Assembly (NCBI RefSeq): GCF_002563635.1
Contig: NZ_PDIZ01000001.1
Location: forward strand, 434,001 to 498,000
Reading direction: 5' to 3'
Length of the DNA stretch: 64,000 bases
From: Bacillus sp. es.036
GTDB lineage: Bacteria > Bacillota > Bacilli > Bacillales > Guptibacillaceae
Shown here in pieces: positions 1-64,000 of the stretch (position 1 is its first letter; each line of letters begins with the position of its first letter). The notes below the pieces were generated by a model. It did no database searches, was not told where the DNA came from, and worked only from the letters and a program-made list of their open reading frames with translations. A program made the position numbers and the translations under genes.

Positions 1-546
1 TCGATTGATCCTGTTCATGAAAAATTCATAGAACGGATAGAATATGGAATTGTGGAGTTTCGTCGTACGTTTAAACCAGATCGTTTTCTGGGAGAAGGCG
101 AGCGTGTCATTCGTTATCAAAACTATTCGCGAAATGATTTGATCTTTTTGTTTCAAGCAGGTGTGCAGGAAGGAACTTGGCGTGAGGGGGTAAGTCGAGT
201 TGGGAACCACTATTTGCTTTTCATAAACTTAAACAAGGATGAAGCGGTATCGGATCACCTTCACTATAAGGATTATTTTATCGATCAGCGTCATTTTCAT
301 TGGCAAAGCCAGAATCAAACGTCTCACAGTTCATCCGTTGGACAAGCTTATATTCATCATAAGGAAAAAAACATTCACATCCACTTGTTTGTAAGAAAGT
401 TTAATAAAATGCACGGGATAGCGTTGCCTTTTACCTACTTAGGTGAGATCGACTATGTTTCAAGTCATGGAGATAAGCCGATGAGCATTAAGTGGAGGCT
501 TCATCACCCCGTGCCAGAAGATTTGTTTATTGATTTAATTCGATAA
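1..546 (+). CDS. DUF3427-family protein, C-terminal part only (cut by window edge)
   Basis: The reading frame is open from base 1, so only the last 181 residues are visible; the GTG at 52 is not a convincing start. The fragment matches the C-terminal region of DUF3427, the domain found after the helicase core in PLD/DEAD-helicase restriction-like proteins. Recognisable blocks are EGTWREGVSRVG, YKDYFIDQRHFHWQSQ, IHLFVRK and MSIKWRL near the end. It probably acts on DNA as part of a helicase/nuclease. Its last 12 bases overlap the convergent Nudix gene. The helicase at 1325 lacks this terminal block, so this fragment may belong to a paralogue or to a split partner. The family call is good; what lies upstream is unknown. 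Confidence 0.75.
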   Translation, partial: SIDPVHEKFIERIEYGIVEFRRTFKPDRFLGEGERVIRYQNYSRNDLIFLFQAGVQEGTWREGVSRVGNHYLLFINLNKDEAVSDHLHYKDYFIDQRHFHWQSQNQTSHSSSVGQAYIHHKEKNIHIHLFVRKFNKMHGIALPFTYLGEIDYVSSHGDKPMSIKWRLHHPVPEDLFIDLIR

Positions 547-924
547 AAGCTTATCGATTGTTGGAATATCAGCGGGGGCCCATTCAAGAGAACGTAAATC
601 ATTCTTTGAAACCCACTCCAACTTAGCGTGTTCTTTTGCTTTGGGTTCACCGTTAATAATAGTTGATTCATATGTAAGTAGATTAACAATGACGTTTGGG
701 TATTCATGAACAACTTCCGCTATTTTTTCTTGAACCGAAATTTCACAGTCTAGTTCTTCCTCAATTTCGCGTACTAACGTTTGTTCAGGTGTTTCCCCTT
801 CTTCAATTTTCCCACCTGGAAACTCCCATAAGTTAGGTAGAGACATGGTGGGAGAGCGAAGGGCACAAAGGAATTCATCTTGCTCGTTACGGATAACAGC
901 ACCGACGACTTTTACTTTTTTCAT
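535..924 (-). CDS. Nudix (MutT-like) NTP pyrophosphohydrolase
   Basis: A 129-residue protein with a Nudix box at residues 38-60: GKIEEGE, then REIEEEL, with Asp where the usual final Gly would be. The family hydrolyses (oxidised) nucleoside triphosphates to monophosphates, as in 8-oxo-dGTP sanitation. The small size and the VVGAVIRN start resemble MutT/NudG-type enzymes. The ATG at 924 is preceded by GGAG at good spacing. It converges on the DUF3427 gene and is divergent from the MazG-like gene, so it lies between two DUF3427-type helicase genes. That position suggests a nucleotide-pool role in a defence or repair island rather than general housekeeping. Substrate not determinable. Confidence 0.88.
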   Translation of the reverse strand: MKKVKVVGAVIRNEQDEFLCALRSPTMSLPNLWEFPGGKIEEGETPEQTLVREIEEELDCEISVQEKIAEVVHEYPNVIVNLLTYESTIINGEPKAKEHAKLEWVSKNDLRSLEWAPADIPTIDKLLSN

Positions 925-1005
925 GATTTGTTAGCAACTCCTTAATCATAATTACTCTATCTATATTATCATTGAATTATATCAAATTGCGAAAGGTGGA
1001 TGACC

Positions 1006-1332
1006 ATGCCAACTTACAACAAGCTAATCAGAGACCGTATCCCAGAAATCATCAAAGCAACTGGAAAAGACTTTAATATCACCACGTTAAATGACTTCGA
1101 ATATAAGGAAGAACTTCAATCAAAATTAAAAGAAGAGCTTCAGGAGTACCTTGAAGCAGATGGAGATAGCCATTCTATTGAGGAACTAGCAGATATCCTT
1201 GAATTAATCCATGCTCTAACGACTGTACATCATTCATCGTATGAAGAACTTGAACAGGTGAGAAAAGAGAAAAAAGAGAAGCGTGGCGGGTTTGAAGAAA
1301 AGATCTATCTGATTGATGTGGAAGATGAGTAA
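1006..1332 (+). CDS. MazG-like / phosphoribosyl-ATP pyrophosphohydrolase family protein
   Basis: A 108-residue all-alpha NTP pyrophosphohydrolase of the YNKLIRDRIPEII type (COG4997-like). The acidic EELQEYLEADGD and EELADILELIHAL segments carry the likely Mg-binding Glu/Asp residues. Such enzymes hydrolyse non-canonical NTPs. The ATG at 1006 is chosen over the one at 1000 because AAAGGTGG (992-999) sits 6 nt before 1006 but touches 1000. Its stop overlaps the helicase start at 1325 by 8 nt, so the two are probably translationally coupled and function together. Confidence 0.85.
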   Translation: MPTYNKLIRDRIPEIIKATGKDFNITTLNDFEYKEELQSKLKEELQEYLEADGDSHSIEELADILELIHALTTVHHSSYEELEQVRKEKKEKRGGFEEKIYLIDVEDE

Positions 1333-3751
1333 GATTCAACTTGTTACAGAAAGATTAATTGATCACCTTGTACCAGAAATCGAGTCAGCTGATTCGATTT
1401 ATATCCTGACTTCATTTGTTATGAAGTCAGGGGTAGAGCTTCTTTATCAGCATTTGGAATCGGCATTAGCGAGAGGAAAGACGGTTAAGCTTTGTGCTGG
1501 TGATTATTTATTCGTTACACAACCGGTGGCCCTTCAATGGTTACTAGAATTGGAAGGCATTGAGCTTCGCTTATATCAAAGCAACGGGCGTTCCTTTCAT
1601 CCAAAAGCATACTTATTAGGAAGTGAGTTAGATACGGGTTCTTTCCTCGTTGGTTCTTCTAATCTATCACGATCGGCTCTAACGAGTGGTGTGGAATGGA
1701 ACCTGTTCCTTCCTGAAAGCAGCTCGCCATCAACATACCAGGAAGCGGAAGATTTATTTTTACATACGTTTTATCACGACAATACCATTCCTTTAAATGA
1801 AGAATCCATTCAGTTATATAAAGAGCGTTATGAGAAGTATCATGAAAAGTACCCAGATCTCCTGCAAAAGTGGAGCAAGTTAGAAGAAGTTGAAATGACT
1901 CTTGGTACTCCGGATCAAACTAGTGCGATTCACGAAAGTAGATTGCCGTATGGAATAGAACCTGAAAGAACTGTTCTAGAGCCAAGACCAGCTCAACTTG
2001 AAGCTTTGGAAGCTCTCGAAGCAACCTTGGAAGAAGGTTACACCAGGGCGATGGTTGTCCTGCCCACTGGAATCGGGAAAACCTATCTAGCTGGATTTTT
2101 TGCTCGTTCTTTTAAACGAGTCTTATTTATTGCGCATAGAGAAGAGATTCTGTACCAGGCGAAGAACTCATTTCAGCATGTCCTTCCTGATCGTTCAACT
2201 GGGATCTACAATGGACGAGTGAAAGATAAGGGTGACATGCTGTTTGCTTCTGTCTTTACAATTGGACAGGAGAAGAATTTGAAGCAATTTAAGCCAGATG
2301 AATTTGACTTGATTGTTGTAGATGAATTTCACCATGCTGCAGCTACCTCGTATCAGGGAATCATTGATTACTTCATACCATCATTCTTACTTGGAATTAC
2401 GGCTACACCGGATCGAATGGATAGTAAAGATGTTTATGGGATATGCGGCGGTAATGTGGCGTATCAAATGCATTTTATTGAGGCTATTCAGAACGATTGG
2501 TTAACGCCTTTTCGGTATTTTGGTGTTTATGATGAAACGGATTATTCAAATGTTACTTGGCTTGGGAATAAGTATGATCAAGAAGAGTTGCTAACAGCAC
2601 AGTTAAAAGATGAAGTAGCGGATAAAATCCTTCGTGCATGGCTAGAGCATAAACAGTCACGTTCACTTGGATTTTGCTCATCGATTGTACAAGCGAATTT
2701 TCTAGCAGAGTATTTTAATGATAAAGGCTACAAAGCGATAAGCTTGCATTCAAAGTCACGGGATTACTCAAGAAAAGATGCGATCGATGCATTAACGAAT
2801 GATGAGATTGACATTATCTTTACTGTGGATCTATTTAATGAGGGCGTAGACATTCCACCAGTTGATACCCTCTTATTCGCAAGGCCAACTGAATCATTAA
2901 CGATCTTCACACAACAGGTTGGAAGAGGACTCAGACTTTTTAATGGAAAAGAATACTGTAATATCATTGATTTAATTGGAAACTATCGAAATGCGGATAT
3001 CAAGCTTTCATTGTTTGATACTTCGCCAGAGCAATCAGGTAAGAAGAAAACAATTGAACCAGTTGTACCTGCAAACTGTGAATTAAATCTTGATCTAAAA
3101 GTGGTCAATCTACTTAAGGAATTGAATAAGAAGAGGCAGCCAAGGAAAGAGAAGCTTTTTGATGGGTATCAAGATTTGAAGCTAGAGCTTGGTAGGCGTC
3201 CAAGTTATTTAGAACTTCATTTGTATGGCAGAGAAAATAGTCGAGAGTATCGACAGGAATTCGGCTCTTATCCAGGATTTCTGCAGTGGGCAGGGGAGTT
3301 GGATTCTTTCGAAGCAAAAGTATACAACTCTTATGAAAGCTGGATCAAGGAAGTAGAACGAACCGGAATGGCAAAAAGCTATAAGATGATCGTTCTTCAA
3401 TATATGCTAAGTAGGGGAAGGGAGAATTGGTTAATATCTGTAACTCCAGAAGAAGTCGCTCCCTATTTTCATCAGTATTTGACTGAAAAAGAGTATAGAC
3501 GGAAAATCGATTTTTCGGATAAAGGATCTAGAGCGTTGTGGGAATATGATGAGAGCAAAGTCGCTAGTCTAATTGACAGAATGCCTATGGCGAAGTGGAG
3601 CGGGAGTTCTAAAGGCTTGGTTGTATATGAAGATAGGGCTTTTTCGTTTGATTTGGTAGTGGAACAGGACGAGAATGAGGTTCTTTATAAATGGATGAAA
3701 GAGATATGTGAGTATCGATTGCATGAGCATTTTGAGAGGAAGGCGAGATGA
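1325..3751 (+). CDS. PLD-nuclease/DEAD-like helicase with DUF3427 region
   Basis: An 808-residue protein. A phospholipase-D-like nuclease domain fills about residues 1-170, with HPKAYLL at 92 and a following GSSNLSRSAL block. A superfamily 2 helicase core follows: Walker A PTGIGKT at 247-253, motif II DEFH at 333-336, motif III GITATP, and motif VI QQVGRGLR near 530. The C-terminal part (YQDLKLELGRRPSYLELHLYGR) is typical of DUF3427. It stops before the last DUF3427 block, which is seen in the gene at 1-546. Family members are restriction/defence-type DNA translocases. Start ATG 1325 is preferred over TTG 1313 because it overlaps the upstream stop. It is about 150 residues shorter than usual for the family. 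Confidence 0.85.
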   Translation: MSKIQLVTERLIDHLVPEIESADSIYILTSFVMKSGVELLYQHLESALARGKTVKLCAGDYLFVTQPVALQWLLELEGIELRLYQSNGRSFHPKAYLLGSELDTGSFLVGSSNLSRSALTSGVEWNLFLPESSSPSTYQEAEDLFLHTFYHDNTIPLNEESIQLYKERYEKYHEKYPDLLQKWSKLEEVEMTLGTPDQTSAIHESRLPYGIEPERTVLEPRPAQLEALEALEATLEEGYTRAMVVLPTGIGKTYLAGFFARSFKRVLFIAHREEILYQAKNSFQHVLPDRSTGIYNGRVKDKGDMLFASVFTIGQEKNLKQFKPDEFDLIVVDEFHHAAATSYQGIIDYFIPSFLLGITATPDRMDSKDVYGICGGNVAYQMHFIEAIQNDWLTPFRYFGVYDETDYSNVTWLGNKYDQEELLTAQLKDEVADKILRAWLEHKQSRSLGFCSSIVQANFLAEYFNDKGYKAISLHSKSRDYSRKDAIDALTNDEIDIIFTVDLFNEGVDIPPVDTLLFARPTESLTIFTQQVGRGLRLFNGKEYCNIIDLIGNYRNADIKLSLFDTSPEQSGKKKTIEPVVPANCELNLDLKVVNLLKELNKKRQPRKEKLFDGYQDLKLELGRRPSYLELHLYGRENSREYRQEFGSYPGFLQWAGELDSFEAKVYNSYESWIKEVERTGMAKSYKMIVLQYMLSRGRENWLISVTPEEVAPYFHQYLTEKEYRRKIDFSDKGSRALWEYDESKVASLIDRMPMAKWSGSSKGLVVYEDRAFSFDLVVEQDENEVLYKWMKEICEYRLHEHFERKAR

Positions 3752-3765
3752 TATCTCGTCTTTTT
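3742..3765 (+). terminator. Intrinsic terminator after the helicase gene
   Basis: A GGCGAGAT/ATCTCGTC stem with a 3-nt loop that includes the stop codon, followed by TTTTT. Confidence 0.7.
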
Positions 3766-3957
3766 GCTTTATACTTTTTTGCTTATATCTGGTACCTAAT
3801 GCTACAGAAAAATTACCTTATGTCGACTTTTAAATCAATATAAACGATTTTATATAAGGTAAATATAAGGAGATAACAGATAGAAATTAGGCCCGTCAAA
3901 TCAATTATTAAATGTAGTATGATTTAATTAGAGTAGAAATTTGAGGGGGTAGGAATA

Positions 3958-5403
3958 ATGGAAAGAGATTTAGATCAAAGTAAGTTACTTAGAAATGAAA
4001 ATTTTATCAGCGAAGTTTTTTCAACTATGAGAGAGGGAGTCATTGTTGTAAATTCAGAATTCAATGCAATCTATATAAATGAATCAGCTGAGGAAATGGG
4101 CTTTCCTGTTGCGACTTTGTTGGGAAAAAGTCTATTTGAAATCTTTCCTGGCTTAAGTAAGCAAAATAGTACAGTTCTTAATGTATTTGAGACCGGTAAA
4201 CCTATTAAAGACCATATACAAACTTTTGTTACGAATAAGGGTGAAAGGAAGACGACAGTTACTTCCACCTATCCAATTAATAAAAATGGCAATATCATTG
4301 GAGTCTACGAAATTTTTTCAGATGTATCAGGATTACAAAGTATGTCTGAAAAATTGAATGAAATAAAGAAGTTGAGGAAAGGCCCGAATTTCTACGGTAA
4401 TAAGCACAATGGAATGGCATCGAAAATGATTGGTGAGAGTTCTGAAATGAAGTACCTTAAAGATTTAATCGCAAAAATAGCATCTAGCCCATCACCAATT
4501 TTAATTTATGGCGAGACAGGGACTGGGAAAGAATTGATTGTTCAAGAAATTCATGAGCATGCAAGTAGGCATAGGGATATTCCCTTAGTCATACAGAATT
4601 GTGCTGCGATCCCCGAATCATTACTTGAGAGTATATTATTTGGAACAGTTAAAGGGAGTTTTACTGGGGCCGAAGATCGTGAAGGGTTATTCGAACTTGC
4701 AAGTGGGGGGATTTTGTTTCTGGATGAAATAAATTCAATGCCATTTTCTCTCCAATCAAAATTGTTACGAGTTCTTCAGGAAGGAAAGGTACGCCGAGTA
4801 GGAGATTTGAAAGAGCGGGGAGTTGAAGTTCGATTGGTTACTGCAACGAACGTCCAACCATCGGAACTTGTGAAGGTAGGGAAAATGAGGGCAGATCTTT
4901 ATTATCGGTTGAATGTGCTCTTGATAGAAGTTCCGCCACTTAGAAATCGATTGGAAGATATTCCAGGTTTGGTTAACTATTTTGTTGAAATGTTCAACAG
5001 AGTTCTAGATAAAGGAGTGCAACATGTCGAAGAAGAAGCAATGATGTTTTTTTATAAGTACCATTGGCCTGGTAATATACGAGAATTAAAAAATATGATA
5101 GAACGAGGAATGAATCTTACAACAAAAGATTACCTTAGCTTAAATGACGTTCAACCACATTCCATTTTGAGTATGCCAATAAAATCAAGCAATGATCACC
5201 ATTTAAAAAAGGATAGAATTATTTTGAAAAAAGAAGTTGAGGAACTTGAATCCAGATTAATTCAAGAAGCGATAAAAAAATCGGAAGGCAATGTTTCAAG
5301 AGCGGCACGAGAACTGGATGTTCCACAGCAAACGTTGGATAAGAAAGTGAAAAAATATAACCTCCAAGAGGAAGTAGCTAAATCGAAAACTACTCTAAAA
5401 TGA
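3958..5403 (+). CDS. Sigma-54-dependent PAS/AAA+/Fis-type activator
   Basis: A 481-residue bacterial enhancer-binding protein. A PAS sensor domain covers about residues 15-125. The AAA+ domain has Walker A GETGTGKE at 185-192, Walker B LFLDEIN near 253, and the sigma-54 contact loop as GSFTGA (233-238) in place of canonical GAFTGA. A Fis-type HTH (NVSRAARELDVPQQTLDKKV) ends the protein. The layout resembles RocR-type activators of Bacillus catabolic operons. The gene lies directly upstream of a -24/-12 promoter at 5480, so the symporter/decarboxylase operon is the obvious target. The ATG follows GGGGGTAGG. The ligand sensed by the PAS domain is unknown. Confidence 0.93.
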   Translation: MERDLDQSKLLRNENFISEVFSTMREGVIVVNSEFNAIYINESAEEMGFPVATLLGKSLFEIFPGLSKQNSTVLNVFETGKPIKDHIQTFVTNKGERKTTVTSTYPINKNGNIIGVYEIFSDVSGLQSMSEKLNEIKKLRKGPNFYGNKHNGMASKMIGESSEMKYLKDLIAKIASSPSPILIYGETGTGKELIVQEIHEHASRHRDIPLVIQNCAAIPESLLESILFGTVKGSFTGAEDREGLFELASGGILFLDEINSMPFSLQSKLLRVLQEGKVRRVGDLKERGVEVRLVTATNVQPSELVKVGKMRADLYYRLNVLLIEVPPLRNRLEDIPGLVNYFVEMFNRVLDKGVQHVEEEAMMFFYKYHWPGNIRELKNMIERGMNLTTKDYLSLNDVQPHSILSMPIKSSNDHHLKKDRIILKKEVEELESRLIQEAIKKSEGNVSRAARELDVPQQTLDKKVKKYNLQEEVAKSKTTLK

Positions 5404-5413
5404 GTAGTTTTTT
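5385..5413 (+). terminator. Terminator spanning the stop codon of the activator gene
   Basis: Stem GAAAACTACTC / GAGTAGTTTT with the TGA stop at the loop/3' arm boundary and a T-run after it. It separates the activator from the sigma-54 operon. Confidence 0.75.
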
Positions 5414-5479
5414 TAGTAGCTTTATGAGTGATTGTCATAACCAGCTGATGAATGTATTCGTTCTATCAACTTTTAATTT

Positions 5480-5495
5480 TGGCATGAAACTTGCT
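5480..5495 (+). promoter_or_regulatory. Sigma-54 (-24/-12) promoter
   Basis: TGGCATGAAACTTGCT matches the sigma-L consensus. The -24 GG (5481-5482) and -12 GC (5493-5494) are exactly 10 nt apart. It lies 44 nt before the small ORF and just downstream of the sigma-54 activator gene. The activator binding site was not resolved. Confidence 0.88.
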
Positions 5496-5538
5496 TAATA
5501 TATAGTTGAGTTGAAAATATTATATGGGGGTGGAATGA

Positions 5539-5655
5539 TTGAGCGAAGTGCCTTTTCTAGTACCATTTTTTTATATCATCGTTCCTGTTGTTGGAATTGT
5601 TACCACGTATGGTTTGCTTAAATGGATTGAGAAGAAGGAGGCGAGGCATTCTTGA
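5539..5655 (+). CDS. Small membrane protein, symporter accessory-type
   Basis: A 38-residue ORF with a TTG start, 5 nt after GGGGGTGG. It has one hydrophobic helix (FLVPFFYIIVPVVGIVTTYG) and a charged tail (LKWIEKKEARHS). Its TGA overlaps the TTG start of the symporter by 4 nt, and the symporter's AAGGAGG site lies within its 3' end. Tiny single-pass proteins encoded just before sodium:solute symporters are known in Firmicutes and are annotated as symporter small accessory proteins. A role in assembly or stability of the carrier is inferred from position only. Confidence 0.75.
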   Translation: MSEVPFLVPFFYIIVPVVGIVTTYGLLKWIEKKEARHS

Positions 5656-7091
5656 TAACGACTTTTATTATTTACTTGATCATAGTCTTTGTTATTGGTG
5701 TCGCGGCCGAAAGGTTCATTTCAAAGAGTGAGGAGGGTTATTATTTAGGTGATCGGAGTTTTGGTCCTGTTGCTACTGCTATTAGTGCCGGTTCAACTGA
5801 TACGAGTGGATGGATATTCATTGGAGCTGCTGGTTATTCCTATTCAGCTGGTATATCTACTATGTGGATGCTTCCAGGCTTCATTGTTGGTTATCTTTTA
5901 AACTGGTTCATAGTTGCTCCTAGACTTAGAAAAGCTACAGAAGAAAACAATAGTCTAAGTCTTGCTGATTATTTTGAAAAAAGATTCAATGACAAAAGCC
6001 ATCTTTTAAAAGTAACAACGAGTATTATCATTGTATTATTTTTTGTTGCATATATGGCTTCACAATTAACAGCAGCCGGTAAAGCACTGGATGCAATTGT
6101 TAGTTTGGATTTTAGTCTTGGTTTAATTCTTTGTGCTGCATTTGTAATTGGATATGCCATATTCGGAGGCTATCGTTCGGTGGTATGGACTGATGTAGTG
6201 CAGGGGTTCATTATGATTGGAGTCCTTGTATTATTTCCAGCTTACATGATTGTTCAATTAGGAGGTTGGAATCAATTTTTTCAGCAAATAGGTAGCATCG
6301 ATCCCATTCTCCTTTCTAGTGGTGGAGGTTCAACTGGCGCAGCAGCGTTCGGAGTGATCATGGGATTGGTTGTGTTTGGACTTGGAGGTCCAGGACAACC
6401 TCATATCGTACAACGGTTTCTTTCTGCCAAAGATGATCAAACCATAAGACAAGGGTCTATGATTGCTATGATTTGGGTGATTATCGTAATGACAGGCTCC
6501 AATTTGCTTGGTTTAATTGGACGAATAGTCATCCCGAATCTTGATGATGCAGAATACGTTTTTCCGCAAATGACTGCAGAATTGATGCCACCTATACTGG
6601 CCGGGATTGTGTTGGGAGCGATATTTGCTGCCATTCAGTCTACCTTTTCTTCACAAGTTATGGTTGCTACACAGGCAATTGCCAGTGATATTCTGAAAAG
6701 TTTTAAGAAGAAGCAGCTAACGGATTCGCAATATTTAATGATTAGTCGATTAACGATGGTCGGGTTAGGGATTGTTGCGACATCTATTGCCTTATTAAAT
6801 ATCGAAGCTGTATTTACACTAGTTTTATACGCTTGGGCAGGTCTTGCAGCAGCATTTGGACCACTGCTAATTTTGAGTCTCTACTATGAAAATGTAACTA
6901 AGTGGGGAGCATTTACAGGTATGCTGACTGGTGCTGTAGTCACTATTGTTTGGAAAAACACACCTTACTCCGCTTACTTATATGAACTTATACCTGGTGC
7001 GTTAGCTTCTATCGCAGCGATATTAATTATTAGTAAATTTACTAAAGTGAATTTGAAATTAAGTAAGGAAGAGTTTAAAAACGTAAACTAA
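5652..7091 (+). CDS. Sodium:solute symporter (SSS family, PutP-like)
   Basis: A 479-residue, multi-helix (about 13 TM) carrier. The early SAGSTDTSGWIFIGAAGYSYSAG stretch and GYAIFGGYRSVVWTDVVQG are typical SSS signatures closest to the proline-symporter (PutP) branch. It imports an organic solute with sodium at the cytoplasmic membrane. The TTG at 5652 has AAGGAGG 9 nt upstream. Co-transcription with acetoacetate decarboxylase from the sigma-54 promoter suggests a short organic acid or ketone-body-like substrate rather than proline. That is inference. Confidence 0.9.
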   Translation: MITTFIIYLIIVFVIGVAAERFISKSEEGYYLGDRSFGPVATAISAGSTDTSGWIFIGAAGYSYSAGISTMWMLPGFIVGYLLNWFIVAPRLRKATEENNSLSLADYFEKRFNDKSHLLKVTTSIIIVLFFVAYMASQLTAAGKALDAIVSLDFSLGLILCAAFVIGYAIFGGYRSVVWTDVVQGFIMIGVLVLFPAYMIVQLGGWNQFFQQIGSIDPILLSSGGGSTGAAAFGVIMGLVVFGLGGPGQPHIVQRFLSAKDDQTIRQGSMIAMIWVIIVMTGSNLLGLIGRIVIPNLDDAEYVFPQMTAELMPPILAGIVLGAIFAAIQSTFSSQVMVATQAIASDILKSFKKKQLTDSQYLMISRLTMVGLGIVATSIALLNIEAVFTLVLYAWAGLAAAFGPLLILSLYYENVTKWGAFTGMLTGAVVTIVWKNTPYSAYLYELIPGALASIAAILIISKFTKVNLKLSKEEFKNVN

Positions 7092-7113
7092 CAATAATGG
7101 AGGAATCTTATTT

Positions 7114-7857
7114 ATGACTGTAAATGTAAAAAGCGGAAGTAATGTCCCTGTTCAATCACCACTTATCCCTGATCCCTTCGTTCCTTATCAATGTAGAGAC
7201 AACCGAACTGTAACAGCATTCGCTAGAGTTGAGGAAGATATTATCCAGAAGTATTTAGAACCAACACCATTTGAATATGTTGATAATATTATTGCTATTA
7301 CAATATCCGATTTTGGAAACTGTGATAAAGGGTCATTTCTGGATTGTGCAATTGTAGTTCCGGCAAGATACAAAGACGTGGTAGGTGGACATTACTTATT
7401 TGAATATGAAAATGAAGACTTTGCTATAGCGGCAGGGCGAGAACTCTGGGGATACCCAAAAAAGTATGCGGAGCTTTTTCTTGAGGAGAGGGAAGATAAA
7501 GTTATCGCAAAAGCAATTAAAAAGGGAAAAGAAATACTTACATTGGAGTTTGATCGAAAGAGTGAAGAAATCGAACTTCCAGGTGTGGAATTTACTCCTC
7601 ATTTAAATTTACAAACCGTTCCACATCCAGAGGGGAAGGGTGTCATTTACCAAAATGTGATTGCAAGAGATACGTCGCCTGATTTTAAGACGAAATTTGA
7701 ACAAAGTGGGGCAATTAAAGTAGAGCTAGGAGGAGATCCTACTACACCACTCGAGGACTTCTCAGCTATCGAAGTAATTGGAGGCACTTATATAAAGGGT
7801 GATTACTATGCAACTGAAGAAAATGGATGGGGAAGAATTATTGATAGACTTAAATAA
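7114..7857 (+). CDS. adc: Acetoacetate decarboxylase family protein
   Basis: A 247-residue enzyme of the acetoacetate decarboxylase superfamily. ELWGYPKK places the Schiff-base lysine and its neighbour at residues 116-117, equivalent to Lys115/Lys116 of the clostridial enzyme. The family decarboxylates acetoacetate to acetone and CO2, although several ADC-like proteins act on other keto acids. The ATG at 7114 is preceded by GGAGGA. As the last gene of the sigma-54 operon it probably degrades what the symporter brings in or an intermediate of it. Family certain, substrate likely but not proven. Confidence 0.9.
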   Translation: MTVNVKSGSNVPVQSPLIPDPFVPYQCRDNRTVTAFARVEEDIIQKYLEPTPFEYVDNIIAITISDFGNCDKGSFLDCAIVVPARYKDVVGGHYLFEYENEDFAIAAGRELWGYPKKYAELFLEEREDKVIAKAIKKGKEILTLEFDRKSEEIELPGVEFTPHLNLQTVPHPEGKGVIYQNVIARDTSPDFKTKFEQSGAIKVELGGDPTTPLEDFSAIEVIGGTYIKGDYYATEENGWGRIIDRLK

Positions 7858-7860
7858 TTT

Positions 7861-7884
7861 TTCAAATTCTTATTAGAATTTGAA
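7861..7884 (+). terminator. Hairpin after the decarboxylase gene
   Basis: A perfect 10-bp stem TTCAAATTCT/AGAATTTGAA with a 4-nt loop. There is no clear T-run on the + strand, so it may be a weak terminator or a stabilising hairpin. Confidence 0.5.
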
Positions 7885-7963
7885 GGATAAAGAACTTCTT
7901 ATCTCGCTATATACTAACCACAATAAGAACACTTTCTAAAAACATTTTATTGTTTATTTATCG

Positions 7964-7992
7964 TGGACAGTCTACCATTATTGAAGTAAACT
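7964..7992 (+). promoter_or_regulatory. Candidate sigma-A promoter of the S-box leader
   Basis: TGGACA and TAAACT with a 17-nt spacer. Predicted initiation falls just before the riboswitch P1 stem at 8010. Confidence 0.45.
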
Positions 7993-8009
7993 ATAACCAA
8001 CTAAATAAG

Positions 8010-8108
8010 GTTATCACGAGTGAACGAGAGTACGGGCTCACTGACTTCACAGCAACCTGCCAGGCGGTAAGGTGCTCCAACCTGCAAAGCATGGCTTTGA
8101 ATGATAAC
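8010..8108 (+). promoter_or_regulatory. SAM-I (S-box) riboswitch aptamer
   Basis: The ends pair as GTTATCA/TGATAAC (P1). The interior carries the conserved S-box landmarks in order: GAG...GAG, GGGCTC, TGA, GCAACCTGC, AAGGTGCTCCAACCTGC, and a short P4 hairpin. The landmarks depart somewhat from the majority consensus in P2. A terminator follows 14 nt later, so high SAM should switch off the gene at 8210. Confidence 0.85.
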
Positions 8109-8121
8109 GCACGGATAGCGG

Positions 8122-8161
8122 AGGCTCTTTGTTGCATTCATTTGCGATGGAGAGCCTTTTT
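8122..8161 (+). terminator. Riboswitch-controlled terminator
   Basis: AGGCTCT/AGAGCCT stem with a T6 run, between the S-box aptamer and the downstream gene. Confidence 0.85.
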
Positions 8162-8209
8162 TGTTCAATTGTTAAATACCTTGTTTATAAGAATAAGGGG
8201 GATGAGTTT

Positions 8210-8533
8210 GTGAACGTAAATCGATTTGCACGAAGCGTCATGGCGAAAAGTTATGATGGGGAAAGTTTTTTATTACACGTGGCAGAAGTCATTGAATGTC
8301 AACTGAAGGAGTGGGATGAGGCATATGAAGTCATCGTGATGAAGCTCATTGACTATGAGGTCATTATTAAAAAGGAAAATCGCTCTTATGAGATATTCCT
8401 GACAGAGGATGCATTGCTTTCGCTACAACAGAAATCCCCTTATGCGCTGGATCGATATTTGTGGCTGGAATTAGAGAAGCAGGGGCTTCAAATTGTGAGA
8501 GGAAATGGGGATTATATTGAGAGTGTGATGTGA
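8210..8533 (+). CDS. S-box-controlled protein of unknown function
   Basis: A 107-residue soluble, acidic protein that I do not recognise. GTG 8210 has GGGGG 8 nt upstream; longer in-frame starts would begin inside the riboswitch terminator. It has no signal peptide or membrane segment, and looks mainly helical with a central KKENRSYEIFLTEDA stretch. It is the only gene downstream of the SAM riboswitch before an unrelated lipoprotein gene. By the rule for this riboswitch class it should be made when SAM or methionine is low. A role linked to methionine, cysteine or SAM metabolism is inferred from control alone. Confidence 0.75.
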   Translation: MNVNRFARSVMAKSYDGESFLLHVAEVIECQLKEWDEAYEVIVMKLIDYEVIIKKENRSYEIFLTEDALLSLQQKSPYALDRYLWLELEKQGLQIVRGNGDYIESVM

Positions 8534-8816
8534 GCAAATGTTGATAAAAGAGGATTTTTTCCAATTCATTTTGATGATTCGAAATCGTGGATGTTTGGAG
8601 ATTAGACTTGGATGCTTTTAAGAATAAGCTGTAAAACTATTTTTGAAATGAATCGTGTATTTTTTCTGAATGCTTTTGAAGTTATTTAATGTGGTAAAAT
8701 TAAACTCTCAAAGTAATGGATAATAAAAGTGATAGAAGAAATAATGGATCCTGTTTTACTTTTTCTTTTGATTTTTTTAACATTACGAAATTTCCCTATT
8801 ATAGGAGCGTTCTAAT

Positions 8817-9755
8817 ATGAAAACGAAAATGAACTATTTCATCTTATTTTTAACGATCATTTTTATAGTTGGTTGTACCAATTTAGAAGAGGCATCCAAT
8901 AAAGATGCAGAAACAAATACACAAGAAGTAAGTACAGTTGAAACAAATGAAAATAGTGAAAAAGAAGAAACGAACAGTACGGTTGTTGATGAATCAGTAG
9001 AAGACGAAACACCAGACCCAACAGAAGATGAACAGTTCGCAGGATACAAACTTATTGAAGTTGATGGTGGTGATTTGTCTGGACATCGAGAACCTAATGT
9101 CGTTGTTGATATTGGGTACGGTGACCGTGAATATTGGGCATTTACGAATGAATACGGACAACTCGTACGCGTCGTTGCTGACGAAATCATTCTACAAGAT
9201 GATCGTAACGAACCTGTATTATCGTCTGGACGGTACTATTCTGATGAGGCAAAGGTTCCGGGCGTCGAAAGTGACGTGTTAGACGAAGGACATATTATTG
9301 CTGATTCTCTCGGAGGGGTATCGAATGCTTATAACATTACCCCACAAGAGAGTACACTCAACCGACATGGTGATCAAGCTTATATGGAAGACGCGATCCG
9401 TAGCGCAGGTGAAGCTACTGATTTCGAAGCCATTATCACCTATTCGGATACGGAAAAGCAGATACCTTCAAGTTATCAGTACACGTATACGTTGAACGGA
9501 AATGAGATCGTTGATACATTTGACAATGTGAACCCTGATGAGGTCAACGCATCGCTCGGCTTAACTGAGAGCGAGCCTGACGATTCAACGCCTTCAGACA
9601 CAGAGGGTGATATTTCTAGTATTGATACAAACGGTAATGGACAAGTGACGATTAAAGAAGCAGAGGCAGCAGGTTTCAGTATGCCGATCATGAGTGATCA
9701 TTGGTTATATCCTTATATGCGTGATAATGATAATGACGGTATGGTTGGTGAATAA
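8817..9755 (+). CDS. Lipoprotein DNA/RNA non-specific endonuclease with C-terminal calcium-binding module
   Basis: A 312-residue exported protein. A lipoprotein signal ends at IVGC (Cys20), followed by an acidic low-complexity linker to about residue 72. The nuclease domain of the Endonuclease_NS_2 type has DEGHIIADSLGG (His159) and downstream NITPQ and NRHGDQ residues. The C-terminus carries an EF-hand-like DTNGNGQVTIKEAE loop and an excalibur-like DNDNDGMVGE end, both suited to calcium binding. ATG 8817 has TAGGAG upstream. Likely a surface or secreted nuclease for nutrient or DNA use; toxin function is not suggested because no immunity gene is adjacent. Confidence 0.85.
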   Translation: MKTKMNYFILFLTIIFIVGCTNLEEASNKDAETNTQEVSTVETNENSEKEETNSTVVDESVEDETPDPTEDEQFAGYKLIEVDGGDLSGHREPNVVVDIGYGDREYWAFTNEYGQLVRVVADEIILQDDRNEPVLSSGRYYSDEAKVPGVESDVLDEGHIIADSLGGVSNAYNITPQESTLNRHGDQAYMEDAIRSAGEATDFEAIITYSDTEKQIPSSYQYTYTLNGNEIVDTFDNVNPDEVNASLGLTESEPDDSTPSDTEGDISSIDTNGNGQVTIKEAEAAGFSMPIMSDHWLYPYMRDNDNDGMVGE

Positions 9756-9990
9756 GAGTTTAGAAAAAAATATAGAATGTAACACGTAAAGGGTAGATTG
9801 GTAATCTAAATGGATAAGCATTCTCTTGATCCAGGACATTCTATAAGGCAGACCCCCGTTCTACCATTTTGTTTCAGGGTAGATTATTCCAGAAAATATA
9901 CACTTAGCTGTTTTTTTATGTCTTGTTACGACTAACTTTTGAATTCAGAAATAGGTATTTGAAACAAAAGTACATAGAGGAGTGAAACCA

Positions 9991-10587
9991 ATGGATTTAA
10001 CCCCTTCTGACCTAAAAACAAAAGATATTTACAAACTACTAACTGGCTCCGTTGTTCCAAGGCCGATTGCCTGGGTATCAACCGTGTCTGAAGACGGCGT
10101 TCATAACTTAGCACCATTTAGTTTCTTTACCGTTGCTTCCACAAAACCTGCCATTCTCGCAATCTCTATCGGTCAGGGATCAGGTGAGCGTGAGGGTATG
10201 GAGAAGGATACGCTCGCAAATATCCGGACTCAAAAAGAGTTTGTCATCAATGTGGTGTCGAGCTCTCTTGGAAACGAAATGCAAAAAAGTGCAGAGAACG
10301 TGCCTGCGGAAGTCGATGAATTTGAGCATGCTGGGTTAACACCGATCGATAGTAAGACGGTGCAGCCGAAGCGGGTGAAAGAAGCGTCGATTCATATGGA
10401 ATGCAAGCTCCATCAAATACTTCCGCTTGGATCTAATGCCCTTGTTCTTGGGGAAATGAAGCACTATCATATTCAGGATGAGGTGTATCTAGGAAACTAT
10501 AAAGTTGATCTCGAAAAGCTTTCTCCTCTTGGAAGGCTTGCGGGGAACTATAGTGAGAGTAAGGAATTTTTCACGTTGCCGAGGTGA
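9991..10587 (+). CDS. Flavin reductase family protein (FMN-binding split barrel)
   Basis: A 198-residue protein of the DIM6/NTAB flavin-reductase-like family, with the N-terminal GSVVPRPIAWVST and NLAPFSFF blocks that contact FMN. Members reduce flavin for partner oxygenases or act as flavoprotein oxidoreductases. ATG 9991 is chosen because AGAGGAG lies 8 nt before it; the in-frame GTG at 9982 overlaps that site. It stands alone, with no oxygenase partner beside it, so its partner is unknown. Confidence 0.85.
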   Translation: MDLTPSDLKTKDIYKLLTGSVVPRPIAWVSTVSEDGVHNLAPFSFFTVASTKPAILAISIGQGSGEREGMEKDTLANIRTQKEFVINVVSSSLGNEMQKSAENVPAEVDEFEHAGLTPIDSKTVQPKRVKEASIHMECKLHQILPLGSNALVLGEMKHYHIQDEVYLGNYKVDLEKLSPLGRLAGNYSESKEFFTLPR

Positions 10588-10713
10588 GGTTAACAAAATT
10601 TCTATAATCAACCTGCTTTCTAACTTGAATCCCTGCAGCATACTTTAAAGAGTGGTTGAAGAGTTTCTGTTCGCTCAGGGTGTTATTCTTAGTATAGGTA
10701 TAGGGAGGGGCTG

Positions 10714-11235
10714 ATGAATTTGAACCAGCAAATCCACTACAAAGAAGTCCAGCGTCCAAACCAGATCTGGATCTGGGCGATTGTGCTAGGCATCGCGATC
10801 CTAATGTGGATTGGCTTTTTCCGTCAGGTCGTGATGGGCATTCCGTTTGGGAGTCATCCAGGTACTGATATGGAAGTGATCATGTTATGGATTATTTTCG
10901 GGATTGCTTTTCCAATCGTGATGCTCGGATGGCTGCGACTGATTACTGAGGTGAGGGACGATGGGATTAATGTGCGATTTGTCCCATTTCATCTAACACC
11001 TCGTGTTTTCTTCTATCAGGATATTACGCGTTATGAGAGTTTGAACTACCGTCCACTTCGTAGGTTTGGTGGATGGGGAATCCGATGGAGTTTCAGCGGG
11101 GAGAAGGCTTATTCCATTAGTGGGAAGCAGGGCGTTTTAATCGACGTGAACGGTGAGAAGGTTTTGATTGGATCACGGGAACCGGAGCGGTTGGTGGAAG
11201 TGATGGATCGGGTGAGTGGAAACGATAATAAGTAG
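10714..11235 (+). CDS. DUF6141-type membrane protein with PH-like tail
   Basis: A 173-residue protein with two N-terminal membrane helices (about residues 18-38 and 53-73), then a soluble beta-rich domain ending in GVLIDVNGEKVLIGSREPERLVE, as in bacterial PH-like domains. It resembles DUF6141 proteins of Bacillus. The ATG follows GGGAGGGG. Function unknown; it appears monocistronic and ends with a strong terminator. Confidence 0.75.
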   Translation: MNLNQQIHYKEVQRPNQIWIWAIVLGIAILMWIGFFRQVVMGIPFGSHPGTDMEVIMLWIIFGIAFPIVMLGWLRLITEVRDDGINVRFVPFHLTPRVFFYQDITRYESLNYRPLRRFGGWGIRWSFSGEKAYSISGKQGVLIDVNGEKVLIGSREPERLVEVMDRVSGNDNK

Positions 11236-11268
11236 ATACGCTTGTAAACAGCATAAGAGGTTCATAGA

Positions 11269-11305
11269 AATAGTCCTTTTCTCTTGGTAGAAAAGGACTA
11301 TTTTT
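11269..11305 (+). terminator. Strong intrinsic terminator
   Basis: A 12-bp stem AATAGTCCTTTT/AAAAGGACTATT with a 10-nt loop and a T-run. Confidence 0.88.
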
Positions 11306-11484
11306 GTGGAATGCGTCGAAAGACATAGAAAAGAAGGGAAAGAGAGGGTATTCTAAGTTTAGAAATTAATGGAAGATATGAGAGCGATCATTTCCTGCTC
11401 GACAATACAGCGGCTATACCTAACTAGACGTACACATAGACTTCATTTGTGGTGAAACGAGGTTTGGTCGAAAAGGAGGTTGCG

Positions 11485-11799
11485 GTGTTAAACGAACTAG
11501 AAGAATTTAAACGTTATTTAGAGCGTATGAAGTATCGGGCAGAAGCCGAGGCGTTGGAAGCGTATCTAGGAAAGGTAAGGGAAGCTAGATTTGATATCGA
11601 TGATAGTAAACGAGTCTTTGATCACCATCATTCGACTTACTCGTCGAATTGGGTTGGAGAGGCACGTGAAGCTTATGAATCGCTTATCGGAGAACTCGAA
11701 CACGCAACTCAAAGTGTGTATGCGGTTCATGAGGAACTGACCTCTGCGATTAACGAAGAAATCGACCGACTTCTTCAGAAAGCGGAGGGCCTAAAGTGA
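11485..11799 (+). CDS. WXG100-like small partner of a polymorphic toxin
   Basis: A 104-residue, fully helical, charged protein with a central NWVGEAREAYESLI turn that mimics the WxG motif of ESX/LXG partner proteins. It overlaps the toxin start by 4 nt, as helper genes (YwqH/YwqI-like) do in Bacillus LXG operons. GTG 11485 is chosen because AAAGGAGGT lies just upstream; GTG 11449 has no such site. It probably pairs with the toxin N-terminus for type VII-like secretion. No secretion apparatus is in the window. Confidence 0.72.
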   Translation: MLNELEEFKRYLERMKYRAEAEALEAYLGKVREARFDIDDSKRVFDHHHSTYSSNWVGEAREAYESLIGELEHATQSVYAVHEELTSAINEEIDRLLQKAEGLK

Positions 11800-13478
11800 C
11801 GAGAATAGCAATTAAACCAGAACAATTAGATCAGCTGGCAAGCGGCATCCAGGATGCCGAGCGAAAAGCAGATGAAGCGATCAGCGATTTTAAATGGAAC
11901 TATCAATCTCTTCTAATGAACATCACGGGCGCGAACACCGGTAAGATTGATGCTCTTCAAGCGGAGTTACAGTATGAGATGCGCAAATACCGGGACAAGC
12001 TCCATGACTTACAGGCGGCAGTGAAATTAACTGAGAGAAAAATGACGGAAGAGGATAGGTCGCTTTCGGCGAAGTTTGGTCTTATGGCATTAAAATTCAG
12101 TGGTTTAAACAAGCTGTTTCAGAATTATGATCCTATCACGGGAGAAGCATTAAGCTGGAGTGACCGTCTTTTTGGGAAAAATCCACTTACGGCTTCATAT
12201 GATGGCGTATTTGGAGAGATGTTTCCGTACCTCCAGCATGCCCTGAACCCACAGGTGATTCAGAGTAGGGTGAAGCAAACGTATGAAAGTGTCGTGCTTG
12301 ATCCTTTATCAAAAACAACGGCTTATCTAGACGAGGTACGCCAGGATGTGTCGCATAGTGTGGTAAGGTACTCAAGCTATGTGGATCGCTGGTGGGGAGA
12401 GACGCAGCAGAAAGTTGATGAAGCGCGGAATACGGCACGGAGCTTTTTGGGTGATGTGGTAAAAGGTGTGCAGGTTGGTAGCGGGAATGCAGTGGACGAT
12501 ATGATTGAGGGATTTAAGGATCTTAACGCGTTAGCTGAAAAAGCATTTGGACCCAACCTCGCTTTATACCGCGATGAGGAAGATCTCCCTGAATTACTAT
12601 TTAAAAGCCTAGAAACGATAAACTTTTATAAGAACATTTTCGATGATCCCAAGGGAAATGTTCGGAAGGTGTTGGATGTACCGAAATACATGTGGCAAGG
12701 ATTTAAAGAAGCCTGGGATCGAGACTTTGTGAACGGCGACGCCGAAAGCCGAACGGCATTCATTACTTACGGTCTAACATCATTAGGAATTGGAGCAATA
12801 GGGGATAAAGGTCTCGGCAAAATCGGAACAACCGCAAAAACAATTGAAGACGTTGCGGATCCATCGAAGAATGTTAAGGTTGATGGGAAGGGTGCTCAAC
12901 CAGCGTTAGCTGGAGCGGGTGCTGAGGGAGTTTCTAAAGGTGGCGCTCCTTATAATGTGTGGAATGATCCTGTTTCGCGGATTAAGACTGAGATTGATAG
13001 GGTTTATGGTGAGAAGGGTACAGGTAAGGGCGAAAAATTGGACATACAAAATATTTCTAAAGAAATTTTAGAATTTAAGCCAATGAATTCGCCTAAACCA
13101 GATAAATGGTATAAGAAGGGTGGAAGTATATTCATTGATGATAATGGTGTTTGGACTTATACTAACAAATCTGGTGTATCTGTAAGATACCCGAATGGTT
13201 ATCCCGACTTTAAACCATATATGCATCCAAATGTTCAGCCTGTAAAAATAGAAGTTTATTCGCCTAAAAACAATCCGAAAGATTTTGAAAATGCAAATAA
13301 AGCGGCAAAACTTACTATAGATACCGATCCACCAATAATAGATGTTAGAAGACCACCAGAAGGATATACATGGCATCATCATCAAGATGGAAAAACTATG
13401 ATGTTAGTAGATGAAGATATCCACAGAGAGTTTAGACACATTGGTGGACAATCAAAAATTAATGGGAAAAATAAATAA
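11796..13478 (+). CDS. Polymorphic toxin with WHH-type nuclease C-terminus
   Basis: A 560-residue protein. The N-terminus (IAIKPEQLDQLASGIQDAER) and a long helical region to about residue 300 resemble WXG/LXG-type delivery domains. A Gly/Ala linker and an RIKTEIDRV motif (near residue 398) precede the toxin module. The C-terminus is a WHH-superfamily HNH nuclease: TWHHH at 525-529, then His543 and His548 before GG. Base use shifts from GC-richer to AT-rich at about 13030, where the toxin module begins, as expected for exchanged cassettes. SUKH immunity follows at once. Delivery route is inferred. Confidence 0.82.
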   Translation: MTRIAIKPEQLDQLASGIQDAERKADEAISDFKWNYQSLLMNITGANTGKIDALQAELQYEMRKYRDKLHDLQAAVKLTERKMTEEDRSLSAKFGLMALKFSGLNKLFQNYDPITGEALSWSDRLFGKNPLTASYDGVFGEMFPYLQHALNPQVIQSRVKQTYESVVLDPLSKTTAYLDEVRQDVSHSVVRYSSYVDRWWGETQQKVDEARNTARSFLGDVVKGVQVGSGNAVDDMIEGFKDLNALAEKAFGPNLALYRDEEDLPELLFKSLETINFYKNIFDDPKGNVRKVLDVPKYMWQGFKEAWDRDFVNGDAESRTAFITYGLTSLGIGAIGDKGLGKIGTTAKTIEDVADPSKNVKVDGKGAQPALAGAGAEGVSKGGAPYNVWNDPVSRIKTEIDRVYGEKGTGKGEKLDIQNISKEILEFKPMNSPKPDKWYKKGGSIFIDDNGVWTYTNKSGVSVRYPNGYPDFKPYMHPNVQPVKIEVYSPKNNPKDFENANKAAKLTIDTDPPIIDVRRPPEGYTWHHHQDGKTMMLVDEDIHREFRHIGGQSKINGKNK

Positions 13479-13496
13479 TATTATAGGAGTGAGACC

Positions 13497-13934
13497 ATGA
13501 CAAAAGTACTTAGTGAAAATCCAAAAATTACTTTAGACGATATAAAAAAATTTGAAAATGAAAATAATCTTAAGCTACCTAAGGAGTATATAGAATTTTT
13601 ACTAGAACATAATGGAGGATTTCCTCAAGAATCCGGCTTCAAAATTTCAGAAGTTGAGGGAGAAAGCTTAGTAAATAAATTTTATGGAATTGGTAACATG
13701 AAAAGTAATTTAGGTAAAGTTCTTGAGGTTTTAGAAGGTGAAATACCTGCAGGATTCATTTCAATTGCTAATGATCCAGCAGGAAATGAAATTTTAATTG
13801 GAATTAGTGGAGATTACCTAGAAAAAGTATATTTTTGGATGCATGATGTAGAGCCCGAAGAAGAGATGGACAATATGTTTATCCTTGCAGATAGTTTTTC
13901 TGAGTTCCTTGATAACTTATATGATTCTGATTAA
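13497..13934 (+). CDS. SUKH (SMI1/KNR4) immunity protein
   Basis: A 145-residue SUKH-1 protein with IKKFENENNLKLPKEYIEFL followed by HNGGFP, an internal NDPAGNEILIG and a terminal FSEFLDNLY, all standard SUKH landmarks. SUKH proteins neutralise nuclease toxins including WHH types. It starts 18 nt after the WHH toxin with an AGGAG site, is AT-rich like the toxin tip, and is the expected cognate immunity gene. Confidence 0.9.
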   Translation: MTKVLSENPKITLDDIKKFENENNLKLPKEYIEFLLEHNGGFPQESGFKISEVEGESLVNKFYGIGNMKSNLGKVLEVLEGEIPAGFISIANDPAGNEILIGISGDYLEKVYFWMHDVEPEEEMDNMFILADSFSEFLDNLYDSD

Positions 13935-14311
13935 CGCATCGCAAATAGGTTAATTAATAACCTCCCATTTTTTAATACTGATGGAACTCATACTTAGGGA
14001 CAGGTTTCTCCTCCCAGTGAAAAATGAAAAAGCATCTTCAGAACGAATCACATGATTTAATATTTTGAAATAAAGTGAAAAGGAGCATTAATTATTCCAG
14101 TAATTAATGCTCCTTTCTTTATGAGATGGATTCAGCAGAACCGTCCTGACGATTCAAAATAAGAGGGACAGGTTTCTTGTTCCACCCATAAGTCAAAAAG
14201 CGACGACGTTTGTAAGTGTTACTAACTTGCCAGCTACTTTACTACTGTTTGTAAGAAAAATTACTACGATTAGCTTTATGCCTTTTGGTTTATTAGATTA
14301 TTGTTGGGACG
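13935..14311. other. Intergenic stretch with terminator and palindromic repeats
   Basis: No gene is seen. It holds two GGGACAGGTTTC-type elements (near 13997 and 14165), the strong terminator at 14079-14116, and AT-rich sequence leading into the truncated SUKH gene. Confidence 0.6.
14079..14119 (+). terminator. Strong terminator after the first toxin/immunity unit
   Basis: A perfect 16-bp stem (14079-14094 with 14101-14116) and a 6-nt loop TTCCAG, ending in TTTC. Confidence 0.88.
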
Positions 14312-14686
14312 ATGTACCTGTCCCTGTGTCCCGTCAAATTTCCATCTGATTACAGAAAATGTATAATAAATAATAATGGTGGCTTTCCAGAACCAAATAT
14401 TTTTGATTGTGATGATGGAAGAATCGAAGTTGTATTTAATAATTTGATTAGTTTTACGAATAAAGATTTAAATATAAAAATGTATGAAGAATTTTCTTCG
14501 AAAAAACTGTTTCCATTTGCTAGAGGTCCATTTGGAAATTTAATATGTTTTGATTATCGTGACAACCAACTATTTCCTGAAGTTGTTTTCTATGATTACG
14601 ATGAATTAGATGGATCAGTAACTAATACGATTTGTAAGTCGTTTACAGATTTGTTAGAGAGATTATATTCTTTAAACGAAATATAA
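14312..14686 (+). pseudogene. SUKH immunity gene, 5' end missing
   Basis: The protein reads PVKFPSDYRKCIINNNGGFPEPN and then a normal SUKH body of about 115 residues. The N-terminal 20-25 residues (the helix with the FE...L motif) are absent. In their place the frame runs through a GTACCTGTCCCTGTGTCCC stretch belonging to the dispersed GACAGG repeat family. There is no ribosome binding site before ATG 14312. It looks like an orphan immunity cassette broken at a repeat. It could still be expressed from the start shown. Confidence 0.7.
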
Positions 14687-14702
14687 AATAGGAGGTGAAA
14701 AA

Positions 14703-15152
14703 GTGAATATTAAATATGAGTATTCTTTTAATAATTTGAGTGTTACAGACATCGAACTATTTGAAAGTGAATACGATATCAATTTACCTTCTGCCTATAA
14801 ATCATTTCTATTGTTTAATAATGGTGGTAAACCAAAAAATAGAAGGTTTAAAACCTCTGATGGAAAAATTACATCCTCTGTTATGTTGTTTCTTCCAATC
14901 TCTAAAGAAGAGGATTTGAATTTAGGGCTATTCTTTGAGAAATATAATCATAGCGAAATTCTCCCTTCTAATCTTATACCAATTGGAATTGACCCTGCTG
15001 ATAGTTTAATTTGTCTTGACATTTATGGAGAAGATAAAATTTTCTTTTGCGATATGGATTACTTTGAAGAAGATAATGAGTTAAAGGATGAGTATATCCT
15101 ATTAGTTTCGAACCATTTCTCTGATTTTATTAATTCTTTACAAGAAACTTGA
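14703..15152 (+). CDS. SUKH (SMI1/KNR4-like) immunity protein
   Basis: A 149-residue complete SUKH-family protein: IELFESEYDINLPSAYKSFL, then NNGGKP, GIDPADSLICLD and FSDFINSL at the end. GTG 14703 has AGGAGGTG 5 nt upstream. It lies 17 nt after the truncated SUKH gene with no toxin of its own. It may protect against a toxin lost from this locus or carried by competitors. Confidence 0.88.
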   Translation: MNIKYEYSFNNLSVTDIELFESEYDINLPSAYKSFLLFNNGGKPKNRRFKTSDGKITSSVMLFLPISKEEDLNLGLFFEKYNHSEILPSNLIPIGIDPADSLICLDIYGEDKIFFCDMDYFEEDNELKDEYILLVSNHFSDFINSLQET

Positions 15153-15245
15153 ACTTAAGTGAAAGAAAGACAAGGATACAGGTTCATTGTCCCTGGGAAC
15201 CACGAATTAAACTCCTCAGTTTTAAGGATAAATAAGCAACTATTC

Positions 15246-15273
15246 GCCGGCTGTATGCCGGCTTTATTTTTTT
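15246..15273 (+). terminator. Terminator closing the SUKH unit
   Basis: GCCGGC-TGTAT-GCCGGC followed by TTTATTTTTTT. A near-copy stands at 17612-17638. Confidence 0.82.
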
Positions 15274-15274
15274 C

Positions 15275-17007
15275 TCGCATCCCAAACTACTAGATCAAAA
15301 ACCAGAGGATTATATCCGAGCTTATCATGAACAAATTCAGGATCTCCTAACCTTATTTGAATCCTATGTGTCTGATACAAATGCCTACATCACGCCATTA
15401 GCGCGACAAGCGATGATGCAAGTGGATCGAAATGATATTTGGGTCAATCTGCAACAAATCGAACGTGGGATATCTGGGAATGTCGGTAAAGCTTCACGCG
15501 TCGCAAGCCGGGTACCTTACAACACTTTCTCGTTCTTTGATGACCCAACAGAAAGTGAAATCGAAAAAAGCCGAAGTAATGAAGCCAACTTGAATCAAAT
15601 TCGTCGTGAAATCAATCGGTCTGAAAGCGTCCTTCAACAAAAAATGGACGACCTCTGGGGCATTTACAATACTAAAGTGAAGCCATTTGAGAATACGGAT
15701 GACGACTATTATGGGAAAGCTCAAAAACTAAAAATGTCGTACACGGGTCTTTTTGAAGGCGTTTGGGACGGTGTCGAAGACCTTCCCTCTGACATTTATG
15801 GCTTTGGAAAAGGACTCGTTCTTGGTTTATATGAAATCGGAAAAGGCATCGTCACGGTAGCCGGTGACGCTGGGATCGTGTACACCTCCCATCAACTTCC
15901 TGATTCCGTGGAACCCGATTTTTTTAAGGAAGCAGCGGATAAACGAGTCGAGGGCTATAAATCCGCCGCCATGCAGGCGATCAAGGATCCGATGGGCGTC
16001 GCTGAAGCGATCACACAATCCTTCTCCGATACCTATGAAGACGAAGGAGTCGCTTATGTCGCAGGAAATGTCTCCACAGCCTTTATCCCGTATGTCGGCA
16101 TGGCAGGAAAATCAGCCAGCCTCGCCAAAGTCGCAGGAAAGATCCCGAACTCAAACTTAAGCAAGGTAGCTGGAAGCAGCAAAGTAGACGTTGCAGCCAT
16201 CGTGAAAAAGCACAACGCCTTTGAAGGCATCAAACGTGGCATGGGTGAATTTGTTCAAGACGTTAGAGGCGGCATGCAGATTGCGGGGAATCCGAATAGG
16301 GTGGCTGTTGGGGCGAATGGTGTTGCGGGGAATGCGGTTGGGAAAGTCGGTGATGTAGCGGAAAGTGGCGTTGCATCGGTTTCTAGGAGTAGTGGTCCGA
16401 ATCGTGCGGTGGATGATTCGATTGTTAGGATTAAGACTGAGGTTGAGCGGGTAGATGGTGGTGCGAATGATAATAAGAGTACGGGTAATAGTATTACAGT
16501 CAACGAAGTTAAAGAAATTGATTTTGGAAAGCACATAATAAAAGGTGAAAATGGTAAGAAACAATTACTTCCAAATACTAGGTATGAAACCAATGATAAC
16601 TACAAATATACTACCGATGATTTGGGCCGTATTATAACTGTTGATGCTCCCGAACTTGTATTGAAAAAGGCTAATAGGAATAAATATGCTCAGGCAAATG
16701 TGGGTGGAATAGACAGGTTGCCTGATGATGATGGTGGCCATTTAATAGGAGCGCAATTTAACGGCCCTCCTGATATTGATAATCTTGTACCACAAAATAG
16801 CCAAATTAATAGAAGGGGGGAGTCTGGTACGAAATGGAGACTGAGTGGGCCCATGCATTAAAAGAAATACCTCCCAAAAAAGTCTCTGTCAGTATTGAAC
16901 CAGTCTATTATCATAATTCAATGCGACCAGATTCCTTTATTGTCGCATATGAAATTGAAGGCGAATTTCCAGTATTTCGCGAGATTTCAAATAAATCAGG
17001 AGGCTGA
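15275..17007 (+). pseudogene. Polymorphic toxin with non-specific nuclease C-terminus, 5'-truncated and frameshifted
   Basis: Coding similarity begins abruptly after a terminator (HPKLLDQKPEDYIRAYHEQ, from 15278) with no usable start; the first start in frame is GTG 15368. The body has LXG-type helical regions, a hydrophobic segment and an RIKTEVERV linker (near 16430). It ends in an Endonuclease_NS_2 domain with DDGGHLIGAQFNGP and NLVPQNSQIN. A run of six G at 16815-16820 breaks the frame: the encoded tail stops at 16861, while one more G would continue WYEMETEWAHALKE to a TGA at 17005. The YeeF-like class and the YezG neighbour agree. Silent cassette or sequencing artefact at the G run. Confidence 0.78.
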
Positions 17008-17012
17008 TATTG

Positions 17013-17492
17013 ATGAGTTTTGAAACAAAATTAAACGAGTTGTATAAAGAAATAGCACAACAGGTTAATGATATGATTCCTACTGAATGGAATAATTTGT
17101 TTTTTAATGGGGAAGTTAAGGATGGAGAAGGAGGCGTATTTTTCTTTTTTACTCCTAAAGGCGAGGAACAACACGTGTTTTCACATTATATTCCAAAATT
17201 ATATAGTGTAGATAAGAGGGCTTATAAAAAAGAACTACACAAATTATTTCAACTAACGGTTGAACTCCAAAAAGTTTTTGATGATTTTGACCAAGATCCT
17301 TGGTTTTCCGTGACATTACTTTTAAATGATACAGGTAAATTAAAGGTGCATTTTGATTATACAAATTGGCATGAAAGTGAATTTGGTCCAACAGATAGAA
17401 TAAAATATTTTGAATACAAATATGTAAATCAAAACAAAGAAAAGATAGATTTAGGTTTAATAGAGAGAATGAAGGAATTTGAAGAAAAGTAA
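17013..17492 (+). CDS. yezG: YezG-family (DUF600) immunity protein
   Basis: A 159-residue protein with LYKEIAQQVNDMIPTEWNNLFF, a FFFFTPKGEE strand and a late WFSVTLLLNDTGKLKVHFDY block typical of YezG. In B. subtilis YezG counteracts the YeeF LXG nuclease toxin. It follows the broken nuclease toxin by 5 nt relative to the restored frame, with AGGAGG upstream. ATG 17013 is preferred to TTG 17010, though both are possible. Its stop codon is the first unit of an 8-bp tandem repeat. Confidence 0.88.
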   Translation: MSFETKLNELYKEIAQQVNDMIPTEWNNLFFNGEVKDGEGGVFFFFTPKGEEQHVFSHYIPKLYSVDKRAYKKELHKLFQLTVELQKVFDDFDQDPWFSVTLLLNDTGKLKVHFDYTNWHESEFGPTDRIKYFEYKYVNQNKEKIDLGLIERMKEFEEK

Positions 17493-17521
17493 ACCATTAA
17501 ACCATTAAACCATTAAACCAT
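17490..17521 (+). repeat. Four 8-bp tandem repeats
   Basis: TAAACCAT occurs four times without interruption; the first TAA is the stop codon of the YezG gene. Confidence 0.95.
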
Positions 17522-17607
17522 TTAGTTGCGTTTTTGGTAACAGGTGAACTGTTTATCTAAGGACAGGTTCATTCTTCCTATCATATACTGAGTACATTCT
17601 CAAAACT

Positions 17608-17731
17608 ATACGCCGGCTGTATGTCGGCTTTATTTTTTCTCCCATCCCAAACTAATAGATCAAAAATCAGAAGATTATATCCGGGCGTATCATGACCAGT
17701 CAAGGATCTTCAGACCTTATTTGAATCCTAT
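17608..17731 (+). repeat. Degenerate copy of the toxin-gene 5' segment and its terminator
   Basis: This stretch copies 15242-15369 almost base for base: the GCCGGC/GTCGGC terminator at 17612-17638, then codons for HPKLIDQKSEDYIRAYHDQ. Small indels then lose the frame. It is a remnant of a further toxin gene of which only about 90 coding bases survive, followed by orphan immunity genes. Confidence 0.8.
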
Positions 17732-17781
17732 GAGACGAGGAAACTGTCCTTCCGTTAGCCGAGAATTAGCTTAAGGAGTGA

Positions 17782-18246
17782 ATGAGTATTATGAAAGAAT
17801 TTGAAGATGAATTTAGTGAATTACAAGCAGATATGATTTCTATATGTATGGAGTATGTTGAGGACAAAGCAGATAAAGTATATGTTTATGGTTCAAGTGA
17901 AGAGGGAATTATTTCTGCTAATTTTTTATATCTAATTAATAATAGTTATGTTGAACCTCATAAATTGAATGAAGCTGTAAAGGATGGAACGGGGGAGTAT
18001 GATGTATCTCCAAAACGTCAGTCTATGGTATTACGTATAATATGTGAAGATATCCAAAAAGTAAAATTATTGTGCAAGGAATATGAAAGAGATATGCCAA
18101 CAGAAATGAAATTAATTTATGATGTAAAGAGTGGAAAATTTAGTGCTAATTATAAATATGATTTAGTTTATACTCATGATGATATTAAAACAGCAGACCA
18201 TGTTGCTAATGAGTGGTTTGAAGATATAAAAAGTAATACCCTTTAA
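17782..18246 (+). CDS. DUF600/YezG-like putative immunity protein
   Basis: A 154-residue acidic protein with a distant YezG-like plan: helical start (ELQADMISICMEYV), a central strand region, and a late MKLIYDVKSGKFSANYKYD block that mirrors the GKF...Y motif of DUF600. It is AT-rich and sits after a toxin remnant, so it is probably an orphan immunity gene. ATG 17782 is only 3 nt after AAGGAG; ATG 17791, which gives 151 residues, is 12 nt after it. The start is therefore unsettled. Confidence 0.68.
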   Translation: MSIMKEFEDEFSELQADMISICMEYVEDKADKVYVYGSSEEGIISANFLYLINNSYVEPHKLNEAVKDGTGEYDVSPKRQSMVLRIICEDIQKVKLLCKEYERDMPTEMKLIYDVKSGKFSANYKYDLVYTHDDIKTADHVANEWFEDIKSNTL

Positions 18247-18324
18247 TAGTTGATGCTTGCTACTAAATTATAGTTATATAGCTATTAAGGTAAAAAAAAT
18301 AATTTAAAGGTGACTTATTTTTTG

Positions 18325-18364
18325 AAAGTACTTGATTGGAAATTAGAAATCAAGTACTTTTTTG
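18325..18364 (+). terminator. Strong terminator after the DUF600-like gene
   Basis: A 13-bp stem AAAGTACTTGATT/AATCAAGTACTTT and a T6 run. Confidence 0.9.
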
Positions 18365-18467
18365 CATGTAATATTATTGTCTACTTGTGGTGCATAGCAA
18401 ATTGTAACACCGCTAATTGGTTAGAGTATGTAGGAATTATACCTAAGTATTAAAGGGAGGACAGTCT

Positions 18468-18728
18468 ATGACAAAACAAGAGTTCTTAAAAAGATATAAG
18501 GAAGAGAAACTAACTATTGGTGATGAATACCTGATGGTCCTAGATTCAATAACAGATGAACCGCTTGTATTAGGATGTATATATGATCAAGACAAATGGA
18601 AAATCTTCGAAACAAGAGAGCGAGGTGGCCACTTTATAATTAAAGAGATGGATAATGAAGATGAGGCATTTGATTATTTTTATGAAATAGTGTTAAGTCA
18701 ACATAACCTTCAAAATAATAATTACTAG
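18468..18728 (+). CDS. Small protein, probable orphan immunity gene
   Basis: An 86-residue acidic protein with EERGGHFI-like central residues (TRERGGHFIIKEMDNEDEAFDYFYEIV). GGGAGG lies 8 nt before the ATG. I do not recognise the family with certainty; size, charge and place after two immunity genes suggest another immunity protein. It has no signal peptide or membrane helix. The coding fragment at about 18780-18860 that ends GDARTSAQYNQSLKEA may be the tail of a lost toxin. Confidence 0.6.
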   Translation: MTKQEFLKRYKEEKLTIGDEYLMVLDSITDEPLVLGCIYDQDKWKIFETRERGGHFIIKEMDNEDEAFDYFYEIVLSQHNLQNNNY

Positions 18729-18865
18729 AATGAATGGAAACTCAAGAGAATAGCAGGCACGGATTGAGAGGAGAGAAAAAATCGACGGCTTTTCACTGGT
18801 CTCGAACCGTACCGGCGATGCACGAACTTCCGCACAATACAACCAGAGTCTAAAAGAGGCATAAA

Positions 18866-19975
18866 ATGAAACTACTATTACTTATTATTGTTGGGGTTCT
18901 GATTCTCATAATTGTCACCCCCATCCTCATGCTGTACGTAGTAAAAAATAAAAACGCATCCAAAACTAAGGAAGACCTCCTTACCTATATTGAGTATCAT
19001 CCAGACGCATGCTCATTGACCTTATTAGAAAATGAAAGCGCGCTCCTTACTTTCAATGAAGAACAAGAAATGCCCCTCGCAAGTACAGTTAAGTTCATTT
19101 ACCTTCTAACCTTAATTGACGGGGTGAGGGAGAAAAAGGTGAATCTTAATGAGAAGGTTAAGGTAGACGACCTTGACGTCCTTTACTTTAAAAATACAGA
19201 TGGTGGCGCGCATCCAAGGTGGAAGAAGGAACATGATATAGGAGAAGAAGTTACCCTTTTTCAAATTGCACAGGGAATGATGCAGTTCAGTTCAAATGCA
19301 TGCACAGACTTTCTCTTTCACAAACTAGGTTCTGATAAAATCAATCAAACTCTCACCAAATACCAGCTGAACCCTCATTCTCCCATTTACGCGATTAGTT
19401 CTTTCATGCTGATTCCTGCCTATTTAAAGGTTGAGCATGGTTGGAAAGAGAAACAAATTGCACAGGAAATAAAAGAAATGGATCAGATTGAATTCGAGAG
19501 CCTGGCGAATACGCTGTTACATGACGTATTAGACGGAAGTGCCGAAAAATATCTTAAGGAATTAGCGACCCTCAGCGACATGACGATTCAGCGCGTATTG
19601 ATGGATAAATTGCCTTCTTCGACAACTGAACAATACGCGAACCTCATGATGCGGATTGGTGAATCGGATGATTTATCGGACGATGACAAGGAGTTAATGG
19701 ATCGTATCCTAGGTGGAGCAAATGAGATCGGAAAGCGCAGGTGGTTCAAGGGGGGATCAACGGCGTATACGCTCACTTCAGCTTTGTACAATAAAGACGA
19801 TAATGAATCGATCTCTCTTTCTGTATTTGTTCAGGATGAAAAGCGGTATGAATTGCTATGGATTCGGAATGTTTTTCATGACTTTTTAAAGGCGATCGTG
19901 GAAGACAATGAATTTAGAGAGAAAACGATTGATCGATTAGGGGGCACGAAATTAGTGGAGGAAAGGGTTAATTAA
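18866..19975 (+). CDS. Membrane-anchored serine hydrolase (class A beta-lactamase/PBP fold)
   Basis: A 369-residue protein with an N-terminal membrane anchor (residues 3-26) and an outward-facing serine-hydrolase domain. Catalytic motifs are STVK at 73-76, SSN at 142-144 and KGGS at 295-298, matching the SxxK, SxN and KTG triad. The family includes beta-lactamases and cell-wall peptidases; the KGG variant and the long insert near 175-285 argue against a classical beta-lactamase. Only a weak ribosome site (AAGAGG) precedes the ATG. Not linked to either neighbour by spacing. Confidence 0.8.
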   Translation: MKLLLLIIVGVLILIIVTPILMLYVVKNKNASKTKEDLLTYIEYHPDACSLTLLENESALLTFNEEQEMPLASTVKFIYLLTLIDGVREKKVNLNEKVKVDDLDVLYFKNTDGGAHPRWKKEHDIGEEVTLFQIAQGMMQFSSNACTDFLFHKLGSDKINQTLTKYQLNPHSPIYAISSFMLIPAYLKVEHGWKEKQIAQEIKEMDQIEFESLANTLLHDVLDGSAEKYLKELATLSDMTIQRVLMDKLPSSTTEQYANLMMRIGESDDLSDDDKELMDRILGGANEIGKRRWFKGGSTAYTLTSALYNKDDNESISLSVFVQDEKRYELLWIRNVFHDFLKAIVEDNEFREKTIDRLGGTKLVEERVN

Positions 19976-20414
19976 AGTCCACCTCGTCTTACTTGTTACC
20001 TTTTCGCTTTATATAGGACAACAAAATGCTCCGCTTGTTCTAGAATAGAGCTACGATCATTGTGATAGTGGCTCTATTCCTTATCCAGCCCATTTGTAGG
20101 CATAAACAGGTGAAACTACCATACGAACTTATGATTAAAACGGGGTACCTGCCCCCTCCGTCGCTAACTTGAATCAGTAGAACCATCCCAGTGAAAAAGT
20201 CTAAAGGCTCGCTTTCCTACCATTTTAACCACTACCTCAAAACGTTGGACTTTTTCACCAGGTTCAAACCGTCCCGCCTGATTCCCCAGAGTGACTATTG
20301 ACCTATTTACGTGAAATTAAGAAAAAATTGGTTTACAGAGCTAGCGGGTTTACCTATACTTTAGTTTGTAAATCGAAACGATTTCGATTTGAATTGAAAA
20401 GTGAGGTGACGTTC
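19976..20414. other. Intergenic region upstream of the metallophore operon
   Basis: It contains an imperfect AATAGAGC...GCTCTATT hairpin (20044-20078), a GGGGTACCTGCCCC palindrome (20140-20155) of the dispersed repeat family, and the cntL promoter/operator. An open frame runs through 20298-20414 but crosses the operator and is not counted as coding. Confidence 0.6.
20357..20392 (+). promoter_or_regulatory. Promoter -10 and Zur-like operator of the metallophore biosynthesis operon
   Basis: TATACT at 20357-20362 is a good -10; the best -35 (TTTACA, 20332) has a long 19-nt spacer. A 21-bp palindrome at 20372-20392 (AAATCG...CGATTT ends) fits the Bacillus Zur consensus at 17 of 20 defined positions and covers the expected start site, as for repression by zinc-loaded Zur. 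Confidence 0.72.
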
Positions 20415-21221
20415 TTGAAGGAAAAATATGAACTTCTTTGTTCCTTAAAAGTAATCGAAGTCGAAATTGCAGAACTCGCTCGATACGCAAAGGAATTCGA
20501 CGGATGCTATGATCTGTTGAGAAGCAAATTGGATGACCTATGTGCATTCATCATCAGCAAAGAGAACAGTAAGAAATGGAGCGATTGGAGTGAATTAAAA
20601 GAAGTTCAGGTACTCGCTCGGAAACTTCGTGAAACTTCCGTTAATGCGTTATGTGATGTGGAGAAATACCAGTCAAACCGTGCTGGACAGGTAGGACTTC
20701 CGGTTGGAGAATACTTGTCTTCCTTAACGCAGTCCGTCAGAGATGAATATTCGAGCTTCGGAATACATAGGGAATCAAACATCTTGTTTGTTGGCTCTGG
20801 CGCATTTCCAACAACAGCCTTAACCATTGCAAAGGAAACAGGTGCATCGGTCACTTGTTTGGATATTGATCAAGAAGCCATTGATTTATCCAGGGAAGTG
20901 GTGCGTAAGACTGGACTTGAGGAACAAATTACGTTTTTGCATGGAGACATTCATGCGCAACACGAGTTTCAGGATATCACTCATGTTTTTATAGCTTCTC
21001 TTGTACAAGATAAACACGATGTCATCCGTGTCCTTAAGGAGAAAGTGAGGGAAGGGACTAAGGTTATCGTTCGATTTGGAAATGGACTAAAATCGCTATT
21101 TAATTATCCAATCGATGATGCGATTAGTGATAACTGGGTACAGCGCAATATTTCCTTTGAGAGTCGTGACAAGATTTACGAAACACTTGTGCTCGAGAAA
21201 AGGAGTAAGGTGATGACATGA
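20415..21221 (+). CDS. cntL: Nicotianamine-synthase-like opine metallophore enzyme (CntL type)
   Basis: A 268-residue protein with an N-terminal helical domain and a SAM-binding Rossmann domain (ILFVGSGAFPTTALTIAKE, then VTCLDIDQEAI). CntL enzymes transfer the aminobutyrate part of SAM to histidine, the first step of staphylopine/pseudopaline/bacillopaline synthesis. TTG 20415 is chosen: GAGGTGA lies 5 nt upstream, the Zur-like operator lies before it, and the resulting length fits the family (about 270). It overlaps the dehydrogenase by 4 nt. No histidine racemase (CntK) is present in the window, so L-histidine is the likely substrate. Confidence 0.87.
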   Translation: MKEKYELLCSLKVIEVEIAELARYAKEFDGCYDLLRSKLDDLCAFIISKENSKKWSDWSELKEVQVLARKLRETSVNALCDVEKYQSNRAGQVGLPVGEYLSSLTQSVRDEYSSFGIHRESNILFVGSGAFPTTALTIAKETGASVTCLDIDQEAIDLSREVVRKTGLEEQITFLHGDIHAQHEFQDITHVFIASLVQDKHDVIRVLKEKVREGTKVIVRFGNGLKSLFNYPIDDAISDNWVQRNISFESRDKIYETLVLEKRSKVMT

Positions 21222-22465
21222 GTTTACAACATACGTTAATTGTCGGGGTTGGTCCTGCAGCGATTCAAACAGCTGTTGCTGTTTCGAAGAGCTGGGAGGG
21301 AAAGGTGTCGATTGTAAATCGTAAAGGTTCTTATTCAAAGAAAGTGAAAAGCCAGCTTGAGGCATCTGATCATGTGATTACGGCTATTGCCCCTAATCGC
21401 CCTACTCTATCTGGAAAGGTGAAGATTACCCATTTTTACGATGAGTTAGCAAGCGTTGAGAACAAATTTGATTCGATGATCTTATGCGTTCCAAGCTACA
21501 GCTATGATGTGGTTCTCGAGGCGTTACGTATTGAAAAATTGACTCGGATTCAAACGATCATTTTAGTATCACCTGTCGTTGGATCGAACGAGTTGGTTCG
21601 TGAAGTCGTTCGGAAATCACCTCATAATGTGGAAGTAATCAGTCTCTCGAATTATTTTGCTGCGACTAAATTCGTTCCTGACGGTGATCTCGTTTCGTTT
21701 ACGAAGGCAGTGAAAAAGCGAATTTATCTTGCTACAAACAAAGAAGATAGTCTGCACCTTAAAGATATGGAGAGGTTATTAGAGGAAGCTGGTATTGAAT
21801 CAGTCATAAAGAAAAATCCAATCGACGTGGAGTGTAGGAACATTACGACGTACGTTCATCCTCCGTTTTTTATTAATTCTTTCTCCTTAAACGAAATCTT
21901 TTCTGAGAAAAAGTCCTTAAAATCTCTTTACAAACTTTATCCCGAAGGTCCCATTACGCAACAAACAATCAGGGGGATGGTGAAGCTGTGGAAGGAGATT
22001 TCTGCGCTCGTTGTGGAACTAGGGGGAAGTCCGATTAATTTACTTCAATTCCTTAATGACGACAACTATCCGGTACATGAAGAAACGCTGTCAAGGGCTG
22101 ATTTAGATGGGTTTGACGAATTTGAAGCAGTTAAGCAGGAGTACCTCCTTTATATTCGCTATGCGTCTATTTTAATTGATCCATTTTCACAACCTGATCA
22201 AAACGGAGCCTATTTTGATTTTTCAAAGGTACCTTATCAGCAAATTTCGAAAACAGCAAGTGGAGAATGGAGCGTACCGAGAATACCGTTTGAAGACTAT
22301 ATGAATTTAAAGCATTTGCAGCGGTTGGGAGTCGAGAGGGGGATCGACTTACCAGAAATAGTTCGGTTGATTCAATTGTTCGAACGAAAAGTAGATGAGT
22401 GGCAATGCTTGAAAGATGAACCCATAAGAGGAATGAACAGGAGCGAGGAAAGGATGATTTTATGA
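21218..22465 (+). CDS. cntM: Opine metallophore dehydrogenase (CntM type)
   Basis: A 415-residue protein of the staphylopine-dehydrogenase family. It opens with a dinucleotide-binding GVGPAAIQTAV and carries ITTYVHPPFFINSFS, a conserved block near the active site. It reductively condenses the CntL product with an alpha-keto acid (pyruvate or 2-oxoglutarate) using NAD(P)H. Which acid cannot be read from sequence. Start and stop overlap both neighbours by 4 nt (ATGA), giving a tight three-gene operon. Confidence 0.88.
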   Translation: MSLQHTLIVGVGPAAIQTAVAVSKSWEGKVSIVNRKGSYSKKVKSQLEASDHVITAIAPNRPTLSGKVKITHFYDELASVENKFDSMILCVPSYSYDVVLEALRIEKLTRIQTIILVSPVVGSNELVREVVRKSPHNVEVISLSNYFAATKFVPDGDLVSFTKAVKKRIYLATNKEDSLHLKDMERLLEEAGIESVIKKNPIDVECRNITTYVHPPFFINSFSLNEIFSEKKSLKSLYKLYPEGPITQQTIRGMVKLWKEISALVVELGGSPINLLQFLNDDNYPVHEETLSRADLDGFDEFEAVKQEYLLYIRYASILIDPFSQPDQNGAYFDFSKVPYQQISKTASGEWSVPRIPFEDYMNLKHLQRLGVERGIDLPEIVRLIQLFERKVDEWQCLKDEPIRGMNRSEERMIL

Positions 22466-23340
22466 AAAATGGCGTAATCCTTGCTATTGTGTCTTCCGTG
22501 ATTTTCAGTTTAATGAACGCGCTTGTGAAGAGTATTAGTGACACGGTGCCGACGTCAGAGATTGTGTTTTTTAGAAGTTTCATAGGAACGGTGCTCATTT
22601 ATTTCTTCATGAAAAGCAGTAATGTGCCCTTTTCGAGAAAAGGTATTCCATTTCTGATGTTACGCGGTATTTTTGGAGCGCTATATTTACTAGCATACTT
22701 TTATACCATTTCAAAAATTCCGCTTGCGGATGCGAGCATTCTTGCCCATTTGTCTCCATTTTTTGCTGTGTTCTTTTCCTATCTCTTTTTAAAAGAACGC
22801 GTTTCTAAGCAAGTTATGTATATCTTGCCACTTGTCTTAGTGGGAGTTGTGCTATTGGCAAAGCCCGGAGCTTACTCTTCTTACTCACTTTTTGCTCTCG
22901 TTGGTGTGGCAAGCGCTCTCTTTGCAGGAGCTGCTGCTGTGAGCATTCGCTTTCTAAGTAAAGCGCATCATTCATTTGAAATCGTATTTTATTTTTTGGC
23001 CACTGGTACCCTTATTACGATTCCATTAATGTGGAACAACTTTGTGCTTCCTTCGCCTACAGAATTGTCTATCCTAGTCGGAATTGGGGTTGTATCACTG
23101 CTCGGCCAGGTTTTCTTAACGAAGGCTTTTACACATGAAAGTGTGGTCGTCGTTGAAATCGCTCGTTACATAGGGATTGTGTTTAACATACTGTGGGGCT
23201 TTCTTTTCTGGGCAGAGGTGCCTGATCTACTCACAGTAACTGGTGGTATTCTCATAGTTACGTCGTGCATCTTGCTCTCTCGAAAAAAACACCCGGTTCA
23301 AAAGTCGAAAATATCTTTCGTACCGGTATGGAAAAAGTAG
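22462..23340 (+). CDS. EamA/DMT-family exporter, likely metallophore efflux
   Basis: A 292-residue, 10-helix drug/metabolite transporter with two EamA repeats. Position as third gene of the cntLM operon (ATGA overlap) parallels CntI, the EamA exporter of pseudopaline in Pseudomonas, rather than the MFS exporter CntE of Staphylococcus. Export of the apo-metallophore is inferred from context. A basic C-terminal tail follows the last helix. Confidence 0.82.
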   Translation: MKNGVILAIVSSVIFSLMNALVKSISDTVPTSEIVFFRSFIGTVLIYFFMKSSNVPFSRKGIPFLMLRGIFGALYLLAYFYTISKIPLADASILAHLSPFFAVFFSYLFLKERVSKQVMYILPLVLVGVVLLAKPGAYSSYSLFALVGVASALFAGAAAVSIRFLSKAHHSFEIVFYFLATGTLITIPLMWNNFVLPSPTELSILVGIGVVSLLGQVFLTKAFTHESVVVVEIARYIGIVFNILWGFLFWAEVPDLLTVTGGILIVTSCILLSRKKHPVQKSKISFVPVWKK

Positions 23341-23398
23341 TTAGAGGGATAAAAAGAGATTGACGTGAGGTTATCCTATGAGTATAGTCATCTATTGT

Positions 23399-23419
23399 AA
23401 ATAGTAATTATTACGATTT
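23399..23419 (+). promoter_or_regulatory. Zur-like operator 1 upstream of the importer genes
   Basis: A 21-bp palindrome differing from the Bacillus Zur consensus at one position (A for C in the left ATCG arm; right arm ATTACGATTT is perfect). Confidence 0.8.
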
Positions 23420-23464
23420 GCGGAAACGACGTCTTGTGTTATGGATTATGGTTTTTTTGATTTT

Positions 23465-23485
23465 AAATCGTAATGATTTTGTTTT
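23465..23485 (+). promoter_or_regulatory. Zur-like operator 2 upstream of the importer genes
   Basis: The left arm AAATCGTAAT is perfect and the right arm is degenerate (ATTTTGTTTT). It lies 66 bp from operator 1, the pair bracketing the probable promoter of the substrate-binding protein gene. Confidence 0.65.
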
Positions 23486-23563
23486 GTGGGGGAGGTATGC
23501 AATGAATTGTGTCGGCTGGTACATAAGAAACTTTTTAACAATTTAATACTAGAGGAGAGAGTA

Positions 23564-25111
23564 ATGATGAAAAACAAGAAAACTATAGCGAGCCTCCTGC
23601 TAATCCTGTTATTAATCATGATCACAGGCTGTACTAATGAGGCAGGGACAGAGAAAAAAGAGAAAGACCCATCAACCTCAGAAGATAAATCATTGACGAT
23701 GTTATTCAGCTTTGCATCGAAGACCATTGATCCTCACCAAGATTGGATGGGAGTGCGAGCAGGGATCGCTGAAACGCTTGTAAAACTTGATGATGATCTT
23801 GCGATTCAGCCGTGGCTTGCTGAATCGTGGGAGCAGAAAGACGAAATGACATGGGTGTTTACTCTAAAAGAAGGAGTGACGTTTCATGACGGTTCACCAG
23901 TGGATGGGGAAGCGGTTAAAGCCTCCTTTGAACGTGCCATTAAAGTGAATGAAGCCTTAGCTTCAGCTTTGAAGATCGACAAGATGGAAGCGGATGGACA
24001 GCAAATCACCTTTAAGACAACAGAGGAGTATCCTGCGTTTTTATCTGAGCTCGTTCACACCAATGCATCCATCATTAAAGCAGATGCGGAAAATATCGAT
24101 GAACAGCCAATTGCTACAGGGGCTTTTCAAGTGGAGAGCTTTTCCTCAGAAGAAGAAATCAAATTGAAGAAGTATCCAAAGTATTGGAATGGAGAAGCCA
24201 ACGTGGATCATGTCAGCATCAAGTTCAATTCCGATGCCAATGTACGTGCGCTAGCGCTCCAATCCGGAGAAGCGGATATCGCGTACCACTTGCCTCCGGA
24301 ATCATTGGAACCGATCGAGAGTCATAATGAACTGCGTGTTGAATCGGTTGCTAGTTTAAGAGTACATTTCTTTCTCTATAATTCAGCCAAACCTGAACTG
24401 CAGGATGTGAAAGTCCGACAAGCCTTGGATCTGTTAGTAAACCGGCCGGTCGCTGTTGAGGAAATCATGAATGGCCACGCTACAGCAGCTAACGGACCAT
24501 TTAACCCTGATTTCGAATTTGCGAGCAAGAAAGATCCTACATCTTATGATCCTTCGAAAGCGGAGATGCTGTTAAAAGAAGCAGGCTATGAGAAAAATGA
24601 GGATGGAAATCTTGAGAAGGATGGAAAGCCCCTCGAATTGACTTTAGCCACTTATGAAGGTAGACCTGAACTCCCAATGATGGCTCAATACTTTCAGTCG
24701 GAGGCAGCAAATCTTGGTATTAAGGTCAACGTCGTGACAGTTGAAAACATTGACAGTTACCTATGGGAGCAGCAACAAGAGTGGGACATTGTTACCTATT
24801 CCAATTTAACAGCGCCTCGTGGAGACGGTGGTTACTTCCTTAATGTCGCTTATCTGCCTGATGGTTCTTTGAACCCTGGTCAGATTAACATCCCTGAAGT
24901 CAATAACATCACGAAGCAGCTTAACAAGGAAGCAGATCAAGAGAAACGGATCGAGTTGCAGAAAAAAGCAGTTGAAAAGATTCAAGAAGAGGTTTCGCAA
25001 TCTTTCATTCTTCATCCCCATATTATCGTTGGGGTAAACCAACGGGTAAAGAATTGGAAGCCGGGATCAGAAGAGTATTATTTGATTACAAATGAAATGG
25101 ATGTTGAATAG
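23564..25111 (+). CDS. cntA: Metallophore/nickel ABC importer substrate-binding lipoprotein (CntA type)
   Basis: A 515-residue SBP_bac_5 family protein. The signal peptide ends in a lipobox ITGC (Cys near residue 21), so it is membrane anchored outside the cell. The SBP5 body includes VKASFERA and VRQALDLLVNRP blocks. ATG 23564, with GAGGAG 6 nt upstream, is chosen; the longer frame from 23486 overlaps an operator. With cntLM upstream and permeases downstream it is most likely the receptor for the metal-opine complex. A Ni- or peptide-binding role is the alternative. Confidence 0.87.
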   Translation: MMKNKKTIASLLLILLLIMITGCTNEAGTEKKEKDPSTSEDKSLTMLFSFASKTIDPHQDWMGVRAGIAETLVKLDDDLAIQPWLAESWEQKDEMTWVFTLKEGVTFHDGSPVDGEAVKASFERAIKVNEALASALKIDKMEADGQQITFKTTEEYPAFLSELVHTNASIIKADAENIDEQPIATGAFQVESFSSEEEIKLKKYPKYWNGEANVDHVSIKFNSDANVRALALQSGEADIAYHLPPESLEPIESHNELRVESVASLRVHFFLYNSAKPELQDVKVRQALDLLVNRPVAVEEIMNGHATAANGPFNPDFEFASKKDPTSYDPSKAEMLLKEAGYEKNEDGNLEKDGKPLELTLATYEGRPELPMMAQYFQSEAANLGIKVNVVTVENIDSYLWEQQQEWDIVTYSNLTAPRGDGGYFLNVAYLPDGSLNPGQINIPEVNNITKQLNKEADQEKRIELQKKAVEKIQEEVSQSFILHPHIIVGVNQRVKNWKPGSEEYYLITNEMDVE

Positions 25112-25117
25112 AAGCAG

Positions 25118-25152
25118 AGTGGAAGCGTCTTTTGATGCTTTCACTTTTCTTG
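25118..25152 (+). terminator. Hairpin between receptor and permease genes
   Basis: AGTGGAAGC/GCTTTCACT stem followed by TTTTCTT. Probably a partial terminator that keeps receptor mRNA in excess over the permeases. Confidence 0.6.
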
Positions 25153-25186
25153 TAAAAGCTCATTCATTAGTTGGAAGGTGAGCAAT

Positions 25187-26140
25187 GTGAAAAAATTACT
25201 GTTGATGATCGGGTCCAGAATGCTTCAATTGGTTATTATGGTTCTGTTTCTCTCTTTTATAACCTTTTTATTAATGAAGATTACCCCAGGAGACCCGATC
25301 AGAACGATGTTGAATGTGGACGATATGGCTACAACGAAAGCCGATGAAGAAAACTTAATGAAAGCATACGAATTTGACCGGCCGATTCTCGAGCAATATG
25401 GAAAATGGGTCGTTGGGGTTGTTCAACTGGACCTTGGGGAATCGTTAATTTCCAAAAGGCCCGTTCTCGACATGATCCTCGATAAGCTACCCGCAACTCT
25501 TTCTTTATCCATTGGCGGTTTGGTGGTGCTCTTTAACATAGCCGTGCCGATGGGGATGCTGGGAGCTGTTTATGAAGGGCGATGGCCTGATTATGTGAGC
25601 AGGTGGACCGCCTTGACGGGAGCTTCTATCCCTAGCTTTTGGCTTGGATTAATGTTGATTTATGTCTTCTCCTTGCAATGGAATCTTCTTCCTGTGATGG
25701 GAAAGGGGACACTCGCCCACTTCATCCTGCCTTCAGTCACGCTTGGGATTGCGATGGCTCCGATGTATATTAGGCTTTTACGTGAGCGCTTAATCACTAC
25801 ACTGCAAAGCCCTTATATAGAAGCCGCGAAAGCACGGGGATTGCGAAAAAAGAGAATCATTTTCTCACATGCTTTAAGGGGTAGCCTAATCCCGCTCGTT
25901 ACAATGTTTGGGTTAAGCATTGGTAGCCTTCTTGGAGGCGTCACGGTTATTGAGATCCTCTTCTCCTGGCCAGGAATGGGTGAATTAATCGTGAGCGCAG
26001 TCATGCAGCGAGATTATCCTGTTATTCAAGGGTATATTCTGATCATTGGTTTTCTAGTTGTTCTATCAAACCTGGTGGTGGATTTTATGTACATGATCAT
26101 CAACCCTCAAATTAATAATGGGGAGGAGTCGATGTCATGA
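25187..26140 (+). CDS. cntB: ABC importer permease (CntB type)
   Basis: A 317-residue, 6-helix permease of the DppB/NikB class with the cytoplasmic EAA loop (EAAKARGLRKKRIIFSHALR). GTG 25187 is preferred because GGAAGGTG ends 6 nt before it; GTG 25178 lies within that site. Its stop overlaps cntC by 4 nt. Confidence 0.88.
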   Translation: MKKLLLMIGSRMLQLVIMVLFLSFITFLLMKITPGDPIRTMLNVDDMATTKADEENLMKAYEFDRPILEQYGKWVVGVVQLDLGESLISKRPVLDMILDKLPATLSLSIGGLVVLFNIAVPMGMLGAVYEGRWPDYVSRWTALTGASIPSFWLGLMLIYVFSLQWNLLPVMGKGTLAHFILPSVTLGIAMAPMYIRLLRERLITTLQSPYIEAAKARGLRKKRIIFSHALRGSLIPLVTMFGLSIGSLLGGVTVIEILFSWPGMGELIVSAVMQRDYPVIQGYILIIGFLVVLSNLVVDFMYMIINPQINNGEESMS

Positions 26141-26985
26141 AAACAGCCACGATTGAAACGCCACTGTATGTACGGAATATTAATCTCGTCCTTGGTCTTA
26201 TGCTCGCCTTACTCATCATAGGTGTGATGGTGATTGGTGGATCGCTTGTTCCACATGATCCTTTTCTAGTGGATATGGGGAATAGGCTCCAAAGTTCCTC
26301 ATCTGCGCATTGGCTCGGTACCGATCAGCTTGGCAGGGATATCCTTGCCAGAATTGTATACGGTGCCAAACTAACGATTGGATTAGGCACTGTAGCAATC
26401 GTCGCGGCTATTGTGATTGGTGTGCCGATTGGTCTTCTTTCTGGGTATGTTGGAGGGAAAGTGGATGCCATTCTAATGAGAATAGTAGATGGTATCTTAT
26501 CGTTTCCTGATTTCATCTTGGCCATTGCCATTGCTGGTATTCTTGGACCAAATCTTACGAACCTCCTCATTGCAATTGTTCTTGTTAGATGGATTGTGTA
26601 TGCACGCGTGGTTCGTGGACTTGTCTTAACGGAAAAAGAGAAAGAATACGTTCTGGTTTCGCAAACTTCGAATTCTAGTGCGTTAAAAACGATTCGTATG
26701 CACATTTTGCCTCAGGTCATCCCGGATATCATTGTCATGGCAGCCATTGATGTTGGAAAGGTGATTCTACTCGTTTCCTCCTTTTCCTATATTGGATTGG
26801 GTGCACAGCCACCGATTCCAGAATGGGGAGCCATGCTGAATGACGGTAGAGCCTATTTTCAGGTCAATCCTTTGTTAATGGTCTATCCAGGGTTAGCGAT
26901 CATGCTAACAGTTCTTTGTTTTAACCTCTTAGGTGATGGGCTGAAGAATCATTTTGATATTCGTAGAGGGAGGGGCCGGAATTGA
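26137..26985 (+). CDS. cntC: ABC importer permease (CntC type)
   Basis: A 282-residue DppC/NikC-class permease with about six helices, the N-terminal GTDQLGRD motif characteristic of this subunit, and an EAA-like loop before HILPQVIPDI. It pairs with CntB to form the membrane channel of the metallophore importer. Both ends overlap neighbours by 4 nt. Confidence 0.88.
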   Translation: MKTATIETPLYVRNINLVLGLMLALLIIGVMVIGGSLVPHDPFLVDMGNRLQSSSSAHWLGTDQLGRDILARIVYGAKLTIGLGTVAIVAAIVIGVPIGLLSGYVGGKVDAILMRIVDGILSFPDFILAIAIAGILGPNLTNLLIAIVLVRWIVYARVVRGLVLTEKEKEYVLVSQTSNSSALKTIRMHILPQVIPDIIVMAAIDVGKVILLVSSFSYIGLGAQPPIPEWGAMLNDGRAYFQVNPLLMVYPGLAIMLTVLCFNLLGDGLKNHFDIRRGRGRN

Positions 26986-27797
26986 GTAACAGTCTAATCG
27001 TTATTAGAAACTTGGTTATTGAAAGCGGTGGGATTCCTTTAATTAAAGGCATCGATATGGAATTAGAACAAGGGGAAATTGCTGCGCTAATTGGGGAAAG
27101 TGGCAGTGGAAAAAGTTTGACCGCTAAAGCCATATTGGGGCTTTTGCCTGAGGAGATGAAAGTGACAGGACAGATTTTATATAAGAATCGGGACTTGTTG
27201 AAGATGAAGGAAAAAGAACGTCGCCAATTGCTTGGAAAAGACATCAGTCTGATCTTTCAAGACTATCGTGGAAGCTTTACTCCCTACATCAAAATTGGAG
27301 CACAAATGATCGAAACGATCCGCACGCATCAACGCCTTTCCAAAAAAGCAGCGAAAGAAGCAGCTCTCCTTGTTTTGGAAGAAACTGGACTGGACAGTGA
27401 ACGAGTCTTTAAAAGCTATCCATTTCAATTGAGCGGCGGCCAAGTGCAGCGTGCCGCTATCTCGATGATACTGGCCATTAAGCCGAGCCTTCTCATTTGT
27501 GATGAAATCACGACGGCATTGGATTTAATGAATGGCGAAAAAGTACTACGTTATATTGATAAAGTACGCAAAGAAACGGACTGTGCCGTTCTGATGATTA
27601 CCCATGATCTCGCAAAAGCGTATAAGTGGTCAGACCGAATTCATGTCATGTATCAGGGAGTTATTGTGGAAGAGGGATCGCCAGAGCGAATCCGTTGTCA
27701 CCATCAACATCCGTACACGAAAGAACTCTGCTCTTGTTTATTGTCACTCCCCAGGGAACGACAGCTATCGACCAGCGAAAGGGCAAATTCCTCATGA
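26982..27797 (+). CDS. cntD: ABC importer ATP-binding protein (CntD type)
   Basis: A 271-residue ATPase: Walker A GESGSGKS, signature LSGGQVQR, Walker B LLICDEITTALD. It is the DppD/NikD-type subunit that powers import with CntF. TTG start overlaps the cntC stop, with a GAGGGAGGGG site upstream. The C-terminus has only one Cys in the tail and no obvious iron-sulphur motif. Confidence 0.87.
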   Translation: MSNSLIVIRNLVIESGGIPLIKGIDMELEQGEIAALIGESGSGKSLTAKAILGLLPEEMKVTGQILYKNRDLLKMKEKERRQLLGKDISLIFQDYRGSFTPYIKIGAQMIETIRTHQRLSKKAAKEAALLVLEETGLDSERVFKSYPFQLSGGQVQRAAISMILAIKPSLLICDEITTALDLMNGEKVLRYIDKVRKETDCAVLMITHDLAKAYKWSDRIHVMYQGVIVEEGSPERIRCHHQHPYTKELCSCLLSLPRERQLSTSERANSS

Positions 27798-28567
27798 ATA
27801 CGTTGCGAGTAGAAAATTTATCAAAATATTATTCTAAAAACCTGCAAGCTCTGAACCAGCTTTCTTTTTCTGTGGATCAAGGACAGTCCCTTGGAATCGT
27901 AGGAGAGAGCGGAAGCGGGAAAAGTACATTAGCTAGAATCTTGATCGGGCTGGAATCCTATAAGGAGGGTGTGATTACCTTTCAAGGAAGTCCGATTGCA
28001 CCCAAGAAACGTGCTCCTTTACGAGCGTACCGCAAGAACGTCCAGATGATTTTCCAGGACGCCGCAAGTGCCTTAAACCCTAAGATTCCCATTTGGAAAA
28101 GCCTGCTAGAACCACTGAAGAATTACAAAGAATTCACACCTTCTTTCATTGATGTTGATGGGCTTTCAGATAAAGGTATTGCAGAGAAACTTTTGGGTTT
28201 GGTGGGTTTGGACAGTGGCCTGGCCGACCGTTATCCCGGTGAGCTCAGCGGAGGTCAGAAGCAAAGGGTGAGTATAGCAAGATCGATCAGTCTCCAACCT
28301 TCGCTCCTCATCTGCGATGAACCAACCGCAAGCCTGGATGTGACGGTGCAAGTGCAAATTCTTACTCTTTTAAAAGAGTTGCAAAAGCAATTGAACATCA
28401 CGATCCTATTCATTTCGCATGATATAAGAGCGGTAACCTTCCTATGCGAAAGAATCATCGTCCTAAAAGAAGGTGGCATGGTTGATCAGTTCATGTTAGA
28501 TGATCTGTATGAGCACGAAAGGGATCCTTATACAAAGGCACTGCTTGCCGCAGCCTCGCTTGATTGA
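27794..28567 (+). CDS. cntF: ABC importer ATP-binding protein (CntF type)
   Basis: A 257-residue ATPase: Walker A GESGSGKST, signature LSGGQKQR, Walker B LLICDEPTASLD. It is the DppF/NikE-type second ATPase. ATG 27794 overlaps the cntD stop (ATGA); longer starts inside cntD are shadows. It ends the receptor-permease-ATPase operon. Confidence 0.88.
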   Translation: MNTLRVENLSKYYSKNLQALNQLSFSVDQGQSLGIVGESGSGKSTLARILIGLESYKEGVITFQGSPIAPKKRAPLRAYRKNVQMIFQDAASALNPKIPIWKSLLEPLKNYKEFTPSFIDVDGLSDKGIAEKLLGLVGLDSGLADRYPGELSGGQKQRVSIARSISLQPSLLICDEPTASLDVTVQVQILTLLKELQKQLNITILFISHDIRAVTFLCERIIVLKEGGMVDQFMLDDLYEHERDPYTKALLAAASLD

Positions 28568-28697
28568 TGTTGTGTTTTTCCACTATGGTGCGGTTTGTGG
28601 ATAAGTTGTACTCATTCCTTGTAATCCGAAGGGGGCGCTTTCCGTTGAGAATCGAAAAACATCACTTTTTACTAGGAAGTTATTGAAGGAGAATCGT

Positions 28698-30086
28698 ATG
28701 GATCGAATAGCACCATCTTTAGAAGTCAAGAAAGCATGCAGCCATAAAGAATATCTGCGATTAGCCATCCCCCTCGTCATATCAGGGATCTCGACTCCGC
28801 TACTTGGGGCGGTGGACACGGCTGTTGTCGGGCGTATGCCTAATCCGATTTCCATTGGGGGAGTCGCAATCGGGGCCGTCATCTTTAATACCATGTACTG
28901 GCTCCTTGGATTTTTGAGAGTTAGCACCAGCGGGTTTACATCGCAGGCAGAAGGGCTTAAGGATCAAAAGGAGATCCTATTAACCTTTTTCAGACCCATG
29001 ATCATCGCCATCCTGTTTGGTTTGCTTTTTCTCTTTTTGCAGGCTCCAATCTTGCACATCTCCTTAATGCTGATAGGAGGAAGTGAAGACGTATCAGATA
29101 TTGCTGCGTCCTACTTTACTATCAGGATCTGGGGTGCACCTTTCATTCTATTAAGTTATGTGATGATCGGTTGGCTCATAGGAATGGGAAAAGTCCGGCT
29201 GGCACTCGCCACCCAAGTGGTGATGAATGTCCTGAATATTCTTTTGGATTTCATCTTTGTGCTTGGACTTGAAATGGGCGTCACAGGGGTGGCTTACGCA
29301 ACTCTGATCTCTGAAGTGACAGCGGTAATGTTTGGGGCCGTAGTGATCTATCGGTCAATCAAGCCAAGCCTTAAGGAAATTCGGTTGAGGATGCTGACCG
29401 AACTTGAACCTCTTCAAAAAATGTTTAAAGTGAACCGAGACTTGTTTCTGCGTACAATCTGCCTCTTGGCGATGACCATCGTATTCACCTCAAAAGGAGC
29501 AAGTATGGGCGAAGTTATCTTAGCCGGCAATGCGATCCTCTTGCAAATTCATTATATGATGGCTTACTTGTTCGGAGGTTTCGCTAATGCGTCCAGCATC
29601 CTAGTCGGAAGGTCGATCGGAAGTAAAAATCGCCTGTTATATACCCGGGCTTTTCACTTATCAGCTCTATGGGGATTGGGATCTGCCGCTTTTCTCTCCC
29701 TCGTTATGGTGTTATGGGGTCAGGAAACCGTTTCACTCTTTACAACGATAGGAGCAGTGCGGGCAGCTGCACAAGACCAGCTCATTTGGATAGTCCTCTT
29801 TCCTATCCTAGGATTTTGGGGACTGCAGCTGGAAGGGATATACTCAGGTGCCACTCAAGCAGCACCAGTACGAGACTCGATCCTTCTGGCCTTGCTCCTG
29901 TTCCTACCAGCCATCTGGCTGACTGTTCCCATCCTAGGAAACTCGGGAATCTGGTTGAGCTTCATTCTTTTCAGTTTCGGTAGGTCATTGTTTTTATCAC
30001 TGTATATTCCAAAGGTAGGAAGGAGAAGCTTCAAGCACGAAGGGACAGGTTCCATGTCTCGGTCGCTGATGTCCATGAAGACCTGA
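28698..30086 (+). CDS. MATE-family efflux transporter
   Basis: A 462-residue, 12-helix transporter of the DinF-like MATE branch (early LVISGISTPLLGAVDTAVVG). MATE proteins extrude organic cations or toxins with sodium or protons. ATG 28698 is chosen for the AAGGAG 6 nt upstream. It begins 130 nt after the metallophore importer and converges on the TOMM operon. It might export metallophore or the modified peptide, but nothing in the sequence decides this. Confidence 0.85.
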   Translation: MDRIAPSLEVKKACSHKEYLRLAIPLVISGISTPLLGAVDTAVVGRMPNPISIGGVAIGAVIFNTMYWLLGFLRVSTSGFTSQAEGLKDQKEILLTFFRPMIIAILFGLLFLFLQAPILHISLMLIGGSEDVSDIAASYFTIRIWGAPFILLSYVMIGWLIGMGKVRLALATQVVMNVLNILLDFIFVLGLEMGVTGVAYATLISEVTAVMFGAVVIYRSIKPSLKEIRLRMLTELEPLQKMFKVNRDLFLRTICLLAMTIVFTSKGASMGEVILAGNAILLQIHYMMAYLFGGFANASSILVGRSIGSKNRLLYTRAFHLSALWGLGSAAFLSLVMVLWGQETVSLFTTIGAVRAAAQDQLIWIVLFPILGFWGLQLEGIYSGATQAAPVRDSILLALLLFLPAIWLTVPILGNSGIWLSFILFSFGRSLFLSLYIPKVGRRSFKHEGTGSMSRSLMSMKT

Positions 30087-30144
30087 TTCGGAGGGGAGCT
30101 TGAACGCTCTTAAAATTCGACAAGTGACAGGCACCATAATAGGG

Positions 30145-30176
30145 AGGAGGGGTCAGGTACGTACCTGACCCCTCCT
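30145..30176. terminator. Bidirectional terminator, perfect 32-nt palindrome
   Basis: Arms of 16 nt (AGGAGGGGTCAGGTAC and its complement) meet at 30160/30161, between the convergent MATE and SagB genes. It belongs to the GACAGG/GTACCTGACC repeat family. Confidence 0.8.
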
Positions 30177-30178
30177 TC

Positions 30179-31741
30179 TTAATGATGCATCCCCCCAACC
30201 AACCAACTCTTAGCCCGATGAAATCCAATAGGAACTTGTATTATCGTCGTTTTCTGTGCATCCTCCAGTTCGTAAATCTCATCACATCCATTGATGTCAA
30301 ACCCAAGCAGAGGATGACCATTCATACCTAGTGCGCTGGCAGTTAACAAGATTCGCTGAAGCAGCATCCCCGCTTCCATGTGTTGGATGCGATATCCTCT
30401 GTAGCCTAGTTCATTTTTGTAATGTTTTCGATCTCCAACGATATGGAGACAAACTGGGACTTGATGCAGATTAACATTGTGAAGAGACATCCCAGCCTGG
30501 AGACTCAAACGAAAATCACCTTCTTTAATCAGGAGAAGAGAATGAGAAGCGGCGTCATAACGATATGTGCCGTTTGGAATGCCTTCAATCTGATAGAAAC
30601 ATCCATAAATCGAGACCCGTGGCTTTTGATTTTCTTCTTGATCTAAATCGTTAGCGTACAAATAAGAATTGGTGCTTTCTTTCAGCAGCGAAGCAAGCTC
30701 AACCTGATCAATTCTTCCTGAGTTGAAATCCATTTCAGGTGAATAGCGACTCTGGCAAGCTTGAGCGAAGTCTTTGGGTAGCTCCATTGCTTCTGGCAAA
30801 GCGATCTTTATTTTACTATCTATTTTTTCTTCTGTCGTTTCTAACTGCCGGAATAGTTCGGTGGATTCAAGTAGCGTCTCCTGATGAATCTTCGTAATTT
30901 CAGGAAAAGGCAACACGGTTTGGGAACGTTGTTGATGCGTCGTTTGGATTTTGGCAATGGTGTTACTTAAGTCTGTAGCTGTGCTTTTACTGAGCGTTTC
31001 ATCATGTGCGATCTTTTGCTCTGAAAGCGGGATAACTGCGTAGGTGCTTTCCTCCTGACCATCTAATCCGAGTAGATGATTAACAGCTTGATCCAGGAAT
31101 TGAAAATGAACGGTTGGTGAATAGGAGAACCGTTTACTAACCTCTAACAACTGCCCCATAAGCGTGCCAGCATCCAACCCTTGAAGGCGATATGAAAAGT
31201 TGTGGTATTTAAAGAAGTTTTTCCAAAACATTGTGGTGATGATGACAGCCCCAAAACAATTGGAAAGGGAAGAGCTGTTTCCTAGTGCACTGGTTAAGTA
31301 GGAATCCAAACGGCCCTTCCTGAGCATGAGAAGGCGATGGTGAGCGACATCGTAATGGTAGATCCCAGTGGGCAGTTCTTCTAGCTTAAGATAAAAATAA
31401 AGCTCACTTGGATATAAGCCGCCACCCGAAGGCGGGAAGCGGCGGAATCCTTGCATCGTTTCAGCTGATTCTTCGTCTGAGGAAGAGGGAAAAGCTGTCT
31501 GGTTAAACTGCGACAGCCCATACACATACCAGAGAAAATGACCGATTTTGTTTAGGTCAGGTGTTGGGCAAGGGGTCTGATCTTGTATTGTAAGTGGAAT
31601 ATCATAAGGAAGTCCATACTCTGGCAAATGACGATAAACTTTATATGGAAGGGGAGCATCGTCCCAATTCACTTCCCAGTTGGGTGGCGTTACAAGGTCA
31701 TTTTGGAAATGAAGCTGGTGTAAAAACAGGTCGAGATCCAT
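30179..31741 (-). CDS. SagB-type (ThcOx) azoline dehydrogenase of the TOMM cluster
   Basis: A 520-residue protein built of two nitroreductase-like halves (PPSGGGLYPSELYFYL and GIYHYD in the first; a second copy from about residue 330 with NGTYRYD). This is the long SagB form of Bacillus heterocycloanthracin clusters. It uses FMN to oxidise thiazolines/oxazolines to thiazoles/oxazoles on the precursor peptide. ATG 31741 is chosen because AAGGAGGT lies 5 nt before it; the frame extends further only by overlapping the YcaO gene. Last gene of the three-gene minus-strand operon. Confidence 0.88.
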   Translation of the reverse strand: MDLDLFLHQLHFQNDLVTPPNWEVNWDDAPLPYKVYRHLPEYGLPYDIPLTIQDQTPCPTPDLNKIGHFLWYVYGLSQFNQTAFPSSSDEESAETMQGFRRFPPSGGGLYPSELYFYLKLEELPTGIYHYDVAHHRLLMLRKGRLDSYLTSALGNSSSLSNCFGAVIITTMFWKNFFKYHNFSYRLQGLDAGTLMGQLLEVSKRFSYSPTVHFQFLDQAVNHLLGLDGQEESTYAVIPLSEQKIAHDETLSKSTATDLSNTIAKIQTTHQQRSQTVLPFPEITKIHQETLLESTELFRQLETTEEKIDSKIKIALPEAMELPKDFAQACQSRYSPEMDFNSGRIDQVELASLLKESTNSYLYANDLDQEENQKPRVSIYGCFYQIEGIPNGTYRYDAASHSLLLIKEGDFRLSLQAGMSLHNVNLHQVPVCLHIVGDRKHYKNELGYRGYRIQHMEAGMLLQRILLTASALGMNGHPLLGFDINGCDEIYELEDAQKTTIIQVPIGFHRAKSWLVGGMHH

Positions 31742-31760
31742 GACGTACCTCCTTGCTACG

Positions 31761-33677
31761 TTAAGGAAATGGATGCGGAAAAGGGTTGAGCTCCTCAACC
31801 GTTAAGTCTCGATCAACAAACCCGAGTTCTTTTGGAACCGCTAATGCTCTGCTTAATCCCGTGACGCGTCTAAGGTGATGGCCAAACGTCATCGGCAGCA
31901 TGCCTGGAATGATTACTTTTGCGCAGTGGAGGCCGTTCCGTTTTATTTCTGGTGTTGTTTGGTCCACTACGATTACGTCTAAGTTTAATTGACGGAACGT
32001 TTGTAACAAGCTATTCAGATCATCGGTTAGATCATCATGATGTTTTGACGGTTGAAACGCTTCCTGGAATGTTTGCAACGGTCGATTCTGATTTAGTAAA
32101 AAGTGAAGACGTTCTTCTGCTTCAGGTAGCCCGTAAAGCATGCCGTGATCATCCATTTTCTTAACAAGCGAAGAGTCATGATACATGGCTAGAAAATCGT
32201 TTTTCTTCTTTTTAAATTCTTTATTTAACGGCGTGATCATGCCCACACTTTCAAAGATCGCGCTTTTCACAGCGCGAACGGGGTCGAGATGGGCACCAGC
32301 TGCACACATTAAATTTAAGCGATCAGTATCAGAGGTGCGGTTTTTCGTAATCGTTAAAATACACGGGATGCCGTGTTCCATCGTGGCATTGTATAAATAA
32401 AGGTCATAACCAGTTATCTCTTGCATGCGGTCGATCATTAAGTGGAGCTCTTGGTCGTTTGATGAGTAAGGATCAATTTGCGGAAGCTGGAGCTGAGCGT
32501 ACCAGGTGATGAGAAAAGAGTCGCGTTCAAGCACTTCCATCATGCCGTAGAAAATGGCTTCTTCAAGACTTCCTCCGATCGCACAGCCGTTTGACGTTTC
32601 AAACACAAACCCATCCCCGCAGCCCATGCTGTAATACGCGAGACGCTCAGGAACGAGAATGGGCTCGTTTTCAATGAGTGAGTAGCCCCACACCCAGTTC
32701 ATTTTTCGATCAGGATGAAAAGGGGTGAACGGATAACCGTGCTCCGCGTACTGTTCTTCTGAATGAACACCGAGATGAAGCGGGTTCAAGGCGCGGTCCA
32801 GGTTACGATAGGAATCGTGAACAACGGTTCTTTTTCCTTTCGGATCAATCCCACACGATCGTTCTAATCCTTCCAAAATCGCAGTCATTTGACTCATTGC
32901 ATACGAATTTGTTCTGCCTGCTGAGCCTTCATTTCCATTGAAGAGAGGGAGGTTTACGATTGCATCAGCATATGTTGTTTCGAAATCGATCATCATACGA
33001 TTTAACAAACCTGTGCGAGGATCGAGATAGTCTCTTGAAAGCACGTTGCGTAAGTCGTTCATCGACCGAGTGCGGTAGCCGCTAACTTTTATACTTGGTT
33101 TTAGCGTCATGACTTCGTCCGTGTCTTCTGGCAGAGAACTGCAAACGGAACAGTAGGCGTCTGGCAAGATTCGATGGCGAGAGCACTCAAGGGAAGCCAA
33201 GTTAAGTAGGTGGATAGCCCCTTCTAATTGAGCTGAGCCCAGCACTTCATTTTTGATCAGCTGAGCCATTTGCAGAAGACCGGTTTGCGAGATCCATTGA
33301 TCCTCAATCGCGTTATCACTTTGGGTTAGTACCTGCTGAATTTTCCATAGATCTTCACGGTCGGTTGCGGCCATCATCTTTCTTGTATCGGCACACTGTG
33401 AACAGCCTGCCATACTAGGGCGAACAAGTGGACCGATCACACCCTCGCCAAAAGATAAGAAAGCGCGTAGCCAATTGATTCCGAGCTCTCGTGCCACTTC
33501 TTCGGCTTGTTTGTGGAGTGATGGATTCCAGCAGTCATGAATGACGAGTAATAGCGATGTCTCCTCAGGTATCGTCCCTGCAAGATCTGGAAGAAGCGTG
33601 AGGTGATGGGGATTGAGTTGTTCCACTACGCAATCTCGCAGCAAGCCATTTCCGACTAAGGTAATGCTAGCGCTCAC
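31761..33677 (-). CDS. TOMM cyclodehydratase: leader-binding/E1-like domain fused to YcaO
   Basis: A 638-residue fusion. The N-terminal 190 residues are an E1/ocin-type region with four zinc-type cysteines (C92, C95, C176, C179). The rest is a YcaO domain with conserved EGLERSCG and EVLERD ATP-site segments. The C-terminus NPFPHPFP matches the PxPxP end that azoline-forming YcaO enzymes need. It activates backbone amides with ATP and cyclises Cys/Ser/Thr. Start overlaps the upstream gene by 4 nt. Confidence 0.92.
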   Translation of the reverse strand: MSASITLVGNGLLRDCVVEQLNPHHLTLLPDLAGTIPEETSLLLVIHDCWNPSLHKQAEEVARELGINWLRAFLSFGEGVIGPLVRPSMAGCSQCADTRKMMAATDREDLWKIQQVLTQSDNAIEDQWISQTGLLQMAQLIKNEVLGSAQLEGAIHLLNLASLECSRHRILPDAYCSVCSSLPEDTDEVMTLKPSIKVSGYRTRSMNDLRNVLSRDYLDPRTGLLNRMMIDFETTYADAIVNLPLFNGNEGSAGRTNSYAMSQMTAILEGLERSCGIDPKGKRTVVHDSYRNLDRALNPLHLGVHSEEQYAEHGYPFTPFHPDRKMNWVWGYSLIENEPILVPERLAYYSMGCGDGFVFETSNGCAIGGSLEEAIFYGMMEVLERDSFLITWYAQLQLPQIDPYSSNDQELHLMIDRMQEITGYDLYLYNATMEHGIPCILTITKNRTSDTDRLNLMCAAGAHLDPVRAVKSAIFESVGMITPLNKEFKKKKNDFLAMYHDSSLVKKMDDHGMLYGLPEAEERLHFLLNQNRPLQTFQEAFQPSKHHDDLTDDLNSLLQTFRQLNLDVIVVDQTTPEIKRNGLHCAKVIIPGMLPMTFGHHLRRVTGLSRALAVPKELGFVDRDLTVEELNPFPHPFP

Positions 33678-35578
33678 GTCGTCTCCCCCTCTCTTAACAG
33701 CACGCCATAGATGTCTATTGCTCCATCTTTTTTAAACGTTTCAAGATTTATTTTTACAATGGAAAGTTCCTTGTTTTGTTGTTCGAAACGGTTTATGACA
33801 GAACGAAGAACGGTCGCCTGATCGTTTGCGTCATAAACAGGGACATCAATGGATTGGATCGGTTTATCTTCAACCGGAATCGCTGAAAAAGAGAGAGCTG
33901 CCGAAATGGTCTTGTTTTGCGCTTCTTTAACGGCTTGGAGAAGCGCACGTCGTAATGGGAGCTCGAGCGTCATCCCGACGCTTCCGTACCAGCGATTATC
34001 CTGAGCTTTCCTCCATACGACCGGTAGTCCGTGCGTATCTTTTCCTAAAGCGAGGTCCGGTACTTTCTGCATCGTCGTTAAAACTTTCAAATAGTAGCGA
34101 CAGGTGTTGTCTTCAACATGTTGAGGTGCAAATCTACAAATGCCTTCCATACACTGATCCGCTTTTTGATTCCATTCCTCTTCTAACGATGTTTGCAGTG
34201 CCCGACTGACAGCCTCAACAAACGTTTCTCCAGCACCTATGTGGAGATCGGTTTCTGAGTACGTAGCCTTTTCGAAAGGAGAGGGGAGTGACGAGATAAT
34301 TTCCTCTTTTAATGGGAGGACGTACTCTTCAATTCCCGTCAACCCGGCATCCCGCCTTGCTTCTTCGTGTGTTAAAGCTGTGCTTATCTGGCTCGGATGT
34401 AGCATAGAGGATCCGGATGGTTTGACGTTAACCGTCTGAATCTCACATTGAGCTAAAGGTAATTGACTCAGCTCGCCTTCTTCCCACTTGTGAAAAATGC
34501 CTAACTCGCTGGTTAGCTGACTGAAATAGTAAAGGAGTTTGTTCGGATCTTTTTTCTTCTGTTCACTAAATTCTTTGGAGACCTTGTCGACTTCGATCTT
34601 TCCTGAGACGAGCGGATGAGGGCGATAGGGATGCCATTTGCCTTCAAGGGTTTCAAGATTAAGTAGAAACGCCTGATTGTTCGAAAGTACAGGGATGCCC
34701 GTGCTCTTTTTAAACCATTCAAATACGACCATATTTGCGAGCATCGCCCCAGCAGGCGGTGAAAAGGAGCCGGTGTTTTGCGGTTCATGTAAACTTCCCC
34801 ACGCAGATTCCCAGCAGCCGCTATCCGGAGTAACAAGAGGGCCGGCCATTCCAACTCCTTTCGTGCAGAAGGCGGGGAGAAACGGCTTTTTCCTTTCTTT
34901 ACAGGCATGAAGGAGACTGCGTAGCTCCTGCACATTTTCTTCGGAAGACACATATAAAATTGCGTCGAATGGTTCGATCTGCCTTTCCCAGGCGATCGGC
35001 CCTCTTTTTACCAAAACTTCAATCGAGACTTCAGGATCAGATTTTCTTGCAGCTGTTTCTAATTGTTTGATTCGTTGTGGGTTCGTCTTTTCATCTGTTA
35101 GTAGCGTCTGGAAACGAGGCAAACCAGATGTAAGTAATGATGAAACCAGCCCAATTAACATCGATCCTTCTCCAACAACGAGAATGCTTTTCTGCCTGTA
35201 TTGCTGAAACCTGTACGCACCGGAATCAGAAAAGCTTTCGATGTATTCAATCTGTGAAGCGAACTTCTCCACCACATGTGATGGTAATTCGTGGGGAAGA
35301 TCGTGACTAACGTCACGAAGAAACCCATTCGTATAGAGGGTATTTGTAATCTCGTAAACTCGATCACGATAAGGCTTTGTAAGCCCCTCTGTGAGGTTTT
35401 CTAGTGAATATTCGCCGTTATACATCGGTATTAGCTTTTCGATCCATTGATGGATGGTGCTCCCTTCCATTCGAAAGGAACCTGCATTGTTTCTGAAATA
35501 GACGCTTCCACTCGGTTCCGGCATGAAAAAAGTGCCTTTCTGTAGCTTTAAACGCATGGAAGGCTGAACATTCGTCAT
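33674..35578 (-). CDS. Thiazole-containing bacteriocin maturation protein (ThiF/ocin-like)
   Basis: A 634-residue protein matching the putative thiazole-containing bacteriocin maturation family seen beside SagB/YcaO in Bacillus. About 130 N-terminal residues look like a peptide-recognition wing; a Rossmann-like ILVVGEGSMLIGLVSSLL (near residue 130) indicates a ThiF/E1 fold without clear adenylation residues. It probably binds the precursor leader and assists the cyclodehydratase. ATG 35578 is chosen for AGGAGG 7 nt upstream; the ATG at 35611 lacks a site. First gene of the operon. Confidence 0.85.
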   Translation of the reverse strand: MTNVQPSMRLKLQKGTFFMPEPSGSVYFRNNAGSFRMEGSTIHQWIEKLIPMYNGEYSLENLTEGLTKPYRDRVYEITNTLYTNGFLRDVSHDLPHELPSHVVEKFASQIEYIESFSDSGAYRFQQYRQKSILVVGEGSMLIGLVSSLLTSGLPRFQTLLTDEKTNPQRIKQLETAARKSDPEVSIEVLVKRGPIAWERQIEPFDAILYVSSEENVQELRSLLHACKERKKPFLPAFCTKGVGMAGPLVTPDSGCWESAWGSLHEPQNTGSFSPPAGAMLANMVVFEWFKKSTGIPVLSNNQAFLLNLETLEGKWHPYRPHPLVSGKIEVDKVSKEFSEQKKKDPNKLLYYFSQLTSELGIFHKWEEGELSQLPLAQCEIQTVNVKPSGSSMLHPSQISTALTHEEARRDAGLTGIEEYVLPLKEEIISSLPSPFEKATYSETDLHIGAGETFVEAVSRALQTSLEEEWNQKADQCMEGICRFAPQHVEDNTCRYYLKVLTTMQKVPDLALGKDTHGLPVVWRKAQDNRWYGSVGMTLELPLRRALLQAVKEAQNKTISAALSFSAIPVEDKPIQSIDVPVYDANDQATVLRSVINRFEQQNKELSIVKINLETFKKDGAIDIYGVLLREGETT

Positions 35579-35614
35579 GACATACCTCCTGACCCATAGT
35601 TCTGACTTCATACT

Positions 35615-35667
35615 ATGAGTCTATGTTCAGCGCTTTGTCTCATATGTGTGGACAAATAGTAGGAACC
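35615..35667 (-). promoter_or_regulatory. Upstream element of the TOMM operon, shared with the precursor gene
   Basis: On the + strand ATGTTCAGCGC, then TGTGGACAAA and GTAGGAAC occur in the same order as at 44947-44996 upstream of the Cys-rich precursor. It lies 40-90 nt before the operon start and is the candidate promoter/operator. Confidence 0.7.
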
Positions 35668-35777
35668 CTCCCTAGAAAAATACTTGGGTAACATAGGAAA
35701 AGTTTGAAACCATTCTCTAGGAAAAATACGTTTAAGGAATAATTAATGTTTGGAATATTATAGGTGGGAGGGGTAAT

Positions 35778-36073
35778 GTGGTAAATACTAATTTCATCTT
35801 TATTGGCTCGATCTTACTTGTTTTATCGTACTTAGTAGGTGTGGAAAAACAAACGTGGTAAATGGATTTCATCAAAATAGGGTGAGTGACAAAGAAAAAT
35901 CATCCAAGATTATCGGCATTTATAATCTGTTTTCGGGTGTACTATTGGTGATCTTATCATTTATATTTACTGATAGTGGGACAGAGACTTCAATAGGAAT
36001 TGCACTTCCTCTAGTGGCTTTAGGATATCTTATGTTGGCCATCTATGTGAATTTGAACTTAGTTGATAAATAG
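35778..36073 (+). pseudogene. DUF3784-like small membrane protein gene with a frameshift
   Basis: GTG 35778 after GGGAGGGG starts a hydrophobic protein that stops at once after VGVEKQTW (TAA about 35859). The adjoining frame continues NGFHQNRVSDKEKSSKIIG and two membrane helices to 36073. DUF3784-type proteins have the two parts in one chain (one helix, W-L-N/S-G-Y linker, two helices). One missing base near 35856 explains the break. Real mutation or sequence error cannot be told apart. Confidence 0.65.
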
Positions 36074-36463
36074 TTGTCTTAACCAAGTGCTTTTCCAACC
36101 TGTAGACGAACAGATCGCACACCTAACGATTGATCGCCTCAACCATGTCGTCATCTCGCTGGAAAAAAGCCGAGCCCCCCATAACAAAACCTCCACGCAA
36201 AGAAGAAGAATAACAACCCAACTCCACAGAAGTAAAAAATGATGTTGAAACTGATCGATAAAAGTTATCGAGTTTTGTCGATCTGAAATTGCCATCGAAA
36301 AAGCGTAAAACATCCCAAAGGTAAAGTTCCTCGACCACTGACTCACATCATACATGAATAAGCCCTTTTGCCAACCGTATACTTGTACTCTCTTGACAGC
36401 TTTTACGATTTCAATCGTCTCAACTTCTTTACGGAGTTTCCAACTTCTAAAGTCCTTTTTCAC
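36059..36463 (-). CDS. Hypothetical membrane protein
   Basis: A 134-residue frame with a basic N-terminal 45 residues and hydrophobic stretches near 48-60 and 73-95, then a basic Trp/Arg-rich tail. Not recognised. The GTG start has only a weak purine stretch upstream, and it overlaps the DUF3784 pseudogene end by 15 nt. It may be a decayed or spurious gene. Confidence 0.35.
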   Translation of the reverse strand: MKKDFRSWKLRKEVETIEIVKAVKRVQVYGWQKGLFMYDVSQWSRNFTFGMFYAFSMAISDRQNSITFIDQFQHHFLLLWSWVVILLLCVEVLLWGARLFSSEMTTWLRRSIVRCAICSSTGWKSTWLRQLFIN

Positions 36464-36542
36464 TACAGTTGTTCTCTATTTCCCTTGTTTTTTTACTGCA
36501 ATTCGTGTTAAATTAATTTCAATTGAATAAAATCGATTGTTT

Positions 36543-36632
36543 TCTAGGGTTCCGTAACTTATTAAGTTGGTCTGGTCCGAGAGAAAACACACAGTTTTCA
36601 ATTGTGACACGGAAGGATAAAAGCCTGGGAGA
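36543..36632 (+). promoter_or_regulatory. Guanidine-I (ykkC) riboswitch aptamer
   Basis: Contains the conserved blocks CTAGGGTTCCG, GGTCTGGTCCGAGAG, ACACAC, TGACACGG, GGATAAAAGCCTGGGAGA in the right order. It precedes an SMR exporter pair, the classic target. Guanidine binding prevents the terminator and turns the exporter on. Confidence 0.95.
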
Positions 36633-36665
36633 TGCTGTTTAACAGTGATCTCTCAGGCTTTTTGT
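36621..36665 (+). terminator. Riboswitch expression-platform terminator
   Basis: AAGCCTGGGAGAT/ATCTCTCAGGCTT stem plus T5; the 5' arm is the conserved 3' end of the aptamer, so folding is mutually exclusive. Confidence 0.9.
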
Positions 36666-36709
36666 TTATTAGTTGTTTTGGGGAGAATATAGATGGAGGT
36701 GCTTGGTAA

Positions 36710-37051
36710 TTGGATAAAAATTGGTTGAAAGTGTTTATTGCTGCTTTTTTTGAAGTTTTGTGGGTAATTGGTTTAAACCACGCAAGTGACTTTGGGACCT
36801 GGGCTGGAACGGTTGTCTCGATCATAATAAGCTTCTATTTAATGATTATAGCGGGAAGAGAACTACCTGTAGGAACGGTGTATGCTGTTTTTGTAGGATT
36901 GGGTACAGCAGGAACTGTTTTATCAGATATCCTATTTTTTGGTGAACCATTTAAGGTTGGAAAAATTCTATTGATTGTTGTTTTATTAGCAGGTGTCATT
37001 GGATTGAAGATAGTTACAATAGATAAAGAACTAGAAGGAGAGCAATCGTAA
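36710..37051 (+). CDS. ykkC: SMR guanidinium exporter subunit (YkkC-like)
   Basis: A 113-residue, 4-helix small multidrug resistance protein. [35 protein letters not shown] and VIGLKIVT align with B. subtilis YkkC, including the membrane Glu in helix 1. TTG start 9 nt after GGAGGT. It works as a heterodimer with the next gene product. The upstream guanidine riboswitch indicates guanidinium as the physiological substrate. Confidence 0.92.
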
Positions 37052-37365
37052 TGGCGTGGGGATCTTTACTATTAGCAGGATTATTTGAAATGCTTGGTGT
37101 TGTTATGATAAACAAACTGCATAAGGACAAAAATTGGCAATCTTTAGTTATGTTAATTCTTAGTTTTGGGGCAAGTTTTCTTTTTTTAGCTTTTGCAATG
37201 AACAGTATAGCGATGGGGACTGCTTATGCCATCTGGACTGGAATTGGAGCATCCGGTGGAGCAATAGTAGGAATGTATTTATATGGTGAATCAAAAGATT
37301 GGAAAAGGCTTTTATTTATAGGAATGGTTTTAGGTGCAGCGATTGGTTTAAAATTGATTTCATAA
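37051..37365 (+). CDS. ykkD: SMR guanidinium exporter subunit (YkkD-like)
   Basis: A 104-residue, 4-helix SMR protein with GLFEMLGVVMINKLHKDK, AMGTAYAIWTGIGA and AIGLKLIS blocks as in YkkD. ATG overlaps the ykkC stop by one base (TAATG), so translation is coupled. The two subunits insert in opposite orientation in the known pair. Confidence 0.92.
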   Translation: MAWGSLLLAGLFEMLGVVMINKLHKDKNWQSLVMLILSFGASFLFLAFAMNSIAMGTAYAIWTGIGASGGAIVGMYLYGESKDWKRLLFIGMVLGAAIGLKLIS

Positions 37366-37410
37366 AAAATAGTGAAGAGAGACTTTCTCCTTCATTCATC
37401 ATCCCCTGAA

Positions 37411-37446
37411 AGAGCGCTTATCTTTTCATAGATAAACGCTCTTTTC
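37411..37446 (+). terminator. Terminator after ykkD
   Basis: GAGCGCTTATCT/AGATAAACGCTC stem with a 6-nt loop and TTTT. Confidence 0.85.
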
Positions 37447-37619
37447 TACTTCCAACAACAAAACACGACTAAACTATCCATTTGCCAATGTAATCAGTAA
37501 ATTTCATCACAGGCCAGCACGTTGCTTATTTAATCGAAAAGCATTATACCGTTGGTGGATCTTTTTCTACTCACGAAAACCACATTGAATGGCGAATTGT
37601 TGAAGCTTTTTTAGTTTAA

Positions 37620-38090
37620 TCAGCTACCGATTCTTTTGGAGGTTTGTTCTACCCATTCTACAAATGAATCACCATAGAAGTGTTTGTTCATATCAGATAC
37701 GATGGACATGAATTCAGCTCGTTTGTGTGGATCCATTTCCTTCATATAGTTCCAGAATTGATATTCGTAGGTCGAAGAGGTGTGCAGAATGTTCTTACCT
37801 TCAGGGCTGAGTGAGACATAGGTAACACGTCGATCCTGATTCTTTTTCGTCTGGATGACCAGTTCTTTTTTTGTCATACGGGTTAAGACCTGAGCGACTG
37901 TTGAAATATCCAGTAGACTCAATTCAGCTAGTTTGGTGAGGGTGATGGATTTTTCTAGATACACAATCCACAATATATGTTGTTCTGCCTGAGTGATCCC
38001 CAAATCTTTTGCGGCCATCTGCCATTCCTTATCTAACACTTTGAATGCCGCTCGCATGTGATTCATGATGTAATGCAATTGGTTTTCCAT
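37620..38090 (-). CDS. MarR-family regulator, ScoC/Hpr-like
   Basis: A 156-residue winged-helix protein: EQHILWIVYLEKSITLTKLAE, DISTVAQVLTRMTKKELV and NQDRRVTYVSLSPEG (wing). The EQHILWI start of the domain and HFYGDSFVEWVE near the end resemble ScoC (Hpr), a Bacillus transition-state repressor, though the protein is shorter (about 200 in ScoC). Its targets are unknown; it converges with the guanidine exporter operon after a short non-coding stretch containing a degenerate coding remnant (37500-37619). Confidence 0.83.
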   Translation of the reverse strand: MENQLHYIMNHMRAAFKVLDKEWQMAAKDLGITQAEQHILWIVYLEKSITLTKLAELSLLDISTVAQVLTRMTKKELVIQTKKNQDRRVTYVSLSPEGKNILHTSSTYEYQFWNYMKEMDPHKRAEFMSIVSDMNKHFYGDSFVEWVEQTSKRIGS

Positions 38091-38441
38091 ACATCGATCC
38101 TTTCCAAAAAGGTTTAGTTCTATTTTACTATAAAATGCAATAAGCGGGAAATGATCTGATAGACTAGCAAAGCATTAGTAGCTTAAAAGATAACACATTC
38201 ATTGGATGAATTTTACTATTTATAAGGGGAAGTACAGGAGGTCATAATCCTTTAAGTAGAAAAATGTGGGATTTACCATATAAGTGCCACTTATTAAGTG
38301 TTGATGAATAAGACTGAAGGGCCAGCCATTATTACTGTAGCAGACACGGATGGTAATCCGAAATTTCCGTTAGGGGGAAAGCGAGCTTATAATTAATCAT
38401 AATGAAATAAGGCGCTATTAAAGCGCCGCATGTGCTCACCA
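38091..38441. other. Gene-poor stretch with a possible coding remnant
   Basis: No intact gene. A 30-codon frame from ATG 38303 (ITVADTDGNPKFPLGGKRAYN at its end) looks like the tail of a lost VOC-type or other enzyme. The last 40 bases resemble 39541-39590 on the other side of the RsbR-like gene. Confidence 0.5.
38411..38428 (-). terminator. Terminator of the RsbR-like gene
   Basis: GGCGCT-TTAAT-AGCGCC then TTATTT on the minus strand. Confidence 0.7.
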
Positions 38442-39269
38442 TTATGTAATAAAATACTTTTCTAGTGCCTGCTGTAATGTTCCAAGTGTTTTTGTTTTTT
38501 CATTTAACATCATACCGAGATCCGTAACTTTTCGGACAACTGCTTTCCTTAATCCAGTTATGACTGTGTTACATCCCATTAGTGAAGCACCATCAATGAT
38601 TTGCATCAATCGGTAAACATCATCACCACTAATATCTGCTACTCCTGATAAGTCTATAATCAATGTCTGAAGACGCATATCGCTTATTACGGTTAGCACC
38701 TTATCCTCAAGGACTTCGGTTCTTTGAGCATCAATTGTCCCGATTAAAGGGAGGATGCTTACTGAGTGGTTAATGGGTATAATTGGCACAGACAAATTTT
38801 TAACTTGTTCTTTTTGAGCGTTTATAAGGGAATCTTTATATTTTGTATAACTTATGAAGAAAGAATTTAAAAAGTAGTCTACCCGGTTGTTAATTTGTTT
38901 TTCCATTTCAAAGAAATCAAAACTCTTATTGCTACCTTGCAATTCAGTATATTTCTGGAAAAACACCCACAGCGTTCGTCGTATAGCTTGCACCCACTCT
39001 AACTTAAACGAGATAGCAAGGGAATGTGTTGCCCAGGCAATCCCTTCTTTTTCTGCAAACGAGTGAAGTTCATGATCTTTCTCTTCAATGATATAAACAA
39101 CGAGTGAATGAGCATTGGTCACAAGGTCGATATTCCCTATTCTTAGTATTTCTTCAATCTTATCCTTTACGGTGACAGCTTCTTGTAGGAGCGTTTCTGT
39201 AAATGTTTTACTGTTTTCTTCGAAGAATTCTATAAATTGAAAATATTTTTCGTGCGTGAACGTTTTCAA
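38442..39269 (-). CDS. RsbR-like stressosome protein with STAS domain
   Basis: A 275-residue protein. Residues 1-150 form a helical globin-like N-domain as in RsbR paralogues. The C-terminal 110 residues are a STAS domain: SVSILPLIGTIDAQRTEVLEDKVL, LIIDLSGVADISGDDVYRLM and a VITGLRKAV turn. RsbR proteins build the stressosome that controls sigma-B through RsbT. The usual phospho-threonine position in the DLSGV...D loop appears as ISG, so the phosphorylation pattern may differ. TTG 39269 is chosen for the GGAGGAGAGG site; no stressosome partner is adjacent. Confidence 0.82.
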   Translation of the reverse strand: MKTFTHEKYFQFIEFFEENSKTFTETLLQEAVTVKDKIEEILRIGNIDLVTNAHSLVVYIIEEKDHELHSFAEKEGIAWATHSLAISFKLEWVQAIRRTLWVFFQKYTELQGSNKSFDFFEMEKQINNRVDYFLNSFFISYTKYKDSLINAQKEQVKNLSVPIIPINHSVSILPLIGTIDAQRTEVLEDKVLTVISDMRLQTLIIDLSGVADISGDDVYRLMQIIDGASLMGCNTVITGLRKAVVRKVTDLGMMLNEKTKTLGTLQQALEKYFIT

Positions 39270-39330
39270 TTTCCTCTCCTCCAATAGTAAAAAATTAGTT
39301 ATTTTAGTATAAAACAATTTTCGTTTTTTT

Positions 39331-39543
39331 TCAGTACATTTTCCAATGGCTTTTCATTACCTCTAATCCAACGTTACTACCTGGGGGGAGTGTAGAATCA
39401 TCCGCAGAGTTACTTTTAACAACCTGCTTTGGAAGCGACAGCTTATGCCATTGTATTCGAGGCATAAACCAGCCAATTGAGCCCATTTTCGCTATTTTTA
39501 TTGCCCATCTCTTAATAAGTGCTAGATCCAGACGGTAATCCAA
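39331..39543 (-). CDS. Hypothetical short ORF, doubtful
   Basis: A 70-residue frame with a protein-like, basic, Trp-rich sequence (LALIKRWAIKIAKMGSIGW). It has no ribosome site and a TTG start, and the frame is open further upstream. On the opposite strand the same region ends in codons DPDGNPILFEQHR, the tail of a VOC protein, so this may be debris rather than a gene. Confidence 0.25.
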   Translation of the reverse strand: MDYRLDLALIKRWAIKIAKMGSIGWFMPRIQWHKLSLPKQVVKSNSADDSTLPPGSNVGLEVMKSHWKMY

Positions 39544-39593
39544 TATTATTCGAACAACATCGTTAAGGGGAAAGCCACATCATAATTAATAAA

Positions 39594-39618
39594 AAAAAGC
39601 GCGGTTAGGCGCCTTTCT
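39594..39618 (-). terminator. Terminator of the VOC gene
   Basis: Minus-strand AAAGGCGC/GCGC(T) hairpin followed by a T8 run. Confidence 0.7.
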
Positions 39619-39632
39619 AGTTTTGATAAATG

Positions 39633-40028
39633 CTACTTCGCACTTTCATCTGGCTGATGAACACCAAAGATGTTTCCTTCCGTATCCTTATAGTATCCCT
39701 GCCACGCCATCCCCGGCAGTGCGTATTTTGGCAATGCGACCACACCGCCTTTTTCAAGAATTTTTCCTTCAATTTTATCGTAATCTTCTACCCCCATCGT
39801 ACAGGCATAGCCGTTTACAGGCTGATTTGGTTCTGGAGGTGGACCTTGACGCTGCATAAGTGCGCCGTTAATGCCAGGCTGATCGTCACCACCAGTGACA
39901 ACGCCAAAATAAGGCATGCCAGCGAAATCGCTCCAGTCTTCAAATGTCCATCCAAATACGTCCCCATAAAACTGTTTTGCGCGGTCCATGTCATCAACGT
40001 GAATTTCGAAATGCACGATTCTTCCCAT
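39633..40028 (-). CDS. VOC-family (glyoxalase-like) protein
   Basis: A 131-residue two-module VOC protein: IVHFEIHVDDMDRAKQFYGDVFGW at the start, KILEKGGVVALPKYALPGMAWQGYYKDTEGNIFGV near the end. The His, Glu and Gln side chains of the metal site are in the standard places. AGGAGGGA precedes the ATG. VOC enzymes include dioxygenases and resistance proteins; this predicted-lactoylglutathione-lyase-like type has no assigned substrate. Confidence 0.87.
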   Translation of the reverse strand: MGRIVHFEIHVDDMDRAKQFYGDVFGWTFEDWSDFAGMPYFGVVTGGDDQPGINGALMQRQGPPPEPNQPVNGYACTMGVEDYDKIEGKILEKGGVVALPKYALPGMAWQGYYKDTEGNIFGVHQPDESAK

Positions 40029-40196
40029 GATTCCCTCCTAAAGGTCTTTGTGTCTTCATCTTGTATTTTCGATAAGGCGCATAAGCACTCCTTTTAAAAT
40101 GAACGCAGATTTTTGATGGAAGGAGGATTCTTTTCTTTTATCGAATAGGTAGAAGGGAGAATCTAAGCCGGTAATTGTCAAAGAGGAGGAGATTTG

Positions 40197-40544
40197 ATGC
40201 TGTTTATGCTGATCGTGAAAGCATCGAAGAATTCGGAAGCTGGAAATGTACCAAGTGCTGAGCTGAGGGAAGCGATGTCAACATACAATCAAGAATTAGT
40301 AAAAGCTGGCGTTCGGTTGATGGCAAAGGGCCTTCATCCAAGTTCGGATGGACTACGTATTTCGTATCCGAACGGCGCTCCTGTCGTTGAAGAAGGTCCG
40401 TTTACCGAAACGAAAGACATCACTGCCGGTTTTATTCTCATTGATGTGGAGTCAAAAGAGGAAGCGGTTAAGTGGGCGATACGCATGCCTGACCCGCAAG
40501 GATATGGCGAGGGCCAGGTTGAACTGCGTCAAGTCTTTGAGTAG
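40197..40544 (+). CDS. YCII-related/DGPF-domain protein
   Basis: A 115-residue ferredoxin-like protein: FMLIVKASKNSEAG at the start, EEGPFTETKDITAGFILIDV in the middle, RMPDPQGYGEGQVELRQV near the end, the standard PhnB/YCII DGPF plan. ATG 40197 is 6 nt after GAGGAGGA. Family members are often encoded with extracytoplasmic sigma factors; none is here. Function unknown. Confidence 0.85.
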   Translation: MLFMLIVKASKNSEAGNVPSAELREAMSTYNQELVKAGVRLMAKGLHPSSDGLRISYPNGAPVVEEGPFTETKDITAGFILIDVESKEEAVKWAIRMPDPQGYGEGQVELRQVFE

Positions 40545-40575
40545 GTTTAATTCATGTGTAGTAGGAGGGAGCAAC

Positions 40576-41403
40576 ATGATTCATGAACTTAAACAAGATG
40601 AATTCTACAAATGCAAAACGTTATTAAATGACATCGGACATCTAGAAGCAAAAGCGGTCATCGAGGGGAATAACCCTGGGCGCGTTTTTGTCGATCATCT
40701 CGAGACCCCTAAAGCAGGGCTTATCTGGTTAGGGAATCATGACGGTTTTTTCTTTATTGGAGATGAACAAAGTGATGTGTTTCTTCAAGAAATCAATGAT
40801 TTTATGGAAACGACAATTACTCCTGAAGCAAGACAGCTGAACTTAACGACTTTTATCGCTATTGGAAACCATTCAAGGTGGGATAAAACAATCGAGATGC
40901 TCTTCACCCATCGGGACATGAATAAATCCAATCAAAATGTGTATCGACTCGAACACCCTAAAGAGCAGCATCATCCTTCCATTAAACCCGTGTACCAGGT
41001 CATCAAAATCAGCGAAGCTGTCCTTAACGATCAGAACCATTCAATTACCAATAAACGCATCTTACAGTCGAAGATAGCTGAATTCTGGGCTTCACCTAAT
41101 GACTTTTTTGATAAGGGAATCGGGTATGGCGTTGTCTATCAAAATCAACTTGTGAGTTTGGGTTTTTCAGGATTTGTAGCTGGAAATGTTCATGGGTTAG
41201 ATATGGAAACCATCGAGGATCATCAAGGGAATAAATTAGGTCAGCTGGCAGCGTCCAGTGTGGTGAAGGAATGTGTTAATAAGGGGATGGTTCCATATTG
41301 GGACTGTGAAGAGGCAAATCAGGCTTCGAATGCCATTGCGAGAAAGGTAGGGTTAGAGAAATTCTTTTCTTACAATGTGTATCTTTTTCCGATTGATTCC
41401 TAA
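40576..41403 (+). CDS. GNAT-family N-acetyltransferase (GNAT_acetyltr_2-like)
   Basis: A 275-residue protein of the ZDH-type GNAT family. The C-terminal half has GYGVVYQNQLVSLGFSGFVAG, then LGQLAASSVVKECVNKGMVPYWDC (acetyl-CoA site) and ARKVGLEKFFSYNVYL. Start ATG 40576 follows GGAGGGAG; longer frames run into the DGPF gene. Substrate unknown. Confidence 0.83.
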   Translation: MIHELKQDEFYKCKTLLNDIGHLEAKAVIEGNNPGRVFVDHLETPKAGLIWLGNHDGFFFIGDEQSDVFLQEINDFMETTITPEARQLNLTTFIAIGNHSRWDKTIEMLFTHRDMNKSNQNVYRLEHPKEQHHPSIKPVYQVIKISEAVLNDQNHSITNKRILQSKIAEFWASPNDFFDKGIGYGVVYQNQLVSLGFSGFVAGNVHGLDMETIEDHQGNKLGQLAASSVVKECVNKGMVPYWDCEEANQASNAIARKVGLEKFFSYNVYLFPIDS

Positions 41404-41521
41404 ATGAATGTAAAAAGAGGTGAGTGTATTGTTCTGAGGTTTTTATAGAGGATGGGGGAGATTAGGGAAACGGGGAAGAAATCAAATAGTTGAGGAAACC
41501 ACTTCCTGGGGGGAGATTTAT

Positions 41522-42391
41522 TTGAGTTCAATCAGAACAATGACTAGGTCTGACATCCATAAAGTTTCGATGCTAATTGCAGAGTTAAACAATAAGGAAG
41601 ATTCGTACATTGGCTATTGTGGAACAGAAGTTGAAGAGATTGCTAACTCTTTTGTAGAAGATATAACGGATGTTCATTATACGAAGAGTTTTGTCGTAGC
41701 TTATGAGAAAGATGAGTTGATTGGTGTTTTAGGATTTGATGCTTCCCTAGAAAGTCAATATGCAGAAATATGGGGGCCATTTGCGAAAGAACCTGGATGG
41801 ACCAACCAATTATGGACTGAAATGGAGAAATTACTACCCCCTAATATACATCAACTCCATATGTTCACAAGTAATCACAATCGAAATCTATTAAGTTTCG
41901 CTAAGGAATTGGGATTTGTTAAACAAAGTGAGCAAACTATATTAACAGTTTCTCGTGAGGATAGGCAGCAAATAAAAGATGAACCGATTGTGGAACTTAC
42001 GGAAGAGTACTTCTCAGAGATAATACAATTACATAATGAAGCTTTTCCAGAAACCTATTATAACGGACAACAATTGATCGAGCGCCTTAGTCCGAATCGA
42101 AAAGTGTTTATTGTTAAAAAATCCAATCAGCTAAAAGGATACATCTATGTGGAGGCTGAACCAGCGTTTGGAGAGGCTAGCATTGAGTATATGGCCGTTA
42201 AAGACTTGGAACGAGGTAAGGGGTTTGGGAAGCAGCTGATAAATGGTGCCATTCAATGGCTATTTTCTTATGAGAATATTGCTTCCATTACCATATGTGT
42301 TAACGCAGCTAATGAAACAGCCATAAAATTGTATAAGAAGGTTGGTTTTGAGCACGAACATGATTTAGTATTTTTGCAGAAGAATAGGTGA
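41522..42391 (+). CDS. Tandem-GNAT N-acetyltransferase
   Basis: A 289-residue protein with two GNAT units: a degenerate one (residues 3-145) and a complete one with IEYMAVKDLERGKGFGKQLI (acetyl-CoA loop, near 215-235) and AIKLYKKVGFE. TTG 41522 has a GGGGGGAG site upstream. The first unit may bind substrate. Followed by a terminator; no operon partner. Confidence 0.85.
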   Translation: MSSIRTMTRSDIHKVSMLIAELNNKEDSYIGYCGTEVEEIANSFVEDITDVHYTKSFVVAYEKDELIGVLGFDASLESQYAEIWGPFAKEPGWTNQLWTEMEKLLPPNIHQLHMFTSNHNRNLLSFAKELGFVKQSEQTILTVSREDRQQIKDEPIVELTEEYFSEIIQLHNEAFPETYYNGQQLIERLSPNRKVFIVKKSNQLKGYIYVEAEPAFGEASIEYMAVKDLERGKGFGKQLINGAIQWLFSYENIASITICVNAANETAIKLYKKVGFEHEHDLVFLQKNR

Positions 42392-42402
42392 TTGTTACCA
42401 GG

Positions 42403-42431
42403 GAACTTCTCATTATGAAGTTCTTTTTTTA
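42403..42431 (+). terminator. Terminator after the GNAT gene
   Basis: GAACTTC/GAAGTTC stem, 7-nt loop, T7. Confidence 0.85.
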
Positions 42432-42459
42432 TATTGTGGAAATAAAATCCAGATAATTA

Positions 42460-42488
42460 TTGTATATATTGTATATAATGTATATAAT
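42460..42488 (+). promoter_or_regulatory. Promoter with three direct 9-bp repeats before the GntR gene
   Basis: TTGTAT (42460) and TATAAT (42483) with a 17-nt spacer. Three consecutive copies of TGTATATA(A/T) at 42461, 42470 and 42479 fill the spacer, a likely autoregulatory operator. Confidence 0.7.
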
Positions 42489-42518
42489 GATGTTTAGATA
42501 ATTGAAAGAGGTTTTTTA

Positions 42519-42896
42519 ATGAAAATTATAATTTCCAACAGTTCAAAGACACCGATTTATGAACAGATTCACCTTCAATTAAAAGAACAGATCCTAGCAG
42601 GTGATCTGAAGTCAGGACAGCCACTTCCATCGATGCGTCAATTGGCGAAGGATCTAAATGTTAGTCTCATAACATCTAAACGCGCTTATGAGGAACTTGA
42701 AAAAAATGGGTTCATTTATTCTATCGTTGGAAAAGGGTCATTTGTATCGGAACAAAATAAGGAAATGATTAAGGAAAGAAAAATGCAGGGGATTGAAGAG
42801 CAATTGGTGACTGCCATCAAAAATAGTAAAGACATCGGCGTCACACTAACCGAATTAAAAGAGTTGCTGACTATATTATATAGGGGGGAAGAATGA
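42519..42896 (+). CDS. GntR-family regulator, YtrA subfamily
   Basis: A 125-residue protein: a GntR winged helix (TPIYEQIHLQLKEQILAG, LPSMRQLAKDLNVSLITSKRAYEELEKNGF) and only a short C-terminal helix, the YtrA hallmark. Such repressors control adjacent ABC transporters and often respond to cell-envelope antibiotics. Its stop overlaps the ABC ATPase start by 4 nt. Promoter repeats suggest autoregulation. Confidence 0.92.
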   Translation: MKIIISNSSKTPIYEQIHLQLKEQILAGDLKSGQPLPSMRQLAKDLNVSLITSKRAYEELEKNGFIYSIVGKGSFVSEQNKEMIKERKMQGIEEQLVTAIKNSKDIGVTLTELKELLTILYRGEE

Positions 42897-43771
42897 TGCA
42901 AGATGAAAATGTTATAGAACTCCAGCATGTCTGTAAGTCCTTTGAAGGTTTTAGCTTAAGGGACTTTTCGTTAAAAGTTAAAAAGGGTTATGTGACAGGA
43001 TTTATCGGTGGAAATGGTGTAGGGAAGTCCACCACAATTAAACTGATTATGAATTTGTTACAACCTGATAGTGGATCGGTTTCTGTATTTGGATTAAATT
43101 ACAAAGATCATGAAAAAGAAATTAAGCAGCGAATTGGATTTGTATTTGATGAAAATGTTTTCTATGAACATCTCACACTAGCTGAGATTAAAGCGATTGT
43201 GAGAAATGCATATGTGAATTGGGATGAACAGATATTCAACGAATATGTGAGCATGTTTAACTTACCGCTAACTAAAAAAATGCAAACATTTTCAAAAGGA
43301 ATGATGATTAAAGCGTCTTTAAGTATCGCACTGTCTCATCATGCGGAATTAATTATTATGGATGAACCCACTTCAGGATTAGATCCTATTTTTCGAAGAG
43401 AACTATTAGATCTGTTGCATGAACTTCTGCAAGATGGGGATAAAACAATCTTTTTTTCCACTCATATTACATCTGATCTAGCCTCGATTGCTGATTATAT
43501 AACCTTTATTCATGATGGAAAGCATATTTTCACGAAAGATTTTCAAGAAATTGAGGAGGAATATGCGATTGTAAAAGGGGGGCTGGAATTACTAGATCAG
43601 GAAACAGAACAGGAATTTATAGCTGTACGAAAAATGCCTTATGGATTTGAAGCTTTAACCTCAGATAAACAACGCGCAAGGAGTATATATGGAGAAATGG
43701 CGCATTATGAAGCTCCAACTCTTGAAGATATCATGTATTTCACAAAAAAAGGAGAAAGATCTCTTGTTTAA
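42893..43771 (+). CDS. ABC transporter ATP-binding protein (YtrB-like)
   Basis: A 292-residue ATPase: Walker A GGNGVGKST, a divergent signature FSKGMMIKASL, Walker B LIIMDEPTSGLDP, His-loop STHI. Accessory C-terminal 70 residues are typical of YtrB/EcsA-type exporters. GGGGGGAAG precedes the start. With the next gene it forms an exporter of the lipid-or-peptide-antibiotic type. Confidence 0.88.
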   Translation: MMQDENVIELQHVCKSFEGFSLRDFSLKVKKGYVTGFIGGNGVGKSTTIKLIMNLLQPDSGSVSVFGLNYKDHEKEIKQRIGFVFDENVFYEHLTLAEIKAIVRNAYVNWDEQIFNEYVSMFNLPLTKKMQTFSKGMMIKASLSIALSHHAELIIMDEPTSGLDPIFRRELLDLLHELLQDGDKTIFFSTHITSDLASIADYITFIHDGKHIFTKDFQEIEEEYAIVKGGLELLDQETEQEFIAVRKMPYGFEALTSDKQRARSIYGEMAHYEAPTLEDIMYFTKKGERSLV

Positions 43772-44372
43772 CTTAATACGTAAAGATATCATCTTACTAA
43801 AAAAAACGATGCTCGTATTATTGGCAATTTTATGTGTGTATTTGATCTTAGATTTTTCTATTATCTGGGTAGGAATCCTTTGTAGTATTGTGATATCGAT
43901 GCTTGCCTTTACGCTTGATGAAAAATCCACTATCCAACTATTGCTTAACTCTCTCCCCTATACAAGGAAAGAGATCGTGAGTTCAAAGTATATTGTTGCC
44001 GTTCTCTTTACACTATTGATCGGTGCAGTTACTTATATTGGTAACATAATCATCCATGGAGAAATGACTTCTTGGAAAGAACTATTGTTCATGATTGCTG
44101 TTGTGATGTCGATTCTGTCATTCATATTTCCTTTTTGTTATAAATTTAAAAGCAATTATCTTATGATAGCGGCAATTGGTTTATTTGCATTGTATCTGTT
44201 AACAGTTACTTTTTTTATCCATGATTTAAATGACCGAATGAGAGCGTTTGTTAAGTTGCTTATAACTTCCGACAATACTGTAGAATATCTTGTTATAGGG
44301 GTGTCCGTTTTCCTTTTATACATAGGTTCAGGATTTGTGTCCCTTCGTATTTATAGAAAGAAATTGTTTTAA
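43764..44372 (+). CDS. ABC-2-type permease
   Basis: A 202-residue membrane protein with about six helices and a cytosolic start (FNLIRKDIILLKK) like other ABC-2 permeases. TTG 43764 is 9 nt after GGAG and overlaps the ATPase stop by 8 nt. Smaller than most, and the sole permease in the operon. It faces the TOMM precursor gene across a shared terminator; a role in self-protection or export of the modified peptide is possible but unproven. Confidence 0.8.
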   Translation: MFNLIRKDIILLKKTMLVLLAILCVYLILDFSIIWVGILCSIVISMLAFTLDEKSTIQLLLNSLPYTRKEIVSSKYIVAVLFTLLIGAVTYIGNIIIHGEMTSWKELLFMIAVVMSILSFIFPFCYKFKSNYLMIAAIGLFALYLLTVTFFIHDLNDRMRAFVKLLITSDNTVEYLVIGVSVFLLYIGSGFVSLRIYRKKLF

Positions 44373-44430
44373 TTGACTTATAAAAAATTTCACTTAAGAT
44401 ATGTGTTCGTTTTAAATGGATTCATCATTT

Positions 44431-44470
44431 AAAGAACCTGGAAGTGCTTAGCGCTTCCAGGTTCTTTTTC
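44431..44470. terminator. Bidirectional terminator between permease and TOMM precursor
   Basis: A 14-bp stem AAAGAACCTGGAAG/CTTCCAGGTTCTTT with a 9-nt loop; T-runs on both strands. Confidence 0.88.
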
Positions 44471-44536
44471 GTTGATTTATGTGATTTAGCATTAAGTGTA
44501 CTTGGAATAGTTAGTCGATTTCACGATTGATCCGGT

Positions 44537-44842
44537 TCAGCGACCACCGCATCTGCCACATCCACCACATCTTGCGGCACATCCACCACAACCTGCGCAT
44601 CGCGCACAGCGAGCACATCCACCACAGCCAGCACAACCGCCGCAACCCGCACAGCCGGCACAGCCAACGCAACCCGCACAGCGGAAACACCCAAAGCATA
44701 CAAACCCAATTATACGAGTATCATTTGGATCTACATTCTGATCCCCATTTGGATAATAGTTCGCTTGCTCGCAAGGAACTAACTCCTGGGCATGGTACTC
44801 TCCAACATCTAAGTGCTGAAGATCGTTTTGAAATTGATTCAT
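44537..44842 (-). CDS. Heterocycloanthracin/sonorensin-type TOMM precursor peptide
   Basis: A 101-residue peptide. The leader (residues 1 to about 46; MNQFQNDLQHLDVGEYHAQE) has the MNQFQ-LQ-L start known for this Bacillus family. The core has Cys at every third residue from 49 to 88 (14 in a row), then 92, 95 and 98, separated by Gly, Ala, Arg, Val or Phe. Cys residues in this family are cyclised to thiazoles by SagB/YcaO enzymes such as those encoded at 30-35.6 kb. ATG 44842 is chosen for GGAGGTGA 5 nt upstream. The repetitive GC-rich core is open in several other frames, which are shadows. No maturation gene is adjacent; family members are often unlinked to their enzymes. Confidence 0.92.
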   Translation of the reverse strand: MNQFQNDLQHLDVGEYHAQELVPCEQANYYPNGDQNVDPNDTRIIGFVCFGCFRCAGCVGCAGCAGCGGCAGCGGCARCARCAGCGGCAARCGGCGRCGGR

Positions 44843-44946
44843 TTCTGTCACCTCCATCAAACGTTCTTCATGGACTGAAATCCATTTTCCTAAGCGCTTA
44901 TCTTATGAAACACTTTCTTCAACACACTATGTAGATGGGCTGGGTG

Positions 44947-44996
44947 ATGTTCCTAATGAAAGCGCGGAAAGTATGTGGACAAAGTGGTAGGAACAG
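44947..44996 (-). promoter_or_regulatory. Upstream element of the TOMM precursor, shared with the TOMM operon
   Basis: On the + strand ATGTTCCTAATGAAAGCGC, TATGTGGACAAAG and GTAGGAACAGGG. The same blocks, in the same order, precede the enzyme operon at 35615-35667. GTTCCTA (44949) and TAGGAAC (44988) also form an inverted repeat. Confidence 0.7.
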
Positions 44997-45065
44997 GGAT
45001 GTTTCCGTTGAAAAGAGGCGAAGGGCTCTGTGTTGCGTTATGGGAGGATAAAGTTTAAGGGCGTT

Positions 45066-45092
45066 AAAAAAAGCTACCCTTAACGAGTAGCT
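45066..45092 (-). terminator. Terminator of the second VOC gene
   Basis: AGCTAC/GTAGCT stem and a T7 run on the minus strand. Confidence 0.8.
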
Positions 45093-45101
45093 AAAGAAAT
45101 G

Positions 45102-45470
45102 TTAGTTATGTACCTGCAGTTTGTTTCCGTTAGGGTCATAAAAGTGAAAGAATTGGTGTCCCTCATCCTCCTGGATCGGCTCTACTTTCACATCTTGATC
45201 AACTAAATAGTTATAGAGTCGATTAATGTTTGAAGTAGTCAGACCAACAGAAAATTCTGGTTCACCATTTTTGAAGAAGTGGCCTCTCGAGTTCTCGTCT
45301 GCTTCTACTAAAACGAAGAGGGGACCTTCTTCAAGCGATAAGACCGCCAAATCACCTCGATTAAATTTTAAGGTGAACTGTAAACACTCTGAGTACCAGG
45401 AAACGGACTCACTGAGATTGACGACTGGTATTCGAATATAGTGAATACCATTAAAAAGTGAATGGCTCAT
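45102..45470 (-). CDS. VOC-family protein
   Basis: A 122-residue single VOC unit pair: GIHYIRIPVVNLSESVSWYSECLQF, then SVGLTTSNINRLYNYL and FFHFYDPNGNKLQVHN at the end. The start at 45470 has AGGAGG 6 nt upstream; the long upstream extension of the frame has no site. Function unassigned (glyoxalase/bleomycin-resistance superfamily). Confidence 0.85.
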   Translation of the reverse strand: MSHSLFNGIHYIRIPVVNLSESVSWYSECLQFTLKFNRGDLAVLSLEEGPLFVLVEADENSRGHFFKNGEPEFSVGLTTSNINRLYNYLVDQDVKVEPIQEDEGHQFFHFYDPNGNKLQVHN

Positions 45471-45630
45471 ATTGTTCCTCCTATCGGTAGCATTTCCTAC
45501 ATACATTTCGTTCCAATTCCATCGTCTCCTTTTAATTATTATAAATATTAATAGATTTATTGATCGAATTTTGAAATAATTGGTATGGTGAAAAGTCGTT
45601 ATCTCTAATAGAAAGTGCAGGCGGGTACTC

Positions 45631-46392
45631 ATGGAAAAAGAGATGAAAAGTAAAGTAGAAGAAATAATAGGAAAAATAGAGCGAATGAGTTTATTACAAG
45701 ATCAGGGGTGTACCTCAGAAGTGCATCAAGTCGTCACAGAGGAAGGCAGCTATGTGCTAAAAAGTTCCTATGAACGAAAATATCGAGAATGGTTAAGAAA
45801 TGAAGCTGTTGTATTAGAAAAGCTAAATACGAACACAGAGATCCCAATGCCGAGCTATTATGGTTATTTTGAAGGGAAGAATAGTAGCCATCTCATTATG
45901 TCATTTGAGAAGGGGATAACATTAACCACTGCATTAAGAGAAGCAGAGATGCAAGAACAACTGTCATTAATTAAGAGTTTTGGACAGTTTCTTCAACGTC
46001 TCCATGAAACGACTGATACTGGGTTCCAAAATAATTATTGGCTTGCTGAACAGTTAAAAAAGGCGGAGAGTTACCTGGAAACTGGTCACGCTGACGGGGA
46101 TTTAATGCTTTTACAGAAGATAACATTAGATCAACCATCAAGCGTCCAACAAACGATGATACACGGGGACTGCACTACCGATAATGTGATGGTTATAAAC
46201 GGAAAAGTGAGTATGTTTATTGATGTTGCGGGAATGACGATAGGCGATCCTAGGTATGATGAATCCTTAGCGATTCGAAAATGGATTAACCATCAAGAAT
46301 CCATAGAGGCTTTTTACGAAGGATACCGTCGATATAAGGTGTCTAAAGAAGAGTTCGCGTATTTCAATGAGGGGTTATATGAATTTTTCTAA
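45631..46392 (+). CDS. Aminoglycoside phosphotransferase (APH)-fold kinase
   Basis: A 253-residue protein with the APH catalytic signature MIHGDCTTDNV (Asp180, Asn185) and a metal-binding IDVAGMTIGDPRYD segment. The N-lobe lysine is in YVLKSSY. It phosphorylates a small molecule; whether an antibiotic or a metabolite cannot be said. Divergent from the VOC gene. Confidence 0.85.
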   Translation: MEKEMKSKVEEIIGKIERMSLLQDQGCTSEVHQVVTEEGSYVLKSSYERKYREWLRNEAVVLEKLNTNTEIPMPSYYGYFEGKNSSHLIMSFEKGITLTTALREAEMQEQLSLIKSFGQFLQRLHETTDTGFQNNYWLAEQLKKAESYLETGHADGDLMLLQKITLDQPSSVQQTMIHGDCTTDNVMVINGKVSMFIDVAGMTIGDPRYDESLAIRKWINHQESIEAFYEGYRRYKVSKEEFAYFNEGLYEFF

Positions 46393-46517
46393 CCTAGCTA
46401 ACAATTAATTTATGGATCAACTAAAAAGGAACAATAGCTGCTTACTAATCGTCATTATAATAGATAGTCAATACTAAGAGATAGATTTCGATCTGTCGTG
46501 ATAAAAGGAGAGAGCGT

Positions 46518-46694
46518 ATGGGAGTTTGGTATTTCTTACTCTTGTTTATTGGATTGTTTTTAGTAGGAAAAGGACTCATTGGAAGTAAACGAATTTCTTT
46601 CGTTTGTATAGGCGCACTATTTATCTTGTTCGCTCTATTTATGTTTTCACCGGGGAGTGATGAGATCATTGCTGATTTATTGAATTTGAACTGA
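46518..46694 (+). CDS. Small two-helix membrane protein
   Basis: A 58-residue protein with two hydrophobic helices (WYFLLLFIGLFLVGKGLIG and FVCIGALFILFALFMF) and an acidic end. AAGGAGAG sits 6 nt before the ATG, which supports a real gene. Not recognised. Confidence 0.65.
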   Translation: MGVWYFLLLFIGLFLVGKGLIGSKRISFVCIGALFILFALFMFSPGSDEIIADLLNLN

Positions 46695-46749
46695 AAGGAA
46701 AATTGATATAGAAAACGAAGGGCCGTAACTTTCCAAACGAGGTGTTGGC

Positions 46750-47313
46750 TTGAAGACAAAAGAGGATATCATGAAGCTAATCGAAAACGATGAACGAATG
46801 ATGGAAATCATCAAGGCTGCAAGTCAGCTGAATTTGCCAGATTGGTGGATTTGTGCTGGGTTTGTGCGTTCAAAAATTTGGGATACCGTGCATGGATTTG
46901 AAAACAGTACTGATCCGCCAGATGTTGATGTTATTTATTATGATCAAGAAGAAATAAGTGAAAAAACTGAAAAAGAATTAGAAGCTGAGTTGAAGAGAAT
47001 CCTTCCAGATGTACCGTGGTCTGTGAAGAATGAAGCACGAATGCACGTGAAGAATCACATAGAACCCTACACTTCTGCAGAGGATGCGATTTCCAAGTTT
47101 CCAGAAACCGCAACGGCTCTTGGGGTCAAAATCGATAAGGATAACAATCTTATTCTTACTGCTCCCTGGGGTGTCGATGATGTGATCAATTTAGAGTTGA
47201 AGCCGACACCTTTTATTAAAGAGAGTGAAGAAAGAACTGCCATTTATAGAGAGCGAGTGATAAAGAAAAATTGGAAGGGGATTTGGGAGAAGATCGAAGT
47301 GTTTCAGTTATAA
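46750..47313 (+). CDS. Nucleotidyltransferase family protein (NTP_transf_6)
   Basis: A 187-residue protein: WWICAGFVRSKIWD, then DPPDVDVIYYDQE with the catalytic Asp pair of the nucleotidyltransferase fold, and SAEDAISKFPETATALGVKI near the end. This DUF925-type family is found across bacteria; the substrate is unknown. TTG 46750 follows GAGGTG; ATG 46771 is an alternative. Confidence 0.85.
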   Translation: MKTKEDIMKLIENDERMMEIIKAASQLNLPDWWICAGFVRSKIWDTVHGFENSTDPPDVDVIYYDQEEISEKTEKELEAELKRILPDVPWSVKNEARMHVKNHIEPYTSAEDAISKFPETATALGVKIDKDNNLILTAPWGVDDVINLELKPTPFIKESEERTAIYRERVIKKNWKGIWEKIEVFQL

Positions 47314-47330
47314 AATGATGCTTTTAGATG

Positions 47331-47363
47331 GAGATTATCTGCGATGAGGTAGTCTCTTTTTTA
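47331..47363 (+). terminator. Terminator after the nucleotidyltransferase gene
   Basis: GAGATTATCT/AGGTAGTCTC stem (with G-U pairs), 6-nt loop, T6. Confidence 0.75.
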
Positions 47364-47507
47364 TAATTGAAATAGAATGGCAGAGTCTAGTTAAAGGCTA
47401 AATTCTTAAATAAACACAACAAATTTCTAGTTAGTTACCAATTTTTGAAACTTTATACAGTTGCTGATCGTACATATAACAAGAGCCAACAAAACGGAGG
47501 TTGTTTT

Positions 47508-48413
47508 TTGCTTAAAAAAATCTTATTCATTACGATGGTGCTCATCATAACTGCTGGTTGTGCATCTAACCAGCCTGCTAGCGAAAACACGGAAGAAGAG
47601 AATACGACGAAAGATGATGTCACAACGGTGCTTGAGCAAATATTTTCAGGACCGGATGAAGAATTAACACAGATTTATGAAGAGGAAAAGTACGAAGAGG
47701 TTTCTACCTACTACATGGACAAATTCAACTCTTACTTTACAGAAGACTATATGGAGAGTGCGATGAACAACGATTTACTAAACAGCTTTCATCGTAAGGC
47801 GTACGGAAATGGTGTTGAAATGGCTATTGGGACCATAAACGTTGTGCAGAGTGAGGACACAGCAACCGCCTATGATTTTGACATACAAGTCAATGTAAGC
47901 AATGGTCAAACGGCGGATGTTAGTGGAAGAGTCAACACAAACGAAGAAGGAAAGATTACGCAAATCCGTTATATGGATCCTCAATCATTGCCCTATGCTT
48001 TCGATACAGCAACAGAAACAGAAGATGGACTGTTCGTATATGATCGTTCAAGATTAGTAAGTCGAACTGGAGATGAAGCCTATCAGCCTATGTTTCCAAC
48101 AGTGATGCCTTTTGAAGTGGACGGGGTAGAAATCAAACATGAGAGTAAGGATGATAGCACCATAACGTTTGTTTTTCATGGCGAAACGGGTGAAAAGATG
48201 GAATTGATGACCGTTAAAAATGGTGAGATCTCTTCTGATCAGTTAGAGACAGAGGAGGTTTCAATTGGAGATCAAAAAGGACAATATGCCGGAACAGAAG
48301 GCGAGACGCAGCGGTTGATTTGGACAAATGGTTCGATCACCTATGAGTTGAAAGGGAAGATAGAGGGCTTATCAAAAGAAGATTTGCTTACAGTTGCGGA
48401 GTCTTTTGAATAA
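47508..48413 (+). CDS. Lipoprotein with C-terminal DUF4367-like domain
   Basis: A 301-residue exported lipoprotein (signal LLKKILFITMVLIITAGC, lipobox TAGC). Residues 40-160 look like a small NTF2-like domain (TTVLEQIFSG...YTEDYM type). The C-terminal half ends with RLIWTNGSITYELKGKIEGLSKEDLLTVAESF, the DUF4367 pattern. TTG 47508 has CGGAGG 7 nt upstream; upstream in-frame codons lack a site. Surface protein of unknown role. Confidence 0.8.
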   Translation: MLKKILFITMVLIITAGCASNQPASENTEEENTTKDDVTTVLEQIFSGPDEELTQIYEEEKYEEVSTYYMDKFNSYFTEDYMESAMNNDLLNSFHRKAYGNGVEMAIGTINVVQSEDTATAYDFDIQVNVSNGQTADVSGRVNTNEEGKITQIRYMDPQSLPYAFDTATETEDGLFVYDRSRLVSRTGDEAYQPMFPTVMPFEVDGVEIKHESKDDSTITFVFHGETGEKMELMTVKNGEISSDQLETEEVSIGDQKGQYAGTEGETQRLIWTNGSITYELKGKIEGLSKEDLLTVAESFE

Positions 48414-48428
48414 GGGAGGATTGAGGGG

Positions 48429-48453
48429 GAGCTGAGTATATCAGCTCTCTTTT
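48429..48453 (+). terminator. Terminator after the lipoprotein gene
   Basis: GAGCTGA/TCAGCTC stem, 5-nt loop, TCTTTT. Confidence 0.82.
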
Positions 48454-48516
48454 ACTAGTTACCTAGTATTGCCTGGATGTTCGTTTTTTGAAATAATTGG
48501 GATATGTATTGTTATA

Positions 48517-48708
48517 CTAACGATTTCTGTCTTTTCCTTTACGTAGACTGGGAGCAACTATGAAGAATCCACATATAAAGCCTCCAATAGCAGAGCCAGT
48601 TAAGGCACTCCATTTTGGAGGTTCACCATCTAATAGTAAAGCGATCAAGATCCATACGAAAGGATACATAAGTATACCCACGAATCCCCAGATGAACCGG
48701 TTTTTCAT
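48517..48708 (-). CDS. Small membrane protein
   Basis: A 63-residue protein with two helices (IWGFVGILMYPFVWILIALLL and GSAIGGFICGFFIVA) and a basic tail. ATG 48708 follows AGGAGTG; the upstream ATG at 48735 has no site. Not recognised. Confidence 0.65.
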   Translation of the reverse strand: MKNRFIWGFVGILMYPFVWILIALLLDGEPPKWSALTGSAIGGFICGFFIVAPSLRKGKDRNR

Positions 48709-48829
48709 ATCCAACACTCCTGTTATTTTCTTCATACCTACTAGTTACCTTCTTGGTAGTGGATTAAACGAAGGACAGATTTAGACCGTAAAATCCTTGG
48801 GTGATTTTAAAAAAAGAAGGGGGATTTTA

Positions 48830-49240
48830 TTGACTTACAAAGAGGAATGTCTATTTTGTCATCCTGAAAGAGACGACAAACAAAAGATCCTATTTGAAAA
48901 TGAATCTTGCTATTTCTTACAACATGACGATCAACAAGATGTTTTAGAAGGCTGCGGAGTGATTGTTCCTAAGAAGCATCACGCTAACGCATTTGAATTA
49001 TCGAAAGAAGAGTGGAACGACACCTATGAACTTTTACAGGATGCAAAGGAATACCTCGATCAAGCCTTTGCTCCAGATGGCTATACACTGGGTTGGAATG
49101 TTGGAGAAGTTTCCAATCAATTCATTTTTCATAGTCATCTGCATGTTATACCAAGATATGATGACGAACCTTTAGCGGGGAAAGGATTGCGTTACTGGTT
49201 AAAGCAGCCTGAAAATAAAAGAAAAAAACCACATCAGTAG
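48830..49240 (+). CDS. HIT-family hydrolase
   Basis: A 136-residue histidine-triad protein with HSHLHVIPR (His101, 103, 105), the nucleotide-binding GWNVGEVSNQ before it, and an N-terminal CLFC pair (Cys7/Cys10) of the zinc-type. HIT enzymes hydrolyse nucleotidyl-phosphoramidates or dinucleotides. TTG 48830 follows AAGGGGG by 6 nt. Confidence 0.87.
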   Translation: MTYKEECLFCHPERDDKQKILFENESCYFLQHDDQQDVLEGCGVIVPKKHHANAFELSKEEWNDTYELLQDAKEYLDQAFAPDGYTLGWNVGEVSNQFIFHSHLHVIPRYDDEPLAGKGLRYWLKQPENKRKKPHQ

Positions 49241-49356
49241 TACTTTCATTGTAAGAGGTTCGATTATTAATAAGAGGAAGGAGTGTTTCAGTTTCAAATC
49301 ATGTTGCTGGATAAGGGGAAATCCTGTCGCTGTGCCAATTAAGTTTCAATTAGATG

Positions 49357-49390
49357 AAAAGAAGTACTAGTGAGTTTCCGCTAGCACTTC
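49357..49390 (-). terminator. Terminator of the hrtBA operon
   Basis: GAAGTGCTAG/CTAGTACTTC hairpin, 10-nt loop, TTTTC on the minus strand. Confidence 0.75.
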
Positions 49391-49398
49391 TGTTTATC

Positions 49399-50097
49399 TT
49401 ACATGGATTTCGCAGCACGATTCTTCAGGATCTTTCCATCACTCATCGTGACAACACGATCCGCATAAGCTAACATTTCTTCATCATGAGTCACCGTTAA
49501 TGTGGTCATCCCTAGCGATTTCGTTACGTGCTGAATCAACGCCATGGTGTCTTTTGACCTTTTAGAATCTAAACTTGCTGTTGGCTCGTCTGCAAACAGA
49601 ACTTTGGGGTTGTGGATAATGGCGCGTGCGACGGCGACTCGTTGTTTTTCTCCGCCTGATAAGGAGGAAGGGTAGGCTGTAAGACGATGCGTCATTCCCA
49701 CCTTTTCTAATACGCCCGTTATCTGTTTTCGCTTGTCGTGCTTGTTTATTTTCATTTCAGCCACGTCCATCATCATTGAAAGTTGTTCTTCCACTGTCAG
49801 AAAAGGAACGAGGTGGGATGACTGAAAAACAAAACCGAAATGATGCGCTCGGATGTTTCGCACCTGTTCTGATCGTAATTCTGCTAAATTCTGATTTTCA
49901 AAAAGGACGCGACCGCTTGAGAGAGGTTGAAGACCGGCAGCAATTGTCAGCAAAGTACTTTTTCCTGAACCTGAAGCACCGATTAACGCGGTTACTTCCC
50001 CTTTTTGAAGCGATAAATCGACCCCTTTTAACACTTCTTCTTCGATTTCTCCATTTATGAACGATTTTCTTATTTGTTCTAATAGTAGTTGTGTCAT
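49399..50097 (-). CDS. hrtA: Heme exporter ATPase (HrtA-like)
   Basis: A 232-residue MacB/LolD-type ATPase: Walker A GASGSGKST, signature LSGGEKQR, Walker B VLFADEPTASLD. It starts one base after the hrtB stop with AAGGAGAGG upstream. With HrtB it exports heme to relieve toxicity; the call rests on the paired HssRS genes, since the ATPase class alone is generic. Confidence 0.83.
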   Translation of the reverse strand: MTQLLLEQIRKSFINGEIEEEVLKGVDLSLQKGEVTALIGASGSGKSTLLTIAAGLQPLSSGRVLFENQNLAELRSEQVRNIRAHHFGFVFQSSHLVPFLTVEEQLSMMMDVAEMKINKHDKRKQITGVLEKVGMTHRLTAYPSSLSGGEKQRVAVARAIIHNPKVLFADEPTASLDSKRSKDTMALIQHVTKSLGMTTLTVTHDEEMLAYADRVVTMSDGKILKNRAAKSM

Positions 50098-50098
50098 G

Positions 50099-51127
50099 TT
50101 AAGCCTCTCCTTGTTGAATAGCCTGCAAAGGTTCAATTTTCCTAATTTGAAAGCCTGATAACGTCGATCCTAAGAAACCAACAATCACGAAGACGAAGGA
50201 TAGTTGAATTGTTGTTGTAAGAGTTAAGTGATAAGGCATTGTATCAGGAGCAATTACTTGAAAAACTTGGCTCAGTAGTCCAGAAACGAAAAGAGCTAGT
50301 ATCGTAATAAGCGCCATCTGACTCCAAATCATTTTAAACAAATCCCCCGTGCGAATCCCGAGTGCTTTAAGAATGCCGTACATCCCGATTTTCTGGACAT
50401 TCATCATATAAAAGAAAATCGCAAACAGCATGCCGCTAATCACAACGAGAAACCAAACAATCATATTTAGCGTCATTTGTTCAGCCTGGTAACTTGGAAT
50501 GGTAGAGAGAAATTCGTTCTTAGAAAAGGACTGCACCCCGCTAATCTCCTCGGTTGTATTAGGACGATAAATGAGCTGCAATTCATCCGTTCGAAACATG
50601 TTTTTAAATGATTCCTGATTAATAAACGCAACGGGCGAGTGGTTGAACTTTTTGTTATCAACAAAATCAATCACCTTAAATGTTCCGTCAAAGAGAGGGC
50701 TGGTTAGTTCATCTCCAACATTGATGCCTTCCGCTTTTAACGAGCGATCGAGAATCACTTCTCCTTTGTTTACCTGTTTAAACAATGGTGTATCGGTAGA
50801 AGTGAGGAAGGCAACGCTTTGCTGATTGTCTGCTTCGTTTTTGAGTGAACCCATTTGAAGGGAAAAGGCAAATGCGTCCTGGTCGCTCTCAAGGATTTCA
50901 TCCCGTTTCTTCTCTTCAAGATGAGATTGCGTGTAGGACTCATTTGAGTCCTCACTCATGTAAAACGTGCCCTCTGGCATGTTTTTGATCAATGAGACGT
51001 TGTCTTGAGATAAGCCATTTGCAAGACCAGAAATTATGAACGTGACCAGACTAATGAGTAGCACGATGGAGCCAACGATAAGAAATTTCGGTTTATTTTT
51101 CTTCATTTCTTTCCAAGCCATATTCAT
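50099..51127 (-). CDS. hrtB: Heme exporter permease (HrtB-like, FtsX domain)
   Basis: A 342-residue permease with one N-terminal helix, an extracytoplasmic domain (about 45-215) and three C-terminal FtsX helices. It shares IPSYQAEQ, LNM and FFYMMNVQKIGMYGILKALGI-type segments with S. aureus HrtB (351 residues). Substrate heme is inferred from this similarity and from HssRS next door. Confidence 0.84.
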   Translation of the reverse strand: MNMAWKEMKKNKPKFLIVGSIVLLISLVTFIISGLANGLSQDNVSLIKNMPEGTFYMSEDSNESYTQSHLEEKKRDEILESDQDAFAFSLQMGSLKNEADNQQSVAFLTSTDTPLFKQVNKGEVILDRSLKAEGINVGDELTSPLFDGTFKVIDFVDNKKFNHSPVAFINQESFKNMFRTDELQLIYRPNTTEEISGVQSFSKNEFLSTIPSYQAEQMTLNMIVWFLVVISGMLFAIFFYMMNVQKIGMYGILKALGIRTGDLFKMIWSQMALITILALFVSGLLSQVFQVIAPDTMPYHLTLTTTIQLSFVFVIVGFLGSTLSGFQIRKIEPLQAIQQGEA

Positions 51128-51193
51128 TTACCATCATTCCTTTCTATAAGAAAAACCTTTCGTTCCTGACACTGATTACTTTAAATCAGTTAA

Positions 51194-51209
51194 GTGAACA
51201 AAAGGTTAA
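51194..51209 (-). promoter_or_regulatory. Candidate HssR operator upstream of hrtB
   Basis: GTGAACAAAAGGTTAA on the + strand, 67 bp before hrtB; one base differs from the element at 53314 upstream of hssR. Confidence 0.6.
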
Positions 51210-51216
51210 TGAACGA

Positions 51217-52590
51217 TTACAAATGTGGAAGAGTGATTGTAAATGTGGTGCCTTTTCCTAACTTACTTTCGACGAGAATATCACCTTGATGGAGTTCAAT
51301 AATTTCTTTTACAATGGATAAGCCCAAGCCTGTGCCTTGCTGTGTTCTTGTACGTGCTAGGTCGGCACGATAAAAGCGATCAAAGATTTGTTCTTTTTCA
51401 TTCGGCTCCAAGCCGATGCCTGTATCCGTAAAGGTTAGTTCGATTTGGTCTTGAGCGTCTTTTAGCATAACTTCAATCGATCCACCTGGCTCGTTGTATT
51501 TTATTGCGTTCGTTAAAAGATTTTCCCAGGCGGTATATAACAGCTCCGGATTCCCTTTAAATTGAACTTCGTCAAGAGTATAGGTTAAAGAAAGCTCCTT
51601 TTCATCGATTCGCCAATAATAGCGATGTAACAGGCTTTTTAATTGAGCGGATAAATCAACCGCTTTTCTGGAGTGATCTTTCTCTTTTGGTTCAAGTGAG
51701 GATAGCGTTAATAGCTGTTTGGATAAAATGGACATCCGTTCTGCTTCCTCTTGAATGACACGCAAGTATGCTTTTCTATCTTCCTCGGAAAGGGCATTGT
51801 TTTCTAATAAACGACTGTACCCCTGTATATTTAATAAAGGCGTCTGAATATCGTGCGATACATTTGAGACAAATGACTTCCGAAGCTTGTCTAATTTACC
51901 GAGCCTTGCGATCATTTCTTTGAAATTCTGCGCTAGCTGGCCAATCTCATCTCTTCGATGAATGTCTAAGTGGACATCAAAACCTTCTTCTCGCACTTTA
52001 TTCGTTGCGTGAGATAACTTTCGGATTGGGCGAATCAGCATCGCGGACCATATGAGCTCTGCGAGTAAACTTAAGATAAAGATCACGAACACCATCCAGC
52101 CTAAAAGGAGATGGATCTCGTTAAATAAGAGTTTAATATCTGGTCGCAAAAATAGCGCATACTGCGTACCCTCGTAGGTCAACGGCACACCGACTGAATT
52201 TTTTAGCTCGTTGGCGAAGAACCCCGTTACAAATGTTTTCTTCGGAAATTCCTTCATGCCATGATAGGGTTGTCCATCTAAGACGTCTTCGATCGCTTCT
52301 TGCGATACGTTTTTTTCTTTAAATTCTCCTCCATAAAAACGGCTTTCTCCCTGCCCAACTAAAAAAAGCTGGTACCCTGTTGCCGCGGTATGGCTAAGGT
52401 AATCTTCTAGGTCCGCCTGTGTTTCGGCGAACTCCGCTATGTTTGTCGCGATCCCCATGTTTTTCGCGTCATTTTCCGGTTTTAAATTGTTTTGGTAGTA
52501 AGCATTCGCAAAGAAAAAGCCAATAACGGAACTGACCAACATAATGATTAGCGTTGTTAGGATAAATTTCGAGTAGAGGGATTTCATCAT
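51217..52590 (-). CDS. hssS: Heme-sensing histidine kinase (HssS-like)
   Basis: A 457-residue kinase, the same length as S. aureus HssS. Two helices flank an extracellular sensor region (29-163) with NAYYQNNLKPENDAKNM, EDVLDGQPYHGMK and VTGFFANE segments shared with HssS. HAMP follows, then HisKA (NVSHDIQTP, His246) and HATPase (N, G1 GIGLE, G2 GTGLGLSIV boxes). Overlaps hssR by 4 nt. Signal: heme or heme damage, by homology. Confidence 0.88.
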   Translation of the reverse strand: MMKSLYSKFILTTLIIMLVSSVIGFFFANAYYQNNLKPENDAKNMGIATNIAEFAETQADLEDYLSHTAATGYQLFLVGQGESRFYGGEFKEKNVSQEAIEDVLDGQPYHGMKEFPKKTFVTGFFANELKNSVGVPLTYEGTQYALFLRPDIKLLFNEIHLLLGWMVFVIFILSLLAELIWSAMLIRPIRKLSHATNKVREEGFDVHLDIHRRDEIGQLAQNFKEMIARLGKLDKLRKSFVSNVSHDIQTPLLNIQGYSRLLENNALSEEDRKAYLRVIQEEAERMSILSKQLLTLSSLEPKEKDHSRKAVDLSAQLKSLLHRYYWRIDEKELSLTYTLDEVQFKGNPELLYTAWENLLTNAIKYNEPGGSIEVMLKDAQDQIELTFTDTGIGLEPNEKEQIFDRFYRADLARTRTQQGTGLGLSIVKEIIELHQGDILVESKLGKGTTFTITLPHL

Positions 52591-53270
52591 GACGTGACCT
52601 CTAGCTTATAGCCAATTCCGCGAACGGTAACAATTTTGATGCTTGAGGTGACCGCTCCGATCCGTTCACGGATCCTCTTAATGTGAACATTTAACGTTCT
52701 CTCATCCCCTTCGAAATCAAGTCCCCATATGTTTTCAATCAGATAATCTCGATTAAAAACTTGGTTCGGTCGAGAAGCCAATAGGGCTAGTAACTCAAAC
52801 TCCTTTAAAGGCATGAGAAGGTGCTGTTTTCCAATTTGCACCTCATAATTTCTTTTATCAATTTTTACATCAGCCAGCTGAATCGTATACTGACTCGGCT
52901 TATCATATCGTCTTAAAACAGCTTGGACACGAAAAATCAGTTCCTTCGGTTCAAACGGTTTAACGATATAATCATCTGTTCCGGCAGTGAATCCTTGTTC
53001 TTTATCATGCAGCTCGCCTTTGGCAGTTAATAAGATAACGGGAAGGTCGTACGTATCTCGAACTTTTTTGGTAAGTGTATATCCGTCTAATCCTGGCATC
53101 ATCACATCCACGATCGCGAGGTCAATCGTAACTTCTTCTAATCGAGCTAAAGCTTCTATGCCATTTCTTGACGTGAATGTATGAAATCCAGCATCTCGGA
53201 GCGTAACTTCGACAAGATTTAAAATGTGCGGATCGTCATCGATGATTAAGATGGAAATCACGTTTTTCAT
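52587..53270 (-). CDS. hssR: Heme-response regulator (HssR-like, OmpR family)
   Basis: A 227-residue OmpR/PhoB response regulator: acidic pair 11-12, phospho-acceptor Asp55 (VDVMMPG), Lys near 105 (KPFEPKE), and winged helix with ERTLNVHIKRIRERI. Partner of the overlapping kinase. A shared GTGAACAAAAG element upstream of hssR and hrtB suggests autoregulation plus hrtBA activation. Confidence 0.89.
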   Translation of the reverse strand: MKNVISILIIDDDPHILNLVEVTLRDAGFHTFTSRNGIEALARLEEVTIDLAIVDVMMPGLDGYTLTKKVRDTYDLPVILLTAKGELHDKEQGFTAGTDDYIVKPFEPKELIFRVQAVLRRYDKPSQYTIQLADVKIDKRNYEVQIGKQHLLMPLKEFELLALLASRPNQVFNRDYLIENIWGLDFEGDERTLNVHIKRIRERIGAVTSSIKIVTVRGIGYKLEVTS

Positions 53271-53313
53271 CCTTTCTGTACAGAATCTCTCCCACCTATC
53301 TTACAACGTAAAG

Positions 53314-53329
53314 GTGAACAAAAGATTAA
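53314..53329 (-). promoter_or_regulatory. Candidate HssR operator upstream of hssR
   Basis: GTGAACAAAAGATTAA (+ strand), 44 bp before the hssR start; pairs with the hrtB element at 51194. Confidence 0.6.
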
Positions 53330-53485
53330 CGGGTAAGAGATCGTCCCGAATTTTATTTAGCGGATTTGGCCCGTTCGTTTCACATACCGTCTCATTCATT
53401 CTTTCTCAACAATGATTTGCTCAAGCGTTTTTTATCAATTTTTTATTAAAAAGAAAATTAAAACTACCTAAATGACAAATATATA

Positions 53486-53513
53486 TTGCAAAAAGACATT
53501 GATGTTATATAAT
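53486..53513 (+). promoter_or_regulatory. Candidate sigma-A promoter of the ABC operon
   Basis: TTGCAA and TATAAT with a 16-nt spacer, 43 bp before the ATPase start. Confidence 0.6.
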
Positions 53514-53555
53514 GGAAAAAGAAGGATATGGTTCATTTAAATGAGGGGGATGAAG

Positions 53556-54422
53556 ATGAGTATTGAGATGCGTGCACTTTCAAAGACGTTCCATAAGAAG
53601 GAACGAGCACTTTCTGACGTTACCTTGTCGCTACGAAAAGGAGAGGTTGTTGGGCTAGTTGGTCCGAATGGGGCGGGCAAGACAACGTTAATGAAAGTTA
53701 TCGCTGGGATTATCGTGCAATATGACGGAGAGCTTACCTTCAGTGAGCAAGGTCGGTCAGTTGGGAGTTTAATTGAGAAGCCGAAGTTCTTTCCGAATAA
53801 AAGTGGACGATACAATATCCATTATTTTCGTTCCTTGTTTGGTGGAGACGATGAACGTTTCGATGAAATCATTCAGTCTCTTGGTATGGAGTCGTACTTA
53901 AAGAAAAAGGTGAAGGACTATTCGCTTGGGATGAAGCAGCGTCTTGGGATTGCGCTCGCGCTTATTTCAAACCCAGATTATCTCGTATTGGATGAACCGA
54001 CAAATGGCATGGACCCGGATGGAATACGAAATATCCTTGGCTACTTAAAAAAGCTCGCAAAAGAAAGACGCATTGGCATACTGATTTCCAGTCACATTTT
54101 AGAAGATATCGAGAATGTAAGTGATCGTGTTTATGTGATTAAAGAAGGACGGTTGATTAATGAGTATGCAAGGGAACAAAATCGTGCGGAAATTTTAGAG
54201 CTACTGTTTTCAGAAGGAGATCTTCCTCAAGCTGTGCATGTGTTAGCCGGATACGAAGGAGTGACCCGAAGTGGAAGTGTTCTTTCGGTTCCATTTGATG
54301 GTGATATGAAACAGGTACTCCAATATTTAGGGAAGCACGATCTTTATCCAACGGATGTAAAGAGGAAAAAGGACACGCTTGAGGATTTCTATTTTCAAAA
54401 TATGGAGAGTGAAGCGAAGTGA
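53556..54422 (+). CDS. ABC transporter ATP-binding protein (BcrA-like)
   Basis: A 288-residue ATPase: Walker A GPNGAGKTT, signature YSLGMKQR, Walker B LVLDEPTNGMDP, and an accessory C-terminal third as in bacitracin/lantibiotic-immunity exporters. ATG 53556 is placed after GAGGGGGATG. The permease start overlaps its stop. Substrate unknown. Confidence 0.88.
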   Translation: MSIEMRALSKTFHKKERALSDVTLSLRKGEVVGLVGPNGAGKTTLMKVIAGIIVQYDGELTFSEQGRSVGSLIEKPKFFPNKSGRYNIHYFRSLFGGDDERFDEIIQSLGMESYLKKKVKDYSLGMKQRLGIALALISNPDYLVLDEPTNGMDPDGIRNILGYLKKLAKERRIGILISSHILEDIENVSDRVYVIKEGRLINEYAREQNRAEILELLFSEGDLPQAVHVLAGYEGVTRSGSVLSVPFDGDMKQVLQYLGKHDLYPTDVKRKKDTLEDFYFQNMESEAK

Positions 54423-55135
54423 ATTTTGGACAGTACATGAAGCTTGAGATAAAACGTAACCTTAGCTTGCCGCTGTTTCTGTCGATTGCATTTGCCTTTT
54501 TGTTTGGTGGTGGGATTGTTTATTCGATTTACGAGCTTGGTGGGCCGTTTCACCCTCGGAATGTTTCAGGATTATATGCGAGTATCGCAACGGTGGCACT
54601 AGGCGTATTTTGTGCGAAAGTCGTTATTGCGGATCTGCATCATGGAACGATCTATCTTTTGTTTACGTCAGCTCGAGATCGGATCATCTTTTTAGTGTCA
54701 CGTGTTTTGGTGATTTCGATTGTGTCCTTCATGTTCGGGCTCGGGTGTGCAACGCTTCTTTATGTCAATCATGCCTTGAATGGTCAGGCTTTTTCAGTAG
54801 CGGATGTTGGGATGGCCGTGCTGCAATATGTGTTGTTCGGAGTCTTTTTCACCTTACTCTTTCAAGTGATCTCGATGTATTATCAGAAGGTGATTCAGCT
54901 GTTAATCCTTTCACTAGTGACGATTTTGGTGCTACCAGGGTTACTTGGTATCGTGTTTCAGGTCGATGCGATTCCTGAGTTTGTGAAAAATCTTGTTGCA
55001 TATGCACCGTTCTATAGTTTACCGAATCAACTGCCGTTTCTTGCGCTGGATAGGATAGAAATGGGTGTTACTGCGGTTGTTAGTTTGCTATTGTTTGTGT
55101 TTGCGTATGAGCGGTTACCGAAGATTGATTACTAG
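54419..55135 (+). CDS. ABC-2-type permease partner
   Basis: A 238-residue, six-helix membrane protein beginning MNFGQYMKLEIKRNLSLPLF. GTG 54419 overlaps the ATPase stop by 4 nt, so the two are coupled. It lacks sequence marks of a named family; the function follows the ATPase: export or self-protection. Confidence 0.82.
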   Translation: MNFGQYMKLEIKRNLSLPLFLSIAFAFLFGGGIVYSIYELGGPFHPRNVSGLYASIATVALGVFCAKVVIADLHHGTIYLLFTSARDRIIFLVSRVLVISIVSFMFGLGCATLLYVNHALNGQAFSVADVGMAVLQYVLFGVFFTLLFQVISMYYQKVIQLLILSLVTILVLPGLLGIVFQVDAIPEFVKNLVAYAPFYSLPNQLPFLALDRIEMGVTAVVSLLLFVFAYERLPKIDY

Positions 55136-55155
55136 CAGGAGGAGGAAGAGGAACG

Positions 55156-55683
55156 ATGGGATTTGGTTTTAAGAAAAGGCAAAAAGATGAGCGGGTGACC
55201 AATCTTCAAAATAAGATTTACCGGGAAATGTACATTTTAATTGTGGTGATTTGTGCTTTGTCTGTTTTGTATAAACAGTTTCTCGTTGAAGGGGGAATAC
55301 AGCATTTATGGACAGAGATGATTATTTTTAGTTTCGGTTCTGGGTATTATCTTATACGATCAACGATGCTTGGCATCTTTTCAGATGAGGTAGAGATGCA
55401 CGATCGTTCGAGTAAGATGAGCTTTAGTAAACGGAATTTCTTGATCAGTCTTTTCTTGGGAGTGGGTTTTTCTCTGTTCCTCGCGATCAGAAACTCTTTG
55501 AAGTATGGAGATGGTACTCAGGAAACGGTATATTTTTTCTTAACCATTTTATTTTTTTGCTTAGTGATTTATATTCCTGTCTTATTTGGCATAATGGTGT
55601 TACCCTATGCGGTAGCGAAGTATAAAAGTGATAAGGTAAATGAGCAGGAGTTAGAAGAGATGGATGATGAAGATGTGCGGTGA
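55156..55683 (+). CDS. DUF6773-family membrane protein
   Basis: A 175-residue protein with a charged start and four helices (near 26-45, 52-72, 95-112, 125-150) and an acidic tail. It resembles DUF6773 proteins, which in Bacillus are encoded just before a small XRE regulator as here. GGAGGAGGAAGAGGAACG precedes the ATG. It may act with the XRE protein or belong to the ABC operon upstream (20 nt gap). Confidence 0.75.
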   Translation: MGFGFKKRQKDERVTNLQNKIYREMYILIVVICALSVLYKQFLVEGGIQHLWTEMIIFSFGSGYYLIRSTMLGIFSDEVEMHDRSSKMSFSKRNFLISLFLGVGFSLFLAIRNSLKYGDGTQETVYFFLTILFFCLVIYIPVLFGIMVLPYAVAKYKSDKVNEQELEEMDDEDVR

Positions 55684-55686
55684 TGA

Positions 55687-55890
55687 ATGGTGAAGAATGT
55701 ACGATTAAAAATGGCGAGAGTCGAGCACGATCTCTCCCAGCAGGAGCTAGCCAAAAAAGTAGGCGTATCGAGACAGACGATTGGGCTGATTGAGCTCGGA
55801 AAATACAACCCATCGCTACAGTTATGTTTATCGATCTGTTGGGCGTTAAATAAATCGCTTGATGAGTTGTTTTGGATGGATCCGGAATAG
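55687..55890 (+). CDS. Small XRE-family regulator
   Basis: A 67-residue single-domain HTH protein: ARVEHDLSQQELAKKVGVSRQTIGLIELGKYNPS, then an ALNKSLDELF dimer helix, like YgzD/YvaP types. ATG 55687 or GTG 55690 may start it. It follows the DUF6773 gene by 3 nt and probably represses this unit. Confidence 0.88.
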   Translation: MVKNVRLKMARVEHDLSQQELAKKVGVSRQTIGLIELGKYNPSLQLCLSICWALNKSLDELFWMDPE

Positions 55891-55893
55891 AGG

Positions 55894-55939
55894 AAAAGCT
55901 ACGTCATTCTACGAGTTGTGGAGTGAGGTAGCTTTTTTT
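55894..55939. terminator. Bidirectional terminator
   Basis: AAAAGCTAC/GTAGCTTTT stem with a 25-nt loop, T-runs on both sides, between the XRE gene and a convergent small gene. Confidence 0.8.
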
Positions 55940-55940
55940 G

Positions 55941-56120
55941 TTATTTAGGTTGTTTTCCGAAGTTAAGCGCGATCGAAATGATGCCTACAAGGAAACATGG
56001 AAAACTAATGAGTAAGGCTTCAACCCATGTATTTCCGATTGTTCGGTACAATACGATGGCTAAGGTAGCGACGATAAAGTATATAGGTATGAACTTTCTT
56101 GATAACAGTAATTTATTCAT
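55941..56120 (-). CDS. Small two-helix membrane protein
   Basis: A 59-residue protein with two helices (IPIYFIVATLAIVLY and ALLISFPCFLVGIISIAL). ATG 56120 has GGAG 9 nt upstream. Unrecognised family. Confidence 0.6.
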   Translation of the reverse strand: MNKLLLSRKFIPIYFIVATLAIVLYRTIGNTWVEALLISFPCFLVGIISIALNFGKQPK

Positions 56121-56199
56121 AAGATCCAGCTCCAACGCTACGAGACTCGTTTTAAAGTTTCAATGATTGCTTTCGACACATTCTAACATAAAACGGGTG

Positions 56200-56246
56200 G
56201 TAACGGGTGGTGACAGGCACCTACCAGCAGGCACCTACCTACAAAA
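56200..56246. repeat. Intergenic palindromic repeat (GGTGACAGGCACC type)
   Basis: GGGTGGTGACAGGCACCTACC followed by a second GCAGGCACCTACC; a member of the dispersed GACAGG/GGTGCC family found between genes elsewhere here. Confidence 0.6.
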
Positions 56247-56343
56247 GACCTACGCGTAATCAGGAAGAATGTCGTATACAAAATATTGAATAAGAGTTAT
56301 AAAATAGAATTTAGACTATTTTGATAAATCTAGGGGGAATGGG

Positions 56344-58749
56344 ATGAAGAAGCAACTAATTGCTGGTGCTGTGATGCTGGGTCTATTTGCTACACCGATG
56401 GCAGGGTCTGCATCTGCAGAGACGAGCTGGAAGAATGTGAACTGGAACGAAACGTTACAGGAGGAAGATGGGAGCCCGTTTAATAGTGAAAACTATGATT
56501 TTGTGAAGTACTCTGAAGTTAATGAAAAGCTTAAGGAGATTGAGAAAAGCAGCAATCGAATTACCGTAGAGACGCCTGCTCAGTCATCAGACGGACAGGA
56601 TCTTTATGTGGTTACGGTTTCTGATCCAGAAGCAAAAGGGAAATTTGGCTACCAAAAAGCATTGAGAAAGAAGATGTTTAAGAGCCCTGATAAAGCGCAG
56701 ACGTTTATCGAGAAGCATCCTGATTTTAAAGTGCCCGTGATGATCAATGCTTCGATTCATGGAACGGAGTTTGTTGGATCTGATGCAGCGCTTCAACTGA
56801 TTGAACGATTTGCAACGGCGGATGATGCGAAGACAAAGGAGTTACTGGAGAATCACATTTTAATTTTTAACGTGGTGGCGAATCCAGATGGGCGAATTGA
56901 TGCGACTCGCTTTAACTCAAACGGAATCGATTTGAATCGCGATTTTATTACGCAATCTCAAGTTGAGACGAAGCATACGGTTAATTTGATTAAAGAATGG
57001 AATCCGATGGTGTTTCTTGATTTACATGGCTATGTGAAAGCGTATGGCGGAGAAACAAGTCCTGGTTTAATTGAACCGTGTACACCGCCACATAACCCGA
57101 ATTATGAATATGATTTGTATTCAAAGTGGGCCATGGACCAGGCGGAATCAATGGAAGGAAACATTGTTGATCATCGCAGCGAATACGATAACACGAACAC
57201 AGGTACATCTAATGTGAATTATCAAACGATGACGGGTACATACATACCGCAGCGTGACGACGAAGCAGGCTGGGATGATTATCCTCCGATCTTCACACCG
57301 ATGTATGCGATGTACCACGGTGCTTATGGGTACACGCTTGAAGCCCCGACAAACGATTGGGACGGCGTGAAGTGGCACTATGATGCAGTAATGGGAGCGC
57401 TGGAGTTTTCAAATGATAACAAAGAAGAGATGATTAAGGATCAGATCGAAGTGTTTAAGCGTGGGATCCAGTTCGACCACCCGTATCATACAGAAGGCTT
57501 TTTCCCGAAGGCTTATATTCTGCCTGTAGATGAAACGGATCCAACTGCGACGGAAAAAGCAGTGGAGCACCTGATGTTCAATGATATTGAAGTGTCACAA
57601 GTGAAAAAATCATTTACGTTTGATGGAGAAACGTATCCTGCAGGCACTTACATCGTCGATATGAGTCAGGCAAAAGCAGGACTTGCGAACACGATGCTGT
57701 GGGATGGAGAGGATATCACGGATATTACGCCAGCCATGTATGATATTTCAGCATGGAACCTTCCAGAACTATGGGGCTTTGAGGCGATTGAAGTAGAGGC
57801 AGAGAGTTCCTTTAACGTAAAGAAGTTTGATGTGAAGAAGGTAGATGGAGATGGTCAATTAATTGGGGATGGCCCTTATGTGATCCAAAACTCCTCTGTA
57901 AAAGCAGTAAATCTGGTGAATACGCTCATTGAAAAAGGGTTTGATGTTCAGTGGGGAGAAGATGGTGCGTTCTATGTTGATGAAGCACCGACGCCTGAGT
58001 TGAAGAAACTCGTCAAAGAATCTGGTATTGAGGTTACGACAGCCTCATTAGTGGAAGGAAAAGAACTCACTTCTCAAAACGTAACGATTTTAAAAGATGG
58101 TGGGATTTATAAAGCACAATCTCATGCTGGAACACGATTGGCATTAGAGCGATTAGGTTTTAATGTTACGGAAATCACGCCACGAGAACTTGCGGAAAAT
58201 GGTCTTGGTGTTACGGATGTGTTTTTCTATAGTGGAACGTCTCGTTTGATCTCCTACAACAATACCGAGGCCAATGCACCGTTTGCTTTGGAGAACGAAA
58301 GCCAATACGAGGCGTTTAAGCAACAAATTCAATCTTTTGTAGATGGTGGCGGCAAGTACGTTGCAGTAGGAGCTGGTGCATCAGATGCGTCGAAAAAGCT
58401 AGGAGTAACCGATGTAACGGTGAACAAAGGCTACTCAAACAGCAACGGTATTGTAAAAGTGGACTACGGTTCTGAACTATTAACGTCAGGATATGGGTTG
58501 GATGATTACGGTTTTGTGTATCAACCGGTTTGGTATTCGAATGTTGAAAATGTAGACGTGCACGCTTCGTTTGATACTGGTGACTTCTTTGTCGCTGGTC
58601 ACTGGGAGAACCGTGACGCAGCGGAAGGTCAGCCGGTTATTGTGAAAGAACGTGAGCAAGACGTTACGTTGATTGGAGTAGAAGCTGGGTTCCGTGATCA
58701 TACAGATGATCTGTTCCGACTTCTTTCGAATGCGGTGTTTAGTGAGTAA
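56344..58749 (+). CDS. Secreted M14-family zinc carboxypeptidase
   Basis: An 801-residue exported enzyme. The signal peptide ends AGSASA (cleavage near 25). The M14 domain has zinc ligands His139, Glu142 (SIHGTEF) and His228 (LDLHGY), plus NPDGR (180-184) and LNRD (197-200). GYTLEAP holds the likely catalytic Glu. The C-terminal half (from about residue 400) has no recognised motif beyond a possible glutamine-amidotransferase-like fold around GGGKYVAVGAG. GGGGGAATGGG precedes the ATG. Probable role: extracellular peptide breakdown. Confidence 0.88.
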   Translation: MKKQLIAGAVMLGLFATPMAGSASAETSWKNVNWNETLQEEDGSPFNSENYDFVKYSEVNEKLKEIEKSSNRITVETPAQSSDGQDLYVVTVSDPEAKGKFGYQKALRKKMFKSPDKAQTFIEKHPDFKVPVMINASIHGTEFVGSDAALQLIERFATADDAKTKELLENHILIFNVVANPDGRIDATRFNSNGIDLNRDFITQSQVETKHTVNLIKEWNPMVFLDLHGYVKAYGGETSPGLIEPCTPPHNPNYEYDLYSKWAMDQAESMEGNIVDHRSEYDNTNTGTSNVNYQTMTGTYIPQRDDEAGWDDYPPIFTPMYAMYHGAYGYTLEAPTNDWDGVKWHYDAVMGALEFSNDNKEEMIKDQIEVFKRGIQFDHPYHTEGFFPKAYILPVDETDPTATEKAVEHLMFNDIEVSQVKKSFTFDGETYPAGTYIVDMSQAKAGLANTMLWDGEDITDITPAMYDISAWNLPELWGFEAIEVEAESSFNVKKFDVKKVDGDGQLIGDGPYVIQNSSVKAVNLVNTLIEKGFDVQWGEDGAFYVDEAPTPELKKLVKESGIEVTTASLVEGKELTSQNVTILKDGGIYKAQSHAGTRLALERLGFNVTEITPRELAENGLGVTDVFFYSGTSRLISYNNTEANAPFALENESQYEAFKQQIQSFVDGGGKYVAVGAGASDASKKLGVTDVTVNKGYSNSNGIVKVDYGSELLTSGYGLDDYGFVYQPVWYSNVENVDVHASFDTGDFFVAGHWENRDAAEGQPVIVKEREQDVTLIGVEAGFRDHTDDLFRLLSNAVFSE

Positions 58750-58755
58750 AGCAGG

Positions 58756-58787
58756 AATCAGTGGGGGGGGGCCCTCACTGATTTTTT
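58756..58787 (+). terminator. Terminator with a nine-G run in the loop
   Basis: AATCAGTG/CACTGATT stem, T6 tail; G9 at 58763-58771. Confidence 0.82.
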
Positions 58788-58907
58788 ATGTTATCTCATT
58801 TAGCTGGGGGGAATGAATTTATACCCAGCTCAGATTCGTGGATTTGAATTATGCATGAAGCTCCTTATGGGCATGATGAGCTTATACGTAAGAAAGAGGT
58901 GCTCATC

Positions 58908-59630
58908 ATGGAAATAGTAATGGATGCCTTGAAGGTGATTTTTCGAATCGTGACGATCCTTCCTTTAATGCTGGCCATAGGACTTTACATGGGAAAGCGC
59001 TCGATTGGTGAACTTCCCGTGTTTGATTTTCTTGTCGTGCTTGTTTTTGGTGCGGTCGTAGGTGCGGATATTGCAGATCCGAACATTGACCATATTCACA
59101 CGGTCGTCGCGATGATTGCGATTGCTCTTTTGCAGAAGCTCATTATCAAAATAAAGCTTAAAAATCAGAAAGCTGGAAAGCTGTTTACGTTCGAACCAAC
59201 TGTGGTGATGTACCAAGGGAAATTCCTAAGGGACAATATGAAACACATTCAATACTCGATCGATAATATTCTCCAAATGCTTCGTGAAAAAGATGTTTTT
59301 CATACAGATGATGTGGAACTGGCAATCGTGGAGGCGAATGGAAGACTTAGTGTGAAATTATACCCTAGTAAAGAAACGCTGTTGCGAGAAGATATGGCGA
59401 TTTACAAGAAGGGGAATGATTATGAGATTCCGGTTATATTGGATGGGCGCGTTCAGAAAGATTTGTTGAAACATATTGGACGAACCGAAGCATGGCTGAT
59501 GGACGAGCTTCGGAAGGCCGGGGACATAAAGGCATCTTCTGTTTTTTACGCGGGTATTACTGGTGAGGGAAAGTTTGTTATTTCTTTGAAAGATCAGGCG
59601 TTAAAAGATGTTCCGCCTGTTAACCATTAA
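58908..59630 (+). CDS. DUF421-family membrane protein (YetF-like)
   Basis: A 240-residue protein with three N-terminal helices and a soluble C-terminal domain of the YetF/YdfR type (FTFEPTVVMYQGKF, RLSVKLYPSKE). ATG 58908 follows GAAAGAGGTG; longer frames have no site. Related proteins are linked to spore germination-associated or envelope functions in B. subtilis, but no activity is assigned. Confidence 0.85.
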   Translation: MEIVMDALKVIFRIVTILPLMLAIGLYMGKRSIGELPVFDFLVVLVFGAVVGADIADPNIDHIHTVVAMIAIALLQKLIIKIKLKNQKAGKLFTFEPTVVMYQGKFLRDNMKHIQYSIDNILQMLREKDVFHTDDVELAIVEANGRLSVKLYPSKETLLREDMAIYKKGNDYEIPVILDGRVQKDLLKHIGRTEAWLMDELRKAGDIKASSVFYAGITGEGKFVISLKDQALKDVPPVNH

Positions 59631-59673
59631 GATGGGGAAGTTATTTGGTCGCAATGAAGATCGTGTAAATGGT

Positions 59674-59703
59674 AAAGGCGTGTCAGCGATGACACGCCTT
59701 TTT
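59674..59703. terminator. Bidirectional terminator
   Basis: A perfect 12-bp stem AAAGGCGTGTCA/TGACACGCCTTT with a 4-nt loop. Confidence 0.88.
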
Positions 59704-59756
59704 CGTATGTTTGAGGATGAAAACAGGATAACTGATGCTCACCGTGGGATGAGAAA

Positions 59757-59924
59757 CTATTGCTTCTGATTTTTTCGGTGTTGATCTTCTTCTTTTGTTT
59801 CAAGCATGCCATAGTCACCATTCATCGCCTGTTCATCTTGATCGACACCAAGATCCTCTTCATTGACGTACGACTTCTTAAGAACAGTTGGCTGGTTTGC
59901 GAATTTTTTCTTGTTTAATTTCAT
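59757..59924 (-). CDS. Small acidic protein, DUF4021-like
   Basis: A 55-residue soluble protein: KLNKKKFANQPTVLKKSYV, then EEDLGVDQDEQAMNGDYGML with an MNG-YGM segment as in DUF4021 proteins of Bacillus. GAGGTGATTCTA precedes the ATG. Function unknown. Confidence 0.72.
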   Translation of the reverse strand: MKLNKKKFANQPTVLKKSYVNEEDLGVDQDEQAMNGDYGMLETKEEDQHRKNQKQ

Positions 59925-59995
59925 TAGAATCACCTCTAGTAATTAGGATGGCTGATTGGTGGATGGATATACGTGTTGAGTAGGAGGATTCGGGT

Positions 59996-60020
59996 GGTTC
60001 GGGTGGTGACAGGCACTCGC
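59996..60020. repeat. Intergenic repeat (GGTGACAGGCAC type)
   Basis: GTTCGGGTGGTGACAGGCAC, a shortened member of the dispersed palindrome family. The rest of the 285-nt gap shows no convincing gene. Confidence 0.5.
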
Positions 60021-60209
60021 GAATGGTGTCGATATAGGTTAATGAAAGGAGTCACTGCGATTGTTGTTATTGGGGTAGCGCTTATTTACCAACAAATCAT
60101 AAGAATAGGTCTCGTTGAGTTGAGCCTTAAATGCAACAATATTGCAATGTGAAGAGGAGCTCTTTCTTACTATATAGAAGTAGTTTTTACGTTCGAAGGA
60201 GGCTTTCAC

Positions 60210-61016
60210 ATGAATTATGCTGTGTCTATCACTGATACAAAGAAGACGGATGAAATTGAACAGAGTGGGTTAACAGTTTTAAATTATCTTGAATCCTACC
60301 ACGAGTCTTTGAACCAAATTACTTCGGTTCAGGAGCAACCAAGAGGCATTGTTTTTCACGATTTAGAATCAGCGACAAAGCTGTATTCAACCATTCCGCT
60401 TCCAGCTTATACGTCGAGAGATTTGATTCATCTCACCCCACTATTGGAAACTTGGAAACAAATTTACTTAACAACGACGAATGGCGTTAAAGAAGCGGAA
60501 GATTATTATCGGAATCTAGAGATGGTGGATGTCGCTGAAATTGCTGCTCATGAATTCACGCATCATGCGGATTTCTTTCATTCTGAGTTTGAAGATTGGG
60601 ATGAGAATGCGAGTGACATGTGGTTTGAAGAAGGGATCTGTTTCTATTTACCGCGTAAGCTCTTAATGTCTAAGGAGCGATTTGAGAGAGTGATGGAGGT
60701 AGAGCGACTGTTAGTAGAGGCTTATAAAGAAGAGTATGGTGAGTATTCGTTAGATGCCTTTGGTGAAGCGGGGTATCGAGGTGGAGATAATTTGGATTAC
60801 TCTGCTGCATTTTATGACTACTGGAGAAGTACAAGAACAGTTACAAGACTAATCGATGAGTATTGTGAAGGGGATGTGCAGAAGCTGATCGACTGCTATC
60901 GAGAGTGGGTAGATGGTGGAGAGAAAGGCTTCCTTCAGGATTTCTTTATTGAGAGATTTGAGATCTCAGAAGAAGTGGGGAGAGGTCTTTGGTTACATAC
61001 TCGTGGGACGGATTAA
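60210..61016 (+). CDS. Gluzincin-type zinc metallopeptidase
   Basis: A 268-residue cytosolic-looking protein (no signal peptide) with HEFTH (His114, Glu115, His118) and a third-ligand Glu in MWFEEGICFYL (140-141), the gluzincin plan. AAGGAGG lies upstream of the ATG. Not assigned to a named peptidase family; substrate unknown. Confidence 0.8.
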   Translation: MNYAVSITDTKKTDEIEQSGLTVLNYLESYHESLNQITSVQEQPRGIVFHDLESATKLYSTIPLPAYTSRDLIHLTPLLETWKQIYLTTTNGVKEAEDYYRNLEMVDVAEIAAHEFTHHADFFHSEFEDWDENASDMWFEEGICFYLPRKLLMSKERFERVMEVERLLVEAYKEEYGEYSLDAFGEAGYRGGDNLDYSAAFYDYWRSTRTVTRLIDEYCEGDVQKLIDCYREWVDGGEKGFLQDFFIERFEISEEVGRGLWLHTRGTD

Positions 61017-61059
61017 GTGATGGAGACACATACGGAATTTTGTCGACAAATTTAAACAT

Positions 61060-61093
61060 AAAGCGGGTGGTGCCAGGCACCGCCCGCTTTTTC
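61060..61093. terminator. Bidirectional terminator of the GGTGCC repeat type
   Basis: AAGCGGGTGGTGCC pairs with GGCACCGCCCGCTT almost without loop; T-runs on both sides, between convergent genes. Confidence 0.85.
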
Positions 61094-61094
61094 T

Positions 61095-63041
61095 TTATAG
61101 CGCTTCTCGAATGACTTTTTTGTAGTAAACGACGGATAAGCCGCCAAAGATGGAGTAGAGCAACGTATATATCCCCATCACGATCAGCATAGGTGTATAG
61201 AGTTCGGTTCCGAAAAAGAACCAGCCGGATCGCACGGCAAAGTATCCGTGTAGTAATCCGACAACAAGTGGGATACCAAAGTTCACCATCTGCTTGCCGC
61301 GAATGCCCCGTGAAAGATCAGATTGGGTGAAACCAAGCTTTCTAAGAACGGTATAATTCGGACGTTCTTCTTCTCCTTCATTCATCTGTTTAAAGTAGAG
61401 AATGCAGCCAGATGTAATTAGGAATGTAAGGCCGAGAAAGCCAACGATGAACATGATAAGGCCCATGTTTTCCTTTTGCTCTTGGAAGGCTTCATATTGG
61501 GAGCTTCTCCCCTGGTCATCTTCAAAGGAAAGTGACTGGAATAAGTCGGTTGCTTCAGGTAGCTTTGAGTCGTTTTCCAAGTTATACCCGACATAGGTGA
61601 AAGGTTTATCTTGAATTTCTTCATCTATATCTTTTTGAAGAGAAGCAAATGTCGTTTCATCGACGATAACCGTAGGGAGCCCGCCATTAGAATAAGAATA
61701 GGGGAGAATATAGTCCTGTTTGAGACCAAGATAGTTCTGAGCCGTCACTTCTTCTTTTCCTTTTAGTTGAATGATCCCCTCGTTTTCAAAGCTAATCACG
61801 GTATCAAGAATTTTACTAAAGCCAGTAAAAACCGCTTCATCAGGAGAAACATCAATGTCAGTAAGGGTTTCATCACTGATTACAGGTAAGATCATTTCAC
61901 TAGCATCAAATGCAGTGTTAGACGGTTGTTTCGCAACAATGTCTTTAGTTAAAACCGTTACTTGAAGAACGTCCAACTCATTGGTCGTGAAGTCGTAACC
62001 CTTTTCATTCAGTTCCTTTTTAAATCGATTCACATTCTGCTCTTCCGCCAGTGAGAAATGGTCAGGAATATTTTGTTTAGCTGTTTTTTCAGCCGAGTAA
62101 TACGAAATATAGCTGAGCGAAGAAAGGGCGATCGCGAGTGCTGACACAGTCGTAATGATTGTAAGAAGAAGCGAGTTCGATTTCATACGAAACATGATTG
62201 ATGATAGCGAAAGAACATCGTTAATGTTCAAATAGCCTTCTTTTCGTTTTCGAAGCAGGTTGGCAACGAAACGGATCGACCCTTTGTAGAAAAGGTACGT
62301 GCCAAGGATGACGCTTCCTAGAATGAAAATCATCACAATCAAAAGCTCAGTCATTTCTGAAAAATCGCCATCAAACATTTTGCTGGATAGGTAATAGCCT
62401 GCAATGATTAATACGAGTCCGAGCACGCCCATAATGATTTCCCGAATGGAAATCCCTTTTATTCGATCTTCCGTTTTTGATGTCACTCGAAAAAGGGACA
62501 GAATGCTTTGAGCTTTAATAAAGATCCAATTTGTTAGCATAATCACACCAAAAATGGCGAAGAAAACGATAACGGTCTGCACGAAGGCCGCGGTGGAAAA
62601 GTTTAAGCTCGCGACACCATCAATCCCGGTCGCTTTAAAGAGGACCATTTGAATCAGCTTGGAAAATGAAAAGCCAACGAAAATTCCAATGATCATCGAT
62701 CCAATATAGATAAGCAAATTTTCTACCGTTAAGATCCGAAAGATGCGTCCTTTTGTCATGCCTATTAATTGAAACAGTCCAATTTCTTTTCCTCGTCGTT
62801 TGATAAAAATGCTGTTCGCGTAGACGAGAAAAACAGTAACGATCACAACAAGCATAACGGAAGCAGCTTTGATAGCGGCTGTCATTTTAGCGGAGGTTTC
62901 CATGTTGTCGACACCAGGGTTATATTGAAGAGTGACGAAGGAAAAGTAGAGCCCGACACTAAAGACAAGGGCAAAGACGTACAGGTAATAGTTTTTCAGG
63001 TTCTTCTTTAAGTTCTTCAGGATCATGTGATTAATGTTCAT
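61095..63041 (-). CDS. Bce-type ABC permease (FtsX family)
   Basis: A 648-residue permease with about ten helices and a large extracellular domain (about residues 330-510), the BceB hallmark. It begins [18 protein letters not shown]. With the overlapping ATPase it forms a detoxification module against peptide antibiotics that bind lipid II-cycle intermediates, and it signals to its BceS-like kinase. ATG 63041 is chosen; GTG 63050 is possible. Confidence 0.9.
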
Positions 63042-63795
63042 ATTGTACACCGCCGAGCACGCCCTGCGTTTTCATAATGTCTTTTAAAAACGATTGGCGA
63101 GATTCAGACCCTTTATTAAGCTGGGTGTAAATCCGGCCGTCTCGAATGAAAATGACACGACTACTGTAGCTAGCTGCGACAGGATCGTGGGTGACCATTG
63201 CAATCGTCGCTTCACGCGTCTGATTTAAGTCGCTTAGCTTATTCAAAAGATCAGATGCCGACTTTGAATCAAGTGCCCCGGTTGGCTCGTCAGCAAAAAT
63301 GATGCTTGGATTGTGAACAAAGGCCCGTGCCGCTGAAGTACGTTGCTTTTGCCCTCCTGAGATTTCGTTCGGATATTTATCCTGGATGTCATGAATGCCG
63401 AGTTCACCTGCGAGCGCATCAAATGCTGCGGTTGCTTCTTTTTTAGAAACTTTTGCAATTGAAAGGGGAAGCAGTACATTTTCTTTCACCGTTAACGTAT
63501 CAAGCAGGTTATACTCTTGAAAAATGAACCCAAGATGACGTTTTCGAAATTCAGCAAGCTGCTTTTCTTTTTGCTTCGTCATTTCTTGTCCTTCAATCTT
63601 AATCGATCCACCACTCACGCGATCGATGGATGACAGTACGTTCAGTAGTGTCGTTTTTCCAGAGCCCGATGCGCCCATGATGCTGATAAACTCGCCACGT
63701 TCGATCGAAACGTCGATTCCCATCAATACATCTTGTTTCATAAACTTATTTCCAAAGCTTTTTTGAATTTTGCTTGCTTCAAGTACGTTGGTCAT
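63031..63795 (-). CDS. Bce-type ABC ATPase
   Basis: A 254-residue ATPase: Walker [10 protein letters not shown], signature ISGGQKQR, Walker [25 protein letters not shown] precedes the ATG. It overlaps the permease gene by 11 nt. It belongs to the BceA/PsdA class by length, motifs and context. Confidence 0.9.
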
Positions 63796-63881
63796 TAAAT
63801 TCCCTCCAATGAATTGCTGATACGTTTAGTATAAAGAGGGGCATTCCATCTTTCCTTCGATTCGCCGAACAATAAGTGAAG

Positions 63882-63906
63882 GCGTGTGACATTGTTGTCA
63901 CATGCC
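63882..63906 (-). terminator. Hairpin at the end of the kinase gene
   Basis: GGCATGTGAC/GTCACACGCC stem covering the kinase stop codon; no strong T-run, so it may only attenuate. Confidence 0.55.
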
Positions 63907-64000
63907 TCGTATTTGGTCAAAATCATTTCGTTCTGGGAAGGTGAGTGTAAAAGTGGTACCCATTCCTGGTTCTGAGATTACATTGATGTTTACTTTTAAA
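63898..64000 (-). CDS. Histidine kinase C-terminus (BceS-type; cut by window edge)
   Basis: The last 33 codons of a kinase ATPase domain: VISEPGMGTTFTLTFPE, then a short tail and TGA at 63898. The GTTFTLTFP block is the usual end of HATPase_c. It lies just upstream of the Bce-type ATPase gene, as expected for a BceRS-AB locus. Confidence 0.78.
   Translation of the reverse strand, partial: LKVNINVISEPGMGTTFTLTFPERNDFDQIRGM

Follow-up and report, generated by a model that had tools for sequence, protein, structure and literature searches.

The locus described here raises the question of what becomes of a short peptide with Cys at every third position, and of when and where in the cell it is made. 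It lies in a 64,000-nt stretch of the Bacillus sp. es.036 genome (the window), to which all coordinates below refer. The gene occupies 44537..44842 on the minus strand, with the ATG at 44842, the last codon at 44540 and a TGA at 44537-44539; the same interval read on the forward strand is not the precursor gene. On the basis of the ORF, a profile match, homologues and their alignment, it was assigned as a heterocycloanthracin-family precursor of 101 AA plus stop. The preliminary description had given a leader beginning MNQFQ and a core of 14 consecutive Cys-X-X units (Cys49, 52 and on to 88) followed by three more, and the ORF agrees with this in full, the last three Cys being at 92, 95 and 98. 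The leader holds one Cys (24), making 18 in total. Judged from sequence and alignment, the Cys-rich core would comprise residues 49-101 (44540..44698, minus strand). No Cys-X-X run in the window exceeds these 14 units, whereas the longest in 30 shuffles of the window in two-base chunks was 3 (29 times) or 4 (once).

The reading frame and the Shine-Dalgarno sequence GGAGGTGA ahead of the ATG (44848..44855, minus strand) are retained in all 10 copies found in the genus. Pairwise comparison of 43 leader codons among seven of these copies gave 3-10 synonymous vs. 0-5 non-synonymous codon differences, and over the whole gene G000 and G001 differ at 29 synonymous and 3 non-synonymous codons. Because synonymous differences outnumber non-synonymous ones between the genus copies, the gene is, as judged from these codon comparisons, under purifying selection.

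The family to which the peptide was linked from the start was proposed in 2009 from sequence (PMC2674419). A search with the family model agrees with this link by its E value but not by its score: hmmscan against NCBIfam matched TIGR03601 over residues 1-98 with an E value of 1.2e-7, at 32.3 bits vs. the NCBI cut-off of 35. Run at E 0.001 against six-frame genome translations, this model gave no match in G000 or in 14 control genomes, and Pfam gave none for the precursor at E 0.01. From 5.8 billion proteins we recovered 24 homologues at E <= 0.001, and 12 of the 15 named ones are called heterocycloanthracin/sonorensin, the closest named one coming from Halobacillus trueperi; P0021 was excluded from alignment A1. 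The closest homologue, P0001, has a near-identical leader and a core in which the Cys-X-X pattern is lost after a few units, as though the record contained a frameshift. Passages of PMC4603692 take an F protein, a fused cyclodehydratase (CD) and a dehydrogenase (B) in the genome as a family criterion, CD, F and B being the only genes common to all clusters. Here we found a leader homologous to known members, a core with Cys at every third position, and all three enzymes in the genome. The precursor is therefore almost certainly a new member of this known family, and the original link is upheld. With the family described in 2009 (PMC2674419) it shares the leader, the Cys-X-X core, the F, fused CD and B proteins and the separation of precursor from enzymes, but it scores below the model cut-off and is without Arg-Arg at the leader/core boundary.

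The Ala/Gly/Arg core, at first regarded as possibly new, turned out to be ordinary variation. Across genera, the precursor loci keep a regular Cys spacing while the intervening residues are highly variable (Ala/Gly/Arg, Phe/Asn, His/Asn, Ser). The Cys period itself varies in the family, since in L121 (Brevibacillus), L141 (Paenactinomyces), L122 and L174 the same leader type is followed by a core in which Cys recurs every two (CSCS) or four (CFGQ, CFHN) residues. At two further loci (L120, L157), two tandem precursors with different cores lie next to one enzyme set.

The maturation enzymes are encoded on the same strand, 9 kb away, just as first described. The F protein (ocin-ThiF-like, TIGR03693, 583 bits) lies at 33674..35578, minus strand; its likely start, the ATG at 35578, follows AGGAGG and is 9.0 kb from the precursor stop, and its N-terminal residues 17-89 match PbtF (8t19). 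The fused CD cyclodehydratase (31761..33677, minus strand; profile matches to TIGR03882 and TIGR03604, YcaO) ends in NPFPHPFP, and its residues 309-637 align with residues 474-775 of LynD, with NPFPHPF here vs. NPTPMPF in LynD. For the SagB-type dehydrogenase (30179..31798, minus strand; true start probably downstream of 31798), TIGR03605 was matched in two stretches, the best match was a putative nitroreductase and the match to McbC was weak. According to passages of PMC7470986, an RRE is fused to the TIGR03693 protein in heterocycloanthracin and thiopeptide clusters, and passages of PMC10634744 report that the homologous N-terminal domain of TclI binds the leader. There, six thiazoles go with a mass loss of 120 Da, about 20 Da per converted Cys; the present core would allow up to 17 conversions. 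Thiopeptides such as micrococcin, as treated in those passages (PMC10634744), resemble this system in an ocin-ThiF-like F protein with an RRE, a YcaO cyclodehydratase, a dehydrogenase and conversion of Cys to thiazole; in contrast to them, no dehydratase or cycloaddition gene was recognised here and the core is long and repetitive. A thiopeptide was rejected, as neither a dehydratase nor a cycloaddition family recurs in 75 loci or occurs among the 10 neighbouring window proteins scanned.

In the genus, F and precursor are both present in the same 10 of 14 genomes, that of the window included, and jointly absent from the other 4, which contradicts the earlier label of an orphan. The precursor always lies upstream of F on the same strand, at about 250 bp in G008 and G013 and at 5-10 kb in the other eight. 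In 14 genomes outside the genus with both by profile, F and precursor are within 0.5 kb of each other, and a script found a 15th such pair in G057. Separation of the two parts is already published for the family and is not new here: it is the norm in the B. cereus group, reaching 1.27 Mb in B. anthracis (PMC2674419) vs. 9 kb in the window, and is remarked on in passages of PMC4603692. Carriage is 18/19 in one family (that of G035, whose members, by their precursors, appear related to Gottfriedia and Ectobacillus) and only 10/14 in the genus.

Two doubts about the gene itself can be judged at this point. It could be a decaying repeat ORF without function, as the low complexity of its coding sequence and the seemingly frame-shifted core of P0001 might suggest; yet the synonymous excess, together with the Shine-Dalgarno sequence and frame kept in all 10 genus copies, contradicts this and leaves the idea scarcely credible. 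The peptide could also stay unmodified and bind metal or form disulphides, in the manner of a Cys-rich coat-like protein, which would fit a low-complexity, Cys-rich core with variable residues between the Cys. Such a protein would not account for the leader, for the co-occurrence of F, CD and B with the precursor in the genus, or for a precursor that adjoins F in 15 genomes outside it, and we consider it very improbable. A functional precursor, matured by these enzymes, is the reading on which the following is built.

The most informative feature of the locus, the promoter-like sequences upstream, was missed in the preliminary description, which was right about the peptide and its family and wrong in calling it an orphan. 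Alignment of the 10 genus upstream regions revealed a block more conserved than its surroundings, and a weight matrix places the same block at the same position in several other genera. It consists of TAACA or GAACA, 16 nt and CATANNNT; in the window, alignment and consensus form give a sigma-K-type promoter pattern, GAACA-N16-CATAGTGT (44924..44952, minus strand), with the -35 at 44948-44952 and the -10 at 44924-44931. As described in passages of PMC517825, 14-16 nt separate the 5-nt -35 of a sigma-K promoter from its 10-nt -10; position 4 of the -35 is C in sigma-K and T in sigma-E promoters. The -35, spacing and -10 of the precursor block are of the sigma-K regulon form, and use by sigma-K is predicted. 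We take mACm and CATA to be the letters of the sigma-K -35 and -10 consensus.

The pattern was counted in 105 loci (the window, L003, L058-L080 and the best 80 of 336 F loci), which come from fewer than 105 genomes, those of L106-L110 and L114 being already represented among L067-L080. Of these loci, 92 yielded a precursor; among the 13 without one by script, L106-L109 are split genus genomes with the precursor outside the flank, counted in L076, L075, L080 and L078. The 250-bp precursor upstreams went from 94 to 92 distinct ones when an antisense ORF of L079 and two duplicates were removed. The strict form, mACm-N15..17-CATANNNT, is present in 60/92 upstreams, a count to be read with the facts that the pattern had been spotted in the genus beforehand, that related sequences are non-independent and that the B. 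cereus and B. licheniformis groups lie outside the sample. By comparison, the reverse strand gave 1/92, and 20 dinucleotide-shuffle sets gave a mean of 1.2 and a maximum of 4. The spacer is nearly fixed, with 58 matches at N16, one each at N15 and N17 and none at 14 or 18-20; we attribute the 6-10 matches at spacers 7, 10, 11 and 13 to further AC steps within the conserved block. In most of the 32 upstreams without the strict pattern, one or two -35 bases differ and the C and the spacing are kept. Relaxing the -35 to C and a following A or C raised the count to 84/92 (3 on the reverse strand); at a looser threshold of >= 14 of 16 matches, 83/92 forward but also 16/92 reverse strands scored. 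By named genus, 17/22 have the strict pattern and 20/22 the strict or a near one.

Upstreams of other ORFs (>= 150 AA) in the same loci contain the N16 pattern in 2/702 and the N15-17 pattern in 5/702 cases. As a positive control we used dpaA, a sigma-K gene in B. subtilis. Upstreams from the best 30 of 61 genomes (30 for dpaA, 29 for spoIIIAA) showed the sigma-K pattern in 30/30 dpaA regions (28 at N16, 2 at N15), including that of the window's own genome (L213). A later set from another search, with 18 loci reduced to 16 upstreams (L251 and L260 dropped as repeats; L262, L266 and L267 added nothing), had the strict pattern in 14/16, 3 of the 16 repeating earlier loci. One upstream without it belongs to L249, whose leader in our judgement resembles that of the B. 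cereus group. Between the -35 and -10, Bacillaceae have RCCCA (44940-44944 in the window) and Paenibacillus AGAGCGGA instead. The complement of RCCCA, TGGGY, presumably resembles a GerE box, and a second regulator may act between the two boxes.

Upstream of the enzymes a different signal was found. The operon is preceded by a sigma-E-type promoter pattern, ACATA-N17-CATAGACT (35618..35647, minus strand), with AGACAA between the boxes at 35635-35640; this hexamer, like RRACAA in general, we take to resemble a SpoIIID site. F upstreams were found in 101/105 loci, 95 of them distinct after removal of duplicates. The form mATA-N17-CATANNNT is present in 74/95, with <= 4 at spacers 13-16 and 18-20, 21 at N6 and 8 each at N24 and N25; the background in other genes is 2/702. 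If ATG is allowed, as in Paenibacillus, the count rises to 85/95, and 74 of these 85 hold RRACAA between the boxes. Because stops break the frame upstream of the F start in L072, L073 and L079, the region with this pattern is non-coding. The call of sigma-E is the weaker of the two, since in the spoIIIAA control the sigma-E pattern was matched in only 10/29 upstreams, at N15-16, which falls one or two nt short of the F spacer of 17; no spoIIIAA upstream had the sigma-K pattern at N15-17. SpoIIID binds over the sigma-E promoter of spoIIIAA, according to passages of PMC517825. The enzyme operon may also have a sigma-A promoter, as a scan upstream of F gave three sigma-A-type sites on the F strand, two of them overlapping at 35757-35785 with 10/12 matches, and on both strands 5 found vs. 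3.1 expected.

The precursor is likely its own transcription unit, because a terminator-like hairpin with a T run (45072..45092, minus strand; 1 found vs. 0.7 expected in shuffles) separates the upstream VOC gene from the precursor promoter; a similar hairpin is present in several genus copies. On the other side, a hairpin between the convergent precursor and ABC-permease genes (44431..44467, unstranded; -24.5 kcal/mol, z -7.7), unlisted by the terminator scan, is a likely shared terminator. In G008 and G013, where precursor and F are neighbours, each keeps its own block, and for this reason the two appear to have been transcribed separately already before the distance between them grew. Seven of the eight split genus loci, the window among them, share much gene order around and between the parts, G005 having mostly other genes. 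Searches of eight genomes for the VOC gene that lies between enzymes and precursor located it in seven, counting that of the window. In 18-kb stretches around the VOC gene of six genomes the other tested window genes were absent, with weak ABC matches (27-28% identity) in four, and a search with the HIT gene gave no linked site. These empty-site searches favour neither gene insertion between precursor and enzymes nor relocation of the precursor.

Gene neighbours were surveyed in 75 of the 80 loci (L111-L185), for ORFs >= 90 AA within about 5 kb, a range which small or distant export or immunity genes could escape. F was found in all 75, CD in 74 and B in 73; next were precursor ORFs, most of which fall below the length limit, in 14 and an ABC ATPase in 13. 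Besides the precursor, F, CD and B, no ORF family of at least 90 AA occurs in more than 13/75 loci, and no exporter recurs. In the window, a GntR regulator, an ABC ATPase and an ABC-2 permease (42519-44372) are convergent with the precursor and kept in some genus mates. This set was rejected as exporter or immunity genes, being present in the window, G009, G004 and G001, absent from G011, G006 and G007 and not recurrent elsewhere. A MATE efflux gene (28683-30086), convergent with the SagB gene, also flanks the cluster in G005 (94% identical), where the other flanking genes differ.

Genome content was compared with the promoter signals. The window's own genome has spoIVA, dpaA and spoIIIAA; dpaA and spoIIIAA are present in 61/61 relatives and hence do not discriminate for a sporulation link. 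The F protein exceeded its cut-off in 3/398 genomes of the phylum, all three with spoIVA, which is too few for a co-occurrence test. The genera of the 80 named loci are, we believe, endospore formers, apart from one locus labelled Pseudomonas. That locus (L124, titled Pseudomonas sp. ISL-84) is of the Bacillaceae type, promoter included, and comes from a probably mislabelled assembly. Bacillus methanolicus (L114) is another carrier.

From these sequences we infer a course of events that runs from the use of the two patterns by sigma-E and sigma-K through ring formation to the fate and function of the product. Early in the mother cell, the enzyme operon would be activated by sigma-E and afterwards perhaps dampened by SpoIIID; the precursor would follow under sigma-K, so that enzymes come first and substrate after. 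The rings would form in the mother cell: leader binding would fall to the N-terminal RRE of the F protein and ATP-dependent cyclisation of Cys side chains to thiazolines to the YcaO cyclodehydratase, with oxidation to thiazoles by the SagB dehydrogenase as the last step. As no exporter recurs beside the locus, the product would stay there until deposited on the spore or freed at lysis. We consider it probable that the precursor is converted to a polythiazole by F, CD and B within the sporulation programme, late in the mother cell, with the product ending up on or near the spore. Taken by parts, mother-cell expression of precursor and enzymes is highly probable, while association of the product with the spore is suggested at somewhat less than even chances. 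With similar reserve, heterocycloanthracins may be endospore RiPPs that coat the spore as structural or antimicrobial surface material, made by a sigma-E then sigma-K relay, and not ordinary secreted bacteriocins. Varied residues between Cys at a kept spacing, together with high carriage in one family, speak for a material or a product of general use more than for a toxin with a narrow target, though this is not proof.

The family name implies something else, namely an ordinary thiazole bacteriocin that stationary-phase cells make and secrete in order to kill their competitors. According to passages of PMC4544038, sonorensin, a family member, is an antibacterial peptide, and a member is upregulated in B. 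cereus biofilm, though along with sporulation genes, in passages of PMC6962202, a result compatible with the sporulation reading; the ABC transporter set beside the precursor in four genomes would also suit secretion. Yet the promoter patterns are of the mother-cell type, the promoter scan gave no sigma-A-type site on the precursor strand in 44370-45110, and the transporter set is missing from three genus mates, no transporter reaching more than 13/75 loci, so that we regard a secreted bacteriocin as unlikely. A different objection concerns the block itself, which might be another regulatory or RNA element and not a sigma-K promoter, as the between-box stretch in Bacillaceae is also conserved (RCCCA after TAACAAT), beyond the needs of a bare promoter. 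In Paenibacillus, however, this stretch differs while the -35, spacing and -10 are the same, and dpaA has the same arrangement, which makes such an element rather improbable. A sporulation-controlled precursor, as proposed above, has a parallel in RiPPs of B. subtilis that are linked to sporulation, among them the sporulation killing factor (SKF). SKF, a sactipeptide, is under the control of Spo0A and has an exporter of its own, whereas the present system has mother-cell sigma-factor signals and no recurrent exporter.

Sporulation-type promoters set the locus apart from published accounts of the family, being unmentioned in PMC2674419 and in the passages of further family papers considered. 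In the open PMC literature we found no paper tying the heterocycloanthracin/sonorensin family to sporulation (part of the family papers was covered, subscription biochemistry lay outside and an earlier report is possible), and a word search of the main text of PMC12700454 gave no match. The precursor itself is ordinary; the real finding, and one that appears to be new, is the putative mother-cell promoter signal conserved in precursor and enzymes. The promoter pattern of the precursor is common to relatives in about twenty genera. If the reading is true, a signal conserved from Bacillaceae to Paenibacillaceae would tell when and where the peptide is made. It would also explain why an exporter can be dispensed with and how precursor and enzymes could become separated, as each seems to be transcribed on its own even in genomes where the two adjoin. 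These thiazole peptides could then escape screens of vegetative supernatants.
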